A stretch of DNA of 64,000 nucleotides, from the NCBI RefSeq assembly GCF_002813135.1, contig NZ_PHTY01000001.1, forward strand, positions 1,855,501-1,919,500. Direction: 5' to 3'. The DNA comes from Ulvibacter sp. MAR_2010_11. Lineage in GTDB: Bacteria > Bacteroidota > Bacteroidia > Flavobacteriales > Flavobacteriaceae. Under the pieces are notes generated by a model that saw nothing but the letters and a program-made list of their open reading frames with translations, did not search any database and was not told the origin of the DNA. The position numbers and the translations under genes are program-made. How positions within the stretch are numbered: position 1 is the first letter of the stretch; each line of letters opens with the position of its first letter. Shown piece after piece: positions 1 to 64,000 of the stretch.

Positions 1-32
1 CCTTTACAGATAGTTAACCAACCAAAACCAAA

Positions 33-60
33 AACCCCCTTCACGATTGTGAAGGGGGTT
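33..60. terminator. bidirectional terminator below the THX gene
   Basis: A perfect hairpin (AACCCCCTTCAC, loop gatt, GTGAAGGGGGTT) is flanked by A-runs on the left and T-runs on the right, so it can stop transcription on either strand. It lies 25 bp past the stop codon of the THX gene on the minus strand. Confidence 0.85.
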
Positions 61-84
61 TTTAATTATAAACTATTTGGTGTT

Positions 85-213
85 CTATTCGTTAGCCTGT
101 TTTCCTTTTAAGGCATTAGGTCTAATCTTAAATTTTCCTCTTCTCGGGCGAAGTTTACCAAAAGTACCCAAGACAATTTTTCCTCTTTTGGTTTTTTTAT
201 CTCCCTTTCCCAT
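85..213 (-). CDS. 30S ribosomal protein THX (42 aa)
   Basis: This 42-residue, very basic protein begins MGKGDKKTKRGKI and continues with LGTFGKLRPRRGKFKIRP, the pattern of the small THX family of the 30S subunit known in Thermus and Bacteroidetes. In those ribosomes it sits in the head of the subunit, wrapped in 16S rRNA. The start ATG shares one base with the TAA of the small ORF upstream (TAATG), so the two are probably translationally coupled. The gene is short enough to be missed by ordinary gene calling. The identification rests on composition and motif similarity. Confidence 0.85.
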   Translation of the reverse strand: MGKGDKKTKRGKIVLGTFGKLRPRRGKFKIRPNALKGKQANE

Positions 214-341
214 TATTTTTTGTTCTGTTGTTTTTTAATGGTTTTTTCGTTGATATCGAATTTATTGGTCTTCTGATTTATATTTCCCGTTGGATTGGTG
301 GGGTTTTTCTGTTCGGTCTTTCTTTCAAATTTTCGTTCCAT
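213..341 (-). CDS. small hypothetical protein coupled to THX (42 aa)
   Basis: The reading frame is ATG to TAA over 42 codons, begins MERKFERKTEQKNPTNPTGN and is rich in Lys, Asn, Gln and Thr with no hydrophobic segment. It ends in a one-base TAATG overlap with the THX start, which is the main reason to believe it is translated. I do not recognise a family. It could be a disordered RNA-binding protein or only a leader ORF that feeds ribosomes into THX. Confidence 0.5.
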   Translation of the reverse strand: MERKFERKTEQKNPTNPTGNINQKTNKFDINEKTIKKQQNKK

Positions 342-424
342 GATAATATCTTTTAATTGTTTAGGACAATGTACCTATCCTAAATCATAAAAAGTATTAA
401 GAACATGCTAAACCTTGGTTAAAC

Positions 425-1186
425 CTAGCGAATACTGTTAACAAATTTTGAAATTCCCGTAACACCGGCTTCAGTGAGCATCTTTATAAATGCGCTGCCT
501 ATAATAGCGCCTCTGGTAAATTGGGTTGCTGCTGTATACGTTTCGGCGTTTCCAATACCAAAGCCAACAATTTGTGGATTTATAAGCTTATAAGAGGCGA
601 TACGTTTAAAATACGCAGTTTGCTCGGGTTGAAAGCCTTGTTTGGCTCCCGTGGTACTTGCACTGCTCACCATATATATAAAGGTATTTGAAGCTTTGTC
701 GATTTCCCTGATTCTAGCTTCGGAAGTTTGAGGCGTAATTAGGAAAATAATACTGAGATCGTATTTTTCGAACACAGCTTGGTAGTGTTCCTTATAATCA
801 GCTAAGGGTAAATCCGGAAGAATTAAACCGTCTATCCCAATTTCATTGCATTTTTCACAAAAAGCGTCCACTCCGTATTGCAATACAGGATTGAAGTAGC
901 CCATGATGATTAATGGTACACTAACCGTTTTTCGGATGTCTTTGAGTTGTTCAAAGAGTAATTGGGTAGTCATTCCATTTTTCAGAGCTTTTGTTGAAGA
1001 GGCCTGAATCGTTGGGCCGTCTGCAAGTGGATCGCTAAAAGGTAATCCTATTTCAACCATATCGACACCACAATTTTCCAATTCCTGAAGGATTGCAACC
1101 GTATCGGTCAATGCAGGATAGCCCGCTGTAAAATAGATGGACAGTAGTTTTTTGTTTTCTGAAAGCTTCTCTTGTATTCTTTTCAT
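425..1186 (-). CDS. trpA: tryptophan synthase alpha subunit
   Basis: TrpA (253 aa, normal length) cleaves indole-3-glycerol phosphate to indole and glyceraldehyde 3-phosphate; indole then tunnels to TrpB. Family motifs are visible: YFTAGYP near the N-terminus, VEIGLPFSDPLADGP with the catalytic Glu and Asp region, GIDGLILPDLP in the middle, and a phosphate-binding VGFGIG near the C-terminus. It is the last gene of the minus-strand trp operon. It is separated from trpF-trpB by 138 bp occupied by a dispersed repeat, although every other junction in the operon is tight, so its expression depends on transcription and translation crossing that insertion. Confidence 0.97.
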   Translation of the reverse strand: MKRIQEKLSENKKLLSIYFTAGYPALTDTVAILQELENCGVDMVEIGLPFSDPLADGPTIQASSTKALKNGMTTQLLFEQLKDIRKTVSVPLIIMGYFNPVLQYGVDAFCEKCNEIGIDGLILPDLPLADYKEHYQAVFEKYDLSIIFLITPQTSEARIREIDKASNTFIYMVSSASTTGAKQGFQPEQTAYFKRIASYKLINPQIVGFGIGNAETYTAATQFTRGAIIGSAFIKMLTEAGVTGISKFVNSIR

Positions 1187-1197
1187 GATTTGTGGTT

Positions 1198-1325
1198 GCG
1201 TTAGGCCCGCCCGTAACGAACAGCACCTGCCCGAAAATGTTCAGGCGAGCGTTCGGGCGAGGGATTGAGGTAAACTATCGCGTAGTACCGAAAGCCCGGC
1301 CCCCGTCGAGGACGGGGGAGCGCCC
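1198..1325 (-). repeat. dispersed intergenic repeat, copy A (inside the trp operon)
   Basis: Read on the minus strand the segment opens GGGCGCTCCC, continues through a GC-rich stem (CCCCGTCC/GGACGGGG) into CCGGGCTTTCGGT, and ends CTAACGC. Two other stretches of the window (20126-20219 and 33706-33784) share the same opening, the GGCTaTyCG core and the TAACGC end. The copy starts 12 bp above trpA, and its first G is the last base of the trpF-trpB stop codon TAG. It therefore fills the whole gap between the two genes. Composition is clearly more GC-rich than the surroundings. Confidence 0.7.
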
Positions 1326-3163
1326 TATTTTAAATTAAAATAATCTATATATGTATTCAGGTCTTTATCACCCCGACCGCTTAGGTTTACTACGACAATG
1401 TCGTCCGGTTTAAACTTTTTGGTTTCGAAAATGGCCAGTGCATGACTACTTTCGATGGCAGGAATGATACCCTCCAGTTTACAAAGTTCGAGCCCCGCCT
1501 GCATAGCATCATTATCTGTTACCGAGATAAATTCACCTCTGCCACTGGTATATAAATGTGCGTGCATGGGCCCTACACCCGGATAATCCAACCCCGCCGA
1601 AATGGAATAGGGCTCGGTTATTTGTCCGTCGGGAGTTTGCATCAACAAGGTCTTACTCCCATGTATAATTCCCATCTTTCCCAAAACAGAGGTCGCGGCA
1701 CTTTCGCCACTATGTATTCCTTTCCCGGCTGCTTCAACGGCTATAAGTTTCACCTCGGGAATGTCCAGATATTCGTAAAACGCGCCTGCAGCATTACTGC
1801 CGCCACCCACACAGGCCACTACGTAGTTGGGATTGGAATTCCCTTCTTTTTCAATGAGCTGTTGTTTAATTTCTTTGGAAATAACAGATTGAAATCTGGC
1901 CACCATATCGGGATAGGGATGGGGGCCTACGACACTTCCAATAATATAGTGGGTGTTGATAGGATTGTTAATCCAGTCTCTAATAGCTTCATTAGTAGCG
2001 TCTTTTAATGTTTTACTGCCGCTAACCGCAGGAATTACGGTTGCACCCAACATCTTCATACGTGCCACATTGGGTGCCTGGCGTTTAATATCTATTTCGC
2101 CCATATACACAATACATTCCAGTCCCATAAGTGCGCAAACTGTAGCCGTCGCTACCCCGTGTTGTCCGGCACCGGTTTCGGCAATAATCCTGGTTTTGTT
2201 TAGACGTTTTGCCATTAGGATTTGTCCTATGGTATTGTTCACCTTATGAGCTCCGGTATGGCACAGGTCTTCTCTTTTAAGATAAACTTTGGTGTTGTAT
2301 TTTTCTGAAAATCGTTTGGCAAAGTAGAGCGGAGTGGGTCTACCTACGTATTCTTTCAACAAGGCATCAAATTCCTTTTGAAAGGAAGGTTCGTGCATTA
2401 CAGAAAGATAGTTTTGGCGCAACTCTTCTACATTGGGATAGAGCATTTCGGGAATGTACGCACCACCGAATTCGCCATAATATCCTTTTTCGTCTACGTT
2501 GTATTTATTCATGGTTCCTTTAACGTTATTTAAATCTAGGAGTTTTAGTAGCTTTTTAAGTTTGGGGATATCTTTTTTCCCCGGAGCGGTTTCGAATTTA
2601 CTGTTTACATCGATCGCAAATAACGGAAGCTTTGTTTTATATAAGGTTTTTACAGCTTCGATTTCTTCCAAACTAATTCCTCCGCTAAGGATAAAGGGTT
2701 TTTTAGAAGGATAGTCCTTTAGTATTTCCCAGTTGAATACAATTCCGTTGCCTCCTTTTTCCTTGCCTTCGGTATCGAAAAGATAGGCATCGACGACAGT
2801 TTCATAGGGTTTTAATTGATTGAAATTAAAAGAATCTTTAATTCCGAATACCTTCCAGATTGCAACCGAAAAATCATTCATTTCAAACATCTGTTTCAAT
2901 TTTTTGCAGAACTCAGCTGATTCATCACCGTGAAGCTGAAGTACATCCAGCGAATGAGATGTTATTTTTTTTGAAATTGTTTCCACCGAAGCGTTTACAA
3001 AAACACCTACTTTTTTTATTCCGGAAGGGACTTCAATAGAGGCCTCGCTAAAATTACGCGGACTTTTATCGTAAAATATAAAACCGAGATAATCGGGCCG
3101 AAGTTGGGCAACTTCGGCTGTGTTGTATTTCATTCCGCATATTTTCAGTTGTAAAGATCTCAT
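1325..3163 (-). CDS. trpF-trpB: fused phosphoribosylanthranilate isomerase - tryptophan synthase beta
   Basis: A single 612-aa reading frame joins two enzymes. Residues 1-217 are TrpF (KICGMK with its Cys, LQLHGDE, LSGGIS), which isomerises phosphoribosylanthranilate. Residues 218-612 are a complete TrpB starting at its own usual Met ([19 protein letters not shown]), with the PLP lysine in LCHTGAHK (Lys307 of the fusion) and GGGSNA for the PLP phosphate. The linker (LDLNNVKGT) is only a few residues long. A TAA lies in a shifted frame at 2526-2528, so a one-base indel could separate the genes; a recent frameshift fusion or a sequencing error are both possible. TrpB may also start independently at 2512. 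The start overlaps trpC by 4 bp. Confidence 0.93.
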
Positions 3164-3942
3164 TGTAATGATTTGATAAATTCTCCCGCGCTTTGCTCCG
3201 GATTGGCATGCTTCATAAAATTTTCACCCATAAGAAAACCCTGGTACCCGTGTTGTCTTAGAGCGTGGATTGCTTCGGGAGCACTGATACCGGATTCAGA
3301 AATTTTTACAAAATTTGACGGAATGAGCGTCGAAAGTTCTTTACTTCTTTCCAAAGAGACTTCGAACGTTTTTAGATTTCGGTTATTAACACCTATCATA
3401 TCTACAGTAGGTAAAATGGATTTTTCGAGCTCTTCTACATTGTGAACTTCCAATAAAACATCGAGTTGGAGATTTTTTGCCAATGTGGAAAATGTATTTA
3501 GTTGATGAGGATCTAACACAGCAGCGATCAATAGAATAGCGTCGGCCCCGTAGGCTTTGGCTTCGTAAATTTGGTAGGGATCGATTATAAATTCTTTCCG
3601 CAATAAAGGTAACTTCACAACTGAACGAGCAACCAGAAAATCGTCCAAGGAGCCTCCAAAAAAGTTGGTATCTGTTAACACCGAAATGCCGCAAACACCC
3701 GCGTCTTCGTATCCTTTTGCAACTTCGTCTATAAAAACATGCTCGTTGATAACCGATTTGCTGGGAGAACGTCTTTTATGTTCGGCAATGATGCCTGTGG
3801 ATGAATTCTTTATCGCTTCGGCCAGTGAAGTTGTCTCTCTGCGAAATAGTGTAGAATGCTCCAAAGTTGCGATAGGAAAGGCCTTTTTTCTTGCCGCAAC
3901 TTCCTTGTGTTTGTAAGCTATTATTTTGTCGAGGATTGTCAT
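3160..3942 (-). CDS. trpC: indole-3-glycerol phosphate synthase
   Basis: TrpC (260 aa, usual length) closes the ring of carboxyphenylaminodeoxyribulose phosphate to give indole-3-glycerol phosphate. It shows the family's (beta/alpha)8 signatures: [10 protein letters not shown] with the catalytic Lys, [38 protein letters not shown] and SESGI near the end. It overlaps trpD upstream and the trpF-trpB fusion downstream by 4 bp each (ATGA type), a sign of translational coupling inside the operon. Confidence 0.97.
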
Positions 3943-4937
3943 ATGTTTTGACTTAATTGCTGCAATTTTTGCAATGATTGAAGTGCCTCACCGGACATGA
4001 GTGATTGCGAGGCTTTTTCGAAACCGTTAGTTATACTACATCCTGTTGCCACCGAAATTGCCAGGCCGGCATTGGCACAGACCACATTGTTTTGTGCTTC
4101 GGCACCCTTTCCTTCCAGGATATTCATAAATATGGCTGCGGAATCTTTTACAGTTTCCCCACCGTAAATTTCCGATTGATTAATTTGAGATACACCAAAA
4201 TCCTTGGGATGTACTATTGTTTCTGAAGCTTTTGAAATTACTTTGGCAGCGCCTGTCAAAGAAATCTCGTCATATCCGTCCATAGCGTGTACGACGGCGT
4301 AATTTTTCTCGCTATTTTGATATAGATAGCCGTACATTCTTGCCAATTCGAGATCGAACACACCTACCAATTGATTTTTAGGAAAAGCGGGATTCACCAT
4401 AGGTCCCAGCATGTTGAAAAAGGTTTTTACTCCCAACTCAAGCCGTATGGGTGCTACATTTTTCATGGCAGGATGGAATAGAGGAGCATGTAAAACACAG
4501 ATTCCGGCTTCGTCCAGACAACGCTTTAAAAAGTCTTTGTCGTTGCTGAATTTTATTCCGAGGGATTCCATCACATTACTACTACCACTTACTGAAGATA
4601 CGCCGTAATTACCGTGTTTGGTAACTTGCACACCTGCTCCGGCGGTTACAAAGGAAGCTAAGGTAGAAATATTGAACGTATTTTTACCATCGCCTCCCGT
4701 TCCACATAAATCGATGGTATTGTAGTCCCTTACATCGACTGCGACACACAAATCCAGCATGGCATCTCTAAATCCGGCCAATTCCTCCAAAGAAACACTG
4801 CGCATCATATAGACAGTAAGAAAGGCGGCAATCTGACTCTGATTGTATTTACCTTCAGAAATAGCAACAAGTACATGTCGTGCCTCTTCTTTTGAAAGTT
4901 GCTCCTGATTAATGAGTCTGTTTAAAATATGTTTCAT
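3939..4937 (-). CDS. trpD: anthranilate phosphoribosyltransferase
   Basis: TrpD (332 aa) transfers phosphoribose from PRPP to anthranilate. The PRPP-binding glycine loop CGTGGDGKNTFNIST, the KHGNYGVSS segment, and the helical N-terminal domain (LNRLINQEQLSKEEA) are all present. It is a separate protein, not fused to TrpG as in enterics. The gene follows trpG with no spacer and overlaps trpC by 4 bp. Confidence 0.97.
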   Translation of the reverse strand: MKHILNRLINQEQLSKEEARHVLVAISEGKYNQSQIAAFLTVYMMRSVSLEELAGFRDAMLDLCVAVDVRDYNTIDLCGTGGDGKNTFNISTLASFVTAGAGVQVTKHGNYGVSSVSGSSNVMESLGIKFSNDKDFLKRCLDEAGICVLHAPLFHPAMKNVAPIRLELGVKTFFNMLGPMVNPAFPKNQLVGVFDLELARMYGYLYQNSEKNYAVVHAMDGYDEISLTGAAKVISKASETIVHPKDFGVSQINQSEIYGGETVKDSAAIFMNILEGKGAEAQNNVVCANAGLAISVATGCSITNGFEKASQSLMSGEALQSLQKLQQLSQNI

Positions 4938-5504
4938 TTAGCTTTCGATCCAGTTTTTTATAATTTGTTTCCCTTTTGGCGTAAGTACACTTTCGGGGTG
5001 AAATTGTACCCCGCGGACATCGTATATCGTATGTCGAAGCGACATAATTTGTCCGTTAGCATCCACCGAAGTGATTTCCAAAACATCGGGAAAATTAGTT
5101 CGGGAAACCACCCATGAATGATAGCGACCTATTTCAATTTCATTTTCCAAGTCTTTAAAAAGAGGCTCGTCGTTTACCAGGATGGTTGCTTTTGTAGCCA
5201 CACCGTGAAATACCTCACTAAGGTTTTCAAGACTTCCGCCAAAAACTTCACCAATGGCCTGTTGCCCCAAACACACCCCCAATATGCTTTTAGAAGCTGC
5301 GTATTGCTCAATTACCTTTTTAAGCAATCCTGCTTCATCGGGGATTCCCGGACCCGGGGATAGTAAAATTTTATCGTATGCGGCTAATTCCTCTAAAGAA
5401 AACCTGTCGTTTCGAAGCACGGTAACCTCACAGTCCAGCTCTTCAAGGTAGTGTACCAGATTGTACACAAAACTGTCGTAATTATCAATCACTACTATTT
5501 TCAT
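4938..5504 (-). CDS. trpG: anthranilate synthase glutamine amidotransferase subunit
   Basis: This 188-aa class I glutamine amidotransferase supplies ammonia to TrpE. The oxyanion loop LSPGPGIPDEAG, the nucleophile Cys in GVCLGQQAIGE and the His/Glu pair in VQFHPESVLT are intact. The gene sits one base downstream of trpE and directly abuts trpD. In some bacteria the same subunit also serves aminodeoxychorismate synthase; nothing here tests that. Confidence 0.96.
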   Translation of the reverse strand: MKIVVIDNYDSFVYNLVHYLEELDCEVTVLRNDRFSLEELAAYDKILLSPGPGIPDEAGLLKKVIEQYAASKSILGVCLGQQAIGEVFGGSLENLSEVFHGVATKATILVNDEPLFKDLENEIEIGRYHSWVVSRTNFPDVLEITSVDANGQIMSLRHTIYDVRGVQFHPESVLTPKGKQIIKNWIES

Positions 5505-5505
5505 A

Positions 5506-6903
5506 CTATAATTGTTCTGCGAGTTCCAGCGCCTTTGTTAAGGCACCTAATTTATTATAAACCTCTTCCAATTCTTTTGTTTCATCGCTGCCCGACACGA
5601 TCCCGGCACCGGCCTGGTAATGCAACTGATGATCTTTGCTTACAAAGGAACGAATGATGATTGCATGATTAAAATTCCCGGTAAAATCCATAAAACCAAT
5701 AGCTCCGCCATAAAATTCCCGACTTCTGTTTTCGTATTTTTCCAGCAATTGCATGGCATTGTGTTTTGGAGCACCGCTTAAGGTTCCTGCAGGGAAGGTG
5801 TCGGCCACTATTTGCATGGTAGGCGTTTTAGGATTTTTTTTGGCAGTTACCTTGCTTACCAGGTGAATTACATGCGAAAAAAATTGAACTTCACGGTAGG
5901 TTTCTACAGTGACATTTTTTCCATGTCGACTTAAATCGTTTCGCGCCAGATCCACCAGCATCACATGTTCACTGTTTTCTTTTTCATCGGCCGAAAGTTC
6001 CTTTGCCAAAGCAGCATCCTGTTCGTCGTTACCGGTACGTTTAAAAGTGCCGGCGATAGGATGAATTTCGGCAAGATCTCCCTTAACCACCAGTTGTGCT
6101 TCGGGAGAGCTGCCAAATATTTTGAATTTTCCGTAGTCGAAATAAAACAAATAGGGGGATGGATTGATGCTTCGCAATGAGCGATACACATTAAATTCGT
6201 CTCCCGTAAATCCTTGTGAAAATCGCTTGCTTGGTACAATTTGAAATACATCACCACGCTTACAATGCTCTTTGCAGGTACGCACTAATTTTTTAAAATC
6301 GTCATCTTCCAAATTTGTAGTGCGGGTACTGTTTCTACGGAAGGGATATTCGGAATACTTCTTAGATTTTAAGATTTGTTCAATTTGCGGAATATTATTT
6401 TCGGAAGTATAACAATGCGCAAAAATATAGGCTTCATTGTTAAAATGATTGATGGCTATGATATTTTGGTAGACTGCATAATATATATCGGGCAAGCCTA
6501 AGTTATTTGGTTTTTTTGCAATGTTGATATTTTCAAAGTAGCGCACTGCATCGTAGGCCATATAGCCAAAGAGCCCGTTATTAATAAATTTAAATGAATT
6601 TTTTTCTGAAATAAAAGATGAGGCAAATTGTTCGATAATTGAAGAAACATCTATTGTTGGCGTAATTTCGATATGGGTAGTCGTCCCATCCGGAAAATTT
6701 TGAGTAATGATTTCATTTTCTATAGAAATGGAAGCAATGGGGTTGCAGCATATGTAACTGAAACTATTGTCGTTGGCGTGATAATCGCTGCTTTCCAGAA
6801 GGAGGCTGTTTGGGAATTTATCGCGTAACCGAAGGTATACGGAAACGGGTGTAAGCGTATCGGCTAATAATTTTTTAGAGTAAGTTGTAAGTGTGTATTT
6901 CAT
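5506..6903 (-). CDS. trpE: anthranilate synthase component I
   Basis: TrpE (465 aa) converts chorismate plus ammonia to anthranilate. The N-terminal LLESSDYH matches the LLES element that binds feedback tryptophan in this family. The chorismate-binding C-terminal half carries GSSPEAQLVV, HPIAGTFKRTG, ADEKENSEHVMLVDLARNDL and AGTLSGAPK. Its ATG lies immediately after the U-run of the attenuator hairpin, so it is the first gene controlled by attenuation. Enzyme inhibition by Trp is inferred from the motif. Confidence 0.97.
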   Translation of the reverse strand: MKYTLTTYSKKLLADTLTPVSVYLRLRDKFPNSLLLESSDYHANDNSFSYICCNPIASISIENEIITQNFPDGTTTHIEITPTIDVSSIIEQFASSFISEKNSFKFINNGLFGYMAYDAVRYFENINIAKKPNNLGLPDIYYAVYQNIIAINHFNNEAYIFAHCYTSENNIPQIEQILKSKKYSEYPFRRNSTRTTNLEDDDFKKLVRTCKEHCKRGDVFQIVPSKRFSQGFTGDEFNVYRSLRSINPSPYLFYFDYGKFKIFGSSPEAQLVVKGDLAEIHPIAGTFKRTGNDEQDAALAKELSADEKENSEHVMLVDLARNDLSRHGKNVTVETYREVQFFSHVIHLVSKVTAKKNPKTPTMQIVADTFPAGTLSGAPKHNAMQLLEKYENRSREFYGGAIGFMDFTGNFNHAIIIRSFVSKDHQLHYQAGAGIVSGSDETKELEEVYNKLGALTKALELAEQL

Positions 6904-6912
6904 AAAATAAAA

Positions 6913-6977
6913 AAAGGCTTGTCGTGATTGACAAGCCTTTGTATTTGGTTAAATACTATAGTGCTTTAGCTCACGAC
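6913..6977 (-). promoter_or_regulatory. trp attenuator (terminator with competing antiterminator)
   Basis: The terminator hairpin is AAAGGCTTGTC, loop, GACAAGCCTTT (6913-6940) followed on the minus strand by a T-rich run leading into trpE. A competing stem can form between GUCGUGA...AAGC (6963-6977), overlapping the end of the leader peptide gene, and GCUU...UCACGAC (6921-6936), which uses part of the terminator. A ribosome stalled on the three Trp codons would leave the first arm free and allow read-through. A ribosome reaching the leader stop would cover it and let the terminator fold. The structures were paired by eye. Confidence 0.8.
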
Positions 6978-7027
6978 GTTTGACGTAAGTTATTCCACCA
7001 CCATGTATTTATTTTGATTGTATTCAT
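6971..7027 (-). CDS. trpL: trp operon leader peptide (18 aa, WWW)
   Basis: The short frame reads MNTIKINTWWWNNLRQTS and stops at TGA, with three consecutive TGG codons at positions 9-11. It lies between the promoter and the attenuator hairpin, directly above trpE. It is a sensor of charged tRNA-Trp, not a functional protein. The promoter's TAnnTTTG box is only about 10 bp upstream, so the transcript must be nearly leaderless for this ORF. Confidence 0.9.
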   Translation of the reverse strand: MNTIKINTWWWNNLRQTS

Positions 7028-7036
7028 AATTCGTTT

Positions 7037-7067
7037 CAAATATAGAAATGATATTTAAAACAGCAAG
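7037..7067 (-). promoter_or_regulatory. trp operon promoter (Bacteroidetes type)
   Basis: On the minus strand a TATATTTG box (7037-7044) matches the TAnnTTTG -7 consensus exactly, and CTTG (7064-7067) lies 19 bp upstream in the -33 position. Transcription should begin near 7030, just ahead of the leader ATG at 7027. The promoter starts within 10 bp of the end of the yceI gene. Confidence 0.75.
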
Positions 7068-7076
7068 TGAAAGAGC

Positions 7077-7646
7077 TTAAAATTTTAGAATGACATCTAA
7101 TTCAAAATTATTCGAGATCGTATTGTCCGCCAAACTATCCGCAAAATTTCCGGATCCAAATCGGATGTCGTATTTGGTGCGATCCACTTTTACACTTGCT
7201 CTGGCGCCACTGGCTCCCATTTCGAGATCGAAAACAACGGGTTTGGTGATTCCCTTAATGGTTAAATCTGCATTCACTTCATAGGTATTGCCATTTAGTG
7301 TGGCATTTTTAATTGTAAGGGTAGAAGTGGGATGATTTTCTACATCAAAAAAGTCGGCACTGCGTAAATGGTTTTCCAGCTTGGTTTTTGAACTACCTTC
7401 AAGATCTGTATCCACAATAGTAGTCATGTTTACCACAAATATCCCTCCCGTTAGTTTTGTTCCGTCCATTTCAAGATGGCCTTCTTTAAGGTCGATTGTT
7501 CCGGTATGTGAACCAAGAATTTTCTTTCCTTTCCACGTGATGGAACTTTCTTTTACGTCTTTTTTAGTGCTTTGTGCGTTGGACACCGTTGGGGTACTTA
7601 CGACTACTGCTGCTATTATTACTAATGATTTTACTGCTTTTTTCAT
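7077..7646 (-). CDS. YceI-like periplasmic lipid-binding protein
   Basis: This 189-aa protein has a clear Sec signal peptide (about residues 1-25, ending VSNAQ) followed by a YceI-like lipocalin barrel. Recognisable parts are SSITWKGKKILGSHTGTIDLKEG at the start (about 35-57), LENHLRSADFFDVENHP (about 90-106), and a Phe-rich final strand. YceI-family proteins bind isoprenoids or other long lipids in the periplasm; the ligand here is unknown. The gene is 31 bp downstream of marR on the same strand, so it is probably controlled by that regulator. Confidence 0.9.
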   Translation of the reverse strand: MKKAVKSLVIIAAVVVSTPTVSNAQSTKKDVKESSITWKGKKILGSHTGTIDLKEGHLEMDGTKLTGGIFVVNMTTIVDTDLEGSSKTKLENHLRSADFFDVENHPTSTLTIKNATLNGNTYEVNADLTIKGITKPVVFDLEMGASGARASVKVDRTKYDIRFGSGNFADSLADNTISNNFELDVILKF

Positions 7647-7677
7647 TTTTGTTATTAATTTAAATTGATAATATTAA

Positions 7678-8142
7678 TTATGTTGTTCTTAATGTATCTA
7701 AAAGATGATTCAATGTTTCCAGTTGGTCTTCGGAAAGATTTCGTAACATCTGTTTATTATTTTGTTCGGTAACAGGGTCTAATACTTTCAGAATATCTAA
7801 GCCTTCTGAAGTAATAAATATTTCAACTTTACGGCGGTTATTTTCGCAAACTTGTCTCTTCACCCAACCTTTTTGTATGAGCTTATCTACCAAACGTGTG
7901 GTATTACTGCTTCTATCGATCATTCGTTCCTGAATGGTCGAAAGGTTAGCGGGGTTTCCTTTTTGACCCCTTAAAATGCGCAATACATTGTATTGTTGCA
8001 TGGTTAAGTCAAACGGCTTTAGCATTCCGGTGATTACTTCTTCAATAATACGCGAGGTATACATGAGATTTACCACTGTTTTAGTGCTAATTGCCATTTT
8101 ATGAATGGACTTAATTGTATCGTCTATCGTTTTAGTTGTCAT
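7678..8142 (-). CDS. MarR-family transcriptional regulator
   Basis: The 154-aa protein has the MarR winged-helix layout: an N-terminal dimer helix, the recognition region NLSTIQERMIDRSSNTTRLVDKL (about 85-107), the wing KRQVCENNRRKVEIFIT, and a C-terminal helix. It precedes yceI in a two-gene operon. An inverted repeat overlapping its own promoter suggests autoregulation. Family members of this type answer to small lipophilic or oxidising compounds; the signal here cannot be told. Confidence 0.92.
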   Translation of the reverse strand: MTTKTIDDTIKSIHKMAISTKTVVNLMYTSRIIEEVITGMLKPFDLTMQQYNVLRILRGQKGNPANLSTIQERMIDRSSNTTRLVDKLIQKGWVKRQVCENNRRKVEIFITSEGLDILKVLDPVTEQNNKQMLRNLSEDQLETLNHLLDTLRTT

Positions 8143-8156
8143 TACAATAATTGTAT

Positions 8157-8168
8157 GTACAAATGTAC
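8157..8168 (-). promoter_or_regulatory. marR promoter box with overlapping inverted repeat
   Basis: GTACA-aa-TGTAC is an inverted repeat that overlaps the minus-strand -7 box TACATTTG (8160-8167), 15 bp above the marR start. Short palindromes over the promoter are typical of MarR self-repression. No convincing -33 element is visible. Confidence 0.5.
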
Positions 8169-8296
8169 TAATTATACGTTCTCTATTTTCACTTTTAACA
8201 TAATTTTAATTCAGACCAGTTTTAATACTGCCTTTTTAACTATCAATGAAGTGTTAAATACTTTCCGAATATCATTTATTTGAATATTTTTAGAAA

Positions 8297-8842
8297 ATGA
8301 AATATATTTTAGGAATTGTAACGTGTTGCCTTCTTACCTTCTGCGGAAATAACAATTCCGATACTACAGCAACCGAAACTGTGACTTCTGACGCAAACAA
8401 CACAAAGGAAACTGCAAAACAGCAAGGGAAGATTCCAATGTATAGTTTTAATGAGTTACAGCCTTTACTTTCAAAAGATAATGACACTACCTATGTGGTA
8501 AATTTTTGGGCAACCTGGTGTAAGCCCTGTATTAAAGAAATGCCGTATTTCGAAAAATTAAATAGTGATTATGCAAAAGACAAAGTAAAAGTTGTTTTTG
8601 TGAGTCTTGATTTTCCTGATAAACTGGAAACTCAGGTGATTCCATTTATTGAGAAAAACAATATCAAGTCACAGGTTGTATTATTGGATGATACAGATGC
8701 CAATACATGGATTCCGAAGGTTTCTTCCACTTGGGAAGGATCGATTCCTGCAACATTAATTTACAATAGCGCCACCAGACATTTCTTTGAGCGCTCATTT
8801 ACGTATGAAGAACTAGAAAAAGAACTAAAAAACGTTTTATAA
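8297..8842 (+). CDS. TlpA/ResA-like thiol-disulfide lipoprotein
   Basis: The 181-aa protein begins with a lipoprotein signal (LLTFC, Cys16), then a Ser/Thr-rich linker and a thioredoxin fold. NFWATWCKPCIKEMP holds the active-site pair Cys75/Cys78, and the cis-Pro region is GSIPATLI. It should act as a membrane-anchored reductant or oxidant in the periplasm. It begins a same-strand cluster of redox and sulfur-handling proteins that runs to about 10349, only 10 bp ahead of the next gene. Confidence 0.9.
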   Translation: MKYILGIVTCCLLTFCGNNNSDTTATETVTSDANNTKETAKQQGKIPMYSFNELQPLLSKDNDTTYVVNFWATWCKPCIKEMPYFEKLNSDYAKDKVKVVFVSLDFPDKLETQVIPFIEKNNIKSQVVLLDDTDANTWIPKVSSTWEGSIPATLIYNSATRHFFERSFTYEELEKELKNVL

Positions 8843-8852
8843 AAATATAATT

Positions 8853-9482
8853 ATGAAAACAAAATCCATTAGTATAGTATTATTTTTCGCCCTTATAGGA
8901 GTAGCAATTTTCAGTAGTTTTAATACACCCGCTTCTGATGTAATCAAAGGTTACGGAATAGGGGATGAAGCAACCGACTTTTCCTTAAAAAATGTTGACG
9001 GGAAAACGGTATCACTTTCAGACTATAAAGATGCCAAGGGGTATATAATTATTTTTACCTGCAATACCTGCCCGTATGCTGTTGCCAGTGAAGATAGAAT
9101 TATCGCCTTAGATAAAGAATTCAAACCGAAAGGGTATCCTGTAATTGCAATTAATCCAAACAATCCGGATGTACAGCCGGACGACACCTTCGAGTTAATG
9201 CAGCAAAAAGCAAAAGCCAAAGGTTTTACATTTCCGTATTTGTACGATGAAAGTCAGTCTGTATATGCAAAATATGGAGCCACCAAGACACCGCATGTCT
9301 ATTTATTGCAAAAAGAAAAAGGCAAGAATATCGTAAAATATATTGGAGCCATAGACGATAATGTAAGAAGTGCGGATGCTGTTAAAGATCGTTTTCTGGC
9401 AAATGCCATCGGCGAGTTAATGGCAGGAAAAGAAGTGTCGGTAAAAGAAACCAAGGCAATTGGGTGTTCAGTCAAACAATAA
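8853..9482 (+). CDS. exported thioredoxin-fold (peroxiredoxin-like) protein
   Basis: The 209-aa protein starts with a signal peptide (about 1-26) followed by an AhpC/TSA-like thioredoxin fold (DFSLKNVDGKTVSLSDYK). The redox motif is CNTC (Cys70/Cys73) in FTCNTCPYAV, placed as in the 'thioredoxin family protein' group common in Flavobacteria. TPHVYLL carries the cis-Pro. A C-terminal Cys occurs in the tail IGCSVKQ. It follows the TlpA-like gene by 10 bp and is likely co-transcribed. Substrate unknown. Confidence 0.87.
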   Translation: MKTKSISIVLFFALIGVAIFSSFNTPASDVIKGYGIGDEATDFSLKNVDGKTVSLSDYKDAKGYIIIFTCNTCPYAVASEDRIIALDKEFKPKGYPVIAINPNNPDVQPDDTFELMQQKAKAKGFTFPYLYDESQSVYAKYGATKTPHVYLLQKEKGKNIVKYIGAIDDNVRSADAVKDRFLANAIGELMAGKEVSVKETKAIGCSVKQ

Positions 9483-9590
9483 AATCATCAGCGTACGTAT
9501 TCGATAAAGACCGGAAGCATTTTTAAAGTGTTTTCGGTCTTTTATAAGAAACAACGAAGCAAATTCATATTTTTACCAAAAAATTTTAAA

Positions 9591-9899
9591 ATGGACTTAT
9601 CACAATCCCAATGGAGAGAGCAACTTTCCAACGACGATAACGCAGTAATTCTGGATGTACGCACCGAAGAGGAAGTAAACGAAGGACACATTCCCAATAT
9701 GAAGCACTTAGACATTTACAATGCCGGTGCTTTTATGGAAAAAGCACAACAAATGGATACTTCAAAAAATTACTATGTCTACTGCCGTTCAGGAGGTAGA
9801 AGCGCTCAAGCCTGTGCTATTCTCAATTCTTTGGGATATAAAAACACCTTCAATCTACTAGGGGGCTTTTCGGAATGGGAAGGCGAACGCACCGTTTAA
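9591..9899 (+). CDS. cytoplasmic rhodanese-like protein
   Basis: This is a single rhodanese domain of 102 aa: VILDVRTEEEVNEGHIPN, then the active-site loop VYCRSGGRSAQ with Cys65, and a final GGFSEWEG. Such domains move sulfane sulfur between carriers. I start it at the ATG at 9591; an in-frame start at 9528 would add 21 residues that do not resemble the family and run through the likely promoter area. There is no signal peptide. Confidence 0.87.
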   Translation: MDLSQSQWREQLSNDDNAVILDVRTEEEVNEGHIPNMKHLDIYNAGAFMEKAQQMDTSKNYYVYCRSGGRSAQACAILNSLGYKNTFNLLGGFSEWEGERTV

Positions 9900-9908
9900 T
9901 TGCTGCCA

Positions 9909-10349
9909 ATGAAAAAAATCACCTATATCCTTATACTTTTGGTCACCTTTCAAGGCTGTAAAGAAACAACCGAAAAAGACACTTCCGAAATCGCCTCTGA
10001 AGCTTCTGTTGCTTCAGAATCGCAAGTGATATTAAAAATACTATCTCCTCAAGAATTTGAAGCGAAGATTGGACTGGATTCCTTGTCTCAATTGGTGGAT
10101 GTTCGAACCGTTGAAGAGTATAATGATGGTCATTTAAGTTTCGCCACAAATTATAGTATCACCGACGAAGACTTTCAGAAAAATGCAGTATCGCTAGTGA
10201 AAGAAAGGCCCGTCTATGTGTATTGCAAAAGTGGAGGCCGTAGTGCCAGAGCATCCAAACTATTAGTTGATTTGGGGTTCACACAAGTTTATGATCTTCA
10301 AGGCGGTATCACCGCATGGCAAGCTGCCGGCTTACCGGTAGTAAAATAG
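9909..10349 (+). CDS. rhodanese-like lipoprotein
   Basis: The 146-aa protein has a lipoprotein signal ending LVTFQGC, a Glu/Ser/Thr-rich linker, and a rhodanese domain with VDVRTVEEYNDGHL and the catalytic loop VYCKSGGRSAR (Cys106), ending GGITAWQAAGLPV. It is the exported partner of the cytoplasmic rhodanese immediately upstream. The start is placed at the ATG at 9909, not at a TTG at 9900 that directly abuts the previous stop. Confidence 0.88.
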   Translation: MKKITYILILLVTFQGCKETTEKDTSEIASEASVASESQVILKILSPQEFEAKIGLDSLSQLVDVRTVEEYNDGHLSFATNYSITDEDFQKNAVSLVKERPVYVYCKSGGRSARASKLLVDLGFTQVYDLQGGITAWQAAGLPVVK

Positions 10350-10432
10350 CCATTCACTTCTTAAAAATTTTAACACATTGATTTGCATGTAGTTAAATTG
10401 AAGCCAAACTGAGTTTTTAATAAAACCGGATT

Positions 10433-10471
10433 GACAATCTGTACGTATCTTTAATACAAAATGAGATTGTC
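10433..10471 (+). promoter_or_regulatory. inverted repeat around promoter and 5' end of the next gene
   Basis: GACAATCT (10433-10440) and AGATTGTC (10464-10471) form a perfect 8-bp inverted repeat with a 23-nt spacer. The second arm ends one base before the ATG at 10472, and a TATCTTTA box (7 of 8 to TAnnTTTG) lies between the arms. It could be an operator, or a transcript hairpin if transcription begins further upstream. Confidence 0.4.
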
Positions 10472-10855
10472 ATGAAAATTAAAGATCAAATATTACACGA
10501 AGAAATGCGCAAGCTGATAAGTAAAAGCTGCGCTTCCCGACCCGACGCAAATTCGGATTATTACAGTTTTCAGAAGGCATTGTTGAAATTTTTTTTCAAC
10601 GCAGCCGATGTGCAAATTGATTACGACACTCAAACCATTTCATTATGGACTTCGAACACAACAAAGCAGACTGCCGGTAATTTATATGGAATGAACGATG
10701 TGGTGACTGTTAAAATATCTTATACAAACCTGGAAGATACTTTAAAGGGCTGTTTGGAAAGAGGAGTAAGTGAAACACGTTTTTATACCTCCATGTTATT
10801 TCATTACAACCATGTAGCCGGCGAAGAACCTGTTACTAATGCTAAGAGTGCCTAA
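10472..10855 (+). CDS. hypothetical cytoplasmic protein (127 aa)
   Basis: I do not recognise a family. The protein is soluble, lacks a signal peptide, and appears mixed alpha/beta, with an N-terminal helix (HEEMRKLISKSC) and alternating strands in the middle (IDYDTQTISLW, VTVKISY). The gene has its own promoter-like region bracketed by an inverted repeat and is followed 11 bp later by a small membrane protein gene. Confidence 0.7.
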   Translation: MKIKDQILHEEMRKLISKSCASRPDANSDYYSFQKALLKFFFNAADVQIDYDTQTISLWTSNTTKQTAGNLYGMNDVVTVKISYTNLEDTLKGCLERGVSETRFYTSMLFHYNHVAGEEPVTNAKSA

Positions 10856-10866
10856 ATCTATTTATA

Positions 10867-11046
10867 ATGCAACAGTTAATTTTTTATGCCCTCAGGATTG
10901 TATTATTGGCGACAGCTTTGTCTGTTTTGGCAGTACATTACTTATTAGATCCCTTGTCTAAACCTGTGGTTTTGGTATTCTACGGAATTATTGGTCTTTC
11001 GTTACTTTCGGGATTGTTGCCGGAAAAACGCGAGCTAAAAGTTTAA
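10867..11046 (+). CDS. small two-helix membrane protein (59 aa)
   Basis: The frame starts MQQLIFYALRIV and is mostly hydrophobic, giving two probable membrane helices (about residues 5-24 and 32-50) joined by a short polar turn with LLDPLSKP. The tail PEKRELKV is charged. Function unknown. It begins 11 bp after the previous gene on the same strand and is followed by a good terminator, so the two probably form a bicistron. Confidence 0.65.
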   Translation: MQQLIFYALRIVLLATALSVLAVHYLLDPLSKPVVLVFYGIIGLSLLSGLLPEKRELKV

Positions 11047-11084
11047 ATATTGTAAATGTTTAAAGAATATAAAAGATAATGAGG

Positions 11085-11110
11085 AACCTGCGATTTGCAG
11101 GTTTTTTTTT
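11085..11110 (+). terminator. rho-independent terminator
   Basis: AACCTGC (11085-11091), loop gattt, GCAGGTT (11097-11103), followed by nine T's. It closes the 10472-11046 transcription unit just before the tandem repeats that flank the mobile element. Confidence 0.85.
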
Positions 11111-11162
11111 GGCGGTACTTATCACGCTGGCCTTCGACTCCCGGAGGGGTAACCTAGGGTGC

Positions 11163-11465
11163 TCCCTGGTGGCTTCAGTACTGCAAATACAACTGCCAAT
11201 TTTTAAAAAATTGGTGTATAAAAGCAACAAAACCCAATCAAGTAAACCTGTTGGGTTTTTTATGTTTTCATCCACAACGCAGTTGTGAGTGATCGTGGAG
11301 CCGGAAAGATTACCTTTGGTGATCCCTAGTGGCTTCAGTACTGCAAATACAACTGCCAATTTTTAAAAAATTGGTGTATAAAAACAACAAAACCCAATCA
11401 AGTAAACCTGTTGGGTTTTTTATGTTTTCATCCACAACGCAGTTGTGAGTGATCGTGGAGCCGGA
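11163..11465. repeat. two tandem 160-bp-spaced units flanking the element
   Basis: The 143 bp at 11163-11305 recur at 11323-11465 with two mismatches. Each unit holds three hairpins (CCAATTTTT/AAATTGG, AACCCAA/TTGGGTT with T-run, CACAAC/GTTGTG) and ends in GTGGAGCCGGA, the same sequence as the 3' end of the tmRNA gene where the element integrated. The units have no credible ORF. They look like leftovers of earlier site-specific insertions, each supplying a 3' flank with a terminator to the gene end, but this is inference. Confidence 0.75.
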
Positions 11466-11468
11466 GGG
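11455..11468. other. attachment site, integrase-proximal end
   Basis: GTGGAGCCGGAGGG is identical to 19666-19679. The bases on either side differ between the two copies, which defines the 14-bp core. It directly overlaps the right end of the second tandem unit. Confidence 0.8.
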
Positions 11469-11498
11469 TATTGAATCTTTTGATACGTATTATAATTT

Positions 11499-11607
11499 GT
11501 TGACATAAAAACCTAGTAAAACTTGGCTACCTCGGTAATCCGTATAGCTTTGTTTCTACAAGAAAATACCAATAAGTATAAAACTAATTGTCAACCGCAT
11601 TGTCAAC
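11499..11607. promoter_or_regulatory. integrase arm-type sites, left end
   Basis: Two direct copies of TTGTCAAC lie 12 bp apart (11588-11595, 11600-11607) just above the integrase start, and an inverted copy GTTGACA lies at 11499-11505 next to the core. The same 12-bp-spaced pair occurs at the other end (19601-19620). Paired arm sites at both ends are what tyrosine recombinases of integrating elements use to build the intasome. Confidence 0.6.
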
Positions 11608-11619
11608 TAACATTCAATT

Positions 11620-12879
11620 ATGACTTCAACCTTCTATTTAAAGCACCCAAAAAGTAAAACCGAAACCCTCATTTTGTTTTCCTGTTATTTCAAAAAGGAA
11701 GGCAAAAAGTTTGTTTATTCCACTGGTGAAAATATACGCCCATTGCATTGGGAGCAATCACATAAAAGCCCAAAACTAAGAGGTAAAAACAAGGCAGTGG
11801 AATCAAGTGTTATAATAACACAATTGAATCGCTACGAAGACTGCTTCAAGGCAATTCGAGGACGTTGTATCGAAATGCGTGAGGACTTCACATCACAGAT
11901 ACTGAAAAAGGCATTTGATGAGGTATTCAAGAAGGCTCCAACCGGAAAGAACATATTTTTTGAAGCATACGATGATTTTATGGCTGATAAAATAATGAAT
12001 CAGGAATGGACAGCTTCGACAGTAAAAAGATATACTAATATCAAGAATATCCTTATTGATTTTGAAAAGGACAGAAACTACAAGCTAACATTCAGTGCCA
12101 TCACAGGCAAGTTTTATTCAGAGTTTACGGACTATTGTATGAACTTCAAAGGACATATAAACAATACCTATTCACGAAACATTGGACTTTTAAAAACTTT
12201 TATGCATTGGTCATTGAAAAATGGATTCACCTATAATGAAGACTTCAAAGAGTTCAAGAAAAAGGAAAGGGTAATTACTAATCAAATAGCCCTGAAGAAG
12301 AATGATATTGAAGCAATAATGCAACTACAGTTTGAATCGAGTCGACTGGAACACATCAGAGATGTTTTTGTATTTGCTTGTGTCACTGGAATGAGGTTTG
12401 GAGAACTCAAGTTAATAACGAGGAATAGCATAATAGAAAATACACTTCACTTAAAGGAAGAAAAGGGTTCCGAGAAAGAACAACGGACTATTCCCATCAA
12501 CGATATAGCGATGTATCTACTTCGTAAGTATGATTTCTCACTTCCAATTATATCTTTACAGAAACATAATAAATATATCAAAGAGGTTTTCAAGGCAGCC
12601 GGTTATGTTCAAAATGTTGAGAAGGCTTCTACAAGAGGAAAAGAAGTGATAAGAGAAACTATGCCTTTCTATGAGCGCACTTCGAGTCATACTGCCCGCA
12701 GAACTTTTATCACTATGATGAAAAGAGAAGGAAAAAGCGACAAATTGATAATGAAGATTACAGGTCAAAAAGACATTAAGACACTAAATCAATACTATCA
12801 GGTCGAAGATGAAGAAAAGAAAGAAGCTGTAGACGAGGTCTTTAACATCGGCATTCCTTTGATTAGAAAGATAGATTAG
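11620..12879 (+). CDS. tyrosine recombinase / integrase
   Basis: This 419-aa protein has the Bacteroidetes phage-integrase layout: an N-terminal arm-binding region, a SAM-like core-binding domain (about 105-215), and a catalytic domain. Arg259 in TGMRFGEL, His357 and Arg360 in HTARR, and the nucleophile Tyr (392 or 393) in LNQYYQV are present. The position normally held by His or Trp (TGH...) is Gln383 (TGQKDIKT), a mild deviation. It begins 13 bp after the arm sites and should catalyse insertion at ssrA. Confidence 0.93.
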   Translation: MTSTFYLKHPKSKTETLILFSCYFKKEGKKFVYSTGENIRPLHWEQSHKSPKLRGKNKAVESSVIITQLNRYEDCFKAIRGRCIEMREDFTSQILKKAFDEVFKKAPTGKNIFFEAYDDFMADKIMNQEWTASTVKRYTNIKNILIDFEKDRNYKLTFSAITGKFYSEFTDYCMNFKGHINNTYSRNIGLLKTFMHWSLKNGFTYNEDFKEFKKKERVITNQIALKKNDIEAIMQLQFESSRLEHIRDVFVFACVTGMRFGELKLITRNSIIENTLHLKEEKGSEKEQRTIPINDIAMYLLRKYDFSLPIISLQKHNKYIKEVFKAAGYVQNVEKASTRGKEVIRETMPFYERTSSHTARRTFITMMKREGKSDKLIMKITGQKDIKTLNQYYQVEDEEKKEAVDEVFNIGIPLIRKID

Positions 12880-13049
12880 ACTGAATTTCTAATAAAAGTA
12901 TTAACAATCTTTTTTTTCATTGAATAAGTAATTGAATTTTACTTACATTTCTTTCCACACGATTACAAGTAAATCTTAATCAGTGTTGCATCTTCAAAAG
13001 TCCTTCGATTAATTCAAGGCGAGCAATTTCTAAAATAACTTATTCAAAA

Positions 13050-13238
13050 ATGCAAAACTTAGTAACAGCAAAAGAAGCTGCCACAATTTTGAAATGCACA
13101 CGAACCAATGTAGAAAGACTACAACTTACCAAAAAACTAATCCCTGCTTCTACCCCGTTTTGTAAGTATTACTTCAATCGAGAAGATGTTTTAAATCTTA
13201 AAGCCCTTCAAGAAGCTAAACGTACTACAAATGTTTAG
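13050..13238 (+). CDS. small HTH protein, excisionase-like (62 aa)
   Basis: The protein resembles MerR-type helix-turn-helix proteins of the excisionase group: LVTAKEAATILKCTRTNVERL forms the helix-turn-helix and YYFNREDVLNLK the wing. Such proteins bend att DNA to direct excision, or act as small regulators. It overlaps the next HTH gene by 8 bp. It could be the element's Xis, but the neighbouring HTH is an equal candidate. Confidence 0.75.
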   Translation: MQNLVTAKEAATILKCTRTNVERLQLTKKLIPASTPFCKYYFNREDVLNLKALQEAKRTTNV

Positions 13239-13530
13239 TGATACAGGAAATTCAGTTTTGATTCAAGGAATTACTTCTGAAGAACTATTGCAGTCAATTG
13301 GACAAATGATTGATGTAAAGTTGTCTGAATTAAAAAAGCATAGCGAAACACCAAAATGTTTTTCAATACAGGAACTGGCGAAAGCAAGCCCGGTTTGTGA
13401 ACAAACTATCAGAAACTGGATAATTTCAGGACGCTTAAAAGCCAAGAAGATAGGCAGACGCATTTTTATTGAAGAAGAAGACTTTCAAAACTCACTTTCC
13501 GATGTCAAATCATTGAAATACAAAAGATAG
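13231..13530 (+). CDS. HTH_17-type DNA-binding protein (99 aa)
   Basis: An N-terminal helical segment (TSEELLQSIGQMIDVKLSEL) is followed by a classic helix-turn-helix with wing: CFSIQELAKASPVCEQTIRN, WIISGRLKAKKIGRRIFIEEEDF. This form is common in Bacteroidetes mobile elements next to integrase and replication genes. It is translationally overlapped with the upstream HTH gene. Role as excisionase or replication regulator is inferred. Confidence 0.78.
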   Translation: MFSDTGNSVLIQGITSEELLQSIGQMIDVKLSELKKHSETPKCFSIQELAKASPVCEQTIRNWIISGRLKAKKIGRRIFIEEEDFQNSLSDVKSLKYKR

Positions 13531-13534
13531 TTGT

Positions 13535-14230
13535 ATGAATGGATATGAACTTTCAAGGTCTTGGTTCGACTTCTGTTTCGAGAACCCTGAAAAGATAAAA
13601 CCAAACCACACAGCTGTTTTCTTCTTTGCCGTTGAACTCTCTAATAGATTGGGATGGAAGAAAAAATTCGGGTTCCCGTCTGCAATGGTAATGGAAGCCG
13701 CAGGTATTAAATCATACAACACATACATCAGAACATTAAATGAAATTGTTGAATGGGGATTTGTTAGAATGATTGAAAGAAGTAAAAATCAATATTCAGC
13801 CAATATCATTGCCCTATCAAAAAATGACAAAGGAAGTGACAAAGCACTTGACAAAGCAATCATAACGCACGAGGCAAAGCAAGATGAAAGCAATGATAGT
13901 ATAGATAAACAAATAACTAATAACAATAAACCAAAAACAAAAGAGAGGGTTAAAAACATTCGTTTTTCCACACCTACACAAGTAGAAGTATATGAATTTA
14001 TGATTAATAAAAAGATTCAGCCAAGCTTGGCAAAAATTGAATCTGAAAAATTCGTGAATTATTATGAATCGAATGGTTGGATGGTTGGTAAAAACAAAAT
14101 GGAAAAATGGAATTCTGCTGCTTCAAATTGGCTAATAAAAATGAACAACCATTTTGGAAATACCAAGAATAGAAAGTCAACCATAGGCAATAGTGAAGCA
14201 ATCAGGAATAAAATGAAAAAATATGACTAA
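13535..14230 (+). CDS. phage replication-like protein (231 aa)
   Basis: The N-terminal half looks like a winged-helix replication-initiator domain (AVFFFAVELSNRLGWKKKFG, IKSYNTYIRTLNEIVEWGFV). A Lys/Asn/Asp-rich linker follows, and a short C-terminal motif (FVNYYESNGWMVGKNKMEKW then NWLIKM) matches a motif seen in phage DnaD- or DnaT-like replisome organisers. It would let the element replicate after excision. The call rests on general pattern, not on a catalytic motif. It overlaps the next gene by 8 bp. Confidence 0.6.
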   Translation: MNGYELSRSWFDFCFENPEKIKPNHTAVFFFAVELSNRLGWKKKFGFPSAMVMEAAGIKSYNTYIRTLNEIVEWGFVRMIERSKNQYSANIIALSKNDKGSDKALDKAIITHEAKQDESNDSIDKQITNNNKPKTKERVKNIRFSTPTQVEVYEFMINKKIQPSLAKIESEKFVNYYESNGWMVGKNKMEKWNSAASNWLIKMNNHFGNTKNRKSTIGNSEAIRNKMKKYD

Positions 14231-14492
14231 AACCACAAATTTAAACCCAAAACCAATGAAAACTAAATCAAAAAGAAAGCTACTGAGGACACTCAAAATG
14301 AAATGCACGGGTAATAGCTTGGAATTCCCTGAAAAGGTCTTAGGTGAACCCATAAGGATAGGAAATGAAGTTCTAATCAATGGAATTAAGAATCACACAG
14401 GCAAATACACAACATCTGAAGGTACGGAACTGCAAATCATAAACGGTACTGTATGCCGAATGGTTTCTAAGGACGGAAAAGTCACACGTTAA
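14223..14492 (+). CDS. hypothetical basic protein (89 aa)
   Basis: The N-terminal third is highly basic (KPMKTKSKRKLLRTLKMK); the rest is predicted strands (GEPIRIGNEVLINGIKNHTG, ELQIINGTVCRMV). There is no signal peptide and no family I recognise. The overlap with the replication-like gene places it in the element's early operon. Confidence 0.6.
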   Translation: MTKTTNLNPKPMKTKSKRKLLRTLKMKCTGNSLEFPEKVLGEPIRIGNEVLINGIKNHTGKYTTSEGTELQIINGTVCRMVSKDGKVTR

Positions 14493-14511
14493 ACTAACAT
14501 AATCTAACACT

Positions 14512-14841
14512 ATGGCATTTACAAAAGAATCGGCATCAAAAGCCGGACAAAAATCGAGTAGGAAAGGCACACCGAACAAGGCAACGCCATTAATCAGGGA
14601 TGCATTTAACAAGCTAATTGAAGACAACATTGACAAGATGGGTGACTGGCTTGAACAGGTTGCCGAAAGTGACCCTGCAAAAGCATTTGATATTATTTCA
14701 AAGCTTTCAGATTTTGTAATCCCGAAACTGAACCGGACTGAAGTTGAGAACGTGACAAGCCTTGAAGACTTAATTTCCCTTTCACCTGAAGAAAGGAAAA
14801 AACGAATTATTCAACTCCGTAAAAAATCTACAACACTATGA
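14512..14841 (+). CDS. phage-type small protein, possibly small-terminase-like (109 aa)
   Basis: The start carries KAGQKSSRKGTPNKATPLIR, a Gly-Arg/Lys-Gly-Thr-Pro-Asn-Lys element seen in phage proteins annotated as small-terminase-like or DUF5681. It is followed by helices (FNKLIEDNIDKMGDWLEQVA) and a region ending FVIPKLNRTEVEN. If it is a terminase small subunit, its presence without a large subunit would fit a satellite that redirects a helper phage's packaging. That is speculation; the protein could equally be a DNA-binding regulator. It overlaps the next gene by 4 bp. Confidence 0.5.
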   Translation: MAFTKESASKAGQKSSRKGTPNKATPLIRDAFNKLIEDNIDKMGDWLEQVAESDPAKAFDIISKLSDFVIPKLNRTEVENVTSLEDLISLSPEERKKRIIQLRKKSTTL

Positions 14842-15107
14842 CAGAACAGGAAGAATTAGAAATGCTTGAACTAATTGACAGTATACCTCAACCCCCGGCT
14901 GCAAGGATTTGGTTCGATGATGGAACAGAAGTAAGGATTTGGAATAAGGCTTTTATTGATTATATCAAAGAAGTCGCTCCACACGCTAGATTTTACGACA
15001 CTGACAGGATGAAATTATCTGACTGGAACGAACTTATTAAAGATGTTGACCTTTCGGGCTTATGTCCACCAATAAGACTAATACCACCACCCAAAGACCT
15101 AAACTAA
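14838..15107 (+). CDS. hypothetical acidic protein (89 aa)
   Basis: A small acidic protein, start coupled (ATGA) to the preceding gene, with PPAARIWFDDGTEVRIWNKA and a Pro-rich C-terminus (LCPPIRLIPPPKDLN). No recognisable domain. The gene belongs to the run of plus-strand element genes. Confidence 0.58.
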   Translation: MTEQEELEMLELIDSIPQPPAARIWFDDGTEVRIWNKAFIDYIKEVAPHARFYDTDRMKLSDWNELIKDVDLSGLCPPIRLIPPPKDLN

Positions 15108-15163
15108 AAAAAAACCTAAACAACTGACAACAAGAATCAATTCAACAATTAAAAAAAAACAAG

Positions 15164-15763
15164 ATGCAAAAACAAAAAACAGAATTCACGCCAATTTTAA
15201 TGCACAAATACGAAGACCGTATTGTATCAACTATCAAAAATGCTGAATCCCTTGCAAAGCAATGGAACAGTGCCTTAAAAGCAGCCGAAACGCTTTTGAA
15301 CAAACAACTGACCGACGATGAAAAAATCGAGATTCTTGACAATGGATTCGATGAAATAATGACCCATTTAAGAACTGGATTTCAATTCAAGAATGCTTCA
15401 GACGAATTTAATATCGAGGCACAAGGGATTAACCTCATACCTGCTAAAAATGTCTTTGCGCAATGCACGGGAGTTTATGACTATAACACTTATGAAATCA
15501 AACAGGGGATAGTTCAAGTATCTGAACAAGGCAGACAACTGATTGAAAAAGATAGCTGCTTATTTACCAAGACTGAAAGGCAAAATGAAGTTTACAGATT
15601 GGCTGAAAGACTAGCAGCTTGCGTGAATGAAGCACTGAATACGAATATCATCAGCAAATTAGATAAACCGGGTCTTGAAAGAGCAATTCAAATCATCACA
15701 CAGCCAAGAGGATTAAATGACTTCGTTCCTGACTACGAAGTGATTAATCGCATTACCGGTTAA
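15164..15763 (+). CDS. hypothetical element protein (199 aa)
   Basis: I do not recognise this protein. It is mainly helical at both ends (SLAKQWNSALKAAETLLNKQ; RLAERLAACVNEALNT) with a strand-rich centre (GINLIPAKNVFAQCTGVYDY). No signal peptide or membrane segment. It is the last gene of the element's long plus-strand operon and is followed by a hairpin terminator. Confidence 0.6.
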   Translation: MQKQKTEFTPILMHKYEDRIVSTIKNAESLAKQWNSALKAAETLLNKQLTDDEKIEILDNGFDEIMTHLRTGFQFKNASDEFNIEAQGINLIPAKNVFAQCTGVYDYNTYEIKQGIVQVSEQGRQLIEKDSCLFTKTERQNEVYRLAERLAACVNEALNTNIISKLDKPGLERAIQIITQPRGLNDFVPDYEVINRITG

Positions 15764-15791
15764 ATTATAGTGTTTCAATTAGTTTAGGGTG

Positions 15792-15825
15792 AAAGGGGCT
15801 GCACTTGATTGTTGCGGCTCTTTTC
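15792..15825 (+). terminator. probable terminator after the element's early operon
   Basis: A stem formed by AAAGGGGCTGCA and GTTGCGGCTCTTTT, with one or two mismatches and a T-rich tail, separates the plus-strand operon from the convergent pentapeptide gene. Confidence 0.55.
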
Positions 15826-15832
15826 TTTGTCA

Positions 15833-17284
15833 CTATTGCTTAAATATTTTTCTTAACGCTAGTACGAAGAACGAAAGAAAAATACTGCTTAAAATGAATT
15901 GAACATTTTTGAGTAAAAGCCAATAATCTGGAAAAGGCTCATCTTCTTTAATTTCTAGGTATGGAAGCGAACCTTCAACACCTCTTTCCATTGCGTTGAT
16001 TATGTCAAAATCGATGAAGAAATATGCGATTGAGCAACCCAAAAACAAAACCGCCAAACTCAACATTGGCTTCCGAATGTCTTGTGTATAACCGCCAAAG
16101 AAGCCATAAAACCAATAGATAAACCATTGAAACAACTTCCGTTCTTTCCAAAGTCCAATTTTCCTCATTTCCATTTCACTTATATATGCCATTCCTGAAA
16201 GTTCCCAGTTTTTATGATTATCAAAATTCTTTTTTAGCTGTCGATACAATTCTTCTAGGCTCTCAATCTGTGAAATATTAGTTTCTTGGTTTTTAGGTTC
16301 ATCCTTTAAAATCAACCTATCTGTCTTTTTCCATTGACAAGATGAGAATTTTACATCTACAATATCAGAGTCTGTGAATTTTATATTCCTACAATCACAT
16401 TGTCTGAAAACAGTAGTCACAGGGAATATAATATCTTGAAATATGAAAAGTCCATCTTCACCAGTCTTAATTCCTTCAAGTATATTATGCTTTGCTCGAA
16501 AGTAAACCCCTTGAAATAAGCAATTTTTGAAGTTCTCATCACTTATTCTAATTTTGTCCTCGAAAGTTAATGCAGCGAAAACACTTCGTTTCATATAAGT
16601 ATTTTCAAAAAAAGTAGAGGTCGAGGTGAACCCCTTTCCACTTAAATTGTAATTTTCTTCATAAAAGCATTTGGCAAACGTAGCATCTCCAATGAAAATA
16701 TTTGAACTGAAATCAGTCGTTCCTTTATGAGTATTGGCAAAATAATCAAACTTGTTATGAAAAGTACATTCAGAATAGTTTGTTTTTTGCACTACAACAG
16801 AAACCATTGACGAGAATTCAGCCAAAAAGCCACAATTATTAAAGCTTAGATTACCCATAATTTTGACAGCGGATAACCTGAATTCATTTTCAAATATACA
16901 GCCATCAAAAATGAGGTCTTGTAGATAATGTATGTCGTGAACTTTTAAGTGTTGAGCTGGTAAGAAATTGCCTAAAAAGAATGCATTTCCAAGAAAACGA
17001 CAGTTCTTAAAATTAACCTTTTCTTTTATTGCCAATCCATTAGCCCCAAATATCCTTTCATAATGACTATCACCTTGAAGCAACTTGTTTTCTTCACTTC
17101 GAGAAAAGGTTGGAAAAACAAATCCATTAAAGTTAAAATCGTTATTATTAATTTTATGAATCAAAATCATATCCCAAAAATGTTTGACTATATTCTGATT
17201 CCAAATTCTGACTCCATCGTCCGTTTCAGAATACCAATCTGATTTGTCAGATTTGAAAAAGGCGTCTTGTTCTTTGGGTGTCAT
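15833..17284 (-). CDS. pentapeptide-repeat membrane protein (483 aa)
   Basis: Roughly residues 60-315 contain degenerate pentapeptide repeats (VNFKNCRFLG, LIFDGCIFEN, LSFNNCGFLA, ENFKNCLFQG, VKFSSCQW), which fold as a right-handed square helix. A charged linker follows, then two membrane helices near the C-terminus (about 405-425 and 460-478) with a loop between. The gene overlaps the XRE repressor upstream by 4 bp, so the two form an operon. A repeat sensor joined to a membrane anchor under repressor control suggests a cargo effector, for example exclusion, abortive infection or toxin, but nothing proves it. Confidence 0.75.
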   Translation of the reverse strand: MTPKEQDAFFKSDKSDWYSETDDGVRIWNQNIVKHFWDMILIHKINNNDFNFNGFVFPTFSRSEENKLLQGDSHYERIFGANGLAIKEKVNFKNCRFLGNAFFLGNFLPAQHLKVHDIHYLQDLIFDGCIFENEFRLSAVKIMGNLSFNNCGFLAEFSSMVSVVVQKTNYSECTFHNKFDYFANTHKGTTDFSSNIFIGDATFAKCFYEENYNLSGKGFTSTSTFFENTYMKRSVFAALTFEDKIRISDENFKNCLFQGVYFRAKHNILEGIKTGEDGLFIFQDIIFPVTTVFRQCDCRNIKFTDSDIVDVKFSSCQWKKTDRLILKDEPKNQETNISQIESLEELYRQLKKNFDNHKNWELSGMAYISEMEMRKIGLWKERKLFQWFIYWFYGFFGGYTQDIRKPMLSLAVLFLGCSIAYFFIDFDIINAMERGVEGSLPYLEIKEDEPFPDYWLLLKNVQFILSSIFLSFFVLALRKIFKQ

Positions 17285-17583
17285 TTAGTTGGTGAAATAA
17301 TGTTAATTATTCTTTTTAAATCATCAAGGGATTTCACTCTATGTACTTCATTATTAATTTCAATAAATCCATTTAGTGGGGTGAAATCTTTTGTGGGAAA
17401 AAATAGTTCTCTCACATCCACGTCTAACACATCTGATATTTTCAGAAGTAGTTCAGGCTTTGGAAAGCTGTTTCCTTGTACAATATTCGAGATACTTGCA
17501 GGTGTGACATCAACCTTTTCGGCTAAATCCTTGCCAGTTATCCCTTTGCTTTTTAAGATGTCCTTCAATCGTAAAATCTCCAT
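17281..17583 (-). CDS. XRE-family repressor (100 aa)
   Basis: The N-terminal 65 residues form a Cro/CI-type helix-turn-helix: LKDILKSKGITGKDLAEKVD, VTPASISNIVQGNSFPKP, LLLKISDVLDVDVRELFF. A short C-terminal piece (EVHRVKSLDDLKRIINII) may mediate dimerisation. It is transcribed away from a 56-aa ORF across a 155-bp region with repeated TATAGTT boxes, and is coupled to the pentapeptide membrane gene. The arrangement is that of a phage-like switch or an autoregulated effector operon. Confidence 0.88.
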   Translation of the reverse strand: MEILRLKDILKSKGITGKDLAEKVDVTPASISNIVQGNSFPKPELLLKISDVLDVDVRELFFPTKDFTPLNGFIEINNEVHRVKSLDDLKRIINIISPTK

Positions 17584-17593
17584 TCTTTTACTT

Positions 17594-17694
17594 TATAGTT
17601 ATGCGTTAAAGATACAATAATTATACTAACACTAAATAAATGCTAAAAAAATTATAGTTTTACTCGCATTTAATTATAGTTATATTTATATTTG
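17594..17694. promoter_or_regulatory. divergent promoter region with TATAGTT boxes
   Basis: TATAGTT occurs at 17594-17600, 17653-17659 and 17675-17681. A plus-strand TATATTTG box (17687-17694) precedes the 56-aa ORF, and a minus-strand TATCTTTA box (17607-17614, 7 of 8) precedes the XRE gene. The boxes are plausible XRE operators because two of them lie close to the two promoter boxes. Confidence 0.55.
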
Positions 17695-17738
17695 CGAAGT
17701 AATAATTAAGTAATACTATAATAATTAAATTAAATATT

Positions 17739-17909
17739 ATGAAAATACAAACAATAACAACGGGACAATTAGAATTAGGAGCATTTTACAATATCCTGAT
17801 GGAAGAAACTGAAGGTTGTAAAATGTATGAAGCAATCAATATAGCTTTGTCAGCACAATTAGCATTTCAGGAAATGGGTAGTGATTTACCGGACTTTCCC
17901 TTAAATTAA
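17739..17909 (+). CDS. small acidic protein divergent from the repressor (56 aa)
   Basis: An uninterrupted frame from ATG to TAA reads MKIQTITTGQLELGAFYNIL and continues to DLPDFPLN. It is acidic, with one predicted helix pair and no membrane segment. A perfect TAnnTTTG box lies 44 bp upstream. Its position opposite the XRE repressor is where phages carry Cro or anti-repressor proteins, and where small antitoxins are found. I do not recognise the sequence. Confidence 0.55.
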   Translation: MKIQTITTGQLELGAFYNILMEETEGCKMYEAINIALSAQLAFQEMGSDLPDFPLN

Positions 17910-18088
17910 GTATTAGTTTAATTAAATTCAACCGACAGTCTTTTTATGTGAACGTTTTTATTTAAATTTGGATATATTTAACCTCTCCCCGATAATTTAA
18001 ATTTACCGAATCGATTTTCACTTCATATTACAATTATACATTTAGTAATATTTAAGATGAAATTTTAGAATAAACCTATACTAAATTT

Positions 18089-19090
18089 ATGGCGGATTTT
18101 TTAGATGTTAATTTTCATGCTTTTGAGTTAATTTTTCAACCATACAAAGAGCAAACTGGAAAAATGGGAAGCTTTGGAATATTCAAGTCTTGTGTAAAAA
18201 AAATAAATGACACAAGAACAGAAAATAGACGATATATAATCATTGACCGTCACGAGAATAGGGATAAAGCCGAATCAAGAAGGTTATTTGTGTCGAGAGC
18301 GACATATTCACATTCAGATAGGATGTATAAATGTAGAATAAATTTATTGAGAGATAAGGTTCCTGCGTTTTTGGATAGAGAAAAAATGACTATTTCTTCG
18401 GATATTGACTTAAAGGATAAAGAGTTGGTTGAAACTACCAACTTTTATGTTGATTTAGAAAAACATAATAACCCTACAGTCATCTGCGAATACAATAATC
18501 TTGGACCTAAAATTTCAGACATTGAATATTATTTTAGGACACTTTCATCGAGAAAATTTCTTCATATTTCTAAAGCCTGTAAAGCGCAAGTACATATGGA
18601 AAAGTCTGTTGAACAAGTTATAAATTCAATGGAAAACGTATTCAAATTTCGTTTTAAAGCTCGACCGGAAAGCCTACCTGCTCTTTTTAGAAATACTCAG
18701 GATTCATTTATTTCTAATATGCAAGCACTGGCAAACACTGTGGACCCAAAGTCGGTGAAAGTTGACTTGTCATTTCGAGAAACCGGAGGAAAAAAATTAA
18801 TTACTGAAAAGAATTACAAGATGCTAAGTACATCAAAAAAGATTCTACAAGCAGTTATTAATGACACTAAAGTTATGGAAGATATAGAAGATTTTTATCT
18901 TGAATATGAGGATTCAGAAGGTAATGACAATGATTTTAGCTTAGTAAGAGGAAAAGTAACTTTATATGTAAAGTGTCCATATAAAAAAGGAAAAAAAGGG
19001 CAGTTAGATACCGAGAAATTATTTGATTTAGCAAATGAACAATATATGCTGTATAAGGCTGAAAAGATGAACGTTAATGACAAAGACTAA
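18089..19090 (+). CDS. unknown cytoplasmic protein of a two-gene cargo module (333 aa)
   Basis: I do not recognise a family. The protein has no signal peptide or membrane helix, is rich in charged residues, and seems alpha/beta: an N-terminal strand region (VNFHAFELIFQPY), a central helical part (KSVEQVINSMENVFKFRFKA), and a C-terminal strand pair (LVRGKVTLYVKCPYKKGKKG) ahead of a final helix. Its end overlaps the next gene, a four-helix membrane protein, by 14 bp. Cytosolic-plus-membrane pairs at the distal end of integrated islands are often anti-phage systems (Kiwa has this logic), but no sequence link to one is visible to me. Confidence 0.7.
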   Translation: MADFLDVNFHAFELIFQPYKEQTGKMGSFGIFKSCVKKINDTRTENRRYIIIDRHENRDKAESRRLFVSRATYSHSDRMYKCRINLLRDKVPAFLDREKMTISSDIDLKDKELVETTNFYVDLEKHNNPTVICEYNNLGPKISDIEYYFRTLSSRKFLHISKACKAQVHMEKSVEQVINSMENVFKFRFKARPESLPALFRNTQDSFISNMQALANTVDPKSVKVDLSFRETGGKKLITEKNYKMLSTSKKILQAVINDTKVMEDIEDFYLEYEDSEGNDNDFSLVRGKVTLYVKCPYKKGKKGQLDTEKLFDLANEQYMLYKAEKMNVNDKD

Positions 19091-19595
19091 GAGAAGCCTA
19101 TTAGACCGTTATTATAAGAAACCACTTGTCTATGATGTTGTTATGGTCTCTATTATTGTTTGGGTAATTTATTATTTAAATGAAAATGATTTTATAAAAC
19201 TTGATTTTAATTGTGAATCAAACGATATAGCGGGAATCGGCATCACTGTTTCAGGTTTTATTCTTACAATTCTTACTATATTACTTACGTTAAAATCCAC
19301 AATAATTAAATCTAAAAAGCAAAAAAAAGAGACTAATTCTTTTAAAATATTCTTAGCATCAAATCTATATGGTAAAGCAATATCTATATTGAGAAATGGG
19401 GTCTTGACTTTATTAATAGTGTCATTTTTTACTTTGGGTTTAAGTATATTTACTAATAGCTTATATTGTAAATTTGGTTTGTATGCGAACATAATATGTC
19501 AATTATTTACCATTACTGTCTTTATTCGCTCCTTTTATATCCTTAATCTAATATTCAAGATGCAAAATAAAGATATTGATAATAATAAATTTTAA
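19077..19595 (+). CDS. four-helix membrane protein of the cargo module (172 aa)
   Basis: Four hydrophobic segments are visible at about residues 20-36, 51-72, 104-125 and 134-160, with basic stretches (KSKKQKKE) between the second and third. There is no signal peptide. The 14-bp overlap with the 333-aa gene implies co-translation and a shared job. The size and topology resemble membrane partners of some phage-defence systems; the sequence itself is not one I know. Confidence 0.72.
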   Translation: MTKTKRSLLDRYYKKPLVYDVVMVSIIVWVIYYLNENDFIKLDFNCESNDIAGIGITVSGFILTILTILLTLKSTIIKSKKQKKETNSFKIFLASNLYGKAISILRNGVLTLLIVSFFTLGLSIFTNSLYCKFGLYANIICQLFTITVFIRSFYILNLIFKMQNKDIDNNKF

Positions 19596-19600
19596 GCATT

Positions 19601-19620
19601 TTGTCAACGGTATTGTCAAC
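19601..19620. promoter_or_regulatory. integrase arm-type sites, right end
   Basis: TTGTCAAC occurs at 19601-19608 and 19613-19620, 12 bp apart in the same orientation, matching the pair at 11588-11607. The pair lies 46 bp inside the right att core. Confidence 0.6.
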
Positions 19621-19631
19621 CAATTATAAAA

Positions 19632-19660
19632 AGCCCCGTGTTTATTAACAACACAGGGCT
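19632..19660 (-). terminator. terminator for tmRNA, carried by the element
   Basis: On the minus strand AGCCCTGTGTT and AACACGGGGCT form a stem with a single mismatch, followed by TTTTTATAATTG. It lies 7 bp past the tmRNA 3' end but inside the element, so the element supplies the terminator of the gene it disrupted. Confidence 0.75.
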
Positions 19661-19665
19661 ATATA

Positions 19666-19679
19666 GTGGAGCCGGAGGG
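19666..19679. other. attachment site at the tmRNA 3' end
   Basis: GTGGAGCCGGAGGG, identical to 11455-11468, encodes on the minus strand the 3' acceptor strand and part of the T stem of the tmRNA. The gene stays intact because the element restores the same bases. Confidence 0.8.
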
Positions 19680-20064
19680 AGTCGAACCCTCGTCCAAACA
19701 AGCAATGATACTACTTTCTACATGTTTAGTTTTCATTTAGATTTTCGTGGGCTTGCCGGTCGAAAACTACCAACGCACCCCTTAGCTTCAATTTGGGTTT
19801 CGCAAGTGCATCAAAGCCCTGCACAAGCTAGGTTTACTTTTACGAAGTCACTAAATCAAAAACCGTAAACCAAGGTGTTTGAGTGACTTCCTGCTTTCCC
19901 ACCTTGTGGGACGAGGCATTATCCTACTGTAATTCGGATTATGCAGCTAGGGCGTAGTTATTCTCGCCGTTTAAAAAGTGTGAAATATGAGATTTACGAG
20001 CTGTATCCCAGCGCTCGACATGCTTACAATACCATTAGACCCGCTGTCAAAACCAGTCGGCCCC
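19667..20064 (-). ncRNA. ssrA: transfer-messenger RNA (tmRNA)
   Basis: The 5' end GGGGCCGACTGGTTTTGACA pairs through its first seven bases with the 3' end CGGCTCC, and the T arm (GGGTTCGACTCCC) is present. The tag frame is GGC GAG AAT AAC TAC GCC CTA GCT GCA TAA (19939-19968), giving the degradation tag GENNYALAA. CCA is not encoded. A GATCTTTG box (20073-20080; 7 of 8 to TAnnTTTG) lies just upstream. tmRNA rescues stalled ribosomes and marks the products for proteolysis. The 3' end is the integration site of the element to its left. Confidence 0.95.
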
Positions 20065-20083
20065 ATTATTTTCAAAGATCAGT

Positions 20084-20126
20084 CACTTCGAGTGTCCCGA
20101 AAGCCTTCGGGATGTATCGTGAAGTG
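20084..20126. repeat. nested inverted repeat upstream of ssrA
   Basis: CACTTC (20084-20089) and GAAGTG (20121-20126) enclose a second stem CCCGAA/TTCGGG (20096-20111). The hairpin abuts the start of dispersed repeat copy B. It occupies the place where the -33 element of the ssrA promoter would lie. Confidence 0.55.
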
Positions 20127-20219
20127 GGCGTTCCCTCCTTCTTCGCCTAAGGCGGATTCGGAGGGTCGGGCTATTCGTTTCAATCTGCTTTGCAGGATTT
20201 TCACTGCTATCCCTAACGC
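20126..20219 (+). repeat. dispersed intergenic repeat, copy B
   Basis: Read on the plus strand it opens GGGCGTTCCCTCC, passes a stem (CGCCTAAGGCG), then GGGTCGGGCTATTCG, and ends CTGCTATCCCTAACGC. Copies A and C have the same opening, core and end. It stands in the gap between ssrA and the oxidoreductase gene. The following 187 bp to 20406 contain only a short GGCCCTTCGGGC hairpin and an AGATAGT/ACTATCT inverted repeat (20351-20371) over a possible promoter. Confidence 0.7.
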
Positions 20220-20406
20220 ATTTGCTTTAATTGTAATAAAAGGTGTTTTATGTCAAAATAACCCCCTCGGCCCTTCGGGCACCTCCCCCTAAAAGGGTGA
20301 GGAGAATTTGTAATTATTTACCTGTATTCATCTATAAAAGCAGACCTCAAAGATAGTAGAAATAACTATCTTAGCCGCCTTAACAATACTACAAAAAGCA
20401 TTCCAA

Positions 20407-21618
20407 ATGGCTATCACCTTCGCAATTATAAAAGAACGTAAAAATCCACCCGACCGGCGTGTCGTTTTTTCACCCGAAAAGTGTCAGGAAGTCATACAAC
20501 AATTCCCCGATGCCAAAATTATCGTGGAAGCTTCAAACGTGCGTATATTTCCCGATGATGCCTATCGTAAGGCCGGATTTGAAGTTAAGGAGGATATTTC
20601 GGAGGCCGATGTAATGCTGGGGGTAAAAGAAGTTCCCATCGATGCACTTATTCCGAATAAAAAATACTTTTTTTTCAGCCATACCATCAAAAAACAACCT
20701 TATAACAAGAAGTTACTACAAGCAGTTCTCGAAAAGAGGATTGAACTTTTTGATCACGAAACCATTGTTACTCAAGACAAACACAGACTTATTGGCTTTG
20801 GTCGGTACGCCGGCTTGGTAGGTGCCTACAATGCATTTCGGGCTTTGGGACTAAGAGATGGATTATTCCTATTGCCAAAAGTAGAGACATTGGCCGATTT
20901 GGAAGCTGTAAAAGAACAACTGGATAAAATTACACTTCCGGACAATCTGCGAATCATACTTTCCGGCACCGGAAAGGTAGCGAATGGCGCTAGGGAGATT
21001 CTGGATCATTTAAAAATACGCGAAGTGCAGGATACCGACTATTTGTCACTAACATTTTCAGAACCTGTCTATTGTCTCATTGACGTTATGGAATATACCA
21101 AACGCAAGGATGGGAAGGAAGGGGACAAATTTGAATTTTATGACGATCCTTCAGAGTATGAAAGTGACTTTATGAAATATGCAGAAAAAAGCAATATGTT
21201 TATTGCCGGTCATTTCTACGGGAATGGTGCACCCTATCTCTTTACAAGGAATGACGCAAAGCAGCCTAACTTTAATATCAATTTGGTCGCCGATATTTCA
21301 TGCGATGTAGATGGTCCTGTGGCCAGTACATTGCGAGCTTCAACTATTGCCGATCCCTTTTACGGCTACGACCCGAAAACTGAATCTGAGACCAGTTTTA
21401 ATAAACCCGATGCCATCACTGTAATGGCGGTGGATAATTTGCCTTGCGAATTGCCAAAAGATGCCAGTGAAGGTTTTGGCGATATGTTTTTAGAGCATGT
21501 AATTCCTTCATTTTTTAATAATGATGCCATGGGTATTCTGCAACGTGCCCAAATGACGACTTCTGAAGGAAATCTTACCCCAAGGTTTGCCTATTTACAG
21601 GATTATGTAAGTCAGTGA
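20407..21618 (+). CDS. saccharopine/alanine dehydrogenase-like oxidoreductase
   Basis: The 403-aa protein has the N-terminal domain of the alanine dehydrogenase/transhydrogenase-alpha superfamily (IKERKNPPDRRVVFSPEKC, ADVMLGVKEVP) and a nucleotide-binding region with ILSGTGKVANGAREIL. GHFYGNGAPYLFTRNDA and LVADISCDVDGPVAST resemble lysine-forming saccharopine dehydrogenase. It should be an NAD(P)-dependent amino-acid dehydrogenase in the cytoplasm; the substrate cannot be fixed from sequence. It stands alone with its own promoter region. Confidence 0.8.
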   Translation: MAITFAIIKERKNPPDRRVVFSPEKCQEVIQQFPDAKIIVEASNVRIFPDDAYRKAGFEVKEDISEADVMLGVKEVPIDALIPNKKYFFFSHTIKKQPYNKKLLQAVLEKRIELFDHETIVTQDKHRLIGFGRYAGLVGAYNAFRALGLRDGLFLLPKVETLADLEAVKEQLDKITLPDNLRIILSGTGKVANGAREILDHLKIREVQDTDYLSLTFSEPVYCLIDVMEYTKRKDGKEGDKFEFYDDPSEYESDFMKYAEKSNMFIAGHFYGNGAPYLFTRNDAKQPNFNINLVADISCDVDGPVASTLRASTIADPFYGYDPKTESETSFNKPDAITVMAVDNLPCELPKDASEGFGDMFLEHVIPSFFNNDAMGILQRAQMTTSEGNLTPRFAYLQDYVSQ

Positions 21619-21776
21619 TTTAAGTAGTTAATGGGCTGAAATTTAGAACACTTTACAAAAGTTTAATTCTTTTGTAGGATTTTTATTGCATTTCATCGAA
21701 AAATTGTTGATTTTTCTTACAAATATTTGGTAGATAATGGATTAAAGTCTAAAATTGTTCTATTAATTAAAGCCTC

Positions 21777-22379
21777 ATGAGAAACTTAGCCCCCCTTATG
21801 TTACTCCTATGCGTAGGATTTTCTACATTCAGTCAAGTTGGTATTAATACTACCAACCCAACCACAACCCTCGACGTTAATGGTTCTATTCGAGTTAGAG
21901 GTGTAAGCACTACATCTTCGGAAGAAGTTACAGTAATCGCTACTAAAATTATTGGTGTAGATGATTTAGGAAATTTCGTTGATGTACAAATTGGTGACAA
22001 TTTAATTCTGGAAGCCAATAAAATTAAAGCCAACGATAAGATTCTGAAAATTGGTGATGTTAGTCCATTTAACATTCCAATTTTAAGTGATGTCAACCTT
22101 ATTATACTTCCGGGTGAACCCAATGAAGACAAATCGGTAATAAGAATGAGAAGCATACTAGGTAATATGATTATTACAGGTATTATAGGTGGAGTAGATG
22201 GTCAACAAATATGGTTATATCCAGTCACTGGTGATCTTACTATACTTCCTAACAGTATATTGTCTCTCTTCGGAAATAGAATCGAATCCAATGGTAGTAG
22301 TATGGTGATAGAACGTTATAACATGGTTAGATTAATGTACGACGCTACCCGATCTAAGTGGATTATAATGGATCATTAA
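21777..22379 (+). CDS. exported protein of unknown function (200 aa)
   Basis: A signal peptide (about 1-18, ending FSTFSQ) is followed by VGINTTNPTTTLDVNGSIRVRG, the opening typical of flavobacterial exported proteins with tail-fibre-like beta repeats. The rest is strand-rich and repetitive (KIKANDKILKIGDV, NMIITGIIGGVDGQQIW). There is no sorting domain. A likely -7 box (AATATTTG) lies about 45 bp upstream and a terminator follows. Confidence 0.72.
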   Translation: MRNLAPLMLLLCVGFSTFSQVGINTTNPTTTLDVNGSIRVRGVSTTSSEEVTVIATKIIGVDDLGNFVDVQIGDNLILEANKIKANDKILKIGDVSPFNIPILSDVNLIILPGEPNEDKSVIRMRSILGNMIITGIIGGVDGQQIWLYPVTGDLTILPNSILSLFGNRIESNGSSMVIERYNMVRLMYDATRSKWIIMDH

Positions 22380-22427
22380 TAGCTGAAGTAAGTAGCGTGT
22401 AAAACTGCTTGCCGAACAATGAATTGT

Positions 22428-22462
22428 AAAATGCTCTGTAGTGTAAAACTGCAGAGCATTTT
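22428..22462 (+). terminator. rho-independent terminator
   Basis: AAAATGCTCTG (22428-22438) and CAGAGCATTTT (22452-22462) form a stem followed by more T's. It ends the transcript of the exported protein gene. Confidence 0.85.
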
Positions 22463-22814
22463 TTATATAGTAACTGTTGTACTGTCCATAAATTAATCCT
22501 CAACCTATCCAAAGTCTTGGTTAAACAATACTGTTGTAAGCTGTAATCATGTTATACTATGAACGCTAAGTGAAGTAGTCTTTCAGCTTCACGAAGGGTC
22601 TGTAAGGAGCTTTATTTGTGCGTTCAGATCAACTTACAAATAGCTATTGGCGAAGGCTGCTAAACATTTAAGGAATGATTCCCTTGTGCCCATTCAGCTC
22701 TTTTAAGCGATAGGCTTATGTGCCAAGAAACGACCGGAGCGATGCTATGCTGAATTGTTGAAGCAATCATGTAGACTATAGCCTTAATTTAATTCACCCA
22801 ACGTAATTAAGTAG
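22463..22814. other. unexplained structured intergenic region
   Basis: No open frame of useful length exists on either strand. The part from about 22540 to 22790 is less AT-rich than the neighbouring gaps and full of short complementary segments: GTGAAG/CTTCAC near 22570-22592, an imperfect AAGGAAT/ATTCCCTT hairpin near 22670, and CATTCAGC versus GCTGAATTG further on. It could be a structured RNA or the decayed remains of an insertion sequence; I recognise neither. Confidence 0.45.
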
Positions 22815-25079
22815 TTATTTTGAAATATGTTTGAGAAGTGTTTCTATAAAAACCTCATTCTTATAGGGCTTGATAATAAGGTCGTTCATTAAGTTGAACG
22901 AGTGTTCCCCCACTACTTTTTCCAATTCTACTGCTGTGAGGGCTATAATCGGAATGTCTGTATTAAAGGTTCTAATTCTTTCGGTAGCTTCAAACCCGTT
23001 CATTTCGGGCATATTAATATCCATCAGGATAAGATCAAATTCTTCACTTTTGGTCATTCGGATTGCATCCGCTCCGCTGCCGGCTACCTTAGCAGTCGCT
23101 CCATAGGTCTCGATATATTTTTGGGTAACCAACTGATTAATTTTGTTATCGTCTACCACCAGAATATGAGTTCCTTTGAGAGGCAATGCATTCGTGACAG
23201 TATTTTGTACTTGGGCTTCAGCCTTACTGCCGGGAGTGTAATACAAATCGAATCGGATTTCGGTTCCCTTACCTTCTTCACTTTTAAGATCAATCTCAGA
23301 CCCATGCAGCTCCAGTATCTTTTTTACAATGGGGAGACCCAGTCTTGCGCCCTGATATTGATTTCCTGAACCGGTTGTTTGTGCAAATTCATCGAAGATG
23401 TTTTCTTGCTTCTCCTTGGAAATTCCTATTCCAGTGTCTTTCACTAAAAATTGAAGGCAAATCTCATTGCCTTTATCGGCTCCACGATCCACCTGAATGG
23501 TTATAGTTCCATCATTTGTAAATTTTGATGCGTTCCCAACAATGTTGATTAAAACTTGAGTGAGATTTACTTCATCTCCAAAAAGGTATTTAGGAATTTT
23601 TTTATCAATTATTATTTTATAATTATTAGGATGTTCCTCATTGAGAAACTTCGAGGATTCAACAACATTGTTAATTAGATTCTCAAGATTAAACTTTGTT
23701 TTTTCCAACTCTTCTTTTTTTGTATTCTCAATTTGAGTGAGTTGGAGTACATTATTAATAAGTGAGAAAAGGTAATTTGCAGAGAATTTCAACGATTTCA
23801 AATCTTCGTCATGACTCTTTATTTTTTTGTCTTTTATAAGAATGTTTGAAATCCCGATAATTCCATACATAGGTGTTCTTAGCTCGTGAGTTATGTTAGA
23901 AAACAAAACGGTTTTAGCCTTAGATAACTCTTCACTTTTTTCTTTCGCCTCTAAGTATTGTTTATTCTTATGAATTAGATCAATAAGTAATTTTTTTCTT
24001 TTGCGATACGAGCCGAATAAAAACAATGAGAAAATTAAGAGAATGCCGGATGCAATTTTAACCCATAATATAGTAGTTTCTCGTTTAGTGGTTTGCGTAT
24101 TTACTTCATTTTGTAGTGCTTGAGCTTTTAGTTCTTGCTGGAATTGATTGAGTTTAAATTTTGCCGTAACGGTCTCAATAGCTTCAATTTTATCAGTTTT
24201 GTATTTTTCAGCTCTGTATTCATCTGCCTTTTGAATGAGTGCATAAGCAGCGCTATAATTACCATTCAACGCTTCTGCTTTGGCGTAAAAGTCGTAGCCT
24301 TCAATTAAAGGATCTGTAAATCCCGATTTTTCGGCGAGTTCGATACTTTCGCGCAGATTTTTTATTGCTAATCCCGGTTCTTTTTTCAGATAGTGTAGTT
24401 TTCCCACATTCAACTTCGCGACCGCTCTATATGCATCGACAGTAGAATTACTAATGTAATTGTTGGTTTGCATGACGTAATACTCGGCCGTTTTTATATT
24501 TTCCTGATCGAGATTAAGCTCTGCAATATTAAAGTTGAGAATAAACAGGTGAGAGGTGTCATGTAGTTTTTCAGCAAGGGGGATTGCCTCATTGTACAAT
24601 TTAATGGCGGGTTCTGCTTTTTCCTGAAGGGCGTAGTAATTTCCTAAATCGATTAGAGCTGTTATAATACTTCTGTCATCGTTGTATCTATCTTCTTCTA
24701 ACGCGTCTTTTGAAACTATCCTATTTGCTTGTATTTGCTCGGCTTCAACCAGGGCTTCGGTAAAAATTCGTTTGGCTTGTGTAGTATCTTCAATTTTGAG
24801 AAATGCATTTCCCATTATACTGGAAATGGAAAAAATAGTTTTATAATCGTTTATTTCTCTCGCTAGTTTTAAGGTTTCTTCTCCAACTTCAATCGCCAGA
24901 TCGTAATTGTTTCTATAAAACTGATTTCGTGTGAATTTTCTTAGGGAATCAACTCTTTTAACTTTTAAGGCCCTCTGGGCCAATTTAGTCGAATCGGATT
25001 CAGTTCCGGCTGAAACCTGAGTGTAGGAAATACTCGGAAATAGGACTATTGCAAGTACAAAAAGTATAAGTAGTCTCAA
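22815..25079 (-). CDS. hybrid sensor histidine kinase with TPR sensor domain
   Basis: The 754-aa protein starts with a signal peptide, followed by tetratricopeptide repeats (about 40-310), a coiled coil, and one membrane helix (about 338-357). HisKA carries the phospho-acceptor His398 in SNITHELRTP, and the ATPase domain has GNASKFTNDG and DTGIGISKEK. A C-terminal receiver domain holds phospho-acceptor Asp687 in LMDINMPEMNG. Periplasmic TPR sensing linked to an internal receiver is a common Bacteroidetes design. No separate response regulator lies beside it, so the output partner is elsewhere. Confidence 0.93.
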   Translation of the reverse strand: MRLLILFVLAIVLFPSISYTQVSAGTESDSTKLAQRALKVKRVDSLRKFTRNQFYRNNYDLAIEVGEETLKLAREINDYKTIFSISSIMGNAFLKIEDTTQAKRIFTEALVEAEQIQANRIVSKDALEEDRYNDDRSIITALIDLGNYYALQEKAEPAIKLYNEAIPLAEKLHDTSHLFILNFNIAELNLDQENIKTAEYYVMQTNNYISNSTVDAYRAVAKLNVGKLHYLKKEPGLAIKNLRESIELAEKSGFTDPLIEGYDFYAKAEALNGNYSAAYALIQKADEYRAEKYKTDKIEAIETVTAKFKLNQFQQELKAQALQNEVNTQTTKRETTILWVKIASGILLIFSLFLFGSYRKRKKLLIDLIHKNKQYLEAKEKSEELSKAKTVLFSNITHELRTPMYGIIGISNILIKDKKIKSHDEDLKSLKFSANYLFSLINNVLQLTQIENTKKEELEKTKFNLENLINNVVESSKFLNEEHPNNYKIIIDKKIPKYLFGDEVNLTQVLINIVGNASKFTNDGTITIQVDRGADKGNEICLQFLVKDTGIGISKEKQENIFDEFAQTTGSGNQYQGARLGLPIVKKILELHGSEIDLKSEEGKGTEIRFDLYYTPGSKAEAQVQNTVTNALPLKGTHILVVDDNKINQLVTQKYIETYGATAKVAGSGADAIRMTKSEEFDLILMDINMPEMNGFEATERIRTFNTDIPIIALTAVELEKVVGEHSFNLMNDLIIKPYKNEVFIETLLKHISK

Positions 25080-25164
25080 TCAGCTATGAATTTTGGGAGC
25101 TTAAATATATAGAAAAATTAAGAAACTTGAATTGATACGTAGCAAAATACTAAAAATGAAATAT

Positions 25165-25551
25165 TTAGTTACTCTTAGCCTTATTGACATCACACCTAAT
25201 TTTTTCCAATAAAAGTATAAATACAAAGCCTATACTATAGGCCACTAAGTCCCAGGGATCGAAACTTGATCCAATCACAGTTTGAAGAATTTTTGAGTGA
25301 ATTTCAAAAAACTCGACCGGATTTAAAATTTGCACAAATTCAATTGTAAAAGCAAAGAGTAGCGCGCCTAAGGCAATTTTTACAGGAGAAATTAATAAGA
25401 AGGTTCTCAGGAATGTATACAATAGGATAACTACTAATACATCTCCCAAAAACCCTCTCACTATGGGATGAAAATGAAACAGAGCAATTGCTATTTCAAC
25501 CAGTAATAAAATGATTGTAATTACAGCATATTTTTTTCTGAATACCCACAT
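25165..25551 (-). CDS. DUF2809-family membrane protein
   Basis: This 128-aa protein has four hydrophobic segments and the family's marks: HPIVRGFLGDVLVVILLY, ALLFAFTIEFVQIL, and SFDPWDLVAYSIGF near the end. Function is unknown in the family; it is usually an orphan inner-membrane protein. It lies 10 bp downstream of creD on the same strand and may be co-expressed. Confidence 0.8.
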   Translation of the reverse strand: MWVFRKKYAVITIILLLVEIAIALFHFHPIVRGFLGDVLVVILLYTFLRTFLLISPVKIALGALLFAFTIEFVQILNPVEFFEIHSKILQTVIGSSFDPWDLVAYSIGFVFILLLEKIRCDVNKAKSN

Positions 25552-25561
25552 CCTATCTTAC

Positions 25562-26911
25562 TTAAGATTCGTTACCCCAGTCTATTTTTCTGGAAGCAAA
25601 CATAACCAGAGCCAAAATAACAAACAATCCAATACTACCTACCAACAGCGCATAATTCTCCAACTGAATGATTACATAAATAAATCCGTACAAAGAAGCT
25701 AAGGAGGTACACACCAAGAGAGGAAATTTAAATCCTTTTAAAATAGCACGGGAGTAAATAGTAATCAGCCCTAAAACCGAAGCTCCCGCAATGGCATAGG
25801 CTTTCAGAAAGGTACTGTGTTCTGAAATTGACAGTAATAAGGTGTAAAACATCACCAACGCCAAACCAATCATCACATATTGAAAAGGATGAATGTGAAT
25901 TTTGCTCACCAATTGTATTAACAGAAAAACAAGCAAGGTTAAGCCAATAACCATAAAGCCGTATTTGGTGGAACGTTCACTTTTTTGATATTCATCAACG
26001 GGGATGATTAGTTTGGTTCCAAACCCGAACTCGGACAGATTGGGCAAACTTCCAAAGAACTGCTGCTCAAACTGTCTGTTTATCTGAAAAACCTCCCAGG
26101 AGGCTCTAAAACCATCTTTGGTAATTTCACGGTTCTCATCCACCGGCAGGTATTTGCCATCAAAACTGGGCGAATGCCAATTTGAAGTCATAGTCACTTT
26201 GGTTTCTTTACCAACAGGAATAAACTTGATACTCTCACTCCCGTTTATTTTTAAATTGAAGGAAAAGGGGAGGGGATTTTTATTTTCCGGAGTGATAGCT
26301 GTTATGTGCTCACTTTCAATTGTATTTAGGTATTCCTGATCGTATTTCGGGGTCATGGATAGACTTTCATTGCCCAACTGCACTATGAGGCTGTTTCTAA
26401 TTCCCTTCAAATTTGAAGTACGTACCTGCACCGTTATTTTGTCCCAAAGAATGTCATCATCGGCAATGTCTTTTTCCGAGAAATCTATGGCGGGAAAATT
26501 TCCTGCTACACTATTATCTGCTGTATACACCACAGACTGGTAAATTCCGCGTTTTAAAGGCTTCGATTCGACCGTGGAAGTTATGCCGAGAGTGTCGGGC
26601 AGGAGGTAGGCATTTCTAATTATGACCTCGGTCTTTTTTTCGTAGGTTTTTGTTTTTTCAATAAAAATAGTCTCTTCCTTGTAGGTTTTATAGGGTATTT
26701 TGAGAATGGGTCCGGAGAACAACACCTCATTTCCCCATTTCCCATTAATTTCTCGCACCACCTCTTCCTGCCTGTAGGCTCGCTCACTTATCAAGGATTT
26801 CACAAATTCCAGCGGAATTAATAAAACCAATAATAAAAATCCCACAATGAGCATACGCGCAGTAATAGAGTTGCGCATCCAGTTTCCAAATTTGCTTCTT
26901 TTTTGTTCCAT
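25562..26911 (-). CDS. creD: CreD-family inner-membrane protein
   Basis: CreD-like protein of 449 aa: an N-terminal membrane helix (ARMLIVGFLLLVLLIPLEF), a long extracytoplasmic region (about 40-310) with LNGLPNLSEFGFG-like strands, and five or so C-terminal helices. In E. coli CreD is a cell-envelope stress protein whose overproduction affects colicin tolerance. Here it is not with CreBC but with a winged-helix regulator gene, the usual flavobacterial arrangement. An ACTTTG-N5-CAAAGT palindrome overlaps its promoter. Confidence 0.9.
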   Translation of the reverse strand: MEQKRSKFGNWMRNSITARMLIVGFLLLVLLIPLEFVKSLISERAYRQEEVVREINGKWGNEVLFSGPILKIPYKTYKEETIFIEKTKTYEKKTEVIIRNAYLLPDTLGITSTVESKPLKRGIYQSVVYTADNSVAGNFPAIDFSEKDIADDDILWDKITVQVRTSNLKGIRNSLIVQLGNESLSMTPKYDQEYLNTIESEHITAITPENKNPLPFSFNLKINGSESIKFIPVGKETKVTMTSNWHSPSFDGKYLPVDENREITKDGFRASWEVFQINRQFEQQFFGSLPNLSEFGFGTKLIIPVDEYQKSERSTKYGFMVIGLTLLVFLLIQLVSKIHIHPFQYVMIGLALVMFYTLLLSISEHSTFLKAYAIAGASVLGLITIYSRAILKGFKFPLLVCTSLASLYGFIYVIIQLENYALLVGSIGLFVILALVMFASRKIDWGNES

Positions 26912-26927
26912 AATATAATTTTAAAGT

Positions 26928-26946
26928 ACTTTGTATTTCAAAGTTA
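26928..26946 (-). promoter_or_regulatory. creD promoter with palindromic operator
   Basis: ACTTTG-tattt-CAAAGT (26928-26944) overlaps the minus-strand -7 box TAACTTTG (26939-26946), 17 bp above the creD start. An identical palindrome with different spacer bases occurs at 27879-27895 ahead of the regulator operon, so both are probably bound by the winged-helix protein encoded between them. Confidence 0.65.
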
Positions 26947-26964
26947 ATTAATAAAAAAATAGCG

Positions 26965-27258
26965 TTATTCCTTTTTTAGGAGTTTTTCCAGGGCACTAAT
27001 GTGTTTGCCGAATTCGGCTTTGCCCAACGCTGTAGCCGAGTAACTGGTGTTGGGTTTACGGCCTATAAATTGTTTTTGAACCAAAATGTACTTCGCCTGT
27101 TCCAGCGCCTTAATATGACTTGCAAGATTGCCGTCGGTTACCTCCAGCAATTCTTTCAACCTGTTGAAATCGGCTTCTTCGTTTACAACCAAAATAGACA
27201 TAATCCCCAGGCGTATGCGATGATCAAATAGCTTATTTATGTTGTCTATAATTCCCAC
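26965..27258 (-). CDS. winged-helix transcriptional regulator (97 aa)
   Basis: A compact winged-helix protein: HRIRLGIMSILVVNEEADFN, RLKELLEVTDGNLASHIKALEQ (recognition helix), then the wing YILVQKQFIGRKPNTSYSATALGKAEF. This small family (HTH_27-like) usually sits beside creD in Bacteroidetes. Its start directly abuts the stop of the upstream membrane-protein gene, giving an operon. Palindromes at both promoters make it the likely repressor of itself and creD. Confidence 0.88.
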   Translation of the reverse strand: MGIIDNINKLFDHRIRLGIMSILVVNEEADFNRLKELLEVTDGNLASHIKALEQAKYILVQKQFIGRKPNTSYSATALGKAEFGKHISALEKLLKKE

Positions 27259-27870
27259 TTATTTTTGCTTTTTTTCCTGAAGATACATTACACTTCCATA
27301 TATCACATGCATCACTCCAAAACCTAAAATCCAAAGCCAAAAGCCATAACCCGGTAAAATTGCACACACCAAGCCTAGCGCTATTTCTATATAGCCTAAA
27401 TACCGAATATGTCCAATACTGTACTTTGCGGCATTTACCAAAGCCAGTCCGTAGAAAATGAGCATCAGCGCTGCGGTTTGCCCGTATTTTTGCTGATTCA
27501 AAATAATAAGAATGTATAGCCCGCCGGCGACCAAGGGAATTAAAAAATTAATAATTAAGCGCCGTGAAGAAGCGTCCCATACTTTTACACCGCTCTTTTT
27601 TGCTTTTCGGGTGGTTAGAAATATTGCGGTAATTACACTGAAGAAAGCAATTAAAAAAAGGTCCAGTAATATTAACCTGAAAATATAGCCGTCCAAAATT
27701 AAGTATTCCCTTCCCGAGTTTGCCACCAACCAGTAGGCAACTGCTCCGCCTATTAGTGCGTAGACTCCTGCCAGAATTCCCGACAAACCGCTTAACGAAA
27801 TAAATCGCGAGGATCGATTCATTAAATTCTTAATCTCGCTGATATCCTTTAAATAATCTTGCTCACTCAT
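27259..27870 (-). CDS. polytopic membrane protein, regulator partner (203 aa)
   Basis: Beginning MSEQDYLKDISEIKNLMNRS, the protein has a soluble N-terminal helix and six or so membrane helices (about 30-195). Function is unknown; it is a frequent companion of the small winged-helix regulator and may sense the envelope signal. The start is set at 27870 because an upstream in-frame ATG at 27900 would place the promoter palindrome inside the coding region. Confidence 0.78.
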   Translation of the reverse strand: MSEQDYLKDISEIKNLMNRSSRFISLSGLSGILAGVYALIGGAVAYWLVANSGREYLILDGYIFRLILLDLFLIAFFSVITAIFLTTRKAKKSGVKVWDASSRRLIINFLIPLVAGGLYILIILNQQKYGQTAALMLIFYGLALVNAAKYSIGHIRYLGYIEIALGLVCAILPGYGFWLWILGFGVMHVIYGSVMYLQEKKQK

Positions 27871-27878
27871 AATAAAGT

Positions 27879-27895
27879 ACTTTGAAAAACAAAGT
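27879..27895 (-). promoter_or_regulatory. palindromic operator of the regulator operon
   Basis: ACTTTG-aaaaa-CAAAGT is a perfect 6+6 inverted repeat 8 bp upstream of the start at 27870. It overlaps a TTACTTTG box (7 of 8 to the -7 consensus) and matches the palindrome at 26928-26944. Confidence 0.6.
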
Positions 27896-27952
27896 AACAC
27901 TATTCTTTTTCAATAACAAAGCAGAAAGTTGTTAATTTTTCATTAAATATAA

Positions 27953-30229
27953 TTAATGGGCCATGGAAGTGTGTTGCTTCGGAAACTCAAAAGACTTTCT
28001 GGACACCTCGATGAGGTTTTCGTTCCCTTCGATAATCTTAATTGTAACACCTGTAGCTGAAGAACCGTAATCTGTATATGTCGCCTTACCATCGGGCCAG
28101 TTTACTGCGATGCTTTTGATGGCTTTACAATTCCCCAGCCCAATTTCCGCTTGTAAGCTATTGGCTCCAAAGCTTCCACCGGAACTCACGGTATTATAAA
28201 TTGTTCGGGTGGATCCATCGTGATTTTCCAAAGTGATTTTAATTCGAGCCCCTATTGCAGATCTATTCGAAGCGGTTCCTTGCAACTGAACAGTAATCCA
28301 TTGGTTCGACGTTCCCGGATTTTCATACAATGCATTCTGGAAGACATCCCCCGAGACCGAGCCGCCCATTACCGCATAAATATCCTGATCGCCATCATTG
28401 TCTAAATCGGCAAAGCCTATGCCGTGTCCTTTTTGAATATGCCCGAAATTTCCGGCATAGGTGACATCCTGAAATGCTATCCCGGCATTATTACGAAACA
28501 TTCTGTTGGGAACTATAGCCCGATAATCGGGAGCACCCGTGCCCAAATAGAAATCCAAAAATCCGTCGTTATCCAAATCGCCGTAATTACAACCCATGGC
28601 AGGTAAAATACGATCTAAATGCTGTTTTTTTGTCACATTTTCAAATCGATTTGATCCTGTATTTCTATAGAGTCTTGGAAGATCGGCCATCTTCTTTTGA
28701 CCTAAATAATCGGCCGCTGTTTCGGCAGCTTGCTGCGATAGGGAATAGCTGTCAAAACAGGTAACAAAGATATCTTCCCAACCATCGTTGTCGAAATCAA
28801 AGAACCAGGTGGGAAAACTTTCAATAGGTTCAGAGACACCGGCGGTTGGCGCAATGTTTTCGAATTTCCAATCCTCGATATTTCTTCCCCCTTTGTTGAG
28901 CAGTAATTTATTGGGACCATTTAAAATGGAGATATAAATATCCGGCAATCCGTCGTTATTGATATCTCCACTATTCACTCCTTTTATGTATTCTGTAAAG
29001 TTCAATCCAAGCCGGGGCGCAACATCTTTAAATGCCCCGTCTTTTGTATTCAGAAAGAACTGTGCTGGATTTAATTCTTTTGTCGAATGCGTTTCATTTC
29101 CAACGTACAGATCCAGCCAACCATCGTTGTTAAAATCTAGCCATACTGCAGACTGAGTGGGTCTTTTTGCATACAATCCTGAGGTTATGGTTACATCGGT
29201 GAAAGTGCCGTCACCATTGTTTTTAAGTAACGAATTGGGTAATTGCCCCATCCAATTAAATCCGCTCCATGCACCCCGACAAATAAAGAAGTCTAAATGG
29301 CCGTCATTGTTATAATCTGCCTGAATTAAATTCAGTCCACCGGTAAGTCCGGAAAGGCCTGAAGCTTCAGTTTTGTTAGTAAAAGACCCATCACCATTGT
29401 TTTCAAAATAAAGAACATTTCCGAAGAGACCCCAAGAAGAAACGATAATATCTATATAATCATCGTTATTGAAATCGTCCACAATCACACCCCCAGCCAG
29501 TCCGTTTACATCCAGCCCCACATTCATCGCGATGTTTTGGAATACTGCCAAGTTATATTCGGGTTTGAATGCCGAAGGAGGGATTAAATAGGCTTTCGGA
29601 ACTTGTTGAGGATATTCGTCCAATGTCATATAGGCAAGGTTGAGCAACCATCTGCTTTGAAGATCATCGGGAAACACCTTGAGTATTTCTTTATAAATTT
29701 CAATAGCTTTTTGCGAACCTCGTTTATTGGTGTGAATTCCTTTTCCTTTTATAGGAAAAAGGCAGGATTCGGCCGAATGATTGTCCCGACAATTAATTTG
29801 CTCTGCCAGGCGCATATAGCTTATAGCTAATGCTTCGTGCAGTCCCTTAGTGTTCTTTGTAATTACCTTGTTCTCGGGCAACTTTTCCAGAAGTGTTTCA
29901 AAAACATCTATGGCTTCCTGAGACTTTCCGGCATTGAGTAATGTTTTTCCGTAATCTATATACAGCGGAATCGATAATTGATTGTTGGCTGAAGCAGCAG
30001 TGACCGCTTGCTCGATGAGTTTTAATTTTTCGGCACTCTCATAGGGATGATTTCTGAAATTAACTAAGGATATAATAGTTTGAATACTATCTATCATTTG
30101 GTCGGTTGATCTTCTGAAATCCTTTTGTTTTGGCGTAATTTCTATACCCGAAACCTCTTTGGGGGAGTCTTTACATGCCCAAATAAAAAGAAGAATAGCT
30201 AAGTATTTATAATTGAGTACCATTGACAA
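27953..30229 (-). CDS. CRTAC1-family lipoprotein (TPR, FG-GAP, ASPIC/UnbV)
   Basis: The 758-aa protein begins with a lipoprotein signal (LLFIWAC), followed by a helical TPR-like region (about 40-210). A long series of FG-GAP/VCBS repeats with Asp-rich calcium loops comes next (DFNNDDYIDI, DYNNDGHLDF, DINNDGLPDI, DFDNDGWEDI, DLDNDGFLDF, DLDNDGDQDI). A C-terminal ASPIC/UnbV domain follows (SNRSAIGARIKITL, VSSGGSFGANSLQAEIGLG). It is a surface or periplasmic beta-propeller protein; family members are often linked with SusC/D-type loci, which are absent here. Confidence 0.9.
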   Translation of the reverse strand: MSMVLNYKYLAILLFIWACKDSPKEVSGIEITPKQKDFRRSTDQMIDSIQTIISLVNFRNHPYESAEKLKLIEQAVTAASANNQLSIPLYIDYGKTLLNAGKSQEAIDVFETLLEKLPENKVITKNTKGLHEALAISYMRLAEQINCRDNHSAESCLFPIKGKGIHTNKRGSQKAIEIYKEILKVFPDDLQSRWLLNLAYMTLDEYPQQVPKAYLIPPSAFKPEYNLAVFQNIAMNVGLDVNGLAGGVIVDDFNNDDYIDIIVSSWGLFGNVLYFENNGDGSFTNKTEASGLSGLTGGLNLIQADYNNDGHLDFFICRGAWSGFNWMGQLPNSLLKNNGDGTFTDVTITSGLYAKRPTQSAVWLDFNNDGWLDLYVGNETHSTKELNPAQFFLNTKDGAFKDVAPRLGLNFTEYIKGVNSGDINNDGLPDIYISILNGPNKLLLNKGGRNIEDWKFENIAPTAGVSEPIESFPTWFFDFDNDGWEDIFVTCFDSYSLSQQAAETAADYLGQKKMADLPRLYRNTGSNRFENVTKKQHLDRILPAMGCNYGDLDNDGFLDFYLGTGAPDYRAIVPNRMFRNNAGIAFQDVTYAGNFGHIQKGHGIGFADLDNDGDQDIYAVMGGSVSGDVFQNALYENPGTSNQWITVQLQGTASNRSAIGARIKITLENHDGSTRTIYNTVSSGGSFGANSLQAEIGLGNCKAIKSIAVNWPDGKATYTDYGSSATGVTIKIIEGNENLIEVSRKSFEFPKQHTSMAH

Positions 30230-30349
30230 AAGTTAAAACCTGCAATAGGGCAATGTAGAACTATTATTCAAAAATTCAAAAAGAAGAAACAATGATTTTC
30301 CTTTCTCAAATACAGTCATTTCCCCCATATAATTTCTGAACAAGGGTTG

Positions 30350-30435
30350 CATCTTTGTAAAGCTTAATTAATTGAGGAGTTAATAAATAGCAAATAATAG
30401 GAGGTTGCTCGTTAAAAGGTAACCTTCTTTATTTT
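30350..30435 (+). ncRNA. small RNA-like unit 1
   Basis: A CATCTTTG promoter box (30350-30357) is followed by AGCTTAATTAATTGAGGAGTTAATAAA and then by a stem AGGAGGTT/AACCTTCT with T-rich tail (30399-30434). No ORF is present. The promoter box, the 5' segment and the terminator position recur in unit 3, which argues for a short transcript of about 70 nt. Confidence 0.55.
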
Positions 30436-30601
30436 GTGACGAATAGCATTGATAATTAATTAAATACGCTTCACAATAGGAAAAACCCTAGAGGAGAAAC
30501 AGGAAAAACCCCCTTGCATTACATATAACTTTATTCGGATATTTGAATGTCTTACAGAGATGATTTATTTCTAGCCATAAGACAACGTAACTAATCGTTA
30601 T

Positions 30602-30668
30602 AAATTAATTGGGGAGTTAATAAAACGATTATATAAAAAGTTGCTCGTCCTGAGCAACTTTTTTTCAT
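30602..30668 (+). ncRNA. small RNA-like unit 2
   Basis: AAATTAATTGGGGAGTTAATAAAA (30602-30625) matches the 5' box of units 1 and 3 and is followed by a strong terminator, AAAAAGTTGCTC with GAGCAACTTTTTTT. The promoter part has diverged. Two AGGAAAAACCC direct repeats lie upstream (30478-30488, 30501-30511). Confidence 0.5.
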
Positions 30669-30725
30669 CATAAGTTTTCTGAAAAACAGGAAAAACCCTG
30701 TTTAAAAAAGGGGTTATGCCTCTTG

Positions 30726-30826
30726 TTTGGAGCCTGCGTAAGCCTCATCTTTGTATAGCTTAATTAATTGGGGAGTTAAAAAAAGCGATTTAAAAAGGAC
30801 AGCTCTAATTGAGCCGTCCTTTTTTC
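30726..30826 (+). ncRNA. small RNA-like unit 3
   Basis: TTTG (30726-30729) and CATCTTTG (30746-30753) form a Bacteroidetes-type promoter. The next bases TATAGCTTAATTAATTGGGGAGTTAA nearly repeat unit 1, and a terminator AAAAAGGACAGCTC/GAGCCGTCCTTTTTT closes the unit. A third AGGAAAAACCC lies upstream at 30688-30698. The conserved part is at the 5' end and the hairpins differ in sequence. Confidence 0.58.
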
Positions 30827-30871
30827 ATTACAAGACATATTATTTGAAACTAGCCAAGTTTATTTAATTGA

Positions 30872-30904
30872 AAAAGCCCTGTCAAAATTTTGACAGGGCT
30901 TTTT
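30872..30904. terminator. bidirectional terminator
   Basis: AAAAGCCCTGTCAAAA and TTTTGACAGGGCTTTT form a perfect palindrome with T-runs on both strands. It ends upstream transcription just before the promoter of the DUF1801 gene. Confidence 0.85.
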
Positions 30905-30927
30905 ATTTTAAAAGTAAATTTGCCTTT

Positions 30928-31290
30928 ATGAAACCTGCCGAACAATATATAGTATCGCAAGTTGAGCCGTTTCGCTCTATGTTACTACATCTTCAGGTAA
31001 CCATCCAAACCACCATTCCCAATGCGGTATTGTTATATAAATGGAAACTTCCCTTCTATTATATAGGGGGAAAACTCCCTTTTTGTTATCTCAATTGTGC
31101 CCGCGGCTACGTAGATTTGGTCTTTTGGCATGGGACACATCTTGTTAAGCACCCCAATCATTTGGTCTTAGGGGGTCGCAAGCATTTGAAATCACTCCGT
31201 TATAAAACTCTGGAAGATATCAATCAGAAAATTTTAGTAGATCTTCTCAAGGAAGCCTATTCGGTAAAAGATAAAAATTATTACAAATGA
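30928..31290 (+). CDS. DUF1801-family protein (120 aa)
   Basis: The protein starts MKPAEQYIVSQVEPFRSML and shows the DUF1801/YdhG fold pattern: a helical start, IPNAVLLYKWKLPFYYIGGK, CYLNCARGYVDLVFWHG, and a basic KHLKSLRYKTLEDI tail. Family function is unknown. The start at 30928 is chosen because a longer frame from 30868 would run through a terminator and through a perfect TAAATTTG promoter box (30915-30922) that lies only 6 bp above this ATG. The 3' end overlaps kdsA tail to tail by 10 bp. Confidence 0.82.
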   Translation: MKPAEQYIVSQVEPFRSMLLHLQVTIQTTIPNAVLLYKWKLPFYYIGGKLPFCYLNCARGYVDLVFWHGTHLVKHPNHLVLGGRKHLKSLRYKTLEDINQKILVDLLKEAYSVKDKNYYK

Positions 31291-32099
31291 TTGATGGTTT
31301 TGCGAATCGCCACCAAGTCGGTAAGTAGTTTTTCCAAATGATGTAGATCCAGCATATTGGCACCGTCGCTTTTTGCATGTGCCGGGTCGAAATGCGTTTC
31401 AATAAAAAGGCCGTCAACTCCTGTTGCTATTCCGGCACGGGCAATGGTGCTTATCATATCCGGGCGACCTCCGGTTACACCAATCGACTGATTGGGTTGT
31501 TGCAGACTGTGTGTCACATCCAACACTACGGGAGCATACTGTTTCATGGTAGGAATTCCTCTGAAATCCACGATCATATCCTGATAACCAAACATGGTAC
31601 CCCGATCGGTAATTAGTGCTTGATCATTACCCGAATCTGTTACTTTTTTTACAGCGTGTTGCATGCTTTCGGGACTCATAAACTGTCCTTTTTTAAGGTT
31701 GACTACTTTGCCGGTTTTTGCCGCGGCAACCACAAGATCGGTTTGTCGTACCAAAAAGGCAGGAATTTGTAATACATCTACATATTCTGCTGCGATGGCT
31801 GCGTCATCTACTTCGTGAATATCGGTTACGGTTGGCACATCGAAAGTTTCAGAAACTTTTCTGAGAATTTTTAAGGCTTTTTCGTCTCCAATCCCTGTAA
31901 AACTATCAATTCGGCTGCGATTTGCCTTTTTAAAACTTCCTTTAAATACAAATGGAATCTGGAGTCGGTTGGTGATGGCCACAATTTTCTCGGCTATTAC
32001 CAGCGCCATTTCTTCACCTTCGATAGCACAAGGTCCGGCGAGTAAGAAAAAATTGTTGGAGTTAGTATGTTTTATCTTCGGAATAAGATCGATGTTCAT
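31281..32099 (-). CDS. kdsA: 3-deoxy-8-phosphooctulonate synthase
   Basis: KdsA (272 aa) condenses PEP with arabinose 5-phosphate to Kdo-8-phosphate for the LPS inner core. Motifs are intact: LLAGPCAIEG, FKGSFKKANRSR, VTDIHE, LQIPAFLVRQTDL, NLKKGQFMSPE, DRGTMFGY, DVTHS, and ETHFDPAHAKSDG. The start at 32099 is preferred over an in-frame ATG at 32138, because a perfect TATCTTTG box (32120-32127, minus strand) lies between them. Confidence 0.96.
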   Translation of the reverse strand: MNIDLIPKIKHTNSNNFFLLAGPCAIEGEEMALVIAEKIVAITNRLQIPFVFKGSFKKANRSRIDSFTGIGDEKALKILRKVSETFDVPTVTDIHEVDDAAIAAEYVDVLQIPAFLVRQTDLVVAAAKTGKVVNLKKGQFMSPESMQHAVKKVTDSGNDQALITDRGTMFGYQDMIVDFRGIPTMKQYAPVVLDVTHSLQQPNQSIGVTGGRPDMISTIARAGIATGVDGLFIETHFDPAHAKSDGANMLDLHHLEKLLTDLVAIRKTINHL

Positions 32100-32119
32100 T
32101 GTGCGGTATTTTAGAAAGG

Positions 32120-32127
32120 CAAAGATA
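32120..32127 (-). promoter_or_regulatory. kdsA -7 promoter box
   Basis: TATCTTTG on the minus strand matches TAnnTTTG exactly, 20 bp above the kdsA start. It fixes the start at 32099. Confidence 0.6.
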
Positions 32128-32197
32128 ATGAAAAGCACGAAGTACCTCCCGAAATTAAAGCGGATAATATTTTAGCTGAAAGATTGCAATACTTAGC

Positions 32198-33595
32198 TTA
32201 TTGCTTGACTATTTTATGGGTTTCAGAATCACCGGCTGTTCCTGTTATTTTCAATAAATACAATCCCGAAGCTAAACTTGAAAGGTCGATTGTATTGTTT
32301 TCAAAATGTACTTCCATTCGTTGTCCAAGATCATTTGAAAGCTCGATAGTTGCAATTTGGTCGAAAGGTAATAATGTAATTTCTTCTTTGGTAGGATTGG
32401 GATACACAACAAATATATTTTGGGTGTTTTCTGAGAGTCCAAGAATACCGGTATTTTCGTACCAGGCTATTTTATCGTCAGATATAGACGCCGAAACAAC
32501 ATCAATAAGACCATCTCCATTAAAATCGGCAATACTTATAGACCTTAGATGATCTATTTCTGTAGTTATGGTTCTTTCATTTCCAAATGTACCCAAGCTA
32601 TCCATATTTTCTACCCAATATATTCTATCAGAATCATATTCTCCCACTAGGATGTCATTATCTCCATCGTTATCAATATCAACAAACCTGCCATTTATAT
32701 AGAGATCCTGTCGATCTCCAAAGCTTCCCAGGTTATCTATATTTTCAAACCAAAAATAGAAATTACCAAAGTCATCATGGTGAGTGGATACCGCTATATC
32801 TTTTTTTCCGTCGGTATTTATGTCGATATATTGAATGCCTCCAACACTTATCCAATCGGAAGCCGGTACAAGGAATTGATGAATTTCTTGGTCTGAATCG
32901 AACATGCCGTCACCTAGATTTCTATACCAAACCAATTTACCCGGACCGTTACCAAGTTCATAGGCTGTTAACATATCTAAAAGACCATCATTATCGATAT
33001 CCACCATATTCGGCAAAGCTATAGATGTAATAAAGAAATTTTCTATTAGTATTTGGGCCTCGCCATAAGTAGTATTACCATCCACATTTTCATGCCATAC
33101 AAGCCAAACTGAGAAAGTGTCTGAAATCGTAGCTAAAAGGTCAAGGTCTCCATCGTTGTCAATATCGGTCGGTGTTACCCCTTGGATATGATTTCCGATT
33201 GTTTCTAAAATTATTTGTTCAGGGGCAAAATTGCCTACGCCATCAAGATTCTCCAGCCAAGCAACATTTCGAGGGTTGTTCCTTAAATAAATAAGGTCTT
33301 TATCGCCATCGCTGTCTAAATCGACAAAATCAATAGAATAAAAATAGGCAGTTGCATTCGATATAAGGATTTCGGGGCCAAAATTCCCTTCACCATCAAG
33401 ATTTTTGTGCCAATATAATCGAGGTTCATCAATACCCGTTTTTAAAACATCGGGAATCCCATCATTGTCAATATCAAATGGTAACGCGATATATGCTCTT
33501 CCTGTTGTAGACGATATAATCTGTTGCGGTCCAAATTGAGCGATTGTAACTCCAATACAAAGCAGATTGGCTACCAGAAGTAATTTTAGCTTCAT
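32198..33595 (-). CDS. T9SS-exported FG-GAP/VCBS repeat protein
   Basis: The 465-aa protein has a signal peptide (about 1-19), a chain of Asp-rich VCBS/FG-GAP repeats (DIDNDGIPDVL, DLDSDGDKDLIY, DIDNDGDLDLL, DIDNDGLLDML, DINTDGKKDIAV, DIDNDGDNDILV, DFNGDGLIDVV) that should form a calcium-binding beta-propeller, and a type A sorting domain at the C-terminus (VYPNPTKEEITL ... LASGLYLLKITG ... HKIVKQ). It is therefore sent to the cell surface or medium by the type IX system. Its 5' untranslated region contains UAACUCCCC, complementary to the box of the nearby small RNA-like units. Confidence 0.92.
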   Translation of the reverse strand: MKLKLLLVANLLCIGVTIAQFGPQQIISSTTGRAYIALPFDIDNDGIPDVLKTGIDEPRLYWHKNLDGEGNFGPEILISNATAYFYSIDFVDLDSDGDKDLIYLRNNPRNVAWLENLDGVGNFAPEQIILETIGNHIQGVTPTDIDNDGDLDLLATISDTFSVWLVWHENVDGNTTYGEAQILIENFFITSIALPNMVDIDNDGLLDMLTAYELGNGPGKLVWYRNLGDGMFDSDQEIHQFLVPASDWISVGGIQYIDINTDGKKDIAVSTHHDDFGNFYFWFENIDNLGSFGDRQDLYINGRFVDIDNDGDNDILVGEYDSDRIYWVENMDSLGTFGNERTITTEIDHLRSISIADFNGDGLIDVVSASISDDKIAWYENTGILGLSENTQNIFVVYPNPTKEEITLLPFDQIATIELSNDLGQRMEVHFENNTIDLSSLASGLYLLKITGTAGDSETHKIVKQ

Positions 33596-33705
33596 AGCTA
33601 TATCTTTTTAAAGGGGAGTTAGTTAAAGATAGCATTTTTTTGAATATTATGCATTCTATCATCGGGAGGGCATCTTTTTTTTGTAAAATTTGACAAGAAC
33701 GGACT

Positions 33706-33784
33706 GCGTTAAGGATAGTAGCGGCATCCCCCAAGAACTTGGGGATACAGCGGATAGCCTGTCCCGCCTAGAGCGGGAACGCCC
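33706..33784 (-). repeat. dispersed intergenic repeat, copy C
   Basis: On the minus strand it opens GGGCGTTCCCGC, has a stem CCCGC/GCGGG, then ACAGGCTATCCGCTGTATCC, a second stem CCCCAAG/CTTGGGG, and ends CTACTATCCTTAACGC. It is the closest relative of copy B. The rest of the 33596-33919 gap holds the minus-strand promoter of the T9SS protein (TATCTTTA, 33624-33631) and the region upstream of typA, where I see no certain promoter. Confidence 0.7.
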
Positions 33785-33919
33785 AAAAAATAATTAACGC
33801 TTTGTTATGCTTTAATCGGCTGAGAAACACTACTTTTGCACCCGCGAACAGGAAGGGTTGTTTAAACAGCTGTAAAATGCTGATACTGAAACTGTTTTGC
33901 CCAAAGAAAGAAGCATCTT

Positions 33920-35713
33920 ATGAATATCAAGAACATTGCAATTATTGCGCACGTAGATCACGGAAAAACTACATTGGTAGATAAAATTATGCACCACTGC
34001 AGCCTGTTCCGCGAAAATGAACATACAGGGGATCTTATCCTGGATAACAACGATTTGGAGCGCGAACGTGGTATTACCATTACATCGAAAAACGTTTCGG
34101 TAGTATATAAAAACACTAAGATTAACATCATTGATACGCCCGGTCACGCCGATTTTGGTGGTGAAGTTGAGCGTGTATTGAACATGGCCGACGGCGTTTT
34201 ATTATTGGTAGATGCCTTTGAAGGTCCCATGCCACAAACTCGTTTTGTATTGCAGAAGGCGATCGACTTAGGTTTAAAACCTTGCGTGGTGATTAATAAA
34301 GTTGATAAGGAAAATTGTACTCCGGATGAGGTGCACGAGGCTGTTTTCGATTTGATGTACGAATTGGGAGCAGAGGAGTGGCAATTGGATTTCCCAACCG
34401 TTTACGGTTCGGCAAAACACAATTGGATGAGTGATGATTGGAAAGATGAGACCGATACTATCGAGCCTTTGTTGGATATGGTATTGGAACACGTTCCCTC
34501 ACCTAAAGTTTCGGAAGGAACTGTACAAATGTTGATAACTTCATTGGATTATTCGTCGTTTACCGGACGTATTGCAATTGGACGTTTACAGCGTGGTGTT
34601 TTAAAGGAAAATATGCAGATAATGCTTGTAAAACGCGATGGCAGCAAGGTAAAATCTAAAATAAAGGAATTACATACCTTCGAAGGTCTTGGACGTTTAA
34701 AGGTTACTGAAGTGCGTGCGGGAGATATCTGTGCGTTGGTTGGTTTGGAAGGATTCGATATTGGTGATACCGTTGCCGATCTTGAAAACCCTGAAGCGTT
34801 AAAAACCATCGCCATCGATGAGCCTACCATGAGTATGTTGTTTACCATCAACGATTCTCCATTCTTCGGGAAGGATGGGAAGTTTGTTACTTCTCGCCAT
34901 ATTAGAGAGCGATTGGAGCGTGAGTTGGAAAAGAACCTTGCCTTGCGTATGGAATCTACAGACAGTGCCGATAAATTTATGGTTTTTGGCCGTGGCGTAC
35001 TGCATTTGTCAGTATTGATTGAAACCATGCGTCGTGAAGGATACGAATTGCAAATTGGTCAGCCGCAGGTAATTATAAAAGTTATTGACGGGGTTAAATG
35101 TGAGCCGGTTGAAGAAATGACCATCGATTTGCCGGAAACCGTAAGTGGAAGAGCCATCGATATGGTGACGTTGCGAAAAGGGGAGATGTTGAGTATGGAA
35201 GCCAAAGGTGACCGTATGATTTGTAAATTCAATATTCCGTCTCGTGGAATTATTGGATTGCGAAATCAATTGCTTACCGCAACTGCCGGGGAAGCTATAA
35301 TGACGCATCGTTTCTTAGAATATCAACCGCTAAAGGGTGGAATTCCGGAACGTCAAAACGGAAGTTTGGTATCTATGGAAAACGGAGCGGCCATTCCTTA
35401 TTCTATCGATAAATTACAGGATCGCGGACGTTTCTTCGTGAATCCTAACGAGGCTATTTACGAAGGACAGGTTATTGGTGAAAATACACGTCAGGATGAT
35501 ATGACCGTAAACATTACCAAAACCAAGAAATTGTCGAACGTACGTTCTTCGGGAGCAGATGATAAGGCACGAATTATTCCTGCGATCAAGTTTTCGTTGG
35601 AAGAGGCTCTGGAATACATTCAGAAGGACGAGTATGTTGAGGTAACACCCAACCATTTACGTCTGCGTAAAGTATACCTAAAAGAAGTAGACAGAAAGCG
35701 GAATAAACTGTAA
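33920..35713 (+). CDS. typA: GTP-binding translational regulator TypA/BipA
   Basis: TypA (597 aa, full length) is a ribosome-associated translational GTPase related to EF-G, involved in 50S assembly and stress growth. G1 (AHVDHGKTTLV), the switch I RERGITI, G3 (DTPGHADFGGEVE), G4 (NKVDK), an EF-Tu-like domain II, and the TypA-specific C-terminal domain (SRGIIGLRNQLLTATAGEA) are all present. It is a single gene with no operon partner on its left. Confidence 0.97.
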   Translation: MNIKNIAIIAHVDHGKTTLVDKIMHHCSLFRENEHTGDLILDNNDLERERGITITSKNVSVVYKNTKINIIDTPGHADFGGEVERVLNMADGVLLLVDAFEGPMPQTRFVLQKAIDLGLKPCVVINKVDKENCTPDEVHEAVFDLMYELGAEEWQLDFPTVYGSAKHNWMSDDWKDETDTIEPLLDMVLEHVPSPKVSEGTVQMLITSLDYSSFTGRIAIGRLQRGVLKENMQIMLVKRDGSKVKSKIKELHTFEGLGRLKVTEVRAGDICALVGLEGFDIGDTVADLENPEALKTIAIDEPTMSMLFTINDSPFFGKDGKFVTSRHIRERLERELEKNLALRMESTDSADKFMVFGRGVLHLSVLIETMRREGYELQIGQPQVIIKVIDGVKCEPVEEMTIDLPETVSGRAIDMVTLRKGEMLSMEAKGDRMICKFNIPSRGIIGLRNQLLTATAGEAIMTHRFLEYQPLKGGIPERQNGSLVSMENGAAIPYSIDKLQDRGRFFVNPNEAIYEGQVIGENTRQDDMTVNITKTKKLSNVRSSGADDKARIIPAIKFSLEEALEYIQKDEYVEVTPNHLRLRKVYLKEVDRKRNKL

Positions 35714-35805
35714 ATATTCTTGGTGATTGTTCCAATAAACTCTTGGTTTTTTAGTTTATTTGTAACTGTTTTGTAATGAAATCATCAATTTAATAAAAGA
35801 TAGGT

Positions 35806-36012
35806 ATGAATTATTTTTTGTATTTCGACCCGGGATTAGGAGCTATGATTGTGCAGGCCATTGTTGCAGTGGCAGCAGGGGTAATTTTATTTTCAAAAAA
35901 TGCGATGTATAAGGTGAAAGCTTTTTTCGGCTTGCTGAAAAAGGAAGATGATACTTACGATTCAATAGATATTGATGAGCAAGATACCGACATCCATGAC
36001 GAGAAAAAATAA
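35806..36012 (+). CDS. small membrane-anchored protein (68 aa)
   Basis: One membrane helix (GAMIVQAIVAVAAGVILF, about 12-29) is followed by a basic stretch and a strongly acidic tail (DDTYDSIDIDEQDTDIHDEKK). Proteins of this size and make-up often precede sugar-modifying gene sets in Flavobacteria, and this one overlaps the methyltransferase gene by 17 bp. Function unknown. Confidence 0.72.
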   Translation: MNYFLYFDPGLGAMIVQAIVAVAAGVILFSKNAMYKVKAFFGLLKKEDDTYDSIDIDEQDTDIHDEKK

Positions 36013-37381
36013 TTCGACACACCAAGCTTCATTTAGAGACCCTTCGGGCTATATGTTTCACGATGGAGATACCCTGAGAAGGGTGATAAATCCCATCTAT
36101 TTTCCGCAGTATAACAAACTGAAAGAAAGCGGTTTTTTCAAGGCATTAATCGCTAATGAGTTGCTTATTTCTCATGAAGAAACCTCAGTTGCCGAAGATA
36201 AAATTGTAATCACTCCCGAAAAAATTCCGTTTATCACCAATCCGTATGAGTGGAGTTTCGACCAGTTCAAACACGCAGCCTTACACACCTTAAAAATTCA
36301 AAAATTCGCCTTGTCTAAAGGTTTTATTCTGAAGGATGCTTCGGCATATAACGTGACGTTTCACAAAGGGAAACCTATTTTTATCGACACCCTTTCTTTC
36401 GATTTTTATGAAGAAGGAACACCATGGAGAGCTTACAAACAGTTTATTACACACTTTTTTGGACCGTTGGTCCTGGCAAAATACCATGGCACCGAAGTTT
36501 TTAAAATGCTACAGACCCACATTGACGGGATTCCTGTAAAGTTGATTGCTTCCATGCTGCCGGGGAAATCGAAACTAAGTTCTACATTGTACACCAATAT
36601 TCACCTGTTGGCGAAGATGGAAAGTAAGCACAGCGAAGATTATAAAGCCGAAACCAAGGTTGCAAAACTTTCAAAAAAGGCCCAAAGTAATATTCTTGAA
36701 AATCTGTTCGATTTTATCAAGAAACTGGAAATCAAGGAAGCCTCCGAATGGGGTGATTATTACACAAAAACCAATTACGAAAATGCGGCTTTTGAAGCCA
36801 AAAAGGAGCTTATAAAGAGCTGGGTACAACCGCTTGAGCCAAAGACGTTAATAGATGTTGGCGGGAATGACGGAACCTTCGCAAGAACGGTATTGGACAA
36901 AGTATCTCACGTAATTGTGACCGATATAGACAGCAATGCGGTAGATTTCAACTACAAACAAATTCAGCAGAACAAGGAGACCAATATGTTGCCGTTTGTG
37001 TGCGATGTCTTACAACCCGCACCGGGAATTGGCTTTAACAATACGGAGCGTAATTCGCTTATTGAACGCCTCCAGGAATATGCACCCGATGTGACCATGG
37101 CCTTGGCGTTGATACACCACATCACTCTATCGGGGAACATTCCCTTTGAGAAGTCGGCCGAGTTCTTTGCAAAATTTTCGAAGCATTTAATTATTGAATT
37201 TCCAACTAGGGAAGATTCCTGGGCGGAATCGTTGTTGGTGCGTAAACGCGAGTTTATAAATCATTTCGATTTTTATAATGAAACTCAATTTGAGGCAGGA
37301 TATAAAAAGCACTTCCAGCTTGTGAAAAAAGAGGCCGTGGCCGGAACAAAACGCATCCTCTATTTGTTTAAAGCTATGTAA
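35996..37381 (+). CDS. class I SAM-dependent methyltransferase (461 aa)
   Basis: The C-terminal half has a Rossmann-fold methyltransferase core: TLIDVGGNDGTFARTVLD (SAM-binding loop), IVTDIDSNAVDF, and DVTMALALIHHITLSGNIPF. The N-terminal 220 residues form an extra domain with GYMFHDGDTLRRVINPIYF and KDASAYNVTFHKGKPIFIDTL, the latter resembling a kinase-like metal site. Related proteins modify nodulation factors or surface sugars. It starts the polysaccharide region and is followed immediately by the first of four membrane paralogues. The start is taken at 35996; 35972 is possible. Confidence 0.78.
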   Translation: MTRKNNSTHQASFRDPSGYMFHDGDTLRRVINPIYFPQYNKLKESGFFKALIANELLISHEETSVAEDKIVITPEKIPFITNPYEWSFDQFKHAALHTLKIQKFALSKGFILKDASAYNVTFHKGKPIFIDTLSFDFYEEGTPWRAYKQFITHFFGPLVLAKYHGTEVFKMLQTHIDGIPVKLIASMLPGKSKLSSTLYTNIHLLAKMESKHSEDYKAETKVAKLSKKAQSNILENLFDFIKKLEIKEASEWGDYYTKTNYENAAFEAKKELIKSWVQPLEPKTLIDVGGNDGTFARTVLDKVSHVIVTDIDSNAVDFNYKQIQQNKETNMLPFVCDVLQPAPGIGFNNTERNSLIERLQEYAPDVTMALALIHHITLSGNIPFEKSAEFFAKFSKHLIIEFPTREDSWAESLLVRKREFINHFDFYNETQFEAGYKKHFQLVKKEAVAGTKRILYLFKAM

Positions 37382-37382
37382 A

Positions 37383-38879
37383 ATGGTCGTATCCAAATGG
37401 CGCCATTCTTTTACAAACTTTCTGAATAATACAAGACCGTACCCTATTTTAGCAGCCGTTGGCGCAGGCTTGTATCCGTATCTTTTTTACTTTTCAAATA
37501 ACTTTGAGCTGGTCAATTCCTGGTCGCATGTAGGTTATTTTACACTTATATTTTTACTCGTACCGGCTATTTCTTTTTTCGCCGCCTCCCGAATTTTTGC
37601 CACTTCGGCGCTTAAAAAATGGCAGACTAAGGTGCTTACTTGCTTGAACTTTTTCTTTTTTCTGTTTTTTCTGAAGCTTGCATTTATTGGTGAATTTAAA
37701 AACGGAATAACGTTATTAGTCGCTTTCGTAGCAGTTGTTTTGGCATTGTTGTTCAGCAAATATTATAAAAGGATTATAATAATTCAGTTACTCCTAGCCG
37801 TTGTGGCATTTTTCTATTTGGTTCCTAAGGTAATCTCACAAGTATCCGAATCTTCCCGCTGGATGGAACAACCCGATGCTATTGAAGCAGTTGTCCTTGT
37901 TGAAAAACCTAATATTTATTTGATACAACCCGATGGGTACACCAATTTTTCGGAACTGAAAAAGGGATATTACAAATTGGAAGACAATACTTTGGAATCT
38001 TTTCTGGTGCAGGAAAAATTTACTTTGTATCCGGGTTTCAGAAGTAATTATGCTTCCACCTTAACTTCGAACAGTTCGCTGTTTGCAATGAAGCATCATT
38101 ACTACCACCGAAGCTTTAATTTTACAGAATCCTTGAATGCACGAGAGGTAATTGTTGCTTCAAATCCGGTATTGAGCATACTTCAGAATAATGACTACAG
38201 TACCTATTATCTTGCAGAAAGGCCTTATTTATTGGTAAACAGGCCTGTTTTGGGATACGATTTCAGTAACTATTTGCAAAACGAGGTAGAATATATTACA
38301 ACAGGTATTTCAGAAAAAAAGGACATCCTGCCTTTTCTGGAAGAATATCTAAATGATTCGATACAGCGTCCTAAATTCTTTTTTATTGAATTATTCTCCC
38401 CCGGACATATTGCTGTTACGAAGCAAAAGTCGGAAGGGATTGAAGCAGAACGTGACAAATGGATCGAAAGAATGCACGAATCGAATATGCAGCAAGAGGT
38501 AATTATTTCAAATATTAAAAAGCACGATCCCAAAGCATTAATCATTGTTTTGGCAGATCATGGAGGGTTTGTAGGGATGGAGTATATGCACGAGGCCTAT
38601 CAAAAAACGGATGATATCAATTTAATTAATTCTATTTTCAGCAGCAATCTTGCGATCTACTGGCAGGGAAAAGAAGTTCCTTTAGCCGATGAATATTTAA
38701 AAAGTTCGGTAAATTTATTCCGGATTTTAATTAGTTATTTGAGTCAAAATACCTCTCTATTAAATAATTTGCAGGAAGATGGCAGTTATATTCCAATTAC
38801 AAATGGGGCACCTAAAGGTGTTTATCAATATATAGATGCGAACAGTGAAATCCAATTTGAAAAATACAATGGAAAGTAA
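37383..38879 (+). CDS. membrane sulfatase/phosphatase-superfamily protein, paralogue 1
   Basis: The 498-aa protein has four or five membrane helices in the first 160 residues and a large outer domain of the alkaline phosphatase superfamily. Visible metal-site motifs are LIQPDGYTNFSEL (Asp) and VLADHGGFVG (Asp, His). The nucleophile is probably the Ser/Thr in SNYASTLTSNSS, followed by MKHHYY. The layout recalls lipoteichoic-acid synthase and phosphoethanolamine transferases, so it may add a phospho-group to a surface glycan. It starts one base after the methyltransferase stop. Confidence 0.8.
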   Translation: MVVSKWRHSFTNFLNNTRPYPILAAVGAGLYPYLFYFSNNFELVNSWSHVGYFTLIFLLVPAISFFAASRIFATSALKKWQTKVLTCLNFFFFLFFLKLAFIGEFKNGITLLVAFVAVVLALLFSKYYKRIIIIQLLLAVVAFFYLVPKVISQVSESSRWMEQPDAIEAVVLVEKPNIYLIQPDGYTNFSELKKGYYKLEDNTLESFLVQEKFTLYPGFRSNYASTLTSNSSLFAMKHHYYHRSFNFTESLNAREVIVASNPVLSILQNNDYSTYYLAERPYLLVNRPVLGYDFSNYLQNEVEYITTGISEKKDILPFLEEYLNDSIQRPKFFFIELFSPGHIAVTKQKSEGIEAERDKWIERMHESNMQQEVIISNIKKHDPKALIIVLADHGGFVGMEYMHEAYQKTDDINLINSIFSSNLAIYWQGKEVPLADEYLKSSVNLFRILISYLSQNTSLLNNLQEDGSYIPITNGAPKGVYQYIDANSEIQFEKYNGK

Positions 38880-40350
38880 GGATATAGTAAGAACAACAAA
38901 ACCTAAATCGCCTCGATTTTTGGCAATTATCACTGCCTTGGGGGCAGGATTGTATCCTGTTATTTTTTACTATACCAACAACTATTCACTTATCAATTCC
39001 TGGAAGCATTTAGGTTTCTTTATAGCATTGTTTCTTGTAGTTCCTATTGTTGTCTTTGTGTTTTTTGATTGGTTATTTAAAATTCCTAAACTAATAAAAT
39101 GGCATAAACATGTGCTACCTTTTTTAAATATTTTTACATTCTTTCTTTTTATACAGCTTTGTCTCTACACAACCTTACAGTGGTTGTTTACATTGTTGAT
39201 TCTTGGCCTTGCAATTTTATTTAGTATTTTCTTATATCAATTTTTTCGTAAGCTTGTTGCGCTTCAACTCATACTGGCATTTGTTGGCTTGTTCTGGTTA
39301 ATTCCAACAATTAATACTCAGCTTTCCTATTCCAGCGAATGGATGTTATTACCCGACGATATAGAACAGGTGGTATTTAAAAAAAGGCCTAATGTGTATT
39401 ACATTCAACCCGACGGCTACTTAAATATTTCAGAAATGAATACGGGCTATTATAAGATTGATAATGATGACTACGATTCATTCTTAAAAGAAAAGGGATT
39501 CAAACTATATCGCGATATTCGAAGTAACTATACTTCCACACTTGTTTCTAATAGCGCCACCTTTTCCATGATGCATCACTATTACAATAACGGATTTAAT
39601 TTTTCGGAAATTGCCAATGCTCGAGAAGTAATTATCTCTAAAAATGCTGTTCTAGACATTTTTAAGAACAATAATTATAAGACACATTATATTGCAGAAA
39701 TTTCCTACCTCCTAAACAATTTCCCTGAAATGGGATACGATGCCTGTAATTTCGATTATAAGGACATAGCTTTTATTACTGATGGATTTAAACGAGAAGA
39801 GGACATTGTAAAACCTGTAAGAAAATTTCTCAATGAAGACACCGTAACATCTAAGTTTTTCTTTATTGAAATCTTTAAACCGGGCCATGTAGAATCTGAT
39901 GAGCAGAAAACCACAGGAAAGGAAAGGGAGTTCGAGATGTATAAAGAAAAACTTAAGATTGCTAACGAAAGAATAAAAAATGTTATTAATCTAATTCAAG
40001 AAAATGATCCTGAAGGATTAATCATGATAATGGCCGATCATGGCGGTTATGCCGGCTATGACAATATGTTGGATATTAGAAAAAAAACAATGGATAGAGA
40101 TTTGCTCTATTCGGCTTTTAGTACACAGTTATCCATTAAATGGCCTAATAACGAGGCACCTGTTTTCGATACAAAATTTAATTCGTCTGTTAATGTCTTC
40201 CGAATTTTGTTTTCTTATATGAGTGAAAACGAAAAATATCTGAAGCATCTCCAGGACGAAGGAAGCTATACGCTTATTGAAGAGGGTGCGCCAAAAGGAA
40301 TTTACAAAGTGATTGATGAGGATGGAACTGTAACGTTTAAAAAACACTAA
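38869..40350 (+). CDS. membrane sulfatase/phosphatase-superfamily protein, paralogue 2
   Basis: Same architecture as the preceding gene: N-terminal helices beginning FLAIITALGAGLYPVIFYYT, then YYIQPDGYLNISEM, SNYTSTLVSNSATFSMMHHYY, FFFIEIFKPGHVES and MIMADHGGYAG. It ends GAPKGIYKVIDEDG. I place the start at 38869 (11-bp overlap with paralogue 1); an earlier in-frame ATG exists at 38836. No motif is lost, so it should be an active enzyme. Confidence 0.8.
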   Translation: MESKDIVRTTKPKSPRFLAIITALGAGLYPVIFYYTNNYSLINSWKHLGFFIALFLVVPIVVFVFFDWLFKIPKLIKWHKHVLPFLNIFTFFLFIQLCLYTTLQWLFTLLILGLAILFSIFLYQFFRKLVALQLILAFVGLFWLIPTINTQLSYSSEWMLLPDDIEQVVFKKRPNVYYIQPDGYLNISEMNTGYYKIDNDDYDSFLKEKGFKLYRDIRSNYTSTLVSNSATFSMMHHYYNNGFNFSEIANAREVIISKNAVLDIFKNNNYKTHYIAEISYLLNNFPEMGYDACNFDYKDIAFITDGFKREEDIVKPVRKFLNEDTVTSKFFFIEIFKPGHVESDEQKTTGKEREFEMYKEKLKIANERIKNVINLIQENDPEGLIMIMADHGGYAGYDNMLDIRKKTMDRDLLYSAFSTQLSIKWPNNEAPVFDTKFNSSVNVFRILFSYMSENEKYLKHLQDEGSYTLIEEGAPKGIYKVIDEDGTVTFKKH

Positions 40351-40363
40351 CTTGAAAAACTCT

Positions 40364-41839
40364 ATGCTCGAAAGACTTGCGAAAACGAAACGATTCTCGT
40401 GGCTTGTTGCCTTGGCCGCAGGGTTGTATCCGTTTCTGCACTATTACAATAGTAATTTCGATATGGCCGATTCGTGGGTGCAATTCCTTTTCTTATTTTC
40501 TATTTCTTTTGTCTTACCCCTTATTCTTATTTGTATTTCCCCACTGGTTTTTAAAATTTCATTCTTACGACGCTTCGAAAAATACCGTCTGGCCGCAATA
40601 AATTTTGCAGTATTTGCAGGGTTGATTAGTCTGCTTGTGTTTTTATCGAATAAAAAAGTGTTGGTATTAACTATTTTTCTGGCTGCGCTCCTAAGTTTTT
40701 TATTGTACAAACATCTCGTGAAAATTATAGTGCTTCAGCTATTATTGGCACTCCTAAGTAGTATTAGTTTGCTTCCACGGCTTTGGTTTATGGCAAATTA
40801 TTCAACATCCTGGACCCAAATAGACAATTCACTTGCCGAAGTGAATTTTGTAAAAACGCCTAATATTTACGTAATTCAACCCGATGGATATACCAATTTT
40901 TCAGAATTGCGAAAACCACCCTATAACCATTTGGATACCGGCTTTGAAATCTGGCTGAGACAAAATAATTTTGTGAATTACGAAGGCTTCCGAAGTAATT
41001 ATAATTCGACCGTAACTTCCAACTCTTCGATGTTTGCCATGAAACATCATTATCTCCAAAATACGTTTAAAGGAAATTTAAAGACTTTTGGAGCGCAGGA
41101 AGTGATTGTAGGGGATTACAACAATGTGCTTAAAATTTTGAAGAGAAATAATTATAAAACCTACCTAATAACCGACAATTCTTATTTTATAATTAATAGG
41201 AAGAACACCCTCTTTGATTATTGCAATATAGATCAGAAGGACGTAAAACTCTACGATACGGGTCCCATTGCCGAAGCCGATATCATCCCAGACCTCAATG
41301 CCGTGATACAGGATGCCTCGTCTACTAATAATTTTTATTTTATAGAAAAGACAATACCAAGTCATATTGCGTATAGTAAATCTTATAGCTTGGGGGTGGA
41401 AGGCGAGCGACTGGCGTATTTAGAGCGTTTGGAAACTGCGAATACCTGGGTTATAGATTTAATAGATGTGATTTCTAAATACGACAATAATGCCATGATT
41501 ATAATCGTTGCAGACCACGGTGGCTCTGTAGGATTGAGTTATGTTAAGGAAATTGAAAACAAAGAGCTTACAGAGACCGAAACTATTTCGGTATTTAGCA
41601 GCTTGTTATCCATAAAGTGGCCAAATAATGAAGTTCCGGATTCCTTATCGTTTAAATCGAATGTAAATTTGTTTAGAAATATTTTTTCGTATTTGAGTGA
41701 TGATAAAAGCTTGTTGAATAATCTGGAACCCGATAAAAGCTTCAGACCAAAATACGATGGTTGGAGTGCAAATTATTACGAATGCATTACCGAAGATTAT
41801 AAAGTCGTCTTTGATGTGATAGAAGAAAACAAGAAGTAA
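40364..41839 (+). CDS. membrane sulfatase/phosphatase-superfamily protein, paralogue 3
   Basis: This is the most divergent of the four copies. The membrane part (WLVALAAGLYPFLHYY) and the motifs YVIQPDGYTNFSEL, SNYNSTVTSNSSMFAMKHHY and IVADHGGSVG are kept. The outer-domain segment normally reading F(F/V)E.F.PGH is FIEKTIPSHIA, and the conserved C-terminal GAPKG is missing. That may mean a different substrate. The start is at 40364, with TTG at 40352 as the alternative. Confidence 0.78.
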   Translation: MLERLAKTKRFSWLVALAAGLYPFLHYYNSNFDMADSWVQFLFLFSISFVLPLILICISPLVFKISFLRRFEKYRLAAINFAVFAGLISLLVFLSNKKVLVLTIFLAALLSFLLYKHLVKIIVLQLLLALLSSISLLPRLWFMANYSTSWTQIDNSLAEVNFVKTPNIYVIQPDGYTNFSELRKPPYNHLDTGFEIWLRQNNFVNYEGFRSNYNSTVTSNSSMFAMKHHYLQNTFKGNLKTFGAQEVIVGDYNNVLKILKRNNYKTYLITDNSYFIINRKNTLFDYCNIDQKDVKLYDTGPIAEADIIPDLNAVIQDASSTNNFYFIEKTIPSHIAYSKSYSLGVEGERLAYLERLETANTWVIDLIDVISKYDNNAMIIIVADHGGSVGLSYVKEIENKELTETETISVFSSLLSIKWPNNEVPDSLSFKSNVNLFRNIFSYLSDDKSLLNNLEPDKSFRPKYDGWSANYYECITEDYKVVFDVIEENKK

Positions 41840-41856
41840 TTACGAAAGATTTTACC

Positions 41857-43329
41857 ATGAAGCATTGGTTACAAAAATTTTTACAAAGTCCCGGCACCCA
41901 TCCAATTCTAGCGGGAGTTGCTGCGGGATTGTACCCTGTACTTTTTTATTACACAAATAATTATACACTGGTAGATTCCTGGGGTCATTTGGGATACTTC
42001 ACGCTGTTTTTCTTACTTATTCCTATTGCGAGTTTTGTAACTATTGATCGGATTTCAAAAATTAAGACTTTTGCAAAATGGCAGAAATACGTATTACCCT
42101 TTTTAAATCTTTTTGTCTTTCTTTTTTTACTAAAAATTTGTTTGTACGCTGGACTCCAAAAGAAGATTGCATTGGGTATTTTAATAATCTCAGCTATAGC
42201 TGCCTTCTATTTACACAAGCATTTTAAAAAGTGGATTATTATTCAGTTGCTATTGGCCGCGGTTGGACTATTAACTTTGATGCCAACTGTAATTTCACAG
42301 CTTACCTATTCCAAAGCGTGGTTAAAACAGCCGGATAATATTGAAACAGCTGTCTTTAAAACCAAGCCCAATGTGTATTTTCTTCAACCCGATGGATATG
42401 TCAATTTTTCGGAATTAAGAAAGGGATATTACAATATCAATACTTCCGAAATGGAAAGTTTCTTAGTAGCAAATGGTTTTAAAAACTATCCCGATTTCAG
42501 AAATAACTATGCCTCCACACTGTCTTCCAACAGCGCAACCTTTATGATGAAACACCATCATTACAATAATGGTTCTAATTTTAGCGAAGCCATCAATGCA
42601 CGTGACGTTATTATATCAGAAAATAGTGTATTGAGTGCGTTTAAAAATAATGGGTATAAAACACACTTTATTAGTGAAAAGCCCTACTTATTGGTTAACA
42701 GACCTAAAATGGGATTCGATATGAGTAATTTTGACTATGCCGATATTGCCTATATCAACACGGGTTTTGATCAAAAGGAAGATATTTTCACGCCTTTGAG
42801 TGCCTCAATCGACTTAAATCCGGAAACACCAAAGTTCTTTTTTGTCGAATTTTTTAATCCGGGTCATATTTCGAACCAAAAAAAGAATTCACTGGGTAAA
42901 GAAGGAGAAAAAGAGGAGTGGCTGGCAAGCCTCGGCAGGTCTAACGAAACGATAAAGAAGCTGGTAAGTTTAATTAAAGATAAGGATCCTCATGCTCTAA
43001 TTTTAATTATGGCAGATCACGGTGGGTATGTGGGTATGGATTATGCGCAAGAAACTGAAATAAAAACACAGGACAGAGATTTAATTTATTCAATTTTTAG
43101 TTCAATTTTGTCTGTCCATTGGCCGGAAGGGAATGCCCCCGATTATGATGAAAAATTAAAAACATCCGTAAACATATTTCGGATTTTGATATCGTATCTT
43201 TCGGATGACGCAACCTATCTCAATAAGCTTCAGAGCGACAGTAGCTTTTTGATTATTAAAGAAGGCGCTCCAAAGGGTGTATATCAGTATATAGATGGTG
43301 AGGGGAACATAACATTTAAAAAACACTAG
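41857..43329 (+). CDS. membrane sulfatase/phosphatase-superfamily protein, paralogue 4
   Basis: The 490-aa protein repeats the pattern of paralogues 1 and 2 closely: GTHPILAGVAAGLYPVLFYY, FLQPDGYVNFSELRKGYY, NNYASTLSSNSATFMMKHHH, FFVEFFNPGHIS, IMADHGGYVGMDY and a final GAPKGVYQYIDGEG. Its stop codon is followed after three bases by the coding frame of the acyltransferase gene, so the five genes are probably read as one operon. Confidence 0.8.
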   Translation: MKHWLQKFLQSPGTHPILAGVAAGLYPVLFYYTNNYTLVDSWGHLGYFTLFFLLIPIASFVTIDRISKIKTFAKWQKYVLPFLNLFVFLFLLKICLYAGLQKKIALGILIISAIAAFYLHKHFKKWIIIQLLLAAVGLLTLMPTVISQLTYSKAWLKQPDNIETAVFKTKPNVYFLQPDGYVNFSELRKGYYNINTSEMESFLVANGFKNYPDFRNNYASTLSSNSATFMMKHHHYNNGSNFSEAINARDVIISENSVLSAFKNNGYKTHFISEKPYLLVNRPKMGFDMSNFDYADIAYINTGFDQKEDIFTPLSASIDLNPETPKFFFVEFFNPGHISNQKKNSLGKEGEKEEWLASLGRSNETIKKLVSLIKDKDPHALILIMADHGGYVGMDYAQETEIKTQDRDLIYSIFSSILSVHWPEGNAPDYDEKLKTSVNIFRILISYLSDDATYLNKLQSDSSFLIIKEGAPKGVYQYIDGEGNITFKKH

Positions 43330-43332
43330 GTT

Positions 43333-44304
43333 ATTTTTGAAATTGTAAAATATAATCCGTCTTACTTCGCCGAATGGAATCGTTTTATCGCTTCGGCCAA
43401 GAATGCCACCTTCCTATTTCATCGCAATTTTATGGAATACCATAGCGATCTATTTGAGGACTATTCTCTCATGCTATTTAATGGTAAAACTCTGGTGGCG
43501 CTTCTTCCTGCAAACAGGAAGGAAACTGTGGTTTATTCACACCAGGGCCTTTCTTACGGCGGACTGATACTTTCAAAAAAGGTAAAGTTCAAGGAAGTAC
43601 TTTCAATTTTTAAGGAATTACTTTGCTTTCTGAATGCTGAAGGCATTGCAACACTGCAGCTTAAAACAATTCCTAAAATTTACCATAAACATCCGGCAGA
43701 CGAGATAGATTACTTGCTTTTTTTAACTGAAGCCGATTGTTTCAGGACAGATCTTTCAAGTACAATCGACTTACATACGCCTTTAAAAATTCAATCCAAC
43801 CGACTCGAAGGTGTTAAAAAGGCAGAGAAAAACAATCTTTCCATCAAAGAAGGGAGTCACTTTGAAACTTTTTGGAACGAAATACTCACTCCCAACTTAC
43901 AAGATCGCCATAATGCATTACCTGTGCATTCCCTTGCCGAAATAGAACAACTTGCGGCAAAATTTCCAAAAAATATTACGCAGTTTAATGTTTTTAAAGA
44001 AGGTGCCATCGTGGCGGGAGCGACTATTTTTGAAACCGAAACCGTTGCGCATGTACAGTATATTTCGGCGAATGCCGAAAAACAGCAATTGGGAAGTTTA
44101 GACTATCTTTTCCATTTTCTTATTACCGAAAGATATAAGCAAAAGAAATATTTCGACTTTGGTATTTCCAATGTCAACCAGGGAAAAAACATCAATGACG
44201 GACTTTTATACTGGAAGGAATGTTTTGGGGCGCGAAGTATTGCACAGCAATTCTACGAGATTAAAACATTAAATTATTCAAAACTTGAAGCTGTTTTTAT
44301 ATGA
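43333..44304 (+). CDS. FemAB/GNAT-like acyltransferase, likely ATT start
   Basis: The family-like N-terminus ([38 protein letters not shown]) is encoded upstream of the first ATG at 43432 and is open back to the stop codon of paralogue 4. No ATG, GTG or TTG occurs in frame there; ATT at 43333 is the best candidate start. The rest shows [26 protein letters not shown] and [19 protein letters not shown]. Such proteins acylate or aminoacylate sugars and peptides, and this one may N-acylate the amino sugar made by the neighbouring aminotransferase. Overlaps that gene by 4 bp. Confidence 0.75.
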
Positions 44305-45401
44305 TACCATTTTTAGATCTACGTAAAATCAATCAACGTTTTGAATCGCAATTCAAGGAGCGTTTTCAGCAATTTCTCAACAGCGGATATTATATTTTAG
44401 GAAGTCAGGTAACGACTTTCGAAAATCAATTTGCAGCCTATTGCGGTGTCAAACACTGCATTGGAGTTGGGAATGGGTTGGATGCACTTAGACTTATATT
44501 GGAAGGTTATAAAATACTCGGAAAAGTAAAGGAAGGTGATTCTGTTCTGGTAGCATCCAATACGTTTATCGCTACCATTTTGGCCATTAAACAGGCAGGT
44601 TTACTACCCGTTTTGGTAGAAGCCGAAGCTGAAACCTATAATTTTGATATTGAAAGTATAGAAAAAGCAATTTCGAAAACCACCAGGGCAATCATGCCTG
44701 TACATTTATACGGACAACTGGCACCCATGGAGGCAATCATTGAAATTGCAAAAAAACACAGTTTACTGGTAATTGAAGATTCGGCTCAAGCACATGGAGC
44801 TATTAATGCGGATGGTAGAAAAGCGGGAAATATAGGGAATGCAGCAGGATTTAGCTTTTATCCAACTAAAAATCTAGGGGCCTTGGGAGATGGAGGTGCT
44901 GTAACTACAAACGACGATGCTTTGGCTTCGGTAATACGGAAATTGGGGAATTACGGGACTTCTTCAAAATATGTAAATGAATTTCTTGGTTTCAACTCGA
45001 GACTGGACGAACTTCAGGCAACATTTTTATGTTGTAAAATTCCTTCCCTGGATTCAGATAATACACTTCGGCGTAATATCGCTAAACGATACCTTTCAGA
45101 AATATACAATGAAAAGATCAAGCTTCCGGTATGGACAGGAGGCGATGACCATGTTTTTCATTTGTTTGTAATTAGGGTTGAGGAACGGGAAACGCTTAAG
45201 GCGCATCTTGAAGCACAAGGAATAGGGAGCTTAATCCATTATCCTATTCCACCGCATAAACAAGAGGCTTTGCAGGAATTTTCTCATTTATCGTTTCCCG
45301 TTGCCGAAAAAATACATCGCGAAGTGTTGAGCATTCCTATGAGTCCGTTGCTTACCGAAGAAGAGGTAAGTACTGTAATTTCAGCTTTAAATTCGTATTA
45401 A
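44301..45401 (+). CDS. PLP-dependent sugar aminotransferase (FdtB/QdtB-like)
   Basis: This DegT/DnrJ/EryC1-family enzyme (366 aa) has [13 protein letters not shown] for cofactor phosphate binding, [22 protein letters not shown] with the PLP Asp, and the Schiff-base Lys in [28 protein letters not shown] and [11 protein letters not shown] complete it. Together with the ketoisomerase at 49833-50264 it points to a dTDP-3-amino-3,6-dideoxyhexose (Fuc3N or Qui3N type). The dTDP-glucose enzymes RmlA and RmlB are not in the window. Confidence 0.9.
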
Positions 45402-46700
45402 TTGAAGATACCAGACTTTATACGCGGAAATTTGTTACTTAAAATGACCTCTCTCAATGCAGTGGTTATAGGGGTGCGTCTGGTAATAGGTCTGTTTATT
45501 CAGCGTATCATGGCCGAATTGCTCGGTGAAGCCGGATATGCCAAAACAGGACAACTTCGCAGTCTAACACAAATCCTTACCTCTCTCACTTCTCTTGGAA
45601 CTTTTAATGGAGTGGTAAAATATGTATCGGAATTCAAGAATGACGAGACACAATTACAAAAGCTGTTTTCTACAGCCTTTGTTTTTGTCGCCATTGGATC
45701 TGTTTCATCGGGAATTATTCTCTTTTTTGGCGCCGATTATATAAGTGATTACTTATTCAAAACAACAGAGTATGCCTATGTTATAAAAATCCTCGCCCTG
45801 ATGGTTCCGCTTATAGGGATTCAGCGGATTTTCAACGGGGTGGTAAACGGACTTTCACGATACAAAAAGTTTGCTTCCATCGAGCTGATAGCCTATTTGC
45901 TAAGTGCTGTTGTTACCGTAGTTTTATTGTACCAACATAATATAGACGGTGCACTTATTGCGATTGCCATTACCCCGGCAATTCAGTTTGTAGTACTTCT
46001 TTTCATCTTTATCAAGGTGCTTAGGGAATATGTTCAATTTTCGAAACTTTCCTTTAAAATTCCAATGGCAAAGGAATTGATGGCCTTTGCGATTATGTCT
46101 TTTGTGTCCACAATCTTGTTGGGTTATGTTGAAATTGATATTCGGAATATGATTACCAGTAAGATTACCGAAGCCGATTCCGGAATCTGGACTGCCATGA
46201 ATACACTCTCTCAAAACTATATGGTCTTCTCGGGAGCAATTTTTACATTGTATGTCATTCCAAAATTTGCTACAATTTACACTCGCAACGATTTTAAAGT
46301 TGAAGTACTGTCTATTTATAAAACCTTGTTGCCGCTGTTCGCTGTTGGAATGATCCTGATTTATGTCTTGCGAAATGTGGTGATAGATGTTGTTTTTCCT
46401 GGATTTGACAGTATGGAGCCCTTGTTTAAATGGCAGTTGTTAGGCGATTTTGTGCGTCTGGGGTCTCTGGTCTTGGCACATCAGTTTTTAGCTAAGAAGA
46501 TGGTGCGGAATTTTATTTTTTCTGAAATTCTTTCATTGGCCTTATTTTACGGCCTCTCCTATTATTATACCGAAATCTATGGCGTGGAAGGCGTTGTAAT
46601 CGCTCATTTTGTACGTTATATCATCTACTTCTTAGTAGTGTTATTTTTGGTGTGGCGCTATTTCAAAAAGAACGAAAAGAAAGCCGCCAGGAACTTATAA
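45402..46700 (+). CDS. O-antigen flippase (Wzx-type polysaccharide transporter)
   Basis: The 432-aa protein has about a dozen hydrophobic segments spread evenly, the pattern of MATE-like polysaccharide flippases: VVIGVRLVIGLFIQRIMAELLG, LRSLTQILTSLTSLG, FAIMSFVSTILLGYVEIDIRN and a closing YLSYYYTEIYG-like segment. It should move lipid-linked repeat units across the inner membrane. The start is a TTG directly after the previous stop; ATG at 45444 is an alternative. Confidence 0.87.
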   Translation: MKIPDFIRGNLLLKMTSLNAVVIGVRLVIGLFIQRIMAELLGEAGYAKTGQLRSLTQILTSLTSLGTFNGVVKYVSEFKNDETQLQKLFSTAFVFVAIGSVSSGIILFFGADYISDYLFKTTEYAYVIKILALMVPLIGIQRIFNGVVNGLSRYKKFASIELIAYLLSAVVTVVLLYQHNIDGALIAIAITPAIQFVVLLFIFIKVLREYVQFSKLSFKIPMAKELMAFAIMSFVSTILLGYVEIDIRNMITSKITEADSGIWTAMNTLSQNYMVFSGAIFTLYVIPKFATIYTRNDFKVEVLSIYKTLLPLFAVGMILIYVLRNVVIDVVFPGFDSMEPLFKWQLLGDFVRLGSLVLAHQFLAKKMVRNFIFSEILSLALFYGLSYYYTEIYGVEGVVIAHFVRYIIYFLVVLFLVWRYFKKNEKKAARNL

Positions 46701-46731
46701 TTGAAAATTAGTATCGTAAATTTGCGCCTAT

Positions 46732-47568
46732 ATGTCTGCTGAAATTTGTCAATTATCGTTGGATGGAGTCCCGTACGAATTTAATGTCGAAGGAGAGTTC
46801 TTTTGGGGTACCGAAGGAATGCTCTATAAACCCGAAGACAGCGTAATTTCTAAAACCCCGTGGAGGGATTTGGGCTATGGGGTGGTTTCTGCCTTTGATG
46901 CAACCGAATTTGAAGCGTTCAGGCAATCCATTCAGGCCAATATTGAAAAGGCGTTCGACGTGAATGGGATTGCCTATAACAAAGAAACATTTACACTTGG
47001 TGACTATCACAAGGTAGTTACTAGTGATGCGCTTCATCTAAAAGTAATCGATATTACCCGAAACCTGACTAACGAAGACTTCGATTTTAATATTGACACC
47101 TTGGCCGAACGCTTCGGAAAAATCTTAGGATATCCGCTTACATCGTGGGTGGAAGAACTGCAAAAATCTCATATTCAAATTCGTATAAACCGTCCGAGTT
47201 CTTTGGATATCAATCCGCCGCATCGCGATGGGTATTTGAGCTATTGGGAAGATGTAGTGAATGTTTGGATTCCCATTGAAGGTTGTAATGAAAATACTTC
47301 GCTTCCTGTATTACCGGGAAGCCATTTAATTCCCGAAAACGAAATTCTGCGCACCGAAAGCAAGGGTGCCACCATTAACGGCAACACCTATTATGTTCCC
47401 TGTGTGCTTAAAACCAAGGCCGGCAATTTAGAAATGATTCGGCCAAATCCAAAGCAAGGGGAGGCGCTGTTGTTTTCTCCGTTTTTAATTCATGGAGCTG
47501 CCGTAAATAGAAGTACTGCTACCCGGGTTTCAATCGAACTGCGTTTTCCGAAGATAAAAACTACATAA
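46732..47568 (+). CDS. phytanoyl-CoA dioxygenase-family protein
   Basis: This 278-aa Fe(II)/2-oxoglutarate oxygenase has the iron-binding PPHRDGY (His-x-Asp) and a distal His in FLIHGAAVNRS with the 2-oxoglutarate Arg in TRVSIELRF. LPVLPGSHLIPENE is also typical. Family members hydroxylate small molecules or sugars; in this cluster a sugar or lipid tailoring role is likely. A possible box (TATCGTAAATTTG region) lies just above. It overlaps the convergent glycosyltransferase gene by 8 bp. Confidence 0.82.
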   Translation: MSAEICQLSLDGVPYEFNVEGEFFWGTEGMLYKPEDSVISKTPWRDLGYGVVSAFDATEFEAFRQSIQANIEKAFDVNGIAYNKETFTLGDYHKVVTSDALHLKVIDITRNLTNEDFDFNIDTLAERFGKILGYPLTSWVEELQKSHIQIRINRPSSLDINPPHRDGYLSYWEDVVNVWIPIEGCNENTSLPVLPGSHLIPENEILRTESKGATINGNTYYVPCVLKTKAGNLEMIRPNPKQGEALLFSPFLIHGAAVNRSTATRVSIELRFPKIKTT

Positions 47569-48703
47569 CGCTTTGCCATTTTTCAAAATAGTCCTTTGCA
47601 GATGCAAGATGGTCGTGACGTTCTTCGATAAACTTTCGTGCATTTTTTGAAATTTCCACGATCTTTTCAGGATGTAAAATGAGCCATTCCAACTTTTCAG
47701 CCATTAAAACGGGGTCGGGTAAAGCGTTGATGGCGACTGTATCCTCCTCGAGGTTGTAATATTCCAACCATTCCTGTTCAGCGCCCGTAAAGACCACTTT
47801 CCCCTTTGCCATGGCTTCCAATGCGTTAAAGCCTTGATCGTAGGCGTACACCTGATCTAATAAGATATGTGCTCTGTCGAACAGCCTAATGTATTCGTCA
47901 TAAGGAATATTGCTAACAGTAATAACCTCTATCTTATCTTTAAACTTTGCGGTTATAATTTTCAAAGCTGCTTCAAACAAATCGTTGCCTTTTTTGTAAT
48001 AATTGTTTTTATTAATACCGTGGAAGATGATAATTTTATCTTCTATCTCCGGTGTGATATAAACAAACTTTTTCAGATTGACAGGATTAGGAACCATCCC
48101 CAAATATTTTTCATGGTTTAGTAGCGGTAAATGGTAATCGAGATCGGATGCAAGCACTCCTTTTATATGCCGAAAGATATAGTCGTGCAATTCAATATAG
48201 GGCTTGGTGAGGTATTGTGTAACATGAAGGAAGCTCATTTCGTTTCCTTTCTCCTGAAGATAGGGAGTCACGATGGAGTATCGAAATTTCCCCTCCATGG
48301 CATATTTCACGCTGGTATGATCGGTACCACAAGACAATAAAAACACATTCTTGTTATGTTGAAACACGAACGACAATAACTCTTTTTCGACCGAAGGCAC
48401 GGTTCCGAAGGAATTTTCGTTTATCAATTGGACGATGTCATTGTTTTTAAACAGATGTTGCTGTGCAAAAAATTGTTTCCGCACAGAGAGTGAAGTAAGA
48501 TCTGTTTTGAAGAGTTTAAAAAGTGTTCGTTTTACAAAAAGACCGATTCCCGTGGTGTATTTCATTGTAAAATTAACGTCCACCCTTCGCTTTTTAAAAC
48601 CGTCACCAAATCCGATGACGGTCACATCGTGACCCAAAGAAGTTAAACCTTCTTTTAAAGTATAGTGAGAAGAATTATATTCGCCTATTAAAAGGATTTT
48701 CAT
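47561..48703 (-). CDS. GT-B fold glycosyltransferase
   Basis: The 380-aa protein begins MKILLIGEYNSSHYTLKEGL, a standard GT-B N-terminal Rossmann start, and its C-terminal half carries FHGINKNNYYKKGNDLFEAAL and QVYAYDQGFNALEAMAKGKVV with the nucleotide-sugar Glu motif. It should transfer a sugar onto the growing glycan at the cytoplasmic face. It is transcribed opposite to its neighbours and diverges from the next glycosyltransferase across 36 bp. Confidence 0.87.
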   Translation of the reverse strand: MKILLIGEYNSSHYTLKEGLTSLGHDVTVIGFGDGFKKRRVDVNFTMKYTTGIGLFVKRTLFKLFKTDLTSLSVRKQFFAQQHLFKNNDIVQLINENSFGTVPSVEKELLSFVFQHNKNVFLLSCGTDHTSVKYAMEGKFRYSIVTPYLQEKGNEMSFLHVTQYLTKPYIELHDYIFRHIKGVLASDLDYHLPLLNHEKYLGMVPNPVNLKKFVYITPEIEDKIIIFHGINKNNYYKKGNDLFEAALKIITAKFKDKIEVITVSNIPYDEYIRLFDRAHILLDQVYAYDQGFNALEAMAKGKVVFTGAEQEWLEYYNLEEDTVAINALPDPVLMAEKLEWLILHPEKIVEISKNARKFIEERHDHLASAKDYFEKWQSVM

Positions 48704-48739
48704 GCAGTTTGTTTAACTTCAACGTAAATACAAAGTCAC

Positions 48740-49846
48740 TTGCAAAATAAGCATAAAAAAATTTGTATTGTTAGTATTTCTCTCGGAAAAGGAGGGGCAG
48801 AACGCTCGTGCGCCATGCTGTCGCAAATGCTCGTTGCGGAAGGATTTGAAGTCCATATTATTATTCTAAATAATGAGGTGGATTATCCGTATGCCGGCAC
48901 TTTAGTAAATCTGGGAGCATTAAAAAATACTCATGATAATGCGCTCAAGCAATTGTCGCGTTTCAGAAAGTTTAGAAAATACCTTGTGGCTCAAAAGTTC
49001 GATGTGATTATCGATCACTGTCCTAAAAACAACGTGACACGAGATGTTTTTTACGACAGGTATTTGTACAAGGGTTTTAACCGAATTTACGTGGTACACA
49101 GTTCAAAAAAAGATCAATACTTTGCCAATAACACCAAAAAGTTGGTGAAAATTTACAATAAGAATATCATGAACGTTGCGGTTTCTAAATATATTGAAAC
49201 CGAACTTCTTGTGAAGAACGGGATACAAAAAACCAGGACCATTCGCAATGCCTACGATCCAAATTGGAGTGAGATGGTTTCAGAAAAACCATCTGAATTA
49301 AAAGATAAAAAGTACATTCTCGCCTATGGCCGAATTGAAGACAAAATAAAAGATTTTACATTTTTGATACAGTCTTTTTCTGCTTCCCGGATTTGGGAGC
49401 AAAAGGTGTATTTGGTGATTTTGGGTGACGGAAAGGACAAGGAAAACCTACAGGAATTCGCTTCACAACAAGCCGGAAGTGATTTTATTCTATTTCTCCC
49501 TTTTACTGAAAGTCCATTTCAACACATCGCTAATGCCGAGTGTGTCACATTAACCAGCAAATATGAAGGTTTTCCCATGATTTTGGTCGAATCCCTTTCG
49601 TTAGGGACACCGGTTGTGTCATTAGACATTGTTTCGGGGCCTTCAGAAATTGTAAAACACCAGGAAAACGGCTTGCTAATTTCAAAAAGAAGCATACCTT
49701 TATTTGCTGAAGCACTTCAAAAAATGTGTTTCGACACCCAGTTTCAAAAACATTGCCAAGCCAACGCCAAGGCGTCAGTTCAGCAGTTTTCCATGGAGGA
49801 AATAGCAAAGCAATGGAGTCAATTAATACACAATGAACTACGATAA
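48740..49846 (+). CDS. glycosyltransferase family 4 protein
   Basis: The 368-aa protein has the GT4 opening ICIVSISLGKGGAERSCAML and the C-terminal donor site TSKYEGFPMILVESLSLGTPVV with SGPSEIV. It begins with TTG, because no ATG occurs in the first 30 codons. The gene overlaps the ketoisomerase gene by 14 bp, so the two are co-translated. Its acceptor and donor are unknown, but the coupling suggests it uses the 3-amino sugar. Confidence 0.87.
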   Translation: MQNKHKKICIVSISLGKGGAERSCAMLSQMLVAEGFEVHIIILNNEVDYPYAGTLVNLGALKNTHDNALKQLSRFRKFRKYLVAQKFDVIIDHCPKNNVTRDVFYDRYLYKGFNRIYVVHSSKKDQYFANNTKKLVKIYNKNIMNVAVSKYIETELLVKNGIQKTRTIRNAYDPNWSEMVSEKPSELKDKKYILAYGRIEDKIKDFTFLIQSFSASRIWEQKVYLVILGDGKDKENLQEFASQQAGSDFILFLPFTESPFQHIANAECVTLTSKYEGFPMILVESLSLGTPVVSLDIVSGPSEIVKHQENGLLISKRSIPLFAEALQKMCFDTQFQKHCQANAKASVQQFSMEEIAKQWSQLIHNELR

Positions 49847-50264
49847 ATTAGAAGACATACACTTACGGGATATCCCCAAAATTGTCCACCCAAGAGGGAA
49901 GGGAAATCTTTCGGTAATTGAAAAAGACCTAATCCCTTTCGACATAAAACGGGTGTATTATTTATACGACGTGCCCAGTGATTCCACTCGCGGCGGACAT
50001 GCACATATCGAGTTACAACAATTCTTAATTCCGTTGAGCGGAAGTTTTGATGTGGTTTTGGACGACGGAAAAAATCGAAGAGTAATAACGTTAAATCGTC
50101 CTTTCAAAGGCTTGTTAATTCCTTGCGGAATATGGAGAGAGCTGGAAAACTTTTCGGCAGGTGCGGTGTGTCTTTCCTTGGTGAGTGATGTGTACAAGGA
50201 AGAAGACTACATTAGAGACTACGAAGAATTTAAATTATTTAAAAGCCGTAAGTCTAACCCCTAA
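49833..50264 (+). CDS. dTDP-6-deoxy-hexose 3,4-ketoisomerase (FdtA/QdtA-like)
   Basis: A single cupin of 143 aa with the family's marks: HPRGKGNLSVIE, IKRVYYLYDVPSDSTRGGHAH (catalytic His pair), and GLLIPCGIWRELENFS. These enzymes shift the keto group of dTDP-4-keto-6-deoxyglucose to C3, the step before the aminotransferase at 44301-45401. FdtA and QdtA differ in product stereochemistry, which I cannot decide here. The 3' end overlaps the convergent glycosyltransferase by 30 bp. Confidence 0.9.
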   Translation: MNYDKLEDIHLRDIPKIVHPRGKGNLSVIEKDLIPFDIKRVYYLYDVPSDSTRGGHAHIELQQFLIPLSGSFDVVLDDGKNRRVITLNRPFKGLLIPCGIWRELENFSAGAVCLSLVSDVYKEEDYIRDYEEFKLFKSRKSNP

Positions 50265-51182
50265 TTTTTCAGCAAAATCCTTGCCTTTTACCAATAATTT
50301 CAAAACGGAGCGGGGTTGCTTCAGTAAAAATCGCTGTCTGGTAGTAAGATTGTTTACATCGATGTTTTCCAAATAATTTTTAAATGAAGGAATGTCATTT
50401 GCCATCTTATGCTGAATGGCGAACGAATAGCTGTTCCTATCCAGATATTTTTTTAGGAAAGGATCTTTTTTCGCCGCTGCCACATACGTTTCGGTGTTCA
50501 TGTAATTTCGGGTAAGGGTTGGCGTATTCGAAATACGATTGCTACCGTCCAGATTATGCCTTGCTGTGATGGTATTCGAAAAAGCCAATGGAGCTTTCAG
50601 TGCAGCCCGAATCCACAAATCGGTATCTTCTCCGGCGCCATGTGTGATAGAAGCGTCAAACCCGCCCAATGCTTCAAAAAAAGGTTTTTTAAAGCAGACT
50701 GCAGACGTCCACGCAAGTGCGTCCATCAAACTATTCTCAAAATAGTTGTCGATACTACCCAGCCAGCCTTTAGGTTGTTGCATTACCGGGGAAAGCATAG
50801 AAGTAATCAACTTATGATTGTGCTTTTTTTCGTAGGCAGTTGCATACCATTTGTGTTCCGGAAATTTTTCGATAAGGTTCTTTAAATTCTCCAGATGATT
50901 AGGATGCCAGTAATCATCGGCATCCAGAAAAACAATATGCGCTGAGGTTGCCTTTGATACGCCGTAATTTCGGGTACGTGCTACTCCTTCATTTTCCTTG
51001 CTGAATAGTAAGATGCGACTGTCCTCTACCGTTTTTACCATTGCTTCGCTATCATCGGTCGAGCCGTCGTTGACAATCACGATCTCAAAATCGGTTATCG
51101 TTTGTAAAAAGACACTGTTGAGCGTTTTTACGATGTCCCGTTCTTTATTGTAGAGTGGTATGACGATTGAAAATTCAGGCAT
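50235..51182 (-). CDS. family 2 glycosyltransferase (315 aa)
   Basis: A GT-A enzyme: FSIVIPLYNKERDIVKTLNS, IVNDGSTDDS, FLDADDYWHPNHLENL (DxD metal site), and THGAGEDTDLWIRAAL as the catalytic ED motif. The C-terminal 80 residues are helical and basic. It overlaps the upstream glycosyltransferase by 8 bp and the ketoisomerase gene tail to tail. Confidence 0.9.
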   Translation of the reverse strand: MPEFSIVIPLYNKERDIVKTLNSVFLQTITDFEIVIVNDGSTDDSEAMVKTVEDSRILLFSKENEGVARTRNYGVSKATSAHIVFLDADDYWHPNHLENLKNLIEKFPEHKWYATAYEKKHNHKLITSMLSPVMQQPKGWLGSIDNYFENSLMDALAWTSAVCFKKPFFEALGGFDASITHGAGEDTDLWIRAALKAPLAFSNTITARHNLDGSNRISNTPTLTRNYMNTETYVAAAKKDPFLKKYLDRNSYSFAIQHKMANDIPSFKNYLENIDVNNLTTRQRFLLKQPRSVLKLLVKGKDFAEKLGVRLTAFK

Positions 51183-52065
51183 GCGATTCCGATTTTAATT
51201 CAATATAATAATTGAGGCGATACAAATCAAACCATAAAAGATTGGGGTTGGCCGAAACAAAATTACGCTCCATTTTTTTCTTGAATGGTGAAATTAGTTT
51301 ACTGAAAAGTGTTGTCATTTTCCAGTTTTTGAGTAGAACATAACTTTGCTGTAATTTGGTAAAGTCTGCATCCAGCAACCCGCTTTTTTCAAGTGAAACA
51401 ATTGAACTTATTGCGCTAAGCGCTTTTTTCAGATAGTTTTCAGAAGATTCCAAACCTAAATGATACACAGGATTATCTATATGAAGTACCTTACTTTTTT
51501 TACGTTTAAGGGCTTGTGAAATCACCAGGTCGTCTCCGTAAAAATTTTCTAAGGCTTTATTGACGCTTTCAAAACACTCCTTTTTAATTAATAGATTTTG
51601 GGTAATAATAAAGTAGGGATGTTTTTCGCGTTCAGATACGGTTTGCACTTCCCTTTCTTTCCCGTATTTCCATCGCAAGCGTTCTTTTTCAGAAGGAGCA
51701 TCATTTTGATAAGCAACTCCGCCAAAAATAACATCGAAATCGTTTTTTACTATTGCAGCGAGATAATTTGCCAGAAAAGTTTCTGAAACAGGGAGTACAT
51801 CCGCGTCTAAGAACAGCAGATTTTCAAATTTGGCTGCTGAAGCCAATTGCCCTCTAATGGCGCTTCGACCTATATTTTTTGGCAGCTTTTTGAATGACAC
51901 ATTAGGAAAGGCAATAATCTTATCGTTGTGGGGAAGCGGAATGGTAGAACCATCGTCCATGACTATAATTTCACAATCAATGGCCTTTTGCCCTAATTCT
52001 TTTTGAAGGGTTTCAACCAGTTGATACACATTGTGATTATATGTAGGAATGAGTATGGAAAGCAT
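51175..52065 (-). CDS. family 2 glycosyltransferase (296 aa)
   Basis: The protein starts MLSILIPTYNHNVYQLVETL and shows MDDGSTIPLP, ENLLFLDADVLPVSE and a C-terminal ALENFYGDDLVISQALKRK with the likely catalytic base. I use the ATG at 52065; an ATG at 52089 overlaps the methyltransferase stop (TAATG) and would add eight residues before the canonical start. It belongs to a minus-strand group of three: methyltransferase and two glycosyltransferases. Confidence 0.87.
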   Translation of the reverse strand: MLSILIPTYNHNVYQLVETLQKELGQKAIDCEIIVMDDGSTIPLPHNDKIIAFPNVSFKKLPKNIGRSAIRGQLASAAKFENLLFLDADVLPVSETFLANYLAAIVKNDFDVIFGGVAYQNDAPSEKERLRWKYGKEREVQTVSEREKHPYFIITQNLLIKKECFESVNKALENFYGDDLVISQALKRKKSKVLHIDNPVYHLGLESSENYLKKALSAISSIVSLEKSGLLDADFTKLQQSYVLLKNWKMTTLFSKLISPFKKKMERNFVSANPNLLWFDLYRLNYYIELKSESHA

Positions 52066-52088
52066 CTTTATCGAATCCCGAAGGTACA

Positions 52089-52820
52089 TTATTTTTTAAG
52101 GAACAAAATTGTTTCGGCTTGAAATCCCGCATGAACATCATCTTCAAATGTTTTTGCATCACCCTGAGTAAATCCACTTTTTTTCAACCTCTCTGTCAAT
52201 CCCGCAATCGAATAGATTCTTACATGGTCTTCTTGTCCGAAGGCCTTCAGCCGATTTTCTTCTGTAGTGATAGATGCATCTTCGTAAATATCGTTGCCTT
52301 CCTTAAAAGGGGTTTGTATTAAACAAGATCCACCGGGTTTTAAAACACGAAACAACTCCTGCATCGCTTTTTGGTCTTCCTCTATATGTTCCAGGATATG
52401 ATAACAAATTATTACATCAAAATGATTATCGGGACGGTCTATTTTTGTAATGTCGTAATGGTATTGCGCAATAAATTCATCTTCGAAATCGGTGCTCACA
52501 TAATTGATAGAATTGTCCTTGCTTAGTATACGATATAAGCTTCGGGAAGGAGAGAAATGCAAAACAGATCCGTGTAATAAATCGTGTTCTTTCAGTAGAG
52601 AAAAAAGTCGGCGGGTTCTGGCTCTGCTTCCGCAGAAAGGGCATAAAATATCTCCGTCATCCAGAGGAATGAATTTCTTTAAGGAGTGGTCACAAATTGG
52701 GCACTTGTGATTCTTTCCCTTGTAGCGTAGCGCAAAAAGCGCCCTGAAAAACAATTCATTCTTTATTAAAAAGCCCTTAGGTACCAAAGCTAAGGCAGTT
52801 TTTTTAACCGTTTTATACAT
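52089..52820 (-). CDS. SAM-dependent methyltransferase with zinc ribbon
   Basis: The N-terminus carries two Cys pairs (CPICDHSLKKFIPLDDGDIL then CPFCGSRARTR), a small zinc-ribbon, followed by a class I methyltransferase core: SVLHFSPSRSLYRIL, NYVSTDFEDEF, FDVIICYHILEHIEEDQKAM. It is 243 aa long. In this position it probably methylates a sugar residue. It is the first gene of its minus-strand group. Confidence 0.85.
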   Translation of the reverse strand: MYKTVKKTALALVPKGFLIKNELFFRALFALRYKGKNHKCPICDHSLKKFIPLDDGDILCPFCGSRARTRRLFSLLKEHDLLHGSVLHFSPSRSLYRILSKDNSINYVSTDFEDEFIAQYHYDITKIDRPDNHFDVIICYHILEHIEEDQKAMQELFRVLKPGGSCLIQTPFKEGNDIYEDASITTEENRLKAFGQEDHVRIYSIAGLTERLKKSGFTQGDAKTFEDDVHAGFQAETILFLKK

Positions 52821-52917
52821 GCCGCTAAATTACGATATAATGGATAACTGGTATAGTTTTTAAAAAATAAGTACCTTAGAAAAATAATGGGAGGTGCCCT
52901 TATAACTTAAAATAAAT

Positions 52918-54543
52918 ATGCTTCGTTGTTGTCTAATTTGTATTGGTATGTTGATAGGGATGATGCCGTTGTTGGCACAAGAAGACGCTTGGTTTTATCT
53001 TAGAGCGAAAGATACTTTATTCATTCCCAATTTTACAGAAGTAAATAACAAGTTGGTCTATCGTGGAAATGATAGGAGTCTACGCGCGGTTTTAAATAAA
53101 TATGAGATCTCGGAATTTAAAAAGACCTTTCGAAATGCCAAGCTTCCAAATTTAAAGAAGACCTTCTTTGTAATAGCCAATAAGAAGGAAATGATGGAAG
53201 ACCTTTTACGCAACGCTTCGCATGTATTTGTTTTTGGTGAGCACATTTCGGAGGAAGATAAAAAAATATTTGAACCAAACGATTATGGCCTCACTAGTAC
53301 TATTGGTGGAAATACAGGATTGCAGGCAGATCTGTCTTATTTGGACGATATAGATATGCCAAAAGCCTGGTTTTATACCACGGGTTCTCCCGATGTGATT
53401 ATTGGTATTTCCGACGGAAGTGTAGATACTACGAACACCGACTTTAAGGATAAAACAAAGGTGTTTAATAAATCTTCATTGGCAGGGGGTCATGGATATA
53501 GTATCGCAGCCAATGCAGCAGCACAGGGAGATAATGGTTACGGAATTCCGGGTGTCTGTTACGACTGTAGTATCTATTCCACCAATTATGGAGATTTTAG
53601 AAATCTTGCAATGATAATGGAGCTTTCGCGGGCGGGTGCAAAAGTGGTTAATTGTAGCTGGATTGGGAAGCAATATTACGAAACCGCTCAGGCTGCAGTA
53701 GATGAAATGTTCTCAAATGGAACTTTAATAGTAGCAGCAGGAGGCAACAAGAGTTGGGGTGAAACAAAAGGAGAGCTGCTTTATTATCCGGCCTCATATA
53801 AGCATGTGATATCGGTTGGAGTTGGAACGTTTAGACACGAAAATGTGATGGATAACATCAAGATTGAAAAAAACGGGAACTATTATGCCGAGAATGTTAG
53901 AGGATATGTTGGCAGAACATTAGGGTTTAAGAACAATGATACACTTAGTGAACCTCATATATGGGCTGCAGGGACTTCAACTCTCAATTCTGAAATTGAC
54001 ATTTTAGCACCTTCTACAGGTCAATTTATGTTTTCAAAATTTATTCTGGACGGAACTTTGGAATATCACCCCTATTCGACGACTTCGGGGGCGACTCCCT
54101 TTGTGACGGGGACAATAGGTCTTATGTTTTCATTGTATCCGTGTTTGCCTTTGGATGAAGTGGAAAGTATACTGAAAATTTCAGCTGTGAATATAGATCA
54201 TATCAAAGCTAATAAGCCATATGAAGGAACCTATGGAGCCGGGTTACTCAATGCCGGCAATACCATAGAATTACTTTATCAATTACATACGGAGGACGAA
54301 ATTGCTTCAATTGAAAATCAAATGTTTTCGAGATGGGATTTTAAGCTAACGGCTTACTCGAAACAGGTGCACATTCAGAATATGGAGTTTACAAAAGATG
54401 CCACTTTGGATTTGGTTGCCAAGAATGCGATTGTACTTGGTGCAAATACTGTTTTAAAGCCGAGTGCTAACGGAAAAATTCGTTTAAAAGTAGACAATAC
54501 TATTGATAAAGAGTGTGAATTGAGATTGAGACAAAACGACTAG
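52918..54543 (+). CDS. exported S8-family (subtilisin-like) serine peptidase
   Basis: The 541-aa protein has a signal peptide (about 1-20) and a propeptide-like region to about residue 130. The subtilase triad is Asp166 (IIGISDGSVD), His192 (GGHGYSIAANAAA) and Ser390 (TTSGATPFVTG); the last replaces the usual GTSMATPHVAG but keeps the Ser. VAAGGNKSWG holds the oxyanion Asn. The final 80 residues are beta-rich with no clear sorting domain. It stands alone between glycan genes and converges with the next gene with no spacer. Confidence 0.87.
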   Translation: MLRCCLICIGMLIGMMPLLAQEDAWFYLRAKDTLFIPNFTEVNNKLVYRGNDRSLRAVLNKYEISEFKKTFRNAKLPNLKKTFFVIANKKEMMEDLLRNASHVFVFGEHISEEDKKIFEPNDYGLTSTIGGNTGLQADLSYLDDIDMPKAWFYTTGSPDVIIGISDGSVDTTNTDFKDKTKVFNKSSLAGGHGYSIAANAAAQGDNGYGIPGVCYDCSIYSTNYGDFRNLAMIMELSRAGAKVVNCSWIGKQYYETAQAAVDEMFSNGTLIVAAGGNKSWGETKGELLYYPASYKHVISVGVGTFRHENVMDNIKIEKNGNYYAENVRGYVGRTLGFKNNDTLSEPHIWAAGTSTLNSEIDILAPSTGQFMFSKFILDGTLEYHPYSTTSGATPFVTGTIGLMFSLYPCLPLDEVESILKISAVNIDHIKANKPYEGTYGAGLLNAGNTIELLYQLHTEDEIASIENQMFSRWDFKLTAYSKQVHIQNMEFTKDATLDLVAKNAIVLGANTVLKPSANGKIRLKVDNTIDKECELRLRQND

Positions 54544-56130
54544 CTATCTTGCTCTATATACATCAAATTGAGTTCCCTTTTCGACCAACACCCAATCTTT
54601 CTCTATGATGCTCTTAATCTCATAACTGTCCAATTCATACTGGGAATATTCTTTCTTCTCAAGGAAGACATATGCGTTTTTATCGGCTAATTGATCAACA
54701 AGAGATTTCGACTGGTTATTAATTTCTACATCCAAAGGCCAATCAATGCCAATGGGATTGATAGTTTTTGTAAGATAATGGGCATGTGTGACCGATGGAA
54801 TGGCAGTAAAAACAGGATACTTTGCAGCCAACTTCTTTAATTCTTTATATTTTTCAAAAGTATCGTGATCACTTTTTATAAAAGTAAGTTGAGGGAAAAC
54901 ATCGCCCATTTCATAGATAAGTTTGTCTCTGTTAGAGTCTCGGTAAATAGTTTGATATCCTAAGTAAAAAGTGACGAGGTACAAAGTCAAAATAATACTT
55001 GAAAACAAGAAGGATATTTGTTTTGGAACTTCAGAAAAGAAAAATATATACAAAGCAAAAATAAGGGGTAATGAAAAATGAATCGGAGTTCGGTAGCCAT
55101 TGCTAATAGAGGCACTCCAGCTCAATGTTATCAGCAGAATTAAGACTAAAAACCGCTTGTCCTTCCGAAGCATATACAACGAATATGCACTCGCAACTAT
55201 AAGTAATAATTGAAATAGATGCTCTATTGTACTCCAGTTTCCACTATGACGAATAAATAAAAAACTAATTAAAACTACTACGCCCACATTAAGTATAAGA
55301 TAGGTATACTTCTTTCCAAGGTATTTGGATGCTACCCATATCCCTATAAGCAAGAGAGTAACGTAAATGATATTAAACTTCAGCGCCAGATAATACGATT
55401 TTATACCTGCATCTACCAATGCCGAAGTGGGTGTTCGTTGAAAAGTTTGATTTAAAAATGGTTCAAGAGAACCGTTTAAATATTTAATCCCAACATACAT
55501 CAATCCCCCAATTAAGCCAAAAAACGCAAAATACTTTAATCTGAAATAATCTTTACGTAAAAGGAAATACAAACAAATAAAAAGCGGCATAAAGTAAAAC
55601 GATTGTTTTGAGAACATTCCAAGAACTATAAAAATAGCGCCCAAAAATAAATACAGCAGTCGACTTTTTTCGTGAAGTAGTAAATAGAGTCCTATTGTGC
55701 AGAAAAAAACGCCGTCGACAGTATTCCAGGCCATTGGGGGATAATTGTGAATAGAGATAACTGCTCCCAGAATAGCAATAAAATACAATGTTTCTTTTGA
55801 AGTGATTGAAAAAGTGTTACATAAAATCTTTGAGCCCAAATAGGAGTATATAAAAATTTGAATATAGAAGAAACTGCGGTCTATGATATAGCCGTAGGTT
55901 TCAGAAATAAAGAGAAATATTGTATGAAAAAAGGCAGGGACGGCCGGTCGTGTATAGATAAAATCCCGATGTGGAATTTCTCCATTATAAATACTCCACG
56001 AGGTTCCGAATATATACCCTGTATCTGTATCCTCAAACCCATAGGGCATATAAAAAACTATGTAAAAAGCACAAATAAAAAAGAATAGAAATTGAAAAAC
56101 GATTGCAGCGCTGATTTTACTTTTCAGCAT
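54544..56130 (-). CDS. polytopic membrane glycosyltransferase-like protein
   Basis: The 528-aa protein has about ten or more membrane helices and, near the N-terminus, YGFEDTDTGYIFGTSWSIYN and GEIPHRDFIYTRPAVPAFFH. This Asp-rich first loop is typical of GT-C-type enzymes that use polyprenyl-phosphate sugars. It follows a polyprenyl-phosphate glycosyltransferase gene with a 14-bp overlap, and the two likely act as a pair (GtrB/GtrC style). The sugar is unknown. Confidence 0.78.
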   Translation of the reverse strand: MLKSKISAAIVFQFLFFFICAFYIVFYMPYGFEDTDTGYIFGTSWSIYNGEIPHRDFIYTRPAVPAFFHTIFLFISETYGYIIDRSFFYIQIFIYSYLGSKILCNTFSITSKETLYFIAILGAVISIHNYPPMAWNTVDGVFFCTIGLYLLLHEKSRLLYLFLGAIFIVLGMFSKQSFYFMPLFICLYFLLRKDYFRLKYFAFFGLIGGLMYVGIKYLNGSLEPFLNQTFQRTPTSALVDAGIKSYYLALKFNIIYVTLLLIGIWVASKYLGKKYTYLILNVGVVVLISFLFIRHSGNWSTIEHLFQLLLIVASAYSLYMLRKDKRFLVLILLITLSWSASISNGYRTPIHFSLPLIFALYIFFFSEVPKQISFLFSSIILTLYLVTFYLGYQTIYRDSNRDKLIYEMGDVFPQLTFIKSDHDTFEKYKELKKLAAKYPVFTAIPSVTHAHYLTKTINPIGIDWPLDVEINNQSKSLVDQLADKNAYVFLEKKEYSQYELDSYEIKSIIEKDWVLVEKGTQFDVYRAR

Positions 56131-57091
56131 TTTTCTTAGTTTTTAGGTTTGTCTTCTCGATTATATAAAGAGGTCTGTTTAAAATATTCTTATTAATTCT
56201 ACTAATATATTCACCAATAACACCTACCGATATTAATTGGATTCCGCCTATAAATAAAAAACTTACCATTAGAGAAGTCCAACCGGTAATAGTTGTTCCT
56301 AAAAAGTAGTGGGCGTAAATGGCATACATTAAAACTATAAAGGCTATAAAGGATATGAATATTCCCAATCTACTTACAAAAAGCAAGGGTTTATCTGAAA
56401 ATCCGGTGATGCCGTCAAGAGCGAACTTTAGCATTTTTCCTAATGTATAACCCGTCTTTCCTTCCTTTCTACTATCTCTATCATATTGAACATAAGTTTG
56501 ATTAAATCCCAGCCAGGCAATCTGTCCTCTTAGAAACTTATTCTGCTCCGGCATTTTATTGAGGTAGGATACGACCTTTTTATCTATAAGCCGGAAATCC
56601 CCTGTATCTAAAGGAATATTAATGGACGTTATTCTTTTTAAAATACGATAGAATAATTTTGCTGTTATCTTTTTAAAAAAGGTTTCTCCCTTTCTTTTTC
56701 GACGTTGTGCATATACTACCTCAAAGCCTTGCTTGTATTCATCGTATAATTGAGGAATAAGTTCTGGGGGATCTTGTAGATCTCCATCGATAATCACCAC
56801 AGCGTCTCCATTACAAAAATCTAACCCGGCAGTCACAGCAATTTGATGGCCGAAGTTTCTACTAAAATTTATATAATAGGTTTTAGGATCAGACTCGGCG
56901 ATTTTCATAAGTTGTATTAAGGAACCATCGCGACTTCCATCGTTTACGAAAATGAATTCGTAATTTTCTGAAACGTTCATCACACTTTTACGCAATCTTT
57001 GGTAAAGCTCTGCTATGATACCTTCTTCATTAAAAATAGGGATAATGACCGAAATATCAATTTGCGATTTATTGTGAGTTGTTTCCATCAT
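56117..57091 (-). CDS. polyprenyl-phosphate glycosyltransferase (GtrB/DPM-like)
   Basis: This GT2 enzyme (324 aa) shows ISVIIPIFNEEGIIAELYQR, FVNDGSRDGSL, VVIIDGDLQDPPELIP (metal DxD), and DTGDFRLIDKKVV, followed by two C-terminal membrane helices (about 232-255 and 265-290). It should charge undecaprenyl phosphate with one sugar for use on the outer face. Partner of the downstream membrane gene. Confidence 0.92.
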   Translation of the reverse strand: MMETTHNKSQIDISVIIPIFNEEGIIAELYQRLRKSVMNVSENYEFIFVNDGSRDGSLIQLMKIAESDPKTYYINFSRNFGHQIAVTAGLDFCNGDAVVIIDGDLQDPPELIPQLYDEYKQGFEVVYAQRRKRKGETFFKKITAKLFYRILKRITSINIPLDTGDFRLIDKKVVSYLNKMPEQNKFLRGQIAWLGFNQTYVQYDRDSRKEGKTGYTLGKMLKFALDGITGFSDKPLLFVSRLGIFISFIAFIVLMYAIYAHYFLGTTITGWTSLMVSFLFIGGIQLISVGVIGEYISRINKNILNRPLYIIEKTNLKTKKNAEK

Positions 57092-57099
57092 TTTTTAAA

Positions 57100-57783
57100 C
57101 TACACCGTTTTCTGTACCACTTCAAAAATCTGACTCTCATCACATTTCAAAGTTTTTGAAGGATATTTTAAAAGTAAGGCATAATCGTGTGTTGCCATAA
57201 GAATGGTATTTCCGTTCTTGTTGATTTCCTGTAGCACTTCCATCACCTCTACACTTGTTTGCGGATCCAGATTTCCGGTAGGCTCATCTGCTAAAATTAA
57301 TTCGGGATCGTTGAGAAGTGCTCTTGCTATGGCTACACGCTGTTGTTCGCCTCCCGAAAGTTGATACGGATACTTAAAACTTTTGGTTTTCATCCCAACC
57401 TTGTCCAAAACGGCGTTAATTTTATTCTCCATGGCTATTTTGTCCTTCCACCCTGTAGCGGTTAACACAAATAGGAGGTTGTCATGGACGGTACGCTCGT
57501 TCAATAATTTAAAATCCTGAAATACCACCCCCAGCTTTCTCCGCAAAAAGGGAATGTCTTTTTCTTTCAATGTAGGAAGGTCGTAACCCACTATTTCTCC
57601 CGTTCCTTTCTGAAGGGGCAGATCTCCATATAGCGTTTTCATAAAACTACTTTTTCCGGTTCCGGTTTTACCAATTAAATACACAAATTCTCCTTTTTCT
57701 ACTGTAACAGTAACATCGGAAAGAATAAGATTCTCCCCTTGAAAAATGGAAGCGTCCTTTAGGAATAATACAGGTTGAGACAT
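57100..57783 (-). CDS. ftsE: cell-division ABC ATPase FtsE
   Basis: Starting [17 protein letters not shown], the protein carries Walker A (GKTGTGKSS), the Q-loop, signature [15 protein letters not shown] and Walker [13 protein letters not shown] with the H-loop MATHDY. It is the size of FtsE (227 aa) and has the '[20 protein letters not shown]' pattern of flavobacterial FtsE. FtsEX activates septal peptidoglycan hydrolases. ftsX is not adjacent, so the partner lies elsewhere. The start at 57783 is preferred to 57801. Confidence 0.85.
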
Positions 57784-57817
57784 CAAATAATTTTTTAACA
57801 AAAATATCTAAATAAAG

Positions 57818-58282
57818 TTAGTTTTCCAGAACTGACAGTTTTTCTTTTAAGTCGTTGATTTCTTTTTGCTGTTCGATAGCGTACAATGTCAATTCTTCTA
57901 TTTTCTGAAGGAGCAGTAAATTCATTTCCTTGAGTAAAAATCCTTCTTGTTCAAATTGGCTTGCTGAAGGAACCCCGGGCAAGTGATGGTTCTCTTCAAT
58001 AAATGCCGCGACTTCTTCCAAACTAGGCATAGTGTAATCCGGTTTTAATTCCGAAATACCTTTAAAATAAGTTTCAAAGACATAATCGGGTGCGACTGCC
58101 CCGTTGAGGTCTACCAATACTTCCTGCGTGTGAATTTTCCCTTTTACGGTGAGCATTTCATCCGGCTGTTCGGTCCCAATCCCAATTTTTCCGTTTTTTT
58201 CTGAAAGGTTTTTAAATGGGCTTCGTTGGGCTATTACTGAAGTTGTAAGCAAAATAAAGGCTAAAAGTGCTAATTTTTTCAT
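57818..58282 (-). CDS. exported short protein with coiled-coil tail (154 aa)
   Basis: A signal peptide (MKKLALLAFILLTTSVIAQ) is followed by GKIGIGTEQPDEMLTVKGKI, a conserved block DYTMPSLEEVAAFIEENHHL and PGVPSASQFEQEGFLLKEMN, and a C-terminal coiled coil. This set is common to flavobacterial exported proteins of unknown function, often found as the end of longer tail-fibre-like proteins. A longer frame upstream to 58573 lacks any plausible coding content. Confidence 0.85.
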   Translation of the reverse strand: MKKLALLAFILLTTSVIAQRSPFKNLSEKNGKIGIGTEQPDEMLTVKGKIHTQEVLVDLNGAVAPDYVFETYFKGISELKPDYTMPSLEEVAAFIEENHHLPGVPSASQFEQEGFLLKEMNLLLLQKIEELTLYAIEQQKEINDLKEKLSVLEN

Positions 58283-58567
58283 ATTCTCTCTTGTTAATAA
58301 ATCGTGGTGCTTTAAAAGTACAGTATTTTTTTGAAGCATACTTAATGACCAAAACTGCTTCAACAAAACATAATTATAGTTCAATTGTTGCGTTATTATG
58401 AAAGTTGATCGGCTAAAGCACATCGACTGAAGCTTTAATGTTTTATACGTCAATTGGTTACCTGTAGTGGTATTATTGTTGATATAACTGTGAAAAACTT
58501 CAGCTATGTTACAAACGCCCTCTAACTGAAGCCATATCTTTATACTCGAAAAAAAAACGATAAAAAA

Positions 58568-61500
58568 ATGCAAAAGAACCTCATAATCTTTTCTCTTTTC
58601 CTACTTATTTCATTCACTACTTTTTCACAGCAAACCGCTGTGTTTACCAACGAGCTGGTCGATTATAACAAAGCGCTCGAATTGTACAATAACAGTCAGT
58701 TTCTCGCTTCACAAAGTTTGTTCGCAAAGGTGAAGCAAACCTCGAAAGATGAAACGATACAAGGGGATTGTGCCTACTACATCGCCAATTGCGCCGTACG
58801 TTTAAATCAACAAGATGCCGATGCCCTGATGGAAGAGTTTGTAACCGATTACCCCACCAGCATCAAACGCAACGACGCCTATATCAATGTGGCTAATTAT
58901 TATTTCGAAAACGGCAAGTATTCCTTTGCCCGTAAATGGTACGACAAGGTGGACGAAGAAAGTGTTCCCCGCAGTGAGCGCGATCGTTTCAATTTTAACA
59001 ACGGCTACGCCTATTTTAAAAGTAAGCGTTACAACGAGGCCAAAAAGTATTTCAATAGAGTGAATACTTCCGAAAAATATGGGTCACAGGCAAAATATTA
59101 TCTGGGGTTTATCGCTTATGAAGGTGACGACTATCAGGAGGCGAATGAACTTTTTGAAGAGGTAAAAGACGAAGAGCGCTATGCCGAAGGTCTTTCCTAC
59201 TACCAGGCCGATATGAATTTTAAACTGGGGAATTTTCAGAAGGCCATCGATATGGGGAAGGAGCAATACGAACAATCCAATCCGGTCGAGAAAAGTGAGC
59301 TTTCAAAAATTATTGGTGAGAGTTATTTCAATCTTGAAAAATATGAAGAAGCCATTCCGTATCTCAAGGAATACAAAGGGAAACGCGGCAAATGGAACAA
59401 TACAGATTACTATCAGTTAGGATACGCCTATTACAAACAAGGGGATTATCAAAATGCGATAGGGGAATTCAATAAAATTATCGACGGACGCAACTCGGTA
59501 GCGCAAAACGCATACTATCACCTTGCTGAAAGTTACTTAAAGCTCAACCAAAAACAACAGGCGCTCAATGCATTTAAAAATGCTTCCGAAATGGATTTTT
59601 CGGCCGAAATACAGGAAGATGCCTGGTTGAACTATGCCAAGCTGAGCTACGAAATTGGAAACAGTTATAAGAGTACACCACAGGTTATTCTTTCATTTAT
59701 TGAAACCTATCCCAACAATAAAAACAACGAAGCTTTAAAGGATTTGTTAATCGATTCGTATATCACTTCCAAAAATTACAAGGCAGCCTTGGATTTGCTG
59801 GAAAACAATAAATCGTTCGAAAACAAACTTGCCTATCAAAAAGTGGCATTTTTTAGAGGTATCGAAGTCTATAACGAAGGGAATTACAAGGAAGCTATCG
59901 AGTTTTTCAATAGATCATTAAAAGAACCAAGAGAACCTTCATATACTGCACGTGCTACCTATTGGAAGGCCGAAAGTGATTATCAGTTGAACAATTTTGA
60001 CGAAGCGCTTATTGGTTACAAACAGTTTTTGCAGCTACCGGGTTCGGCGGGATCAACCGAATTAAAGAACAGCCGATACAATATTGCCTACAATCACTTC
60101 AAACTTAAAAACTTTTCGGAAGCAATCGACAACTTTAAAATTTATGTAGAATCTTCTTCTGCCGATGGAGCCCGAAAAAAGGATGCCTATCTGCGATTGG
60201 GAGACAGCTATTTTGTAAGCAGTCAGTACTGGCCGGCGATGGATAACTACAACAAGGCTATCGACTTGGGTACTTCCGATGCCGATTATGCCGCGTTTCA
60301 GAAAGCGATCAGCTATGGTTTTGTAGACAAAACAGATAACAAAATAGAGGGATTAAAGGAATTCGGGAATAAATACCCCAAGTCGGTGTATCGCGACGAT
60401 GCCTTGTACGAATTGGGAAATACCTACGTTGCGCAGAACAAAACCAATGAGGCCATAGCAACCTATGATAAGTTAATTCGGGATATTCCCACAAGCAGTT
60501 ATGTTTCCAGAACCCTCTTGAAGAAAGCACTAATTTTCGATAATACAGGAAAAAGCAACGAGGCGCTCACCCTTTTTAAGCGAGTGGCAAAAGAATTTCC
60601 TTCTACACCGGAGGCGTTGCAAGCAGTAGCCTCAGCAAAGATTATTTATATCGATCAGGGCCGTGTGGACGAATATGCCAATTGGGTAAAAACCCTGGAT
60701 TTTGTTGAAATTGAAGATGCCGAAGTAGACGATGCTACCTATTTGGCGGCCGAGCAGCCTTATTTAGAGAACAAACCCAAAGTAGCAATGACCCGTTTTG
60801 AAGATTATTTGAAGCAATTCCCCAACGGGCAACACGCACTAAAAGCACATTTTTACTTGGGGCAGTTGCTGTTTGCCGAAAATGCATCCGATAAAGCCAT
60901 CCCGCATTATGCCTTTGTGGTAGGGAAGGAGCGAAGTGAATTTACCGAACAGGCCCTGGCACGTATTTCCGAATTGTATCTGGCAAAGAAAGACTACACC
61001 AATGCCTTACAATATTTGAAACGTCTCGAGACCGAAGCCGATTTCCCTCAGAATATCATCTTTGCACAAACCAATAGTATGAAAGCAAGTTACGAGCTAA
61101 AACAATATGCCGAAGCTGTTAGCTATGCCGAAAAAGTACTTCAGAATTCAAAAATCGATAACAGCATTAAGAGTGATGCACAAATAATCATCGCCAGATC
61201 TGCCATTAAAACCGGAAATGAAAGCAAGGCAAAAACAGCCTATGCAGAGGTTTCGAAGATCGCAACAGGACAATTAGCTGCGGAAGCCTTATTTTATGAA
61301 GCCTACTTTAAAAACAAGGAAGGCAATCACGAAGCGTCCAATGCTTCCATTCAGAAACTGGCAAAGGATTACAGCGGTTATAAATACTATGGTGCCAAAG
61401 GTCTCGTGCTTATGGCTAAGAATTTTTACGCTCTGAAAGATGCCTATCAAGCGACTTATATTTTGGAAAGCGTAATTAAAAATTTTTCCGAATATCAGGA

Positions 61501-61588
61501 TGTAGTGGACGAAGCCAAAGCCGAACTAGCCGTTATCAAATCGGCCGAATCGAAAACAAATGCTTCGGTTGAAACCGATGGCAATTAA
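58568..61588 (+). CDS. large exported TPR protein (1006 aa)
   Basis: A signal peptide (about 1-21) precedes a nearly continuous array of tetratricopeptide-like repeats along the whole length, for example YNKALELYNNSQFLASQSLF, AIPYLKEYKGKRGKWNNTDY and AIATYDKLIRDIPTSSYVSR. It is a periplasmic scaffold. The gene after it encodes an outer-membrane barrel-like protein, so the pair may form an envelope complex. Similar pairs occur widely in Flavobacteria; their function is not known to me. Confidence 0.85.
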   Translation: MQKNLIIFSLFLLISFTTFSQQTAVFTNELVDYNKALELYNNSQFLASQSLFAKVKQTSKDETIQGDCAYYIANCAVRLNQQDADALMEEFVTDYPTSIKRNDAYINVANYYFENGKYSFARKWYDKVDEESVPRSERDRFNFNNGYAYFKSKRYNEAKKYFNRVNTSEKYGSQAKYYLGFIAYEGDDYQEANELFEEVKDEERYAEGLSYYQADMNFKLGNFQKAIDMGKEQYEQSNPVEKSELSKIIGESYFNLEKYEEAIPYLKEYKGKRGKWNNTDYYQLGYAYYKQGDYQNAIGEFNKIIDGRNSVAQNAYYHLAESYLKLNQKQQALNAFKNASEMDFSAEIQEDAWLNYAKLSYEIGNSYKSTPQVILSFIETYPNNKNNEALKDLLIDSYITSKNYKAALDLLENNKSFENKLAYQKVAFFRGIEVYNEGNYKEAIEFFNRSLKEPREPSYTARATYWKAESDYQLNNFDEALIGYKQFLQLPGSAGSTELKNSRYNIAYNHFKLKNFSEAIDNFKIYVESSSADGARKKDAYLRLGDSYFVSSQYWPAMDNYNKAIDLGTSDADYAAFQKAISYGFVDKTDNKIEGLKEFGNKYPKSVYRDDALYELGNTYVAQNKTNEAIATYDKLIRDIPTSSYVSRTLLKKALIFDNTGKSNEALTLFKRVAKEFPSTPEALQAVASAKIIYIDQGRVDEYANWVKTLDFVEIEDAEVDDATYLAAEQPYLENKPKVAMTRFEDYLKQFPNGQHALKAHFYLGQLLFAENASDKAIPHYAFVVGKERSEFTEQALARISELYLAKKDYTNALQYLKRLETEADFPQNIIFAQTNSMKASYELKQYAEAVSYAEKVLQNSKIDNSIKSDAQIIIARSAIKTGNESKAKTAYAEVSKIATGQLAAEALFYEAYFKNKEGNHEASNASIQKLAKDYSGYKYYGAKGLVLMAKNFYALKDAYQATYILESVIKNFSEYQDVVDEAKAELAVIKSAESKTNASVETDGN

Positions 61589-61619
61589 CCCCTTTTCAAT
61601 AAAAAACATACCTATTCAT

Positions 61620-63353
61620 ATGTCAAAGAAACGCCTAGCCTCACTTACCACACTATTTTTAGTATTTGTTTCTGCCGCAGTAACAGCGCAGGAAGACGAT
61701 CTGGGAACAGAAGTTGTAAACATTGTAAAACCTTATACGCCCACTATTTCGGATGCCTTTAAGGTGAAGGAAACCCCTGTGTTAAACGACTCGCTCACGA
61801 CACAAAAGCAGCAAGTGAACTACAGTATTTTCTCGGTTCCGGTGGCTTCTACTTTTACGCCCGCCAAAGGAAAAGCGGCTACTGTAGAAAAGGCAAAGCC
61901 CATGAAATTGTACGACAATTACGCAACGTTGGGCTTCGGAAATTACACCAGTATTTTAGCCGAGTTGTACAGCAATTTTGAAATTAGTAGAACCGACAAC
62001 GCCGGATTTTTCTTCAGACATAATTCGTCTCAAGGAGATATTGAAGGTGTCTTACTGGAAAACAAATACTACGATACCAGTCTGGATGGAAATTACACTT
62101 CCCGCCAACGCGATGCTTCGTATAGCATAGACGCAGGGATAAAACACCAATTGTTCAATTGGTACGGATTGCCCGAATTTGCCGAGGAAGAATTAATTTT
62201 ATTGAATGAAAGTTTAGACGTACAGCAAACTTATTTCAGTGGAAATCTGGGCGGAAGTATGCAGTTGGACGATTCGTTTTTTGAAGGAATTGCGGCAAAT
62301 GTCCGATTTTTGAGCGATGCTTATGGCTCATCCGAATTCAATTTTACAGCACTACCGGAGTTTTCTTTTCCGCTAACCGAGTTTACATTGAAGATAGACG
62401 GTGATGTAGATTATCTTTCGGGAAGTTTCGAGCGTAATTATTTTGCCGAAATTCCTATCGACTACAGTTTTTTAAATGTGGGCCTGGCGCCTTCGCTGGT
62501 CTATGTCAATAACGATTTAACTCTATCGTTGGGTGTTGCCGGTTATGTAAGTTTGGATTCTGAAAATTCGGAAACCAACTTCTCCATTTTCCCCCGAATT
62601 AATGCCTCGTATCGCTTGGTAGACGAACTATTGATTGTTTATGGTGGTGCTGAAGGCGGGGTGGAACAAAATTCGTATTACGATTTTAAAGAAGAGAATC
62701 CCTATGTTTCGCCAACGCTTCAAATTATGCCTACCAATAATTTGTACAATGCTTTTGGTGGATTAAAAGGAAAACTGTCCAATTCGGTGGGATACAATGT
62801 TCGCGGTTCGTATGGCAAAGCCGAAAACAGGGCCTTGTTTCAAATTAATCCCTTAAACGATGTATCTCCTTCCGAAAGTTATCAATACGGAAACTCATTT
62901 AAGATAGTGTATGACGACATCAACACCCTTTCCTTTTTCGGCGAATTGAAAGTGGAAGTTTCCGAAGTCTTTTCTCTGGGAATTAACGGGGAGTATTTTT
63001 CATACAATACAACCGATCAGGCGCATGCCTGGAATTTACCCGATTTTAAAGCTACTGTCTTTTCAAACTTTAATATTACCGAAGAATTGTACGGCGGAGT
63101 CTCACTCTTTTACGTAGGCGAGCGTATGGATCAGGTGGTGGCGTATAGTCCGGATATAGATCCTTTCCCAACCGAAGTTACACTGGACGGCTACGCAGAT
63201 GTAAATGTGCATGTGGGCTATCGGGTGAACGACCGACTCTCAATTTTTGCCAAGGGAAGCAACTTATTGAGTGATAATTATCAAAAATCGTACAATTATC
63301 CGGTACAGGGAATTCAAGGTTTGTTGGGTGCAACCTATAAGTTCGACTGGTAA
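61620..63353 (+). CDS. outer-membrane beta-barrel protein (577 aa)
   Basis: The protein begins MSKKRLASLTTLFLVFVSAA and has a signal peptide, a short plug-like N-terminal part (GTEVVNIVKPYTPTISDAFK), then repeated amphipathic strands ending in an aromatic terminal strand (LLGATYKFDW). This is a TonB-receptor-like barrel without a clear plug. Its start lies 32 bp after the TPR gene's end and the two are probably co-expressed. An ATG at 61560 would overlap the TPR gene and precede the signal peptide by 20 residues, so 61620 is used. Confidence 0.85.
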   Translation: MSKKRLASLTTLFLVFVSAAVTAQEDDLGTEVVNIVKPYTPTISDAFKVKETPVLNDSLTTQKQQVNYSIFSVPVASTFTPAKGKAATVEKAKPMKLYDNYATLGFGNYTSILAELYSNFEISRTDNAGFFFRHNSSQGDIEGVLLENKYYDTSLDGNYTSRQRDASYSIDAGIKHQLFNWYGLPEFAEEELILLNESLDVQQTYFSGNLGGSMQLDDSFFEGIAANVRFLSDAYGSSEFNFTALPEFSFPLTEFTLKIDGDVDYLSGSFERNYFAEIPIDYSFLNVGLAPSLVYVNNDLTLSLGVAGYVSLDSENSETNFSIFPRINASYRLVDELLIVYGGAEGGVEQNSYYDFKEENPYVSPTLQIMPTNNLYNAFGGLKGKLSNSVGYNVRGSYGKAENRALFQINPLNDVSPSESYQYGNSFKIVYDDINTLSFFGELKVEVSEVFSLGINGEYFSYNTTDQAHAWNLPDFKATVFSNFNITEELYGGVSLFYVGERMDQVVAYSPDIDPFPTEVTLDGYADVNVHVGYRVNDRLSIFAKGSNLLSDNYQKSYNYPVQGIQGLLGATYKFDW

Positions 63354-63376
63354 AATTTCAAAATATTTTATTTCTG

Positions 63377-63405
63377 AAAAGCATTCCGTAGTCTGGGATG
63401 CTTTT
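63377..63405 (+). terminator. rho-independent terminator
   Basis: AAAAGCATTCC (63377-63387) and GGGATGCTTTT (63395-63405) pair with one wobble and are followed by T's. It ends the TPR/barrel transcript before the amidohydrolase gene. Confidence 0.8.
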
Positions 63406-63431
63406 TCTATTTTTACTGAAAACCCATCCAA

Positions 63432-64000
63432 ATGAAATATCTATTTTTTCTTTTCGCATGCATCCTTTTTTCCTGTGCTCCCGATAAAATTCCTGCCGAC
63501 TTATTAGTAAAAAACGCCAATGTCTATTTGGTCGATGAAGCATTTGGCACAGCTAAGGCCTTTGTAGTAAAGGACGGCAAGATACTGGAAGTTGGTATTA
63601 AACCCGAACTGGAATTAAAATACAGTTTCACTAGTGTGTACGATGCCAAAGGAATGACGATTGTCCCGGGACTTATAGATGCGCATGCCCATTTGTTAAA
63701 TTTAGGTTTGGCGCTTCAAAATGTAGATTTGGTGGATACCGAAAGCTACGATGAAGTTTTGGAACGCGTTGTAGAATTCCAGAAGAAAAAAAATGCTTCC
63801 TTTATCATGGGTCGGGGTTGGGATCAAAACGATTGGGATGTAAAAGAGTTTCCCACAAAAAAGGAATTGGATTCATTATTTCCGGAAACTCCGGTCGCTC
63901 TAACAAGAATCGATGGTCATGCAATGATTGTGAACTCCAAAGCCTTGGAATTGGCGGGAATTACTGCACAAACAAAAGTTGCCGGAGGTGAGGTAATTTT
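63432..64000 (+). CDS. YtcJ-like amidohydrolase lipoprotein (partial, runs off the end)
   Basis: The frame begins with a lipoprotein signal (MKYLFFLFACILFSC) and continues with VKNANVYLVDE, the beta-sandwich of the amidohydrolase superfamily, then GLIDAHAHLLNLGLAL (metal-binding His-x-His), GRGWDQNDWDV and RIDGHAMIVNS, the signature of the YtcJ/LAF3 branch. The 3' end lies beyond the window. Membrane-anchored hydrolases of this group act on unknown amides or carbamates. Confidence 0.9.
   Translation, partial: MKYLFFLFACILFSCAPDKIPADLLVKNANVYLVDEAFGTAKAFVVKDGKILEVGIKPELELKYSFTSVYDAKGMTIVPGLIDAHAHLLNLGLALQNVDLVDTESYDEVLERVVEFQKKKNASFIMGRGWDQNDWDVKEFPTKKELDSLFPETPVALTRIDGHAMIVNSKALELAGITAQTKVAGGEVI

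Follow-up and report, generated by a model that had tools for sequence, protein, structure and literature searches.

A two-gene cargo at the end of a flavobacterial tmRNA island resembles the RexAB phage-exclusion systems

Two overlapping genes that close an integrated island in Ulvibacter sp. MAR_2010_11 probably encode a diverged, RexAB-like two-component phage-exclusion (abortive) system carried as accessory cargo of that island. The genes, here called gene A and gene B, lie in a stretch of 64,000 nt (contig NZ_PHTY01000001.1, positions 1,855,501 to 1,919,500, forward strand) that we refer to as the window. The Rex pair of phage lambda consists of a soluble sensor and a four-helix membrane protein, stops the growth of other phages, and was among the first abortive-infection systems described. 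The initial annotation had read the two genes as an undescribed system for phage defense or exclusion. The defense reading is supported by RexA homology and fold, by strict pairing at 14 loci and by defense neighbors in some of them, but “undescribed” was too strong, as the pair is related, though distantly, to RexAB-type systems. Because the Pfam cut-offs for RexA and RexB are not reached, we file the pair as RexAB-like, outside those Pfam families.

The initial annotation had placed two genes with a 14-bp overlap at 18089-19595, at the distal end of an island and next to its right att site. Our open reading frames agreed with this exactly, and the att cores and an empty site in a sister genome bore out the position. 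The features on which the analysis draws are as follows.

11455..11468, left att core GTGGAGCCGGAGGG, 14 bp
11620..12879, + strand, tyrosine integrase of the island (Pfam Phage_integrase 1.9e-12; PHROG integrase 5e-33)
13231..13530, + strand, excisionase / HTH_17 protein of the island
13535..14230, + strand, probable replication-initiation (O-like) protein of the island (PHROG 18020, E 1.7e-4)
17281..17583, - strand, CI/Cro-type HTH repressor gene (Pfam HTH_3, E 3.9e-12; PHROG transcriptional repressor)
17739..17909, + strand, 56-aa ORF, similar to the C terminus of the 171-aa ORF that occupies this position in locus L005 (5534-6049)
18089..19090, + strand, gene A ORF, 333 aa, complete
19077..19090, + strand, overlap of the gene A and gene B reading frames, 14 bp
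19077..19595, + strand, gene B ORF, 172 aa, complete
Gene B residues 16-34, 54-72, 108-126 and 138-156, predicted transmembrane (TM) helices (hydropathy)
19666..19679, right att core GTGGAGCCGGAGGG, 14 bp, within the 3' end of the tmRNA gene
19666-20064, tmRNA gene, whose 3' end holds the right att core

The island measures ∼8.2 kb and is integrated in the tmRNA gene, with gene A and gene B as the last genes before the right att. In the sister genome (G101, locus L043), the left flank (up to 11468) joins the tmRNA gene (from 19666) with a 14-bp overlap; since the flanks are contiguous with exactly the att overlap, we conclude that this is the empty site without the island. The overlap between the two reading frames is consistent with translational coupling. 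The HTH repressor gene is divergent to the pair, and the 56-aa ORF between them is, judging by its sequence, a probable relic of the 171-aa ORF located ahead of gene A in L005.

A scan of genome contigs yielded three close relatives in other flavobacteria (L003-L005), in which the amino-acid identity was 72-92 % for gene A and 52-71 % for gene B. Relative to L005, the closest of these, dN/dS was 0.08 for gene A and 0.12 for gene B, indicating purifying selection on both. Conservation at 52-92 % together with low dN/dS led us to conclude that both genes are real and not chance ORFs. Comparison of 18089-19595 with L005 6223-7720 also revealed a DNA identity of about 91 % in gene A and about 73 % in gene B, with a sharp drop at the junction between them and dS values of 0.39 and 1.53, respectively. 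This break in identity and dS suggests replacement of one of the two genes through recombination, perhaps a swap of effector alleles.

Gene A was followed directly downstream by a four-TM gene B in the window and in 13 of 13 relatives examined, and a gene A relative lacking its partner, which would have spoken against a two-gene system, was not seen. In the window and the 12 clear relatives, both genes were on the same strand with a gap of -17 to +5 nt; the thirteenth relative (L023), found by the DUF6731 model described below, has a four-TM ORF downstream, and the start codon of its gene B is unsure. A single-sequence family search returned a 27 % match (L002) in which the next gene again encodes a small four-TM protein, and alignment-based searches returned L008, L014 and L015 as well as the viral contigs L011, L027, L028 and L031. 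Starting from L002, tblastn identified gp18 of the archaeal Geoglobus ahangari pleomorphic virus 1 (GahPV1, L017; 2e-15), whose gp19 is a four-TM protein overlapping gp18 by 17 bp. With the window sequences as queries, tblastn found no match to gene A in plasmids and phages and none to gene B in phages. Independent searches with gene A and with gene B arrived at the same viral contig, and pairwise distances within the two families were correlated (Mantel r 0.92, a value reached in 0 of 20000 permutations). The pair is present in about 1 % or fewer of the sampled Bacteroidota genomes. Two weak genome matches were rejected as chance: L009, which lies inside a histidine-kinase ORF, and L016, which lies over a RimP-like coding sequence.

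The initial annotation knew of no family for the genes. This held for the two window proteins, which gave nothing above the curated cut-offs in Pfam or NCBIfam and no match worth noting in PHROGs or PADLOC. It did not hold for the wider family, because relatives of gene A match Pfam DUF6731 (PF20505). These are GahPV1 gp18 (2.7e-6, 27.6 bits versus a cut-off of 27), L027 (4.6e-7) and L023 (2e-17), with L028 slightly below the cut-off. Window gene A and its near clade do not reach the DUF6731 model; these four relatives, like window gene A, are each followed by a four-TM gene. In the literature searched, we found no paper that mentions DUF6731. Pfam RexA (PF15969) was matched neither by gene A nor by the scanned relatives. 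Direct profile searches with the window proteins also returned CrgA (0.003), RexB (0.42) and DUF4508 (0.11), which we set aside as sub-threshold noise.

When a 14-member gene A profile was compared with four RexA sequences using hhalign, the two aligned with an E of 9.7e-6 and a score of 45.5, colinear over RexA 83-270, and with the GP-x-x-SD motifs of both families in register. The gene A family shares the motif E-[YF]-N-x-x-G-P-x-[IL]-S-D-x-x-Y-Y (alignments A3/A5/A12), which in the window protein occupies residues 134-148 (18488..18532, + strand), with G139-P140 and S143-D144 in its loop, and which was aligned with FGPTTSDLTDF of lambda RexA. As controls, the best of 200 column shuffles scored 24.5 against the 45.5 of the real profile, and reversed profiles failed at 10-12. 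The match held when any one member was left out (E 2e-6 to 2e-4) and was lost (E 0.17) once all four DUF6731-type members were left out, which means that the sequence kinship of the window clade to RexA runs through this bridge and that the structural match is the direct support. Identity between gene A and lambda RexA is about 11-14 %. With a single RexA sequence, the smaller profile A5 gave no significant match (hhalign E 0.41), and neither phmmer with gene A nor hmmsearch with A12 reached RexA among the PDB sequences. We retained the RexA assignment only once the deeper profile, the controls and the structure agreed, and we regard the support for gene A as a distant RexA homologue as good but not overwhelming.

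An AlphaFold model of gene A built from eight sequences reached a pLDDT of 83 and a pTM of 0.82 (pLDDT 33 in a single-sequence run). The model consists of a split globular domain (about residues 1-169 plus 300-333) into which a dimerization-type domain (about 172-298) is inserted; this inserted domain contains four strands and four helices, with the order of the elements as in the published layout of RexA. In a Foldseek search against 350,542 PDB chains, lambda RexA (8twq) was the top match (E 4.2e-6, probability 1.00), the second match was also RexA (1.7e-5), and the next, unrelated match had an E of 0.018. VIA-align matched 156 residues of the model, from 7 to 327, to RexA with a Z of 10.5 and ranked CENP-N/Chl4, Iml3 and RdgC next at Z 5-7. 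The proteins of this latter group function in recombination control and at kinetochores, and we know of no four-TM membrane partner for any of them. Iml3, Chl4 and RdgC are the same structural relatives that Adams et al. reported for RexA (PMC11077077). Foldseek whole-chain TM-scores of the model against RexA were low, at 0.22-0.34, which a different arrangement of the domains might explain, RexA having been crystallized in a closed state. On the predicted model, then, the gene A product has the RexA fold.

One feature of RexA is not conserved. R219 and K221 are DNA-contact residues of RexA, and the double mutant does not bind DNA (PMC11077077). Their columns correspond to E272 and E274 in window gene A, the E272 column being K or R in several relatives, and several gene A relatives are acidic overall. 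DNA binding by the gene A protein is therefore uncertain, and because of the E272/E274 alignment the sensing step may differ from that of lambda.

For gene B, hydropathy showed four hydrophobic segments, in agreement with the four-helix membrane protein first annotated. Four peaks were present in 13 of 14 gene B family proteins, spaced as in lambda RexB; the protein from L008 had three, its first helix falling under the threshold used. Within TM2, G60-F61 is invariant across the family. The gene B family profile was marginal against the RexB profile (hhalign E 0.01, score 21 versus a shuffle maximum of 18.7), and window gene B matched Pfam RexB (PF15968) colinearly at 11.5 bits and E 0.42, below the 27-bit curated cut-off. 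The RexB of Pseudomonas putida is likewise without an HHpred homologue, according to its authors (PMC12894663). By analogy with these systems, we propose that gene B is an inner-membrane protein and the effector of the pair.

The closest comparison is with lambda RexAB itself (PF15969 RexA, PF15968 RexB; PDB 8twq), with which the window pair shares the gene order (soluble protein first, four-TM protein directly after it), the split two-domain fold and G-P-x-x-S-D signature of RexA, the best PDB match of the gene A model, and the TM spacing of RexB. It differs from lambda in that cI is cotranscribed with rexAB there, whereas the HTH repressor gene is divergent from the pair here, and in its carrier, which is a lambdoid prophage for rexAB and an island for the present cargo. 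Only five RexAB-like systems have been described, according to a 2026 paper (PMC12894663). Besides lambda, RexABpp (PP_5643/PP_5644, P. putida), CarolAnn 44/43, Sbash 30/31 and Butters 30/31 each combine a RexA-like protein with a four-TM membrane protein and have been shown to act in phage defense (PMC12894663, PMC6426606, PMC6426596). RexABpp and the actinophage systems have other hosts and carriers, and we liken them to the window pair by description, not by sequence; CarolAnn and Sbash are linked via DUF4747, not DUF6731. In another genome of the same phylum (L033 1243-2683), a multi-TM ORF comes after a DUF4747 gene (E 4e-20), the order known from CarolAnn/Sbash. Kinship of this DUF4747 protein to DUF6731 gave an hhalign E of 0.1, and a bridge between the two was not shown.

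If the pair works like lambda RexAB, CarolAnn/Sbash and P. putida RexABpp, the gene A protein would be a soluble, probably dimeric protein of RexA/RdgC fold that detects a signal of infection, either phage DNA intermediates or a phage protein, and then activates the four-helix gene B protein in the inner membrane. Activated gene B would depolarize or permeabilize that membrane, and the infected cell would stop growing before phage are made, which would protect against infection. The main rival inverts these roles, with the soluble RexA-like protein as the antiviral effector and the four-helix protein holding it inactive at the membrane until infection. The discussion section of one report names the soluble partner as the effector for Butters gp30/gp31 (PMC12894663), whose two-gene architecture is identical to that of the window pair, and the strict pairing and tight coupling would equally fit a toxin with its keeper. 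The membrane protein is nevertheless the effector in lambda RexAB and in three of the four other described RexAB-type systems, and we consider the inverted arrangement unlikely.

The initial annotation had likened the pair to Kiwa (KwaA/KwaB), which also joins a membrane protein to a cytosolic partner. On this layout one could envisage superinfection exclusion at entry, or a Kiwa-like mechanism in which gene B senses attachment and gene A, as a DNA-binding partner, acts on phage DNA. The searches did not support the analogy: for the window pair, PADLOC returned no Kiwa match and Pfam no DUF4868 match (E up to 1), DUF4868 was also missing from the Pfam matches of the relatives scanned, and the fold match is RexA. 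Such a mechanism is very improbable, and we continue with the RexAB-like reading.

The pair was carried by islands and conjugative elements of Bacteroidota, by contigs of tailed phages, by a pleolipovirus of archaea and by a type I restriction locus that includes PrrC. In this last locus (L006, 7879-16215), hsdR, hsdS, a gene for a PrrC-type nuclease (PADLOC PrrC 7.8e-94) and hsdM lie directly upstream of the pair on one strand, and the whole looks like one type I restriction-modification operon, a natural defense stack of restriction, anticodon nuclease and Rex-like functions. L003 carries a relaxase and L004 a T4SS coupling protein, marking both as mobile, conjugative-type elements, and in each the pair is followed by a 441-aa AAA/STAND-like ATPase (L003 9545-10870, L004 9541-10866; 78 % identical) that is missing from the window; the L003 ATPase matches the PADLOC candidate PDC-S59 at 1e-30. 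L019 has integrases and a PADLOC candidate PDC-S02 nuclease nearby. The initial annotation had asked whether homologous pairs sit near defense genes; a defense gene or a PADLOC candidate neighbors the pair at L006, L003 and L019. In L027, L028 and L031, the genes around the pair are those of tailed phages and encode tail proteins, amidase and lysozyme. GahPV1 gp18/gp19 (L017 5001-6465), annotated as hypothetical proteins, are found beside HTH, AAA and RelE-type genes.

These settings also bear on whether gene A might be mainly a regulator of the integration or excision state of the island, with gene B modulating it and phage exclusion secondary. RexA stabilizes the lytic state of lambda and biases its CI-Cro switch (PMC11077077). 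L005, which sits at the tmRNA of another genus, resembles the window in that the pair adjoins a divergent CI-like HTH gene. The pair also occurs, however, in the restriction-modification operon of L006, in unrelated element types, and as a stand-alone chromosomal pair in L018, where inspection found neither mobile nor defense genes; moreover, the DNA-contact residues of RexA are not kept. We therefore give this regulatory role little credence and favor RexAB-like phage exclusion.

More broadly, we see an even chance that DUF6731 and the Bacteroidota relatives together form a large, unrecognized RexAB-like defense branch, with members in bacteria, in tailed phages and in an archaeal pleolipovirus, which would act as a stand-alone module inside restriction operons (hsd-prrC) and sense infection without the known DNA contacts of RexA. 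Both the gene pair, so far without a name, and DUF6731, a family of unknown function, are now open to testing for phage defense, and the link of DUF6731 to RexA, with a membrane partner, adds natural variants from Bacteroidota, from tailed phages and from a virus of archaea. These variants allow the features that are kept, namely the G-P-x-x-S-D loop of gene A and the TM2 G-F of gene B, to be compared with the RexA DNA contacts, which are not, and this comparison bears on how Rex senses infection. The nested hsd-prrC-rexAB-like locus in L006 provides an apparent, naturally stacked defense operon.

Other observations concern the island and its borders. A 483-aa protein (15833-17284, - strand) adjoins the HTH gene, matches pentapeptide repeats weakly, is hydrophobic in its C-terminal part, and is a possible second cargo gene of the island. 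Just to the left of the island (11141-11460), a 160-bp sequence is tandemly duplicated, each copy ending in a sequence like the att core, and G101 contains a single copy (L043 1948-2073); the duplication may have been left behind by a past integration or excision event.
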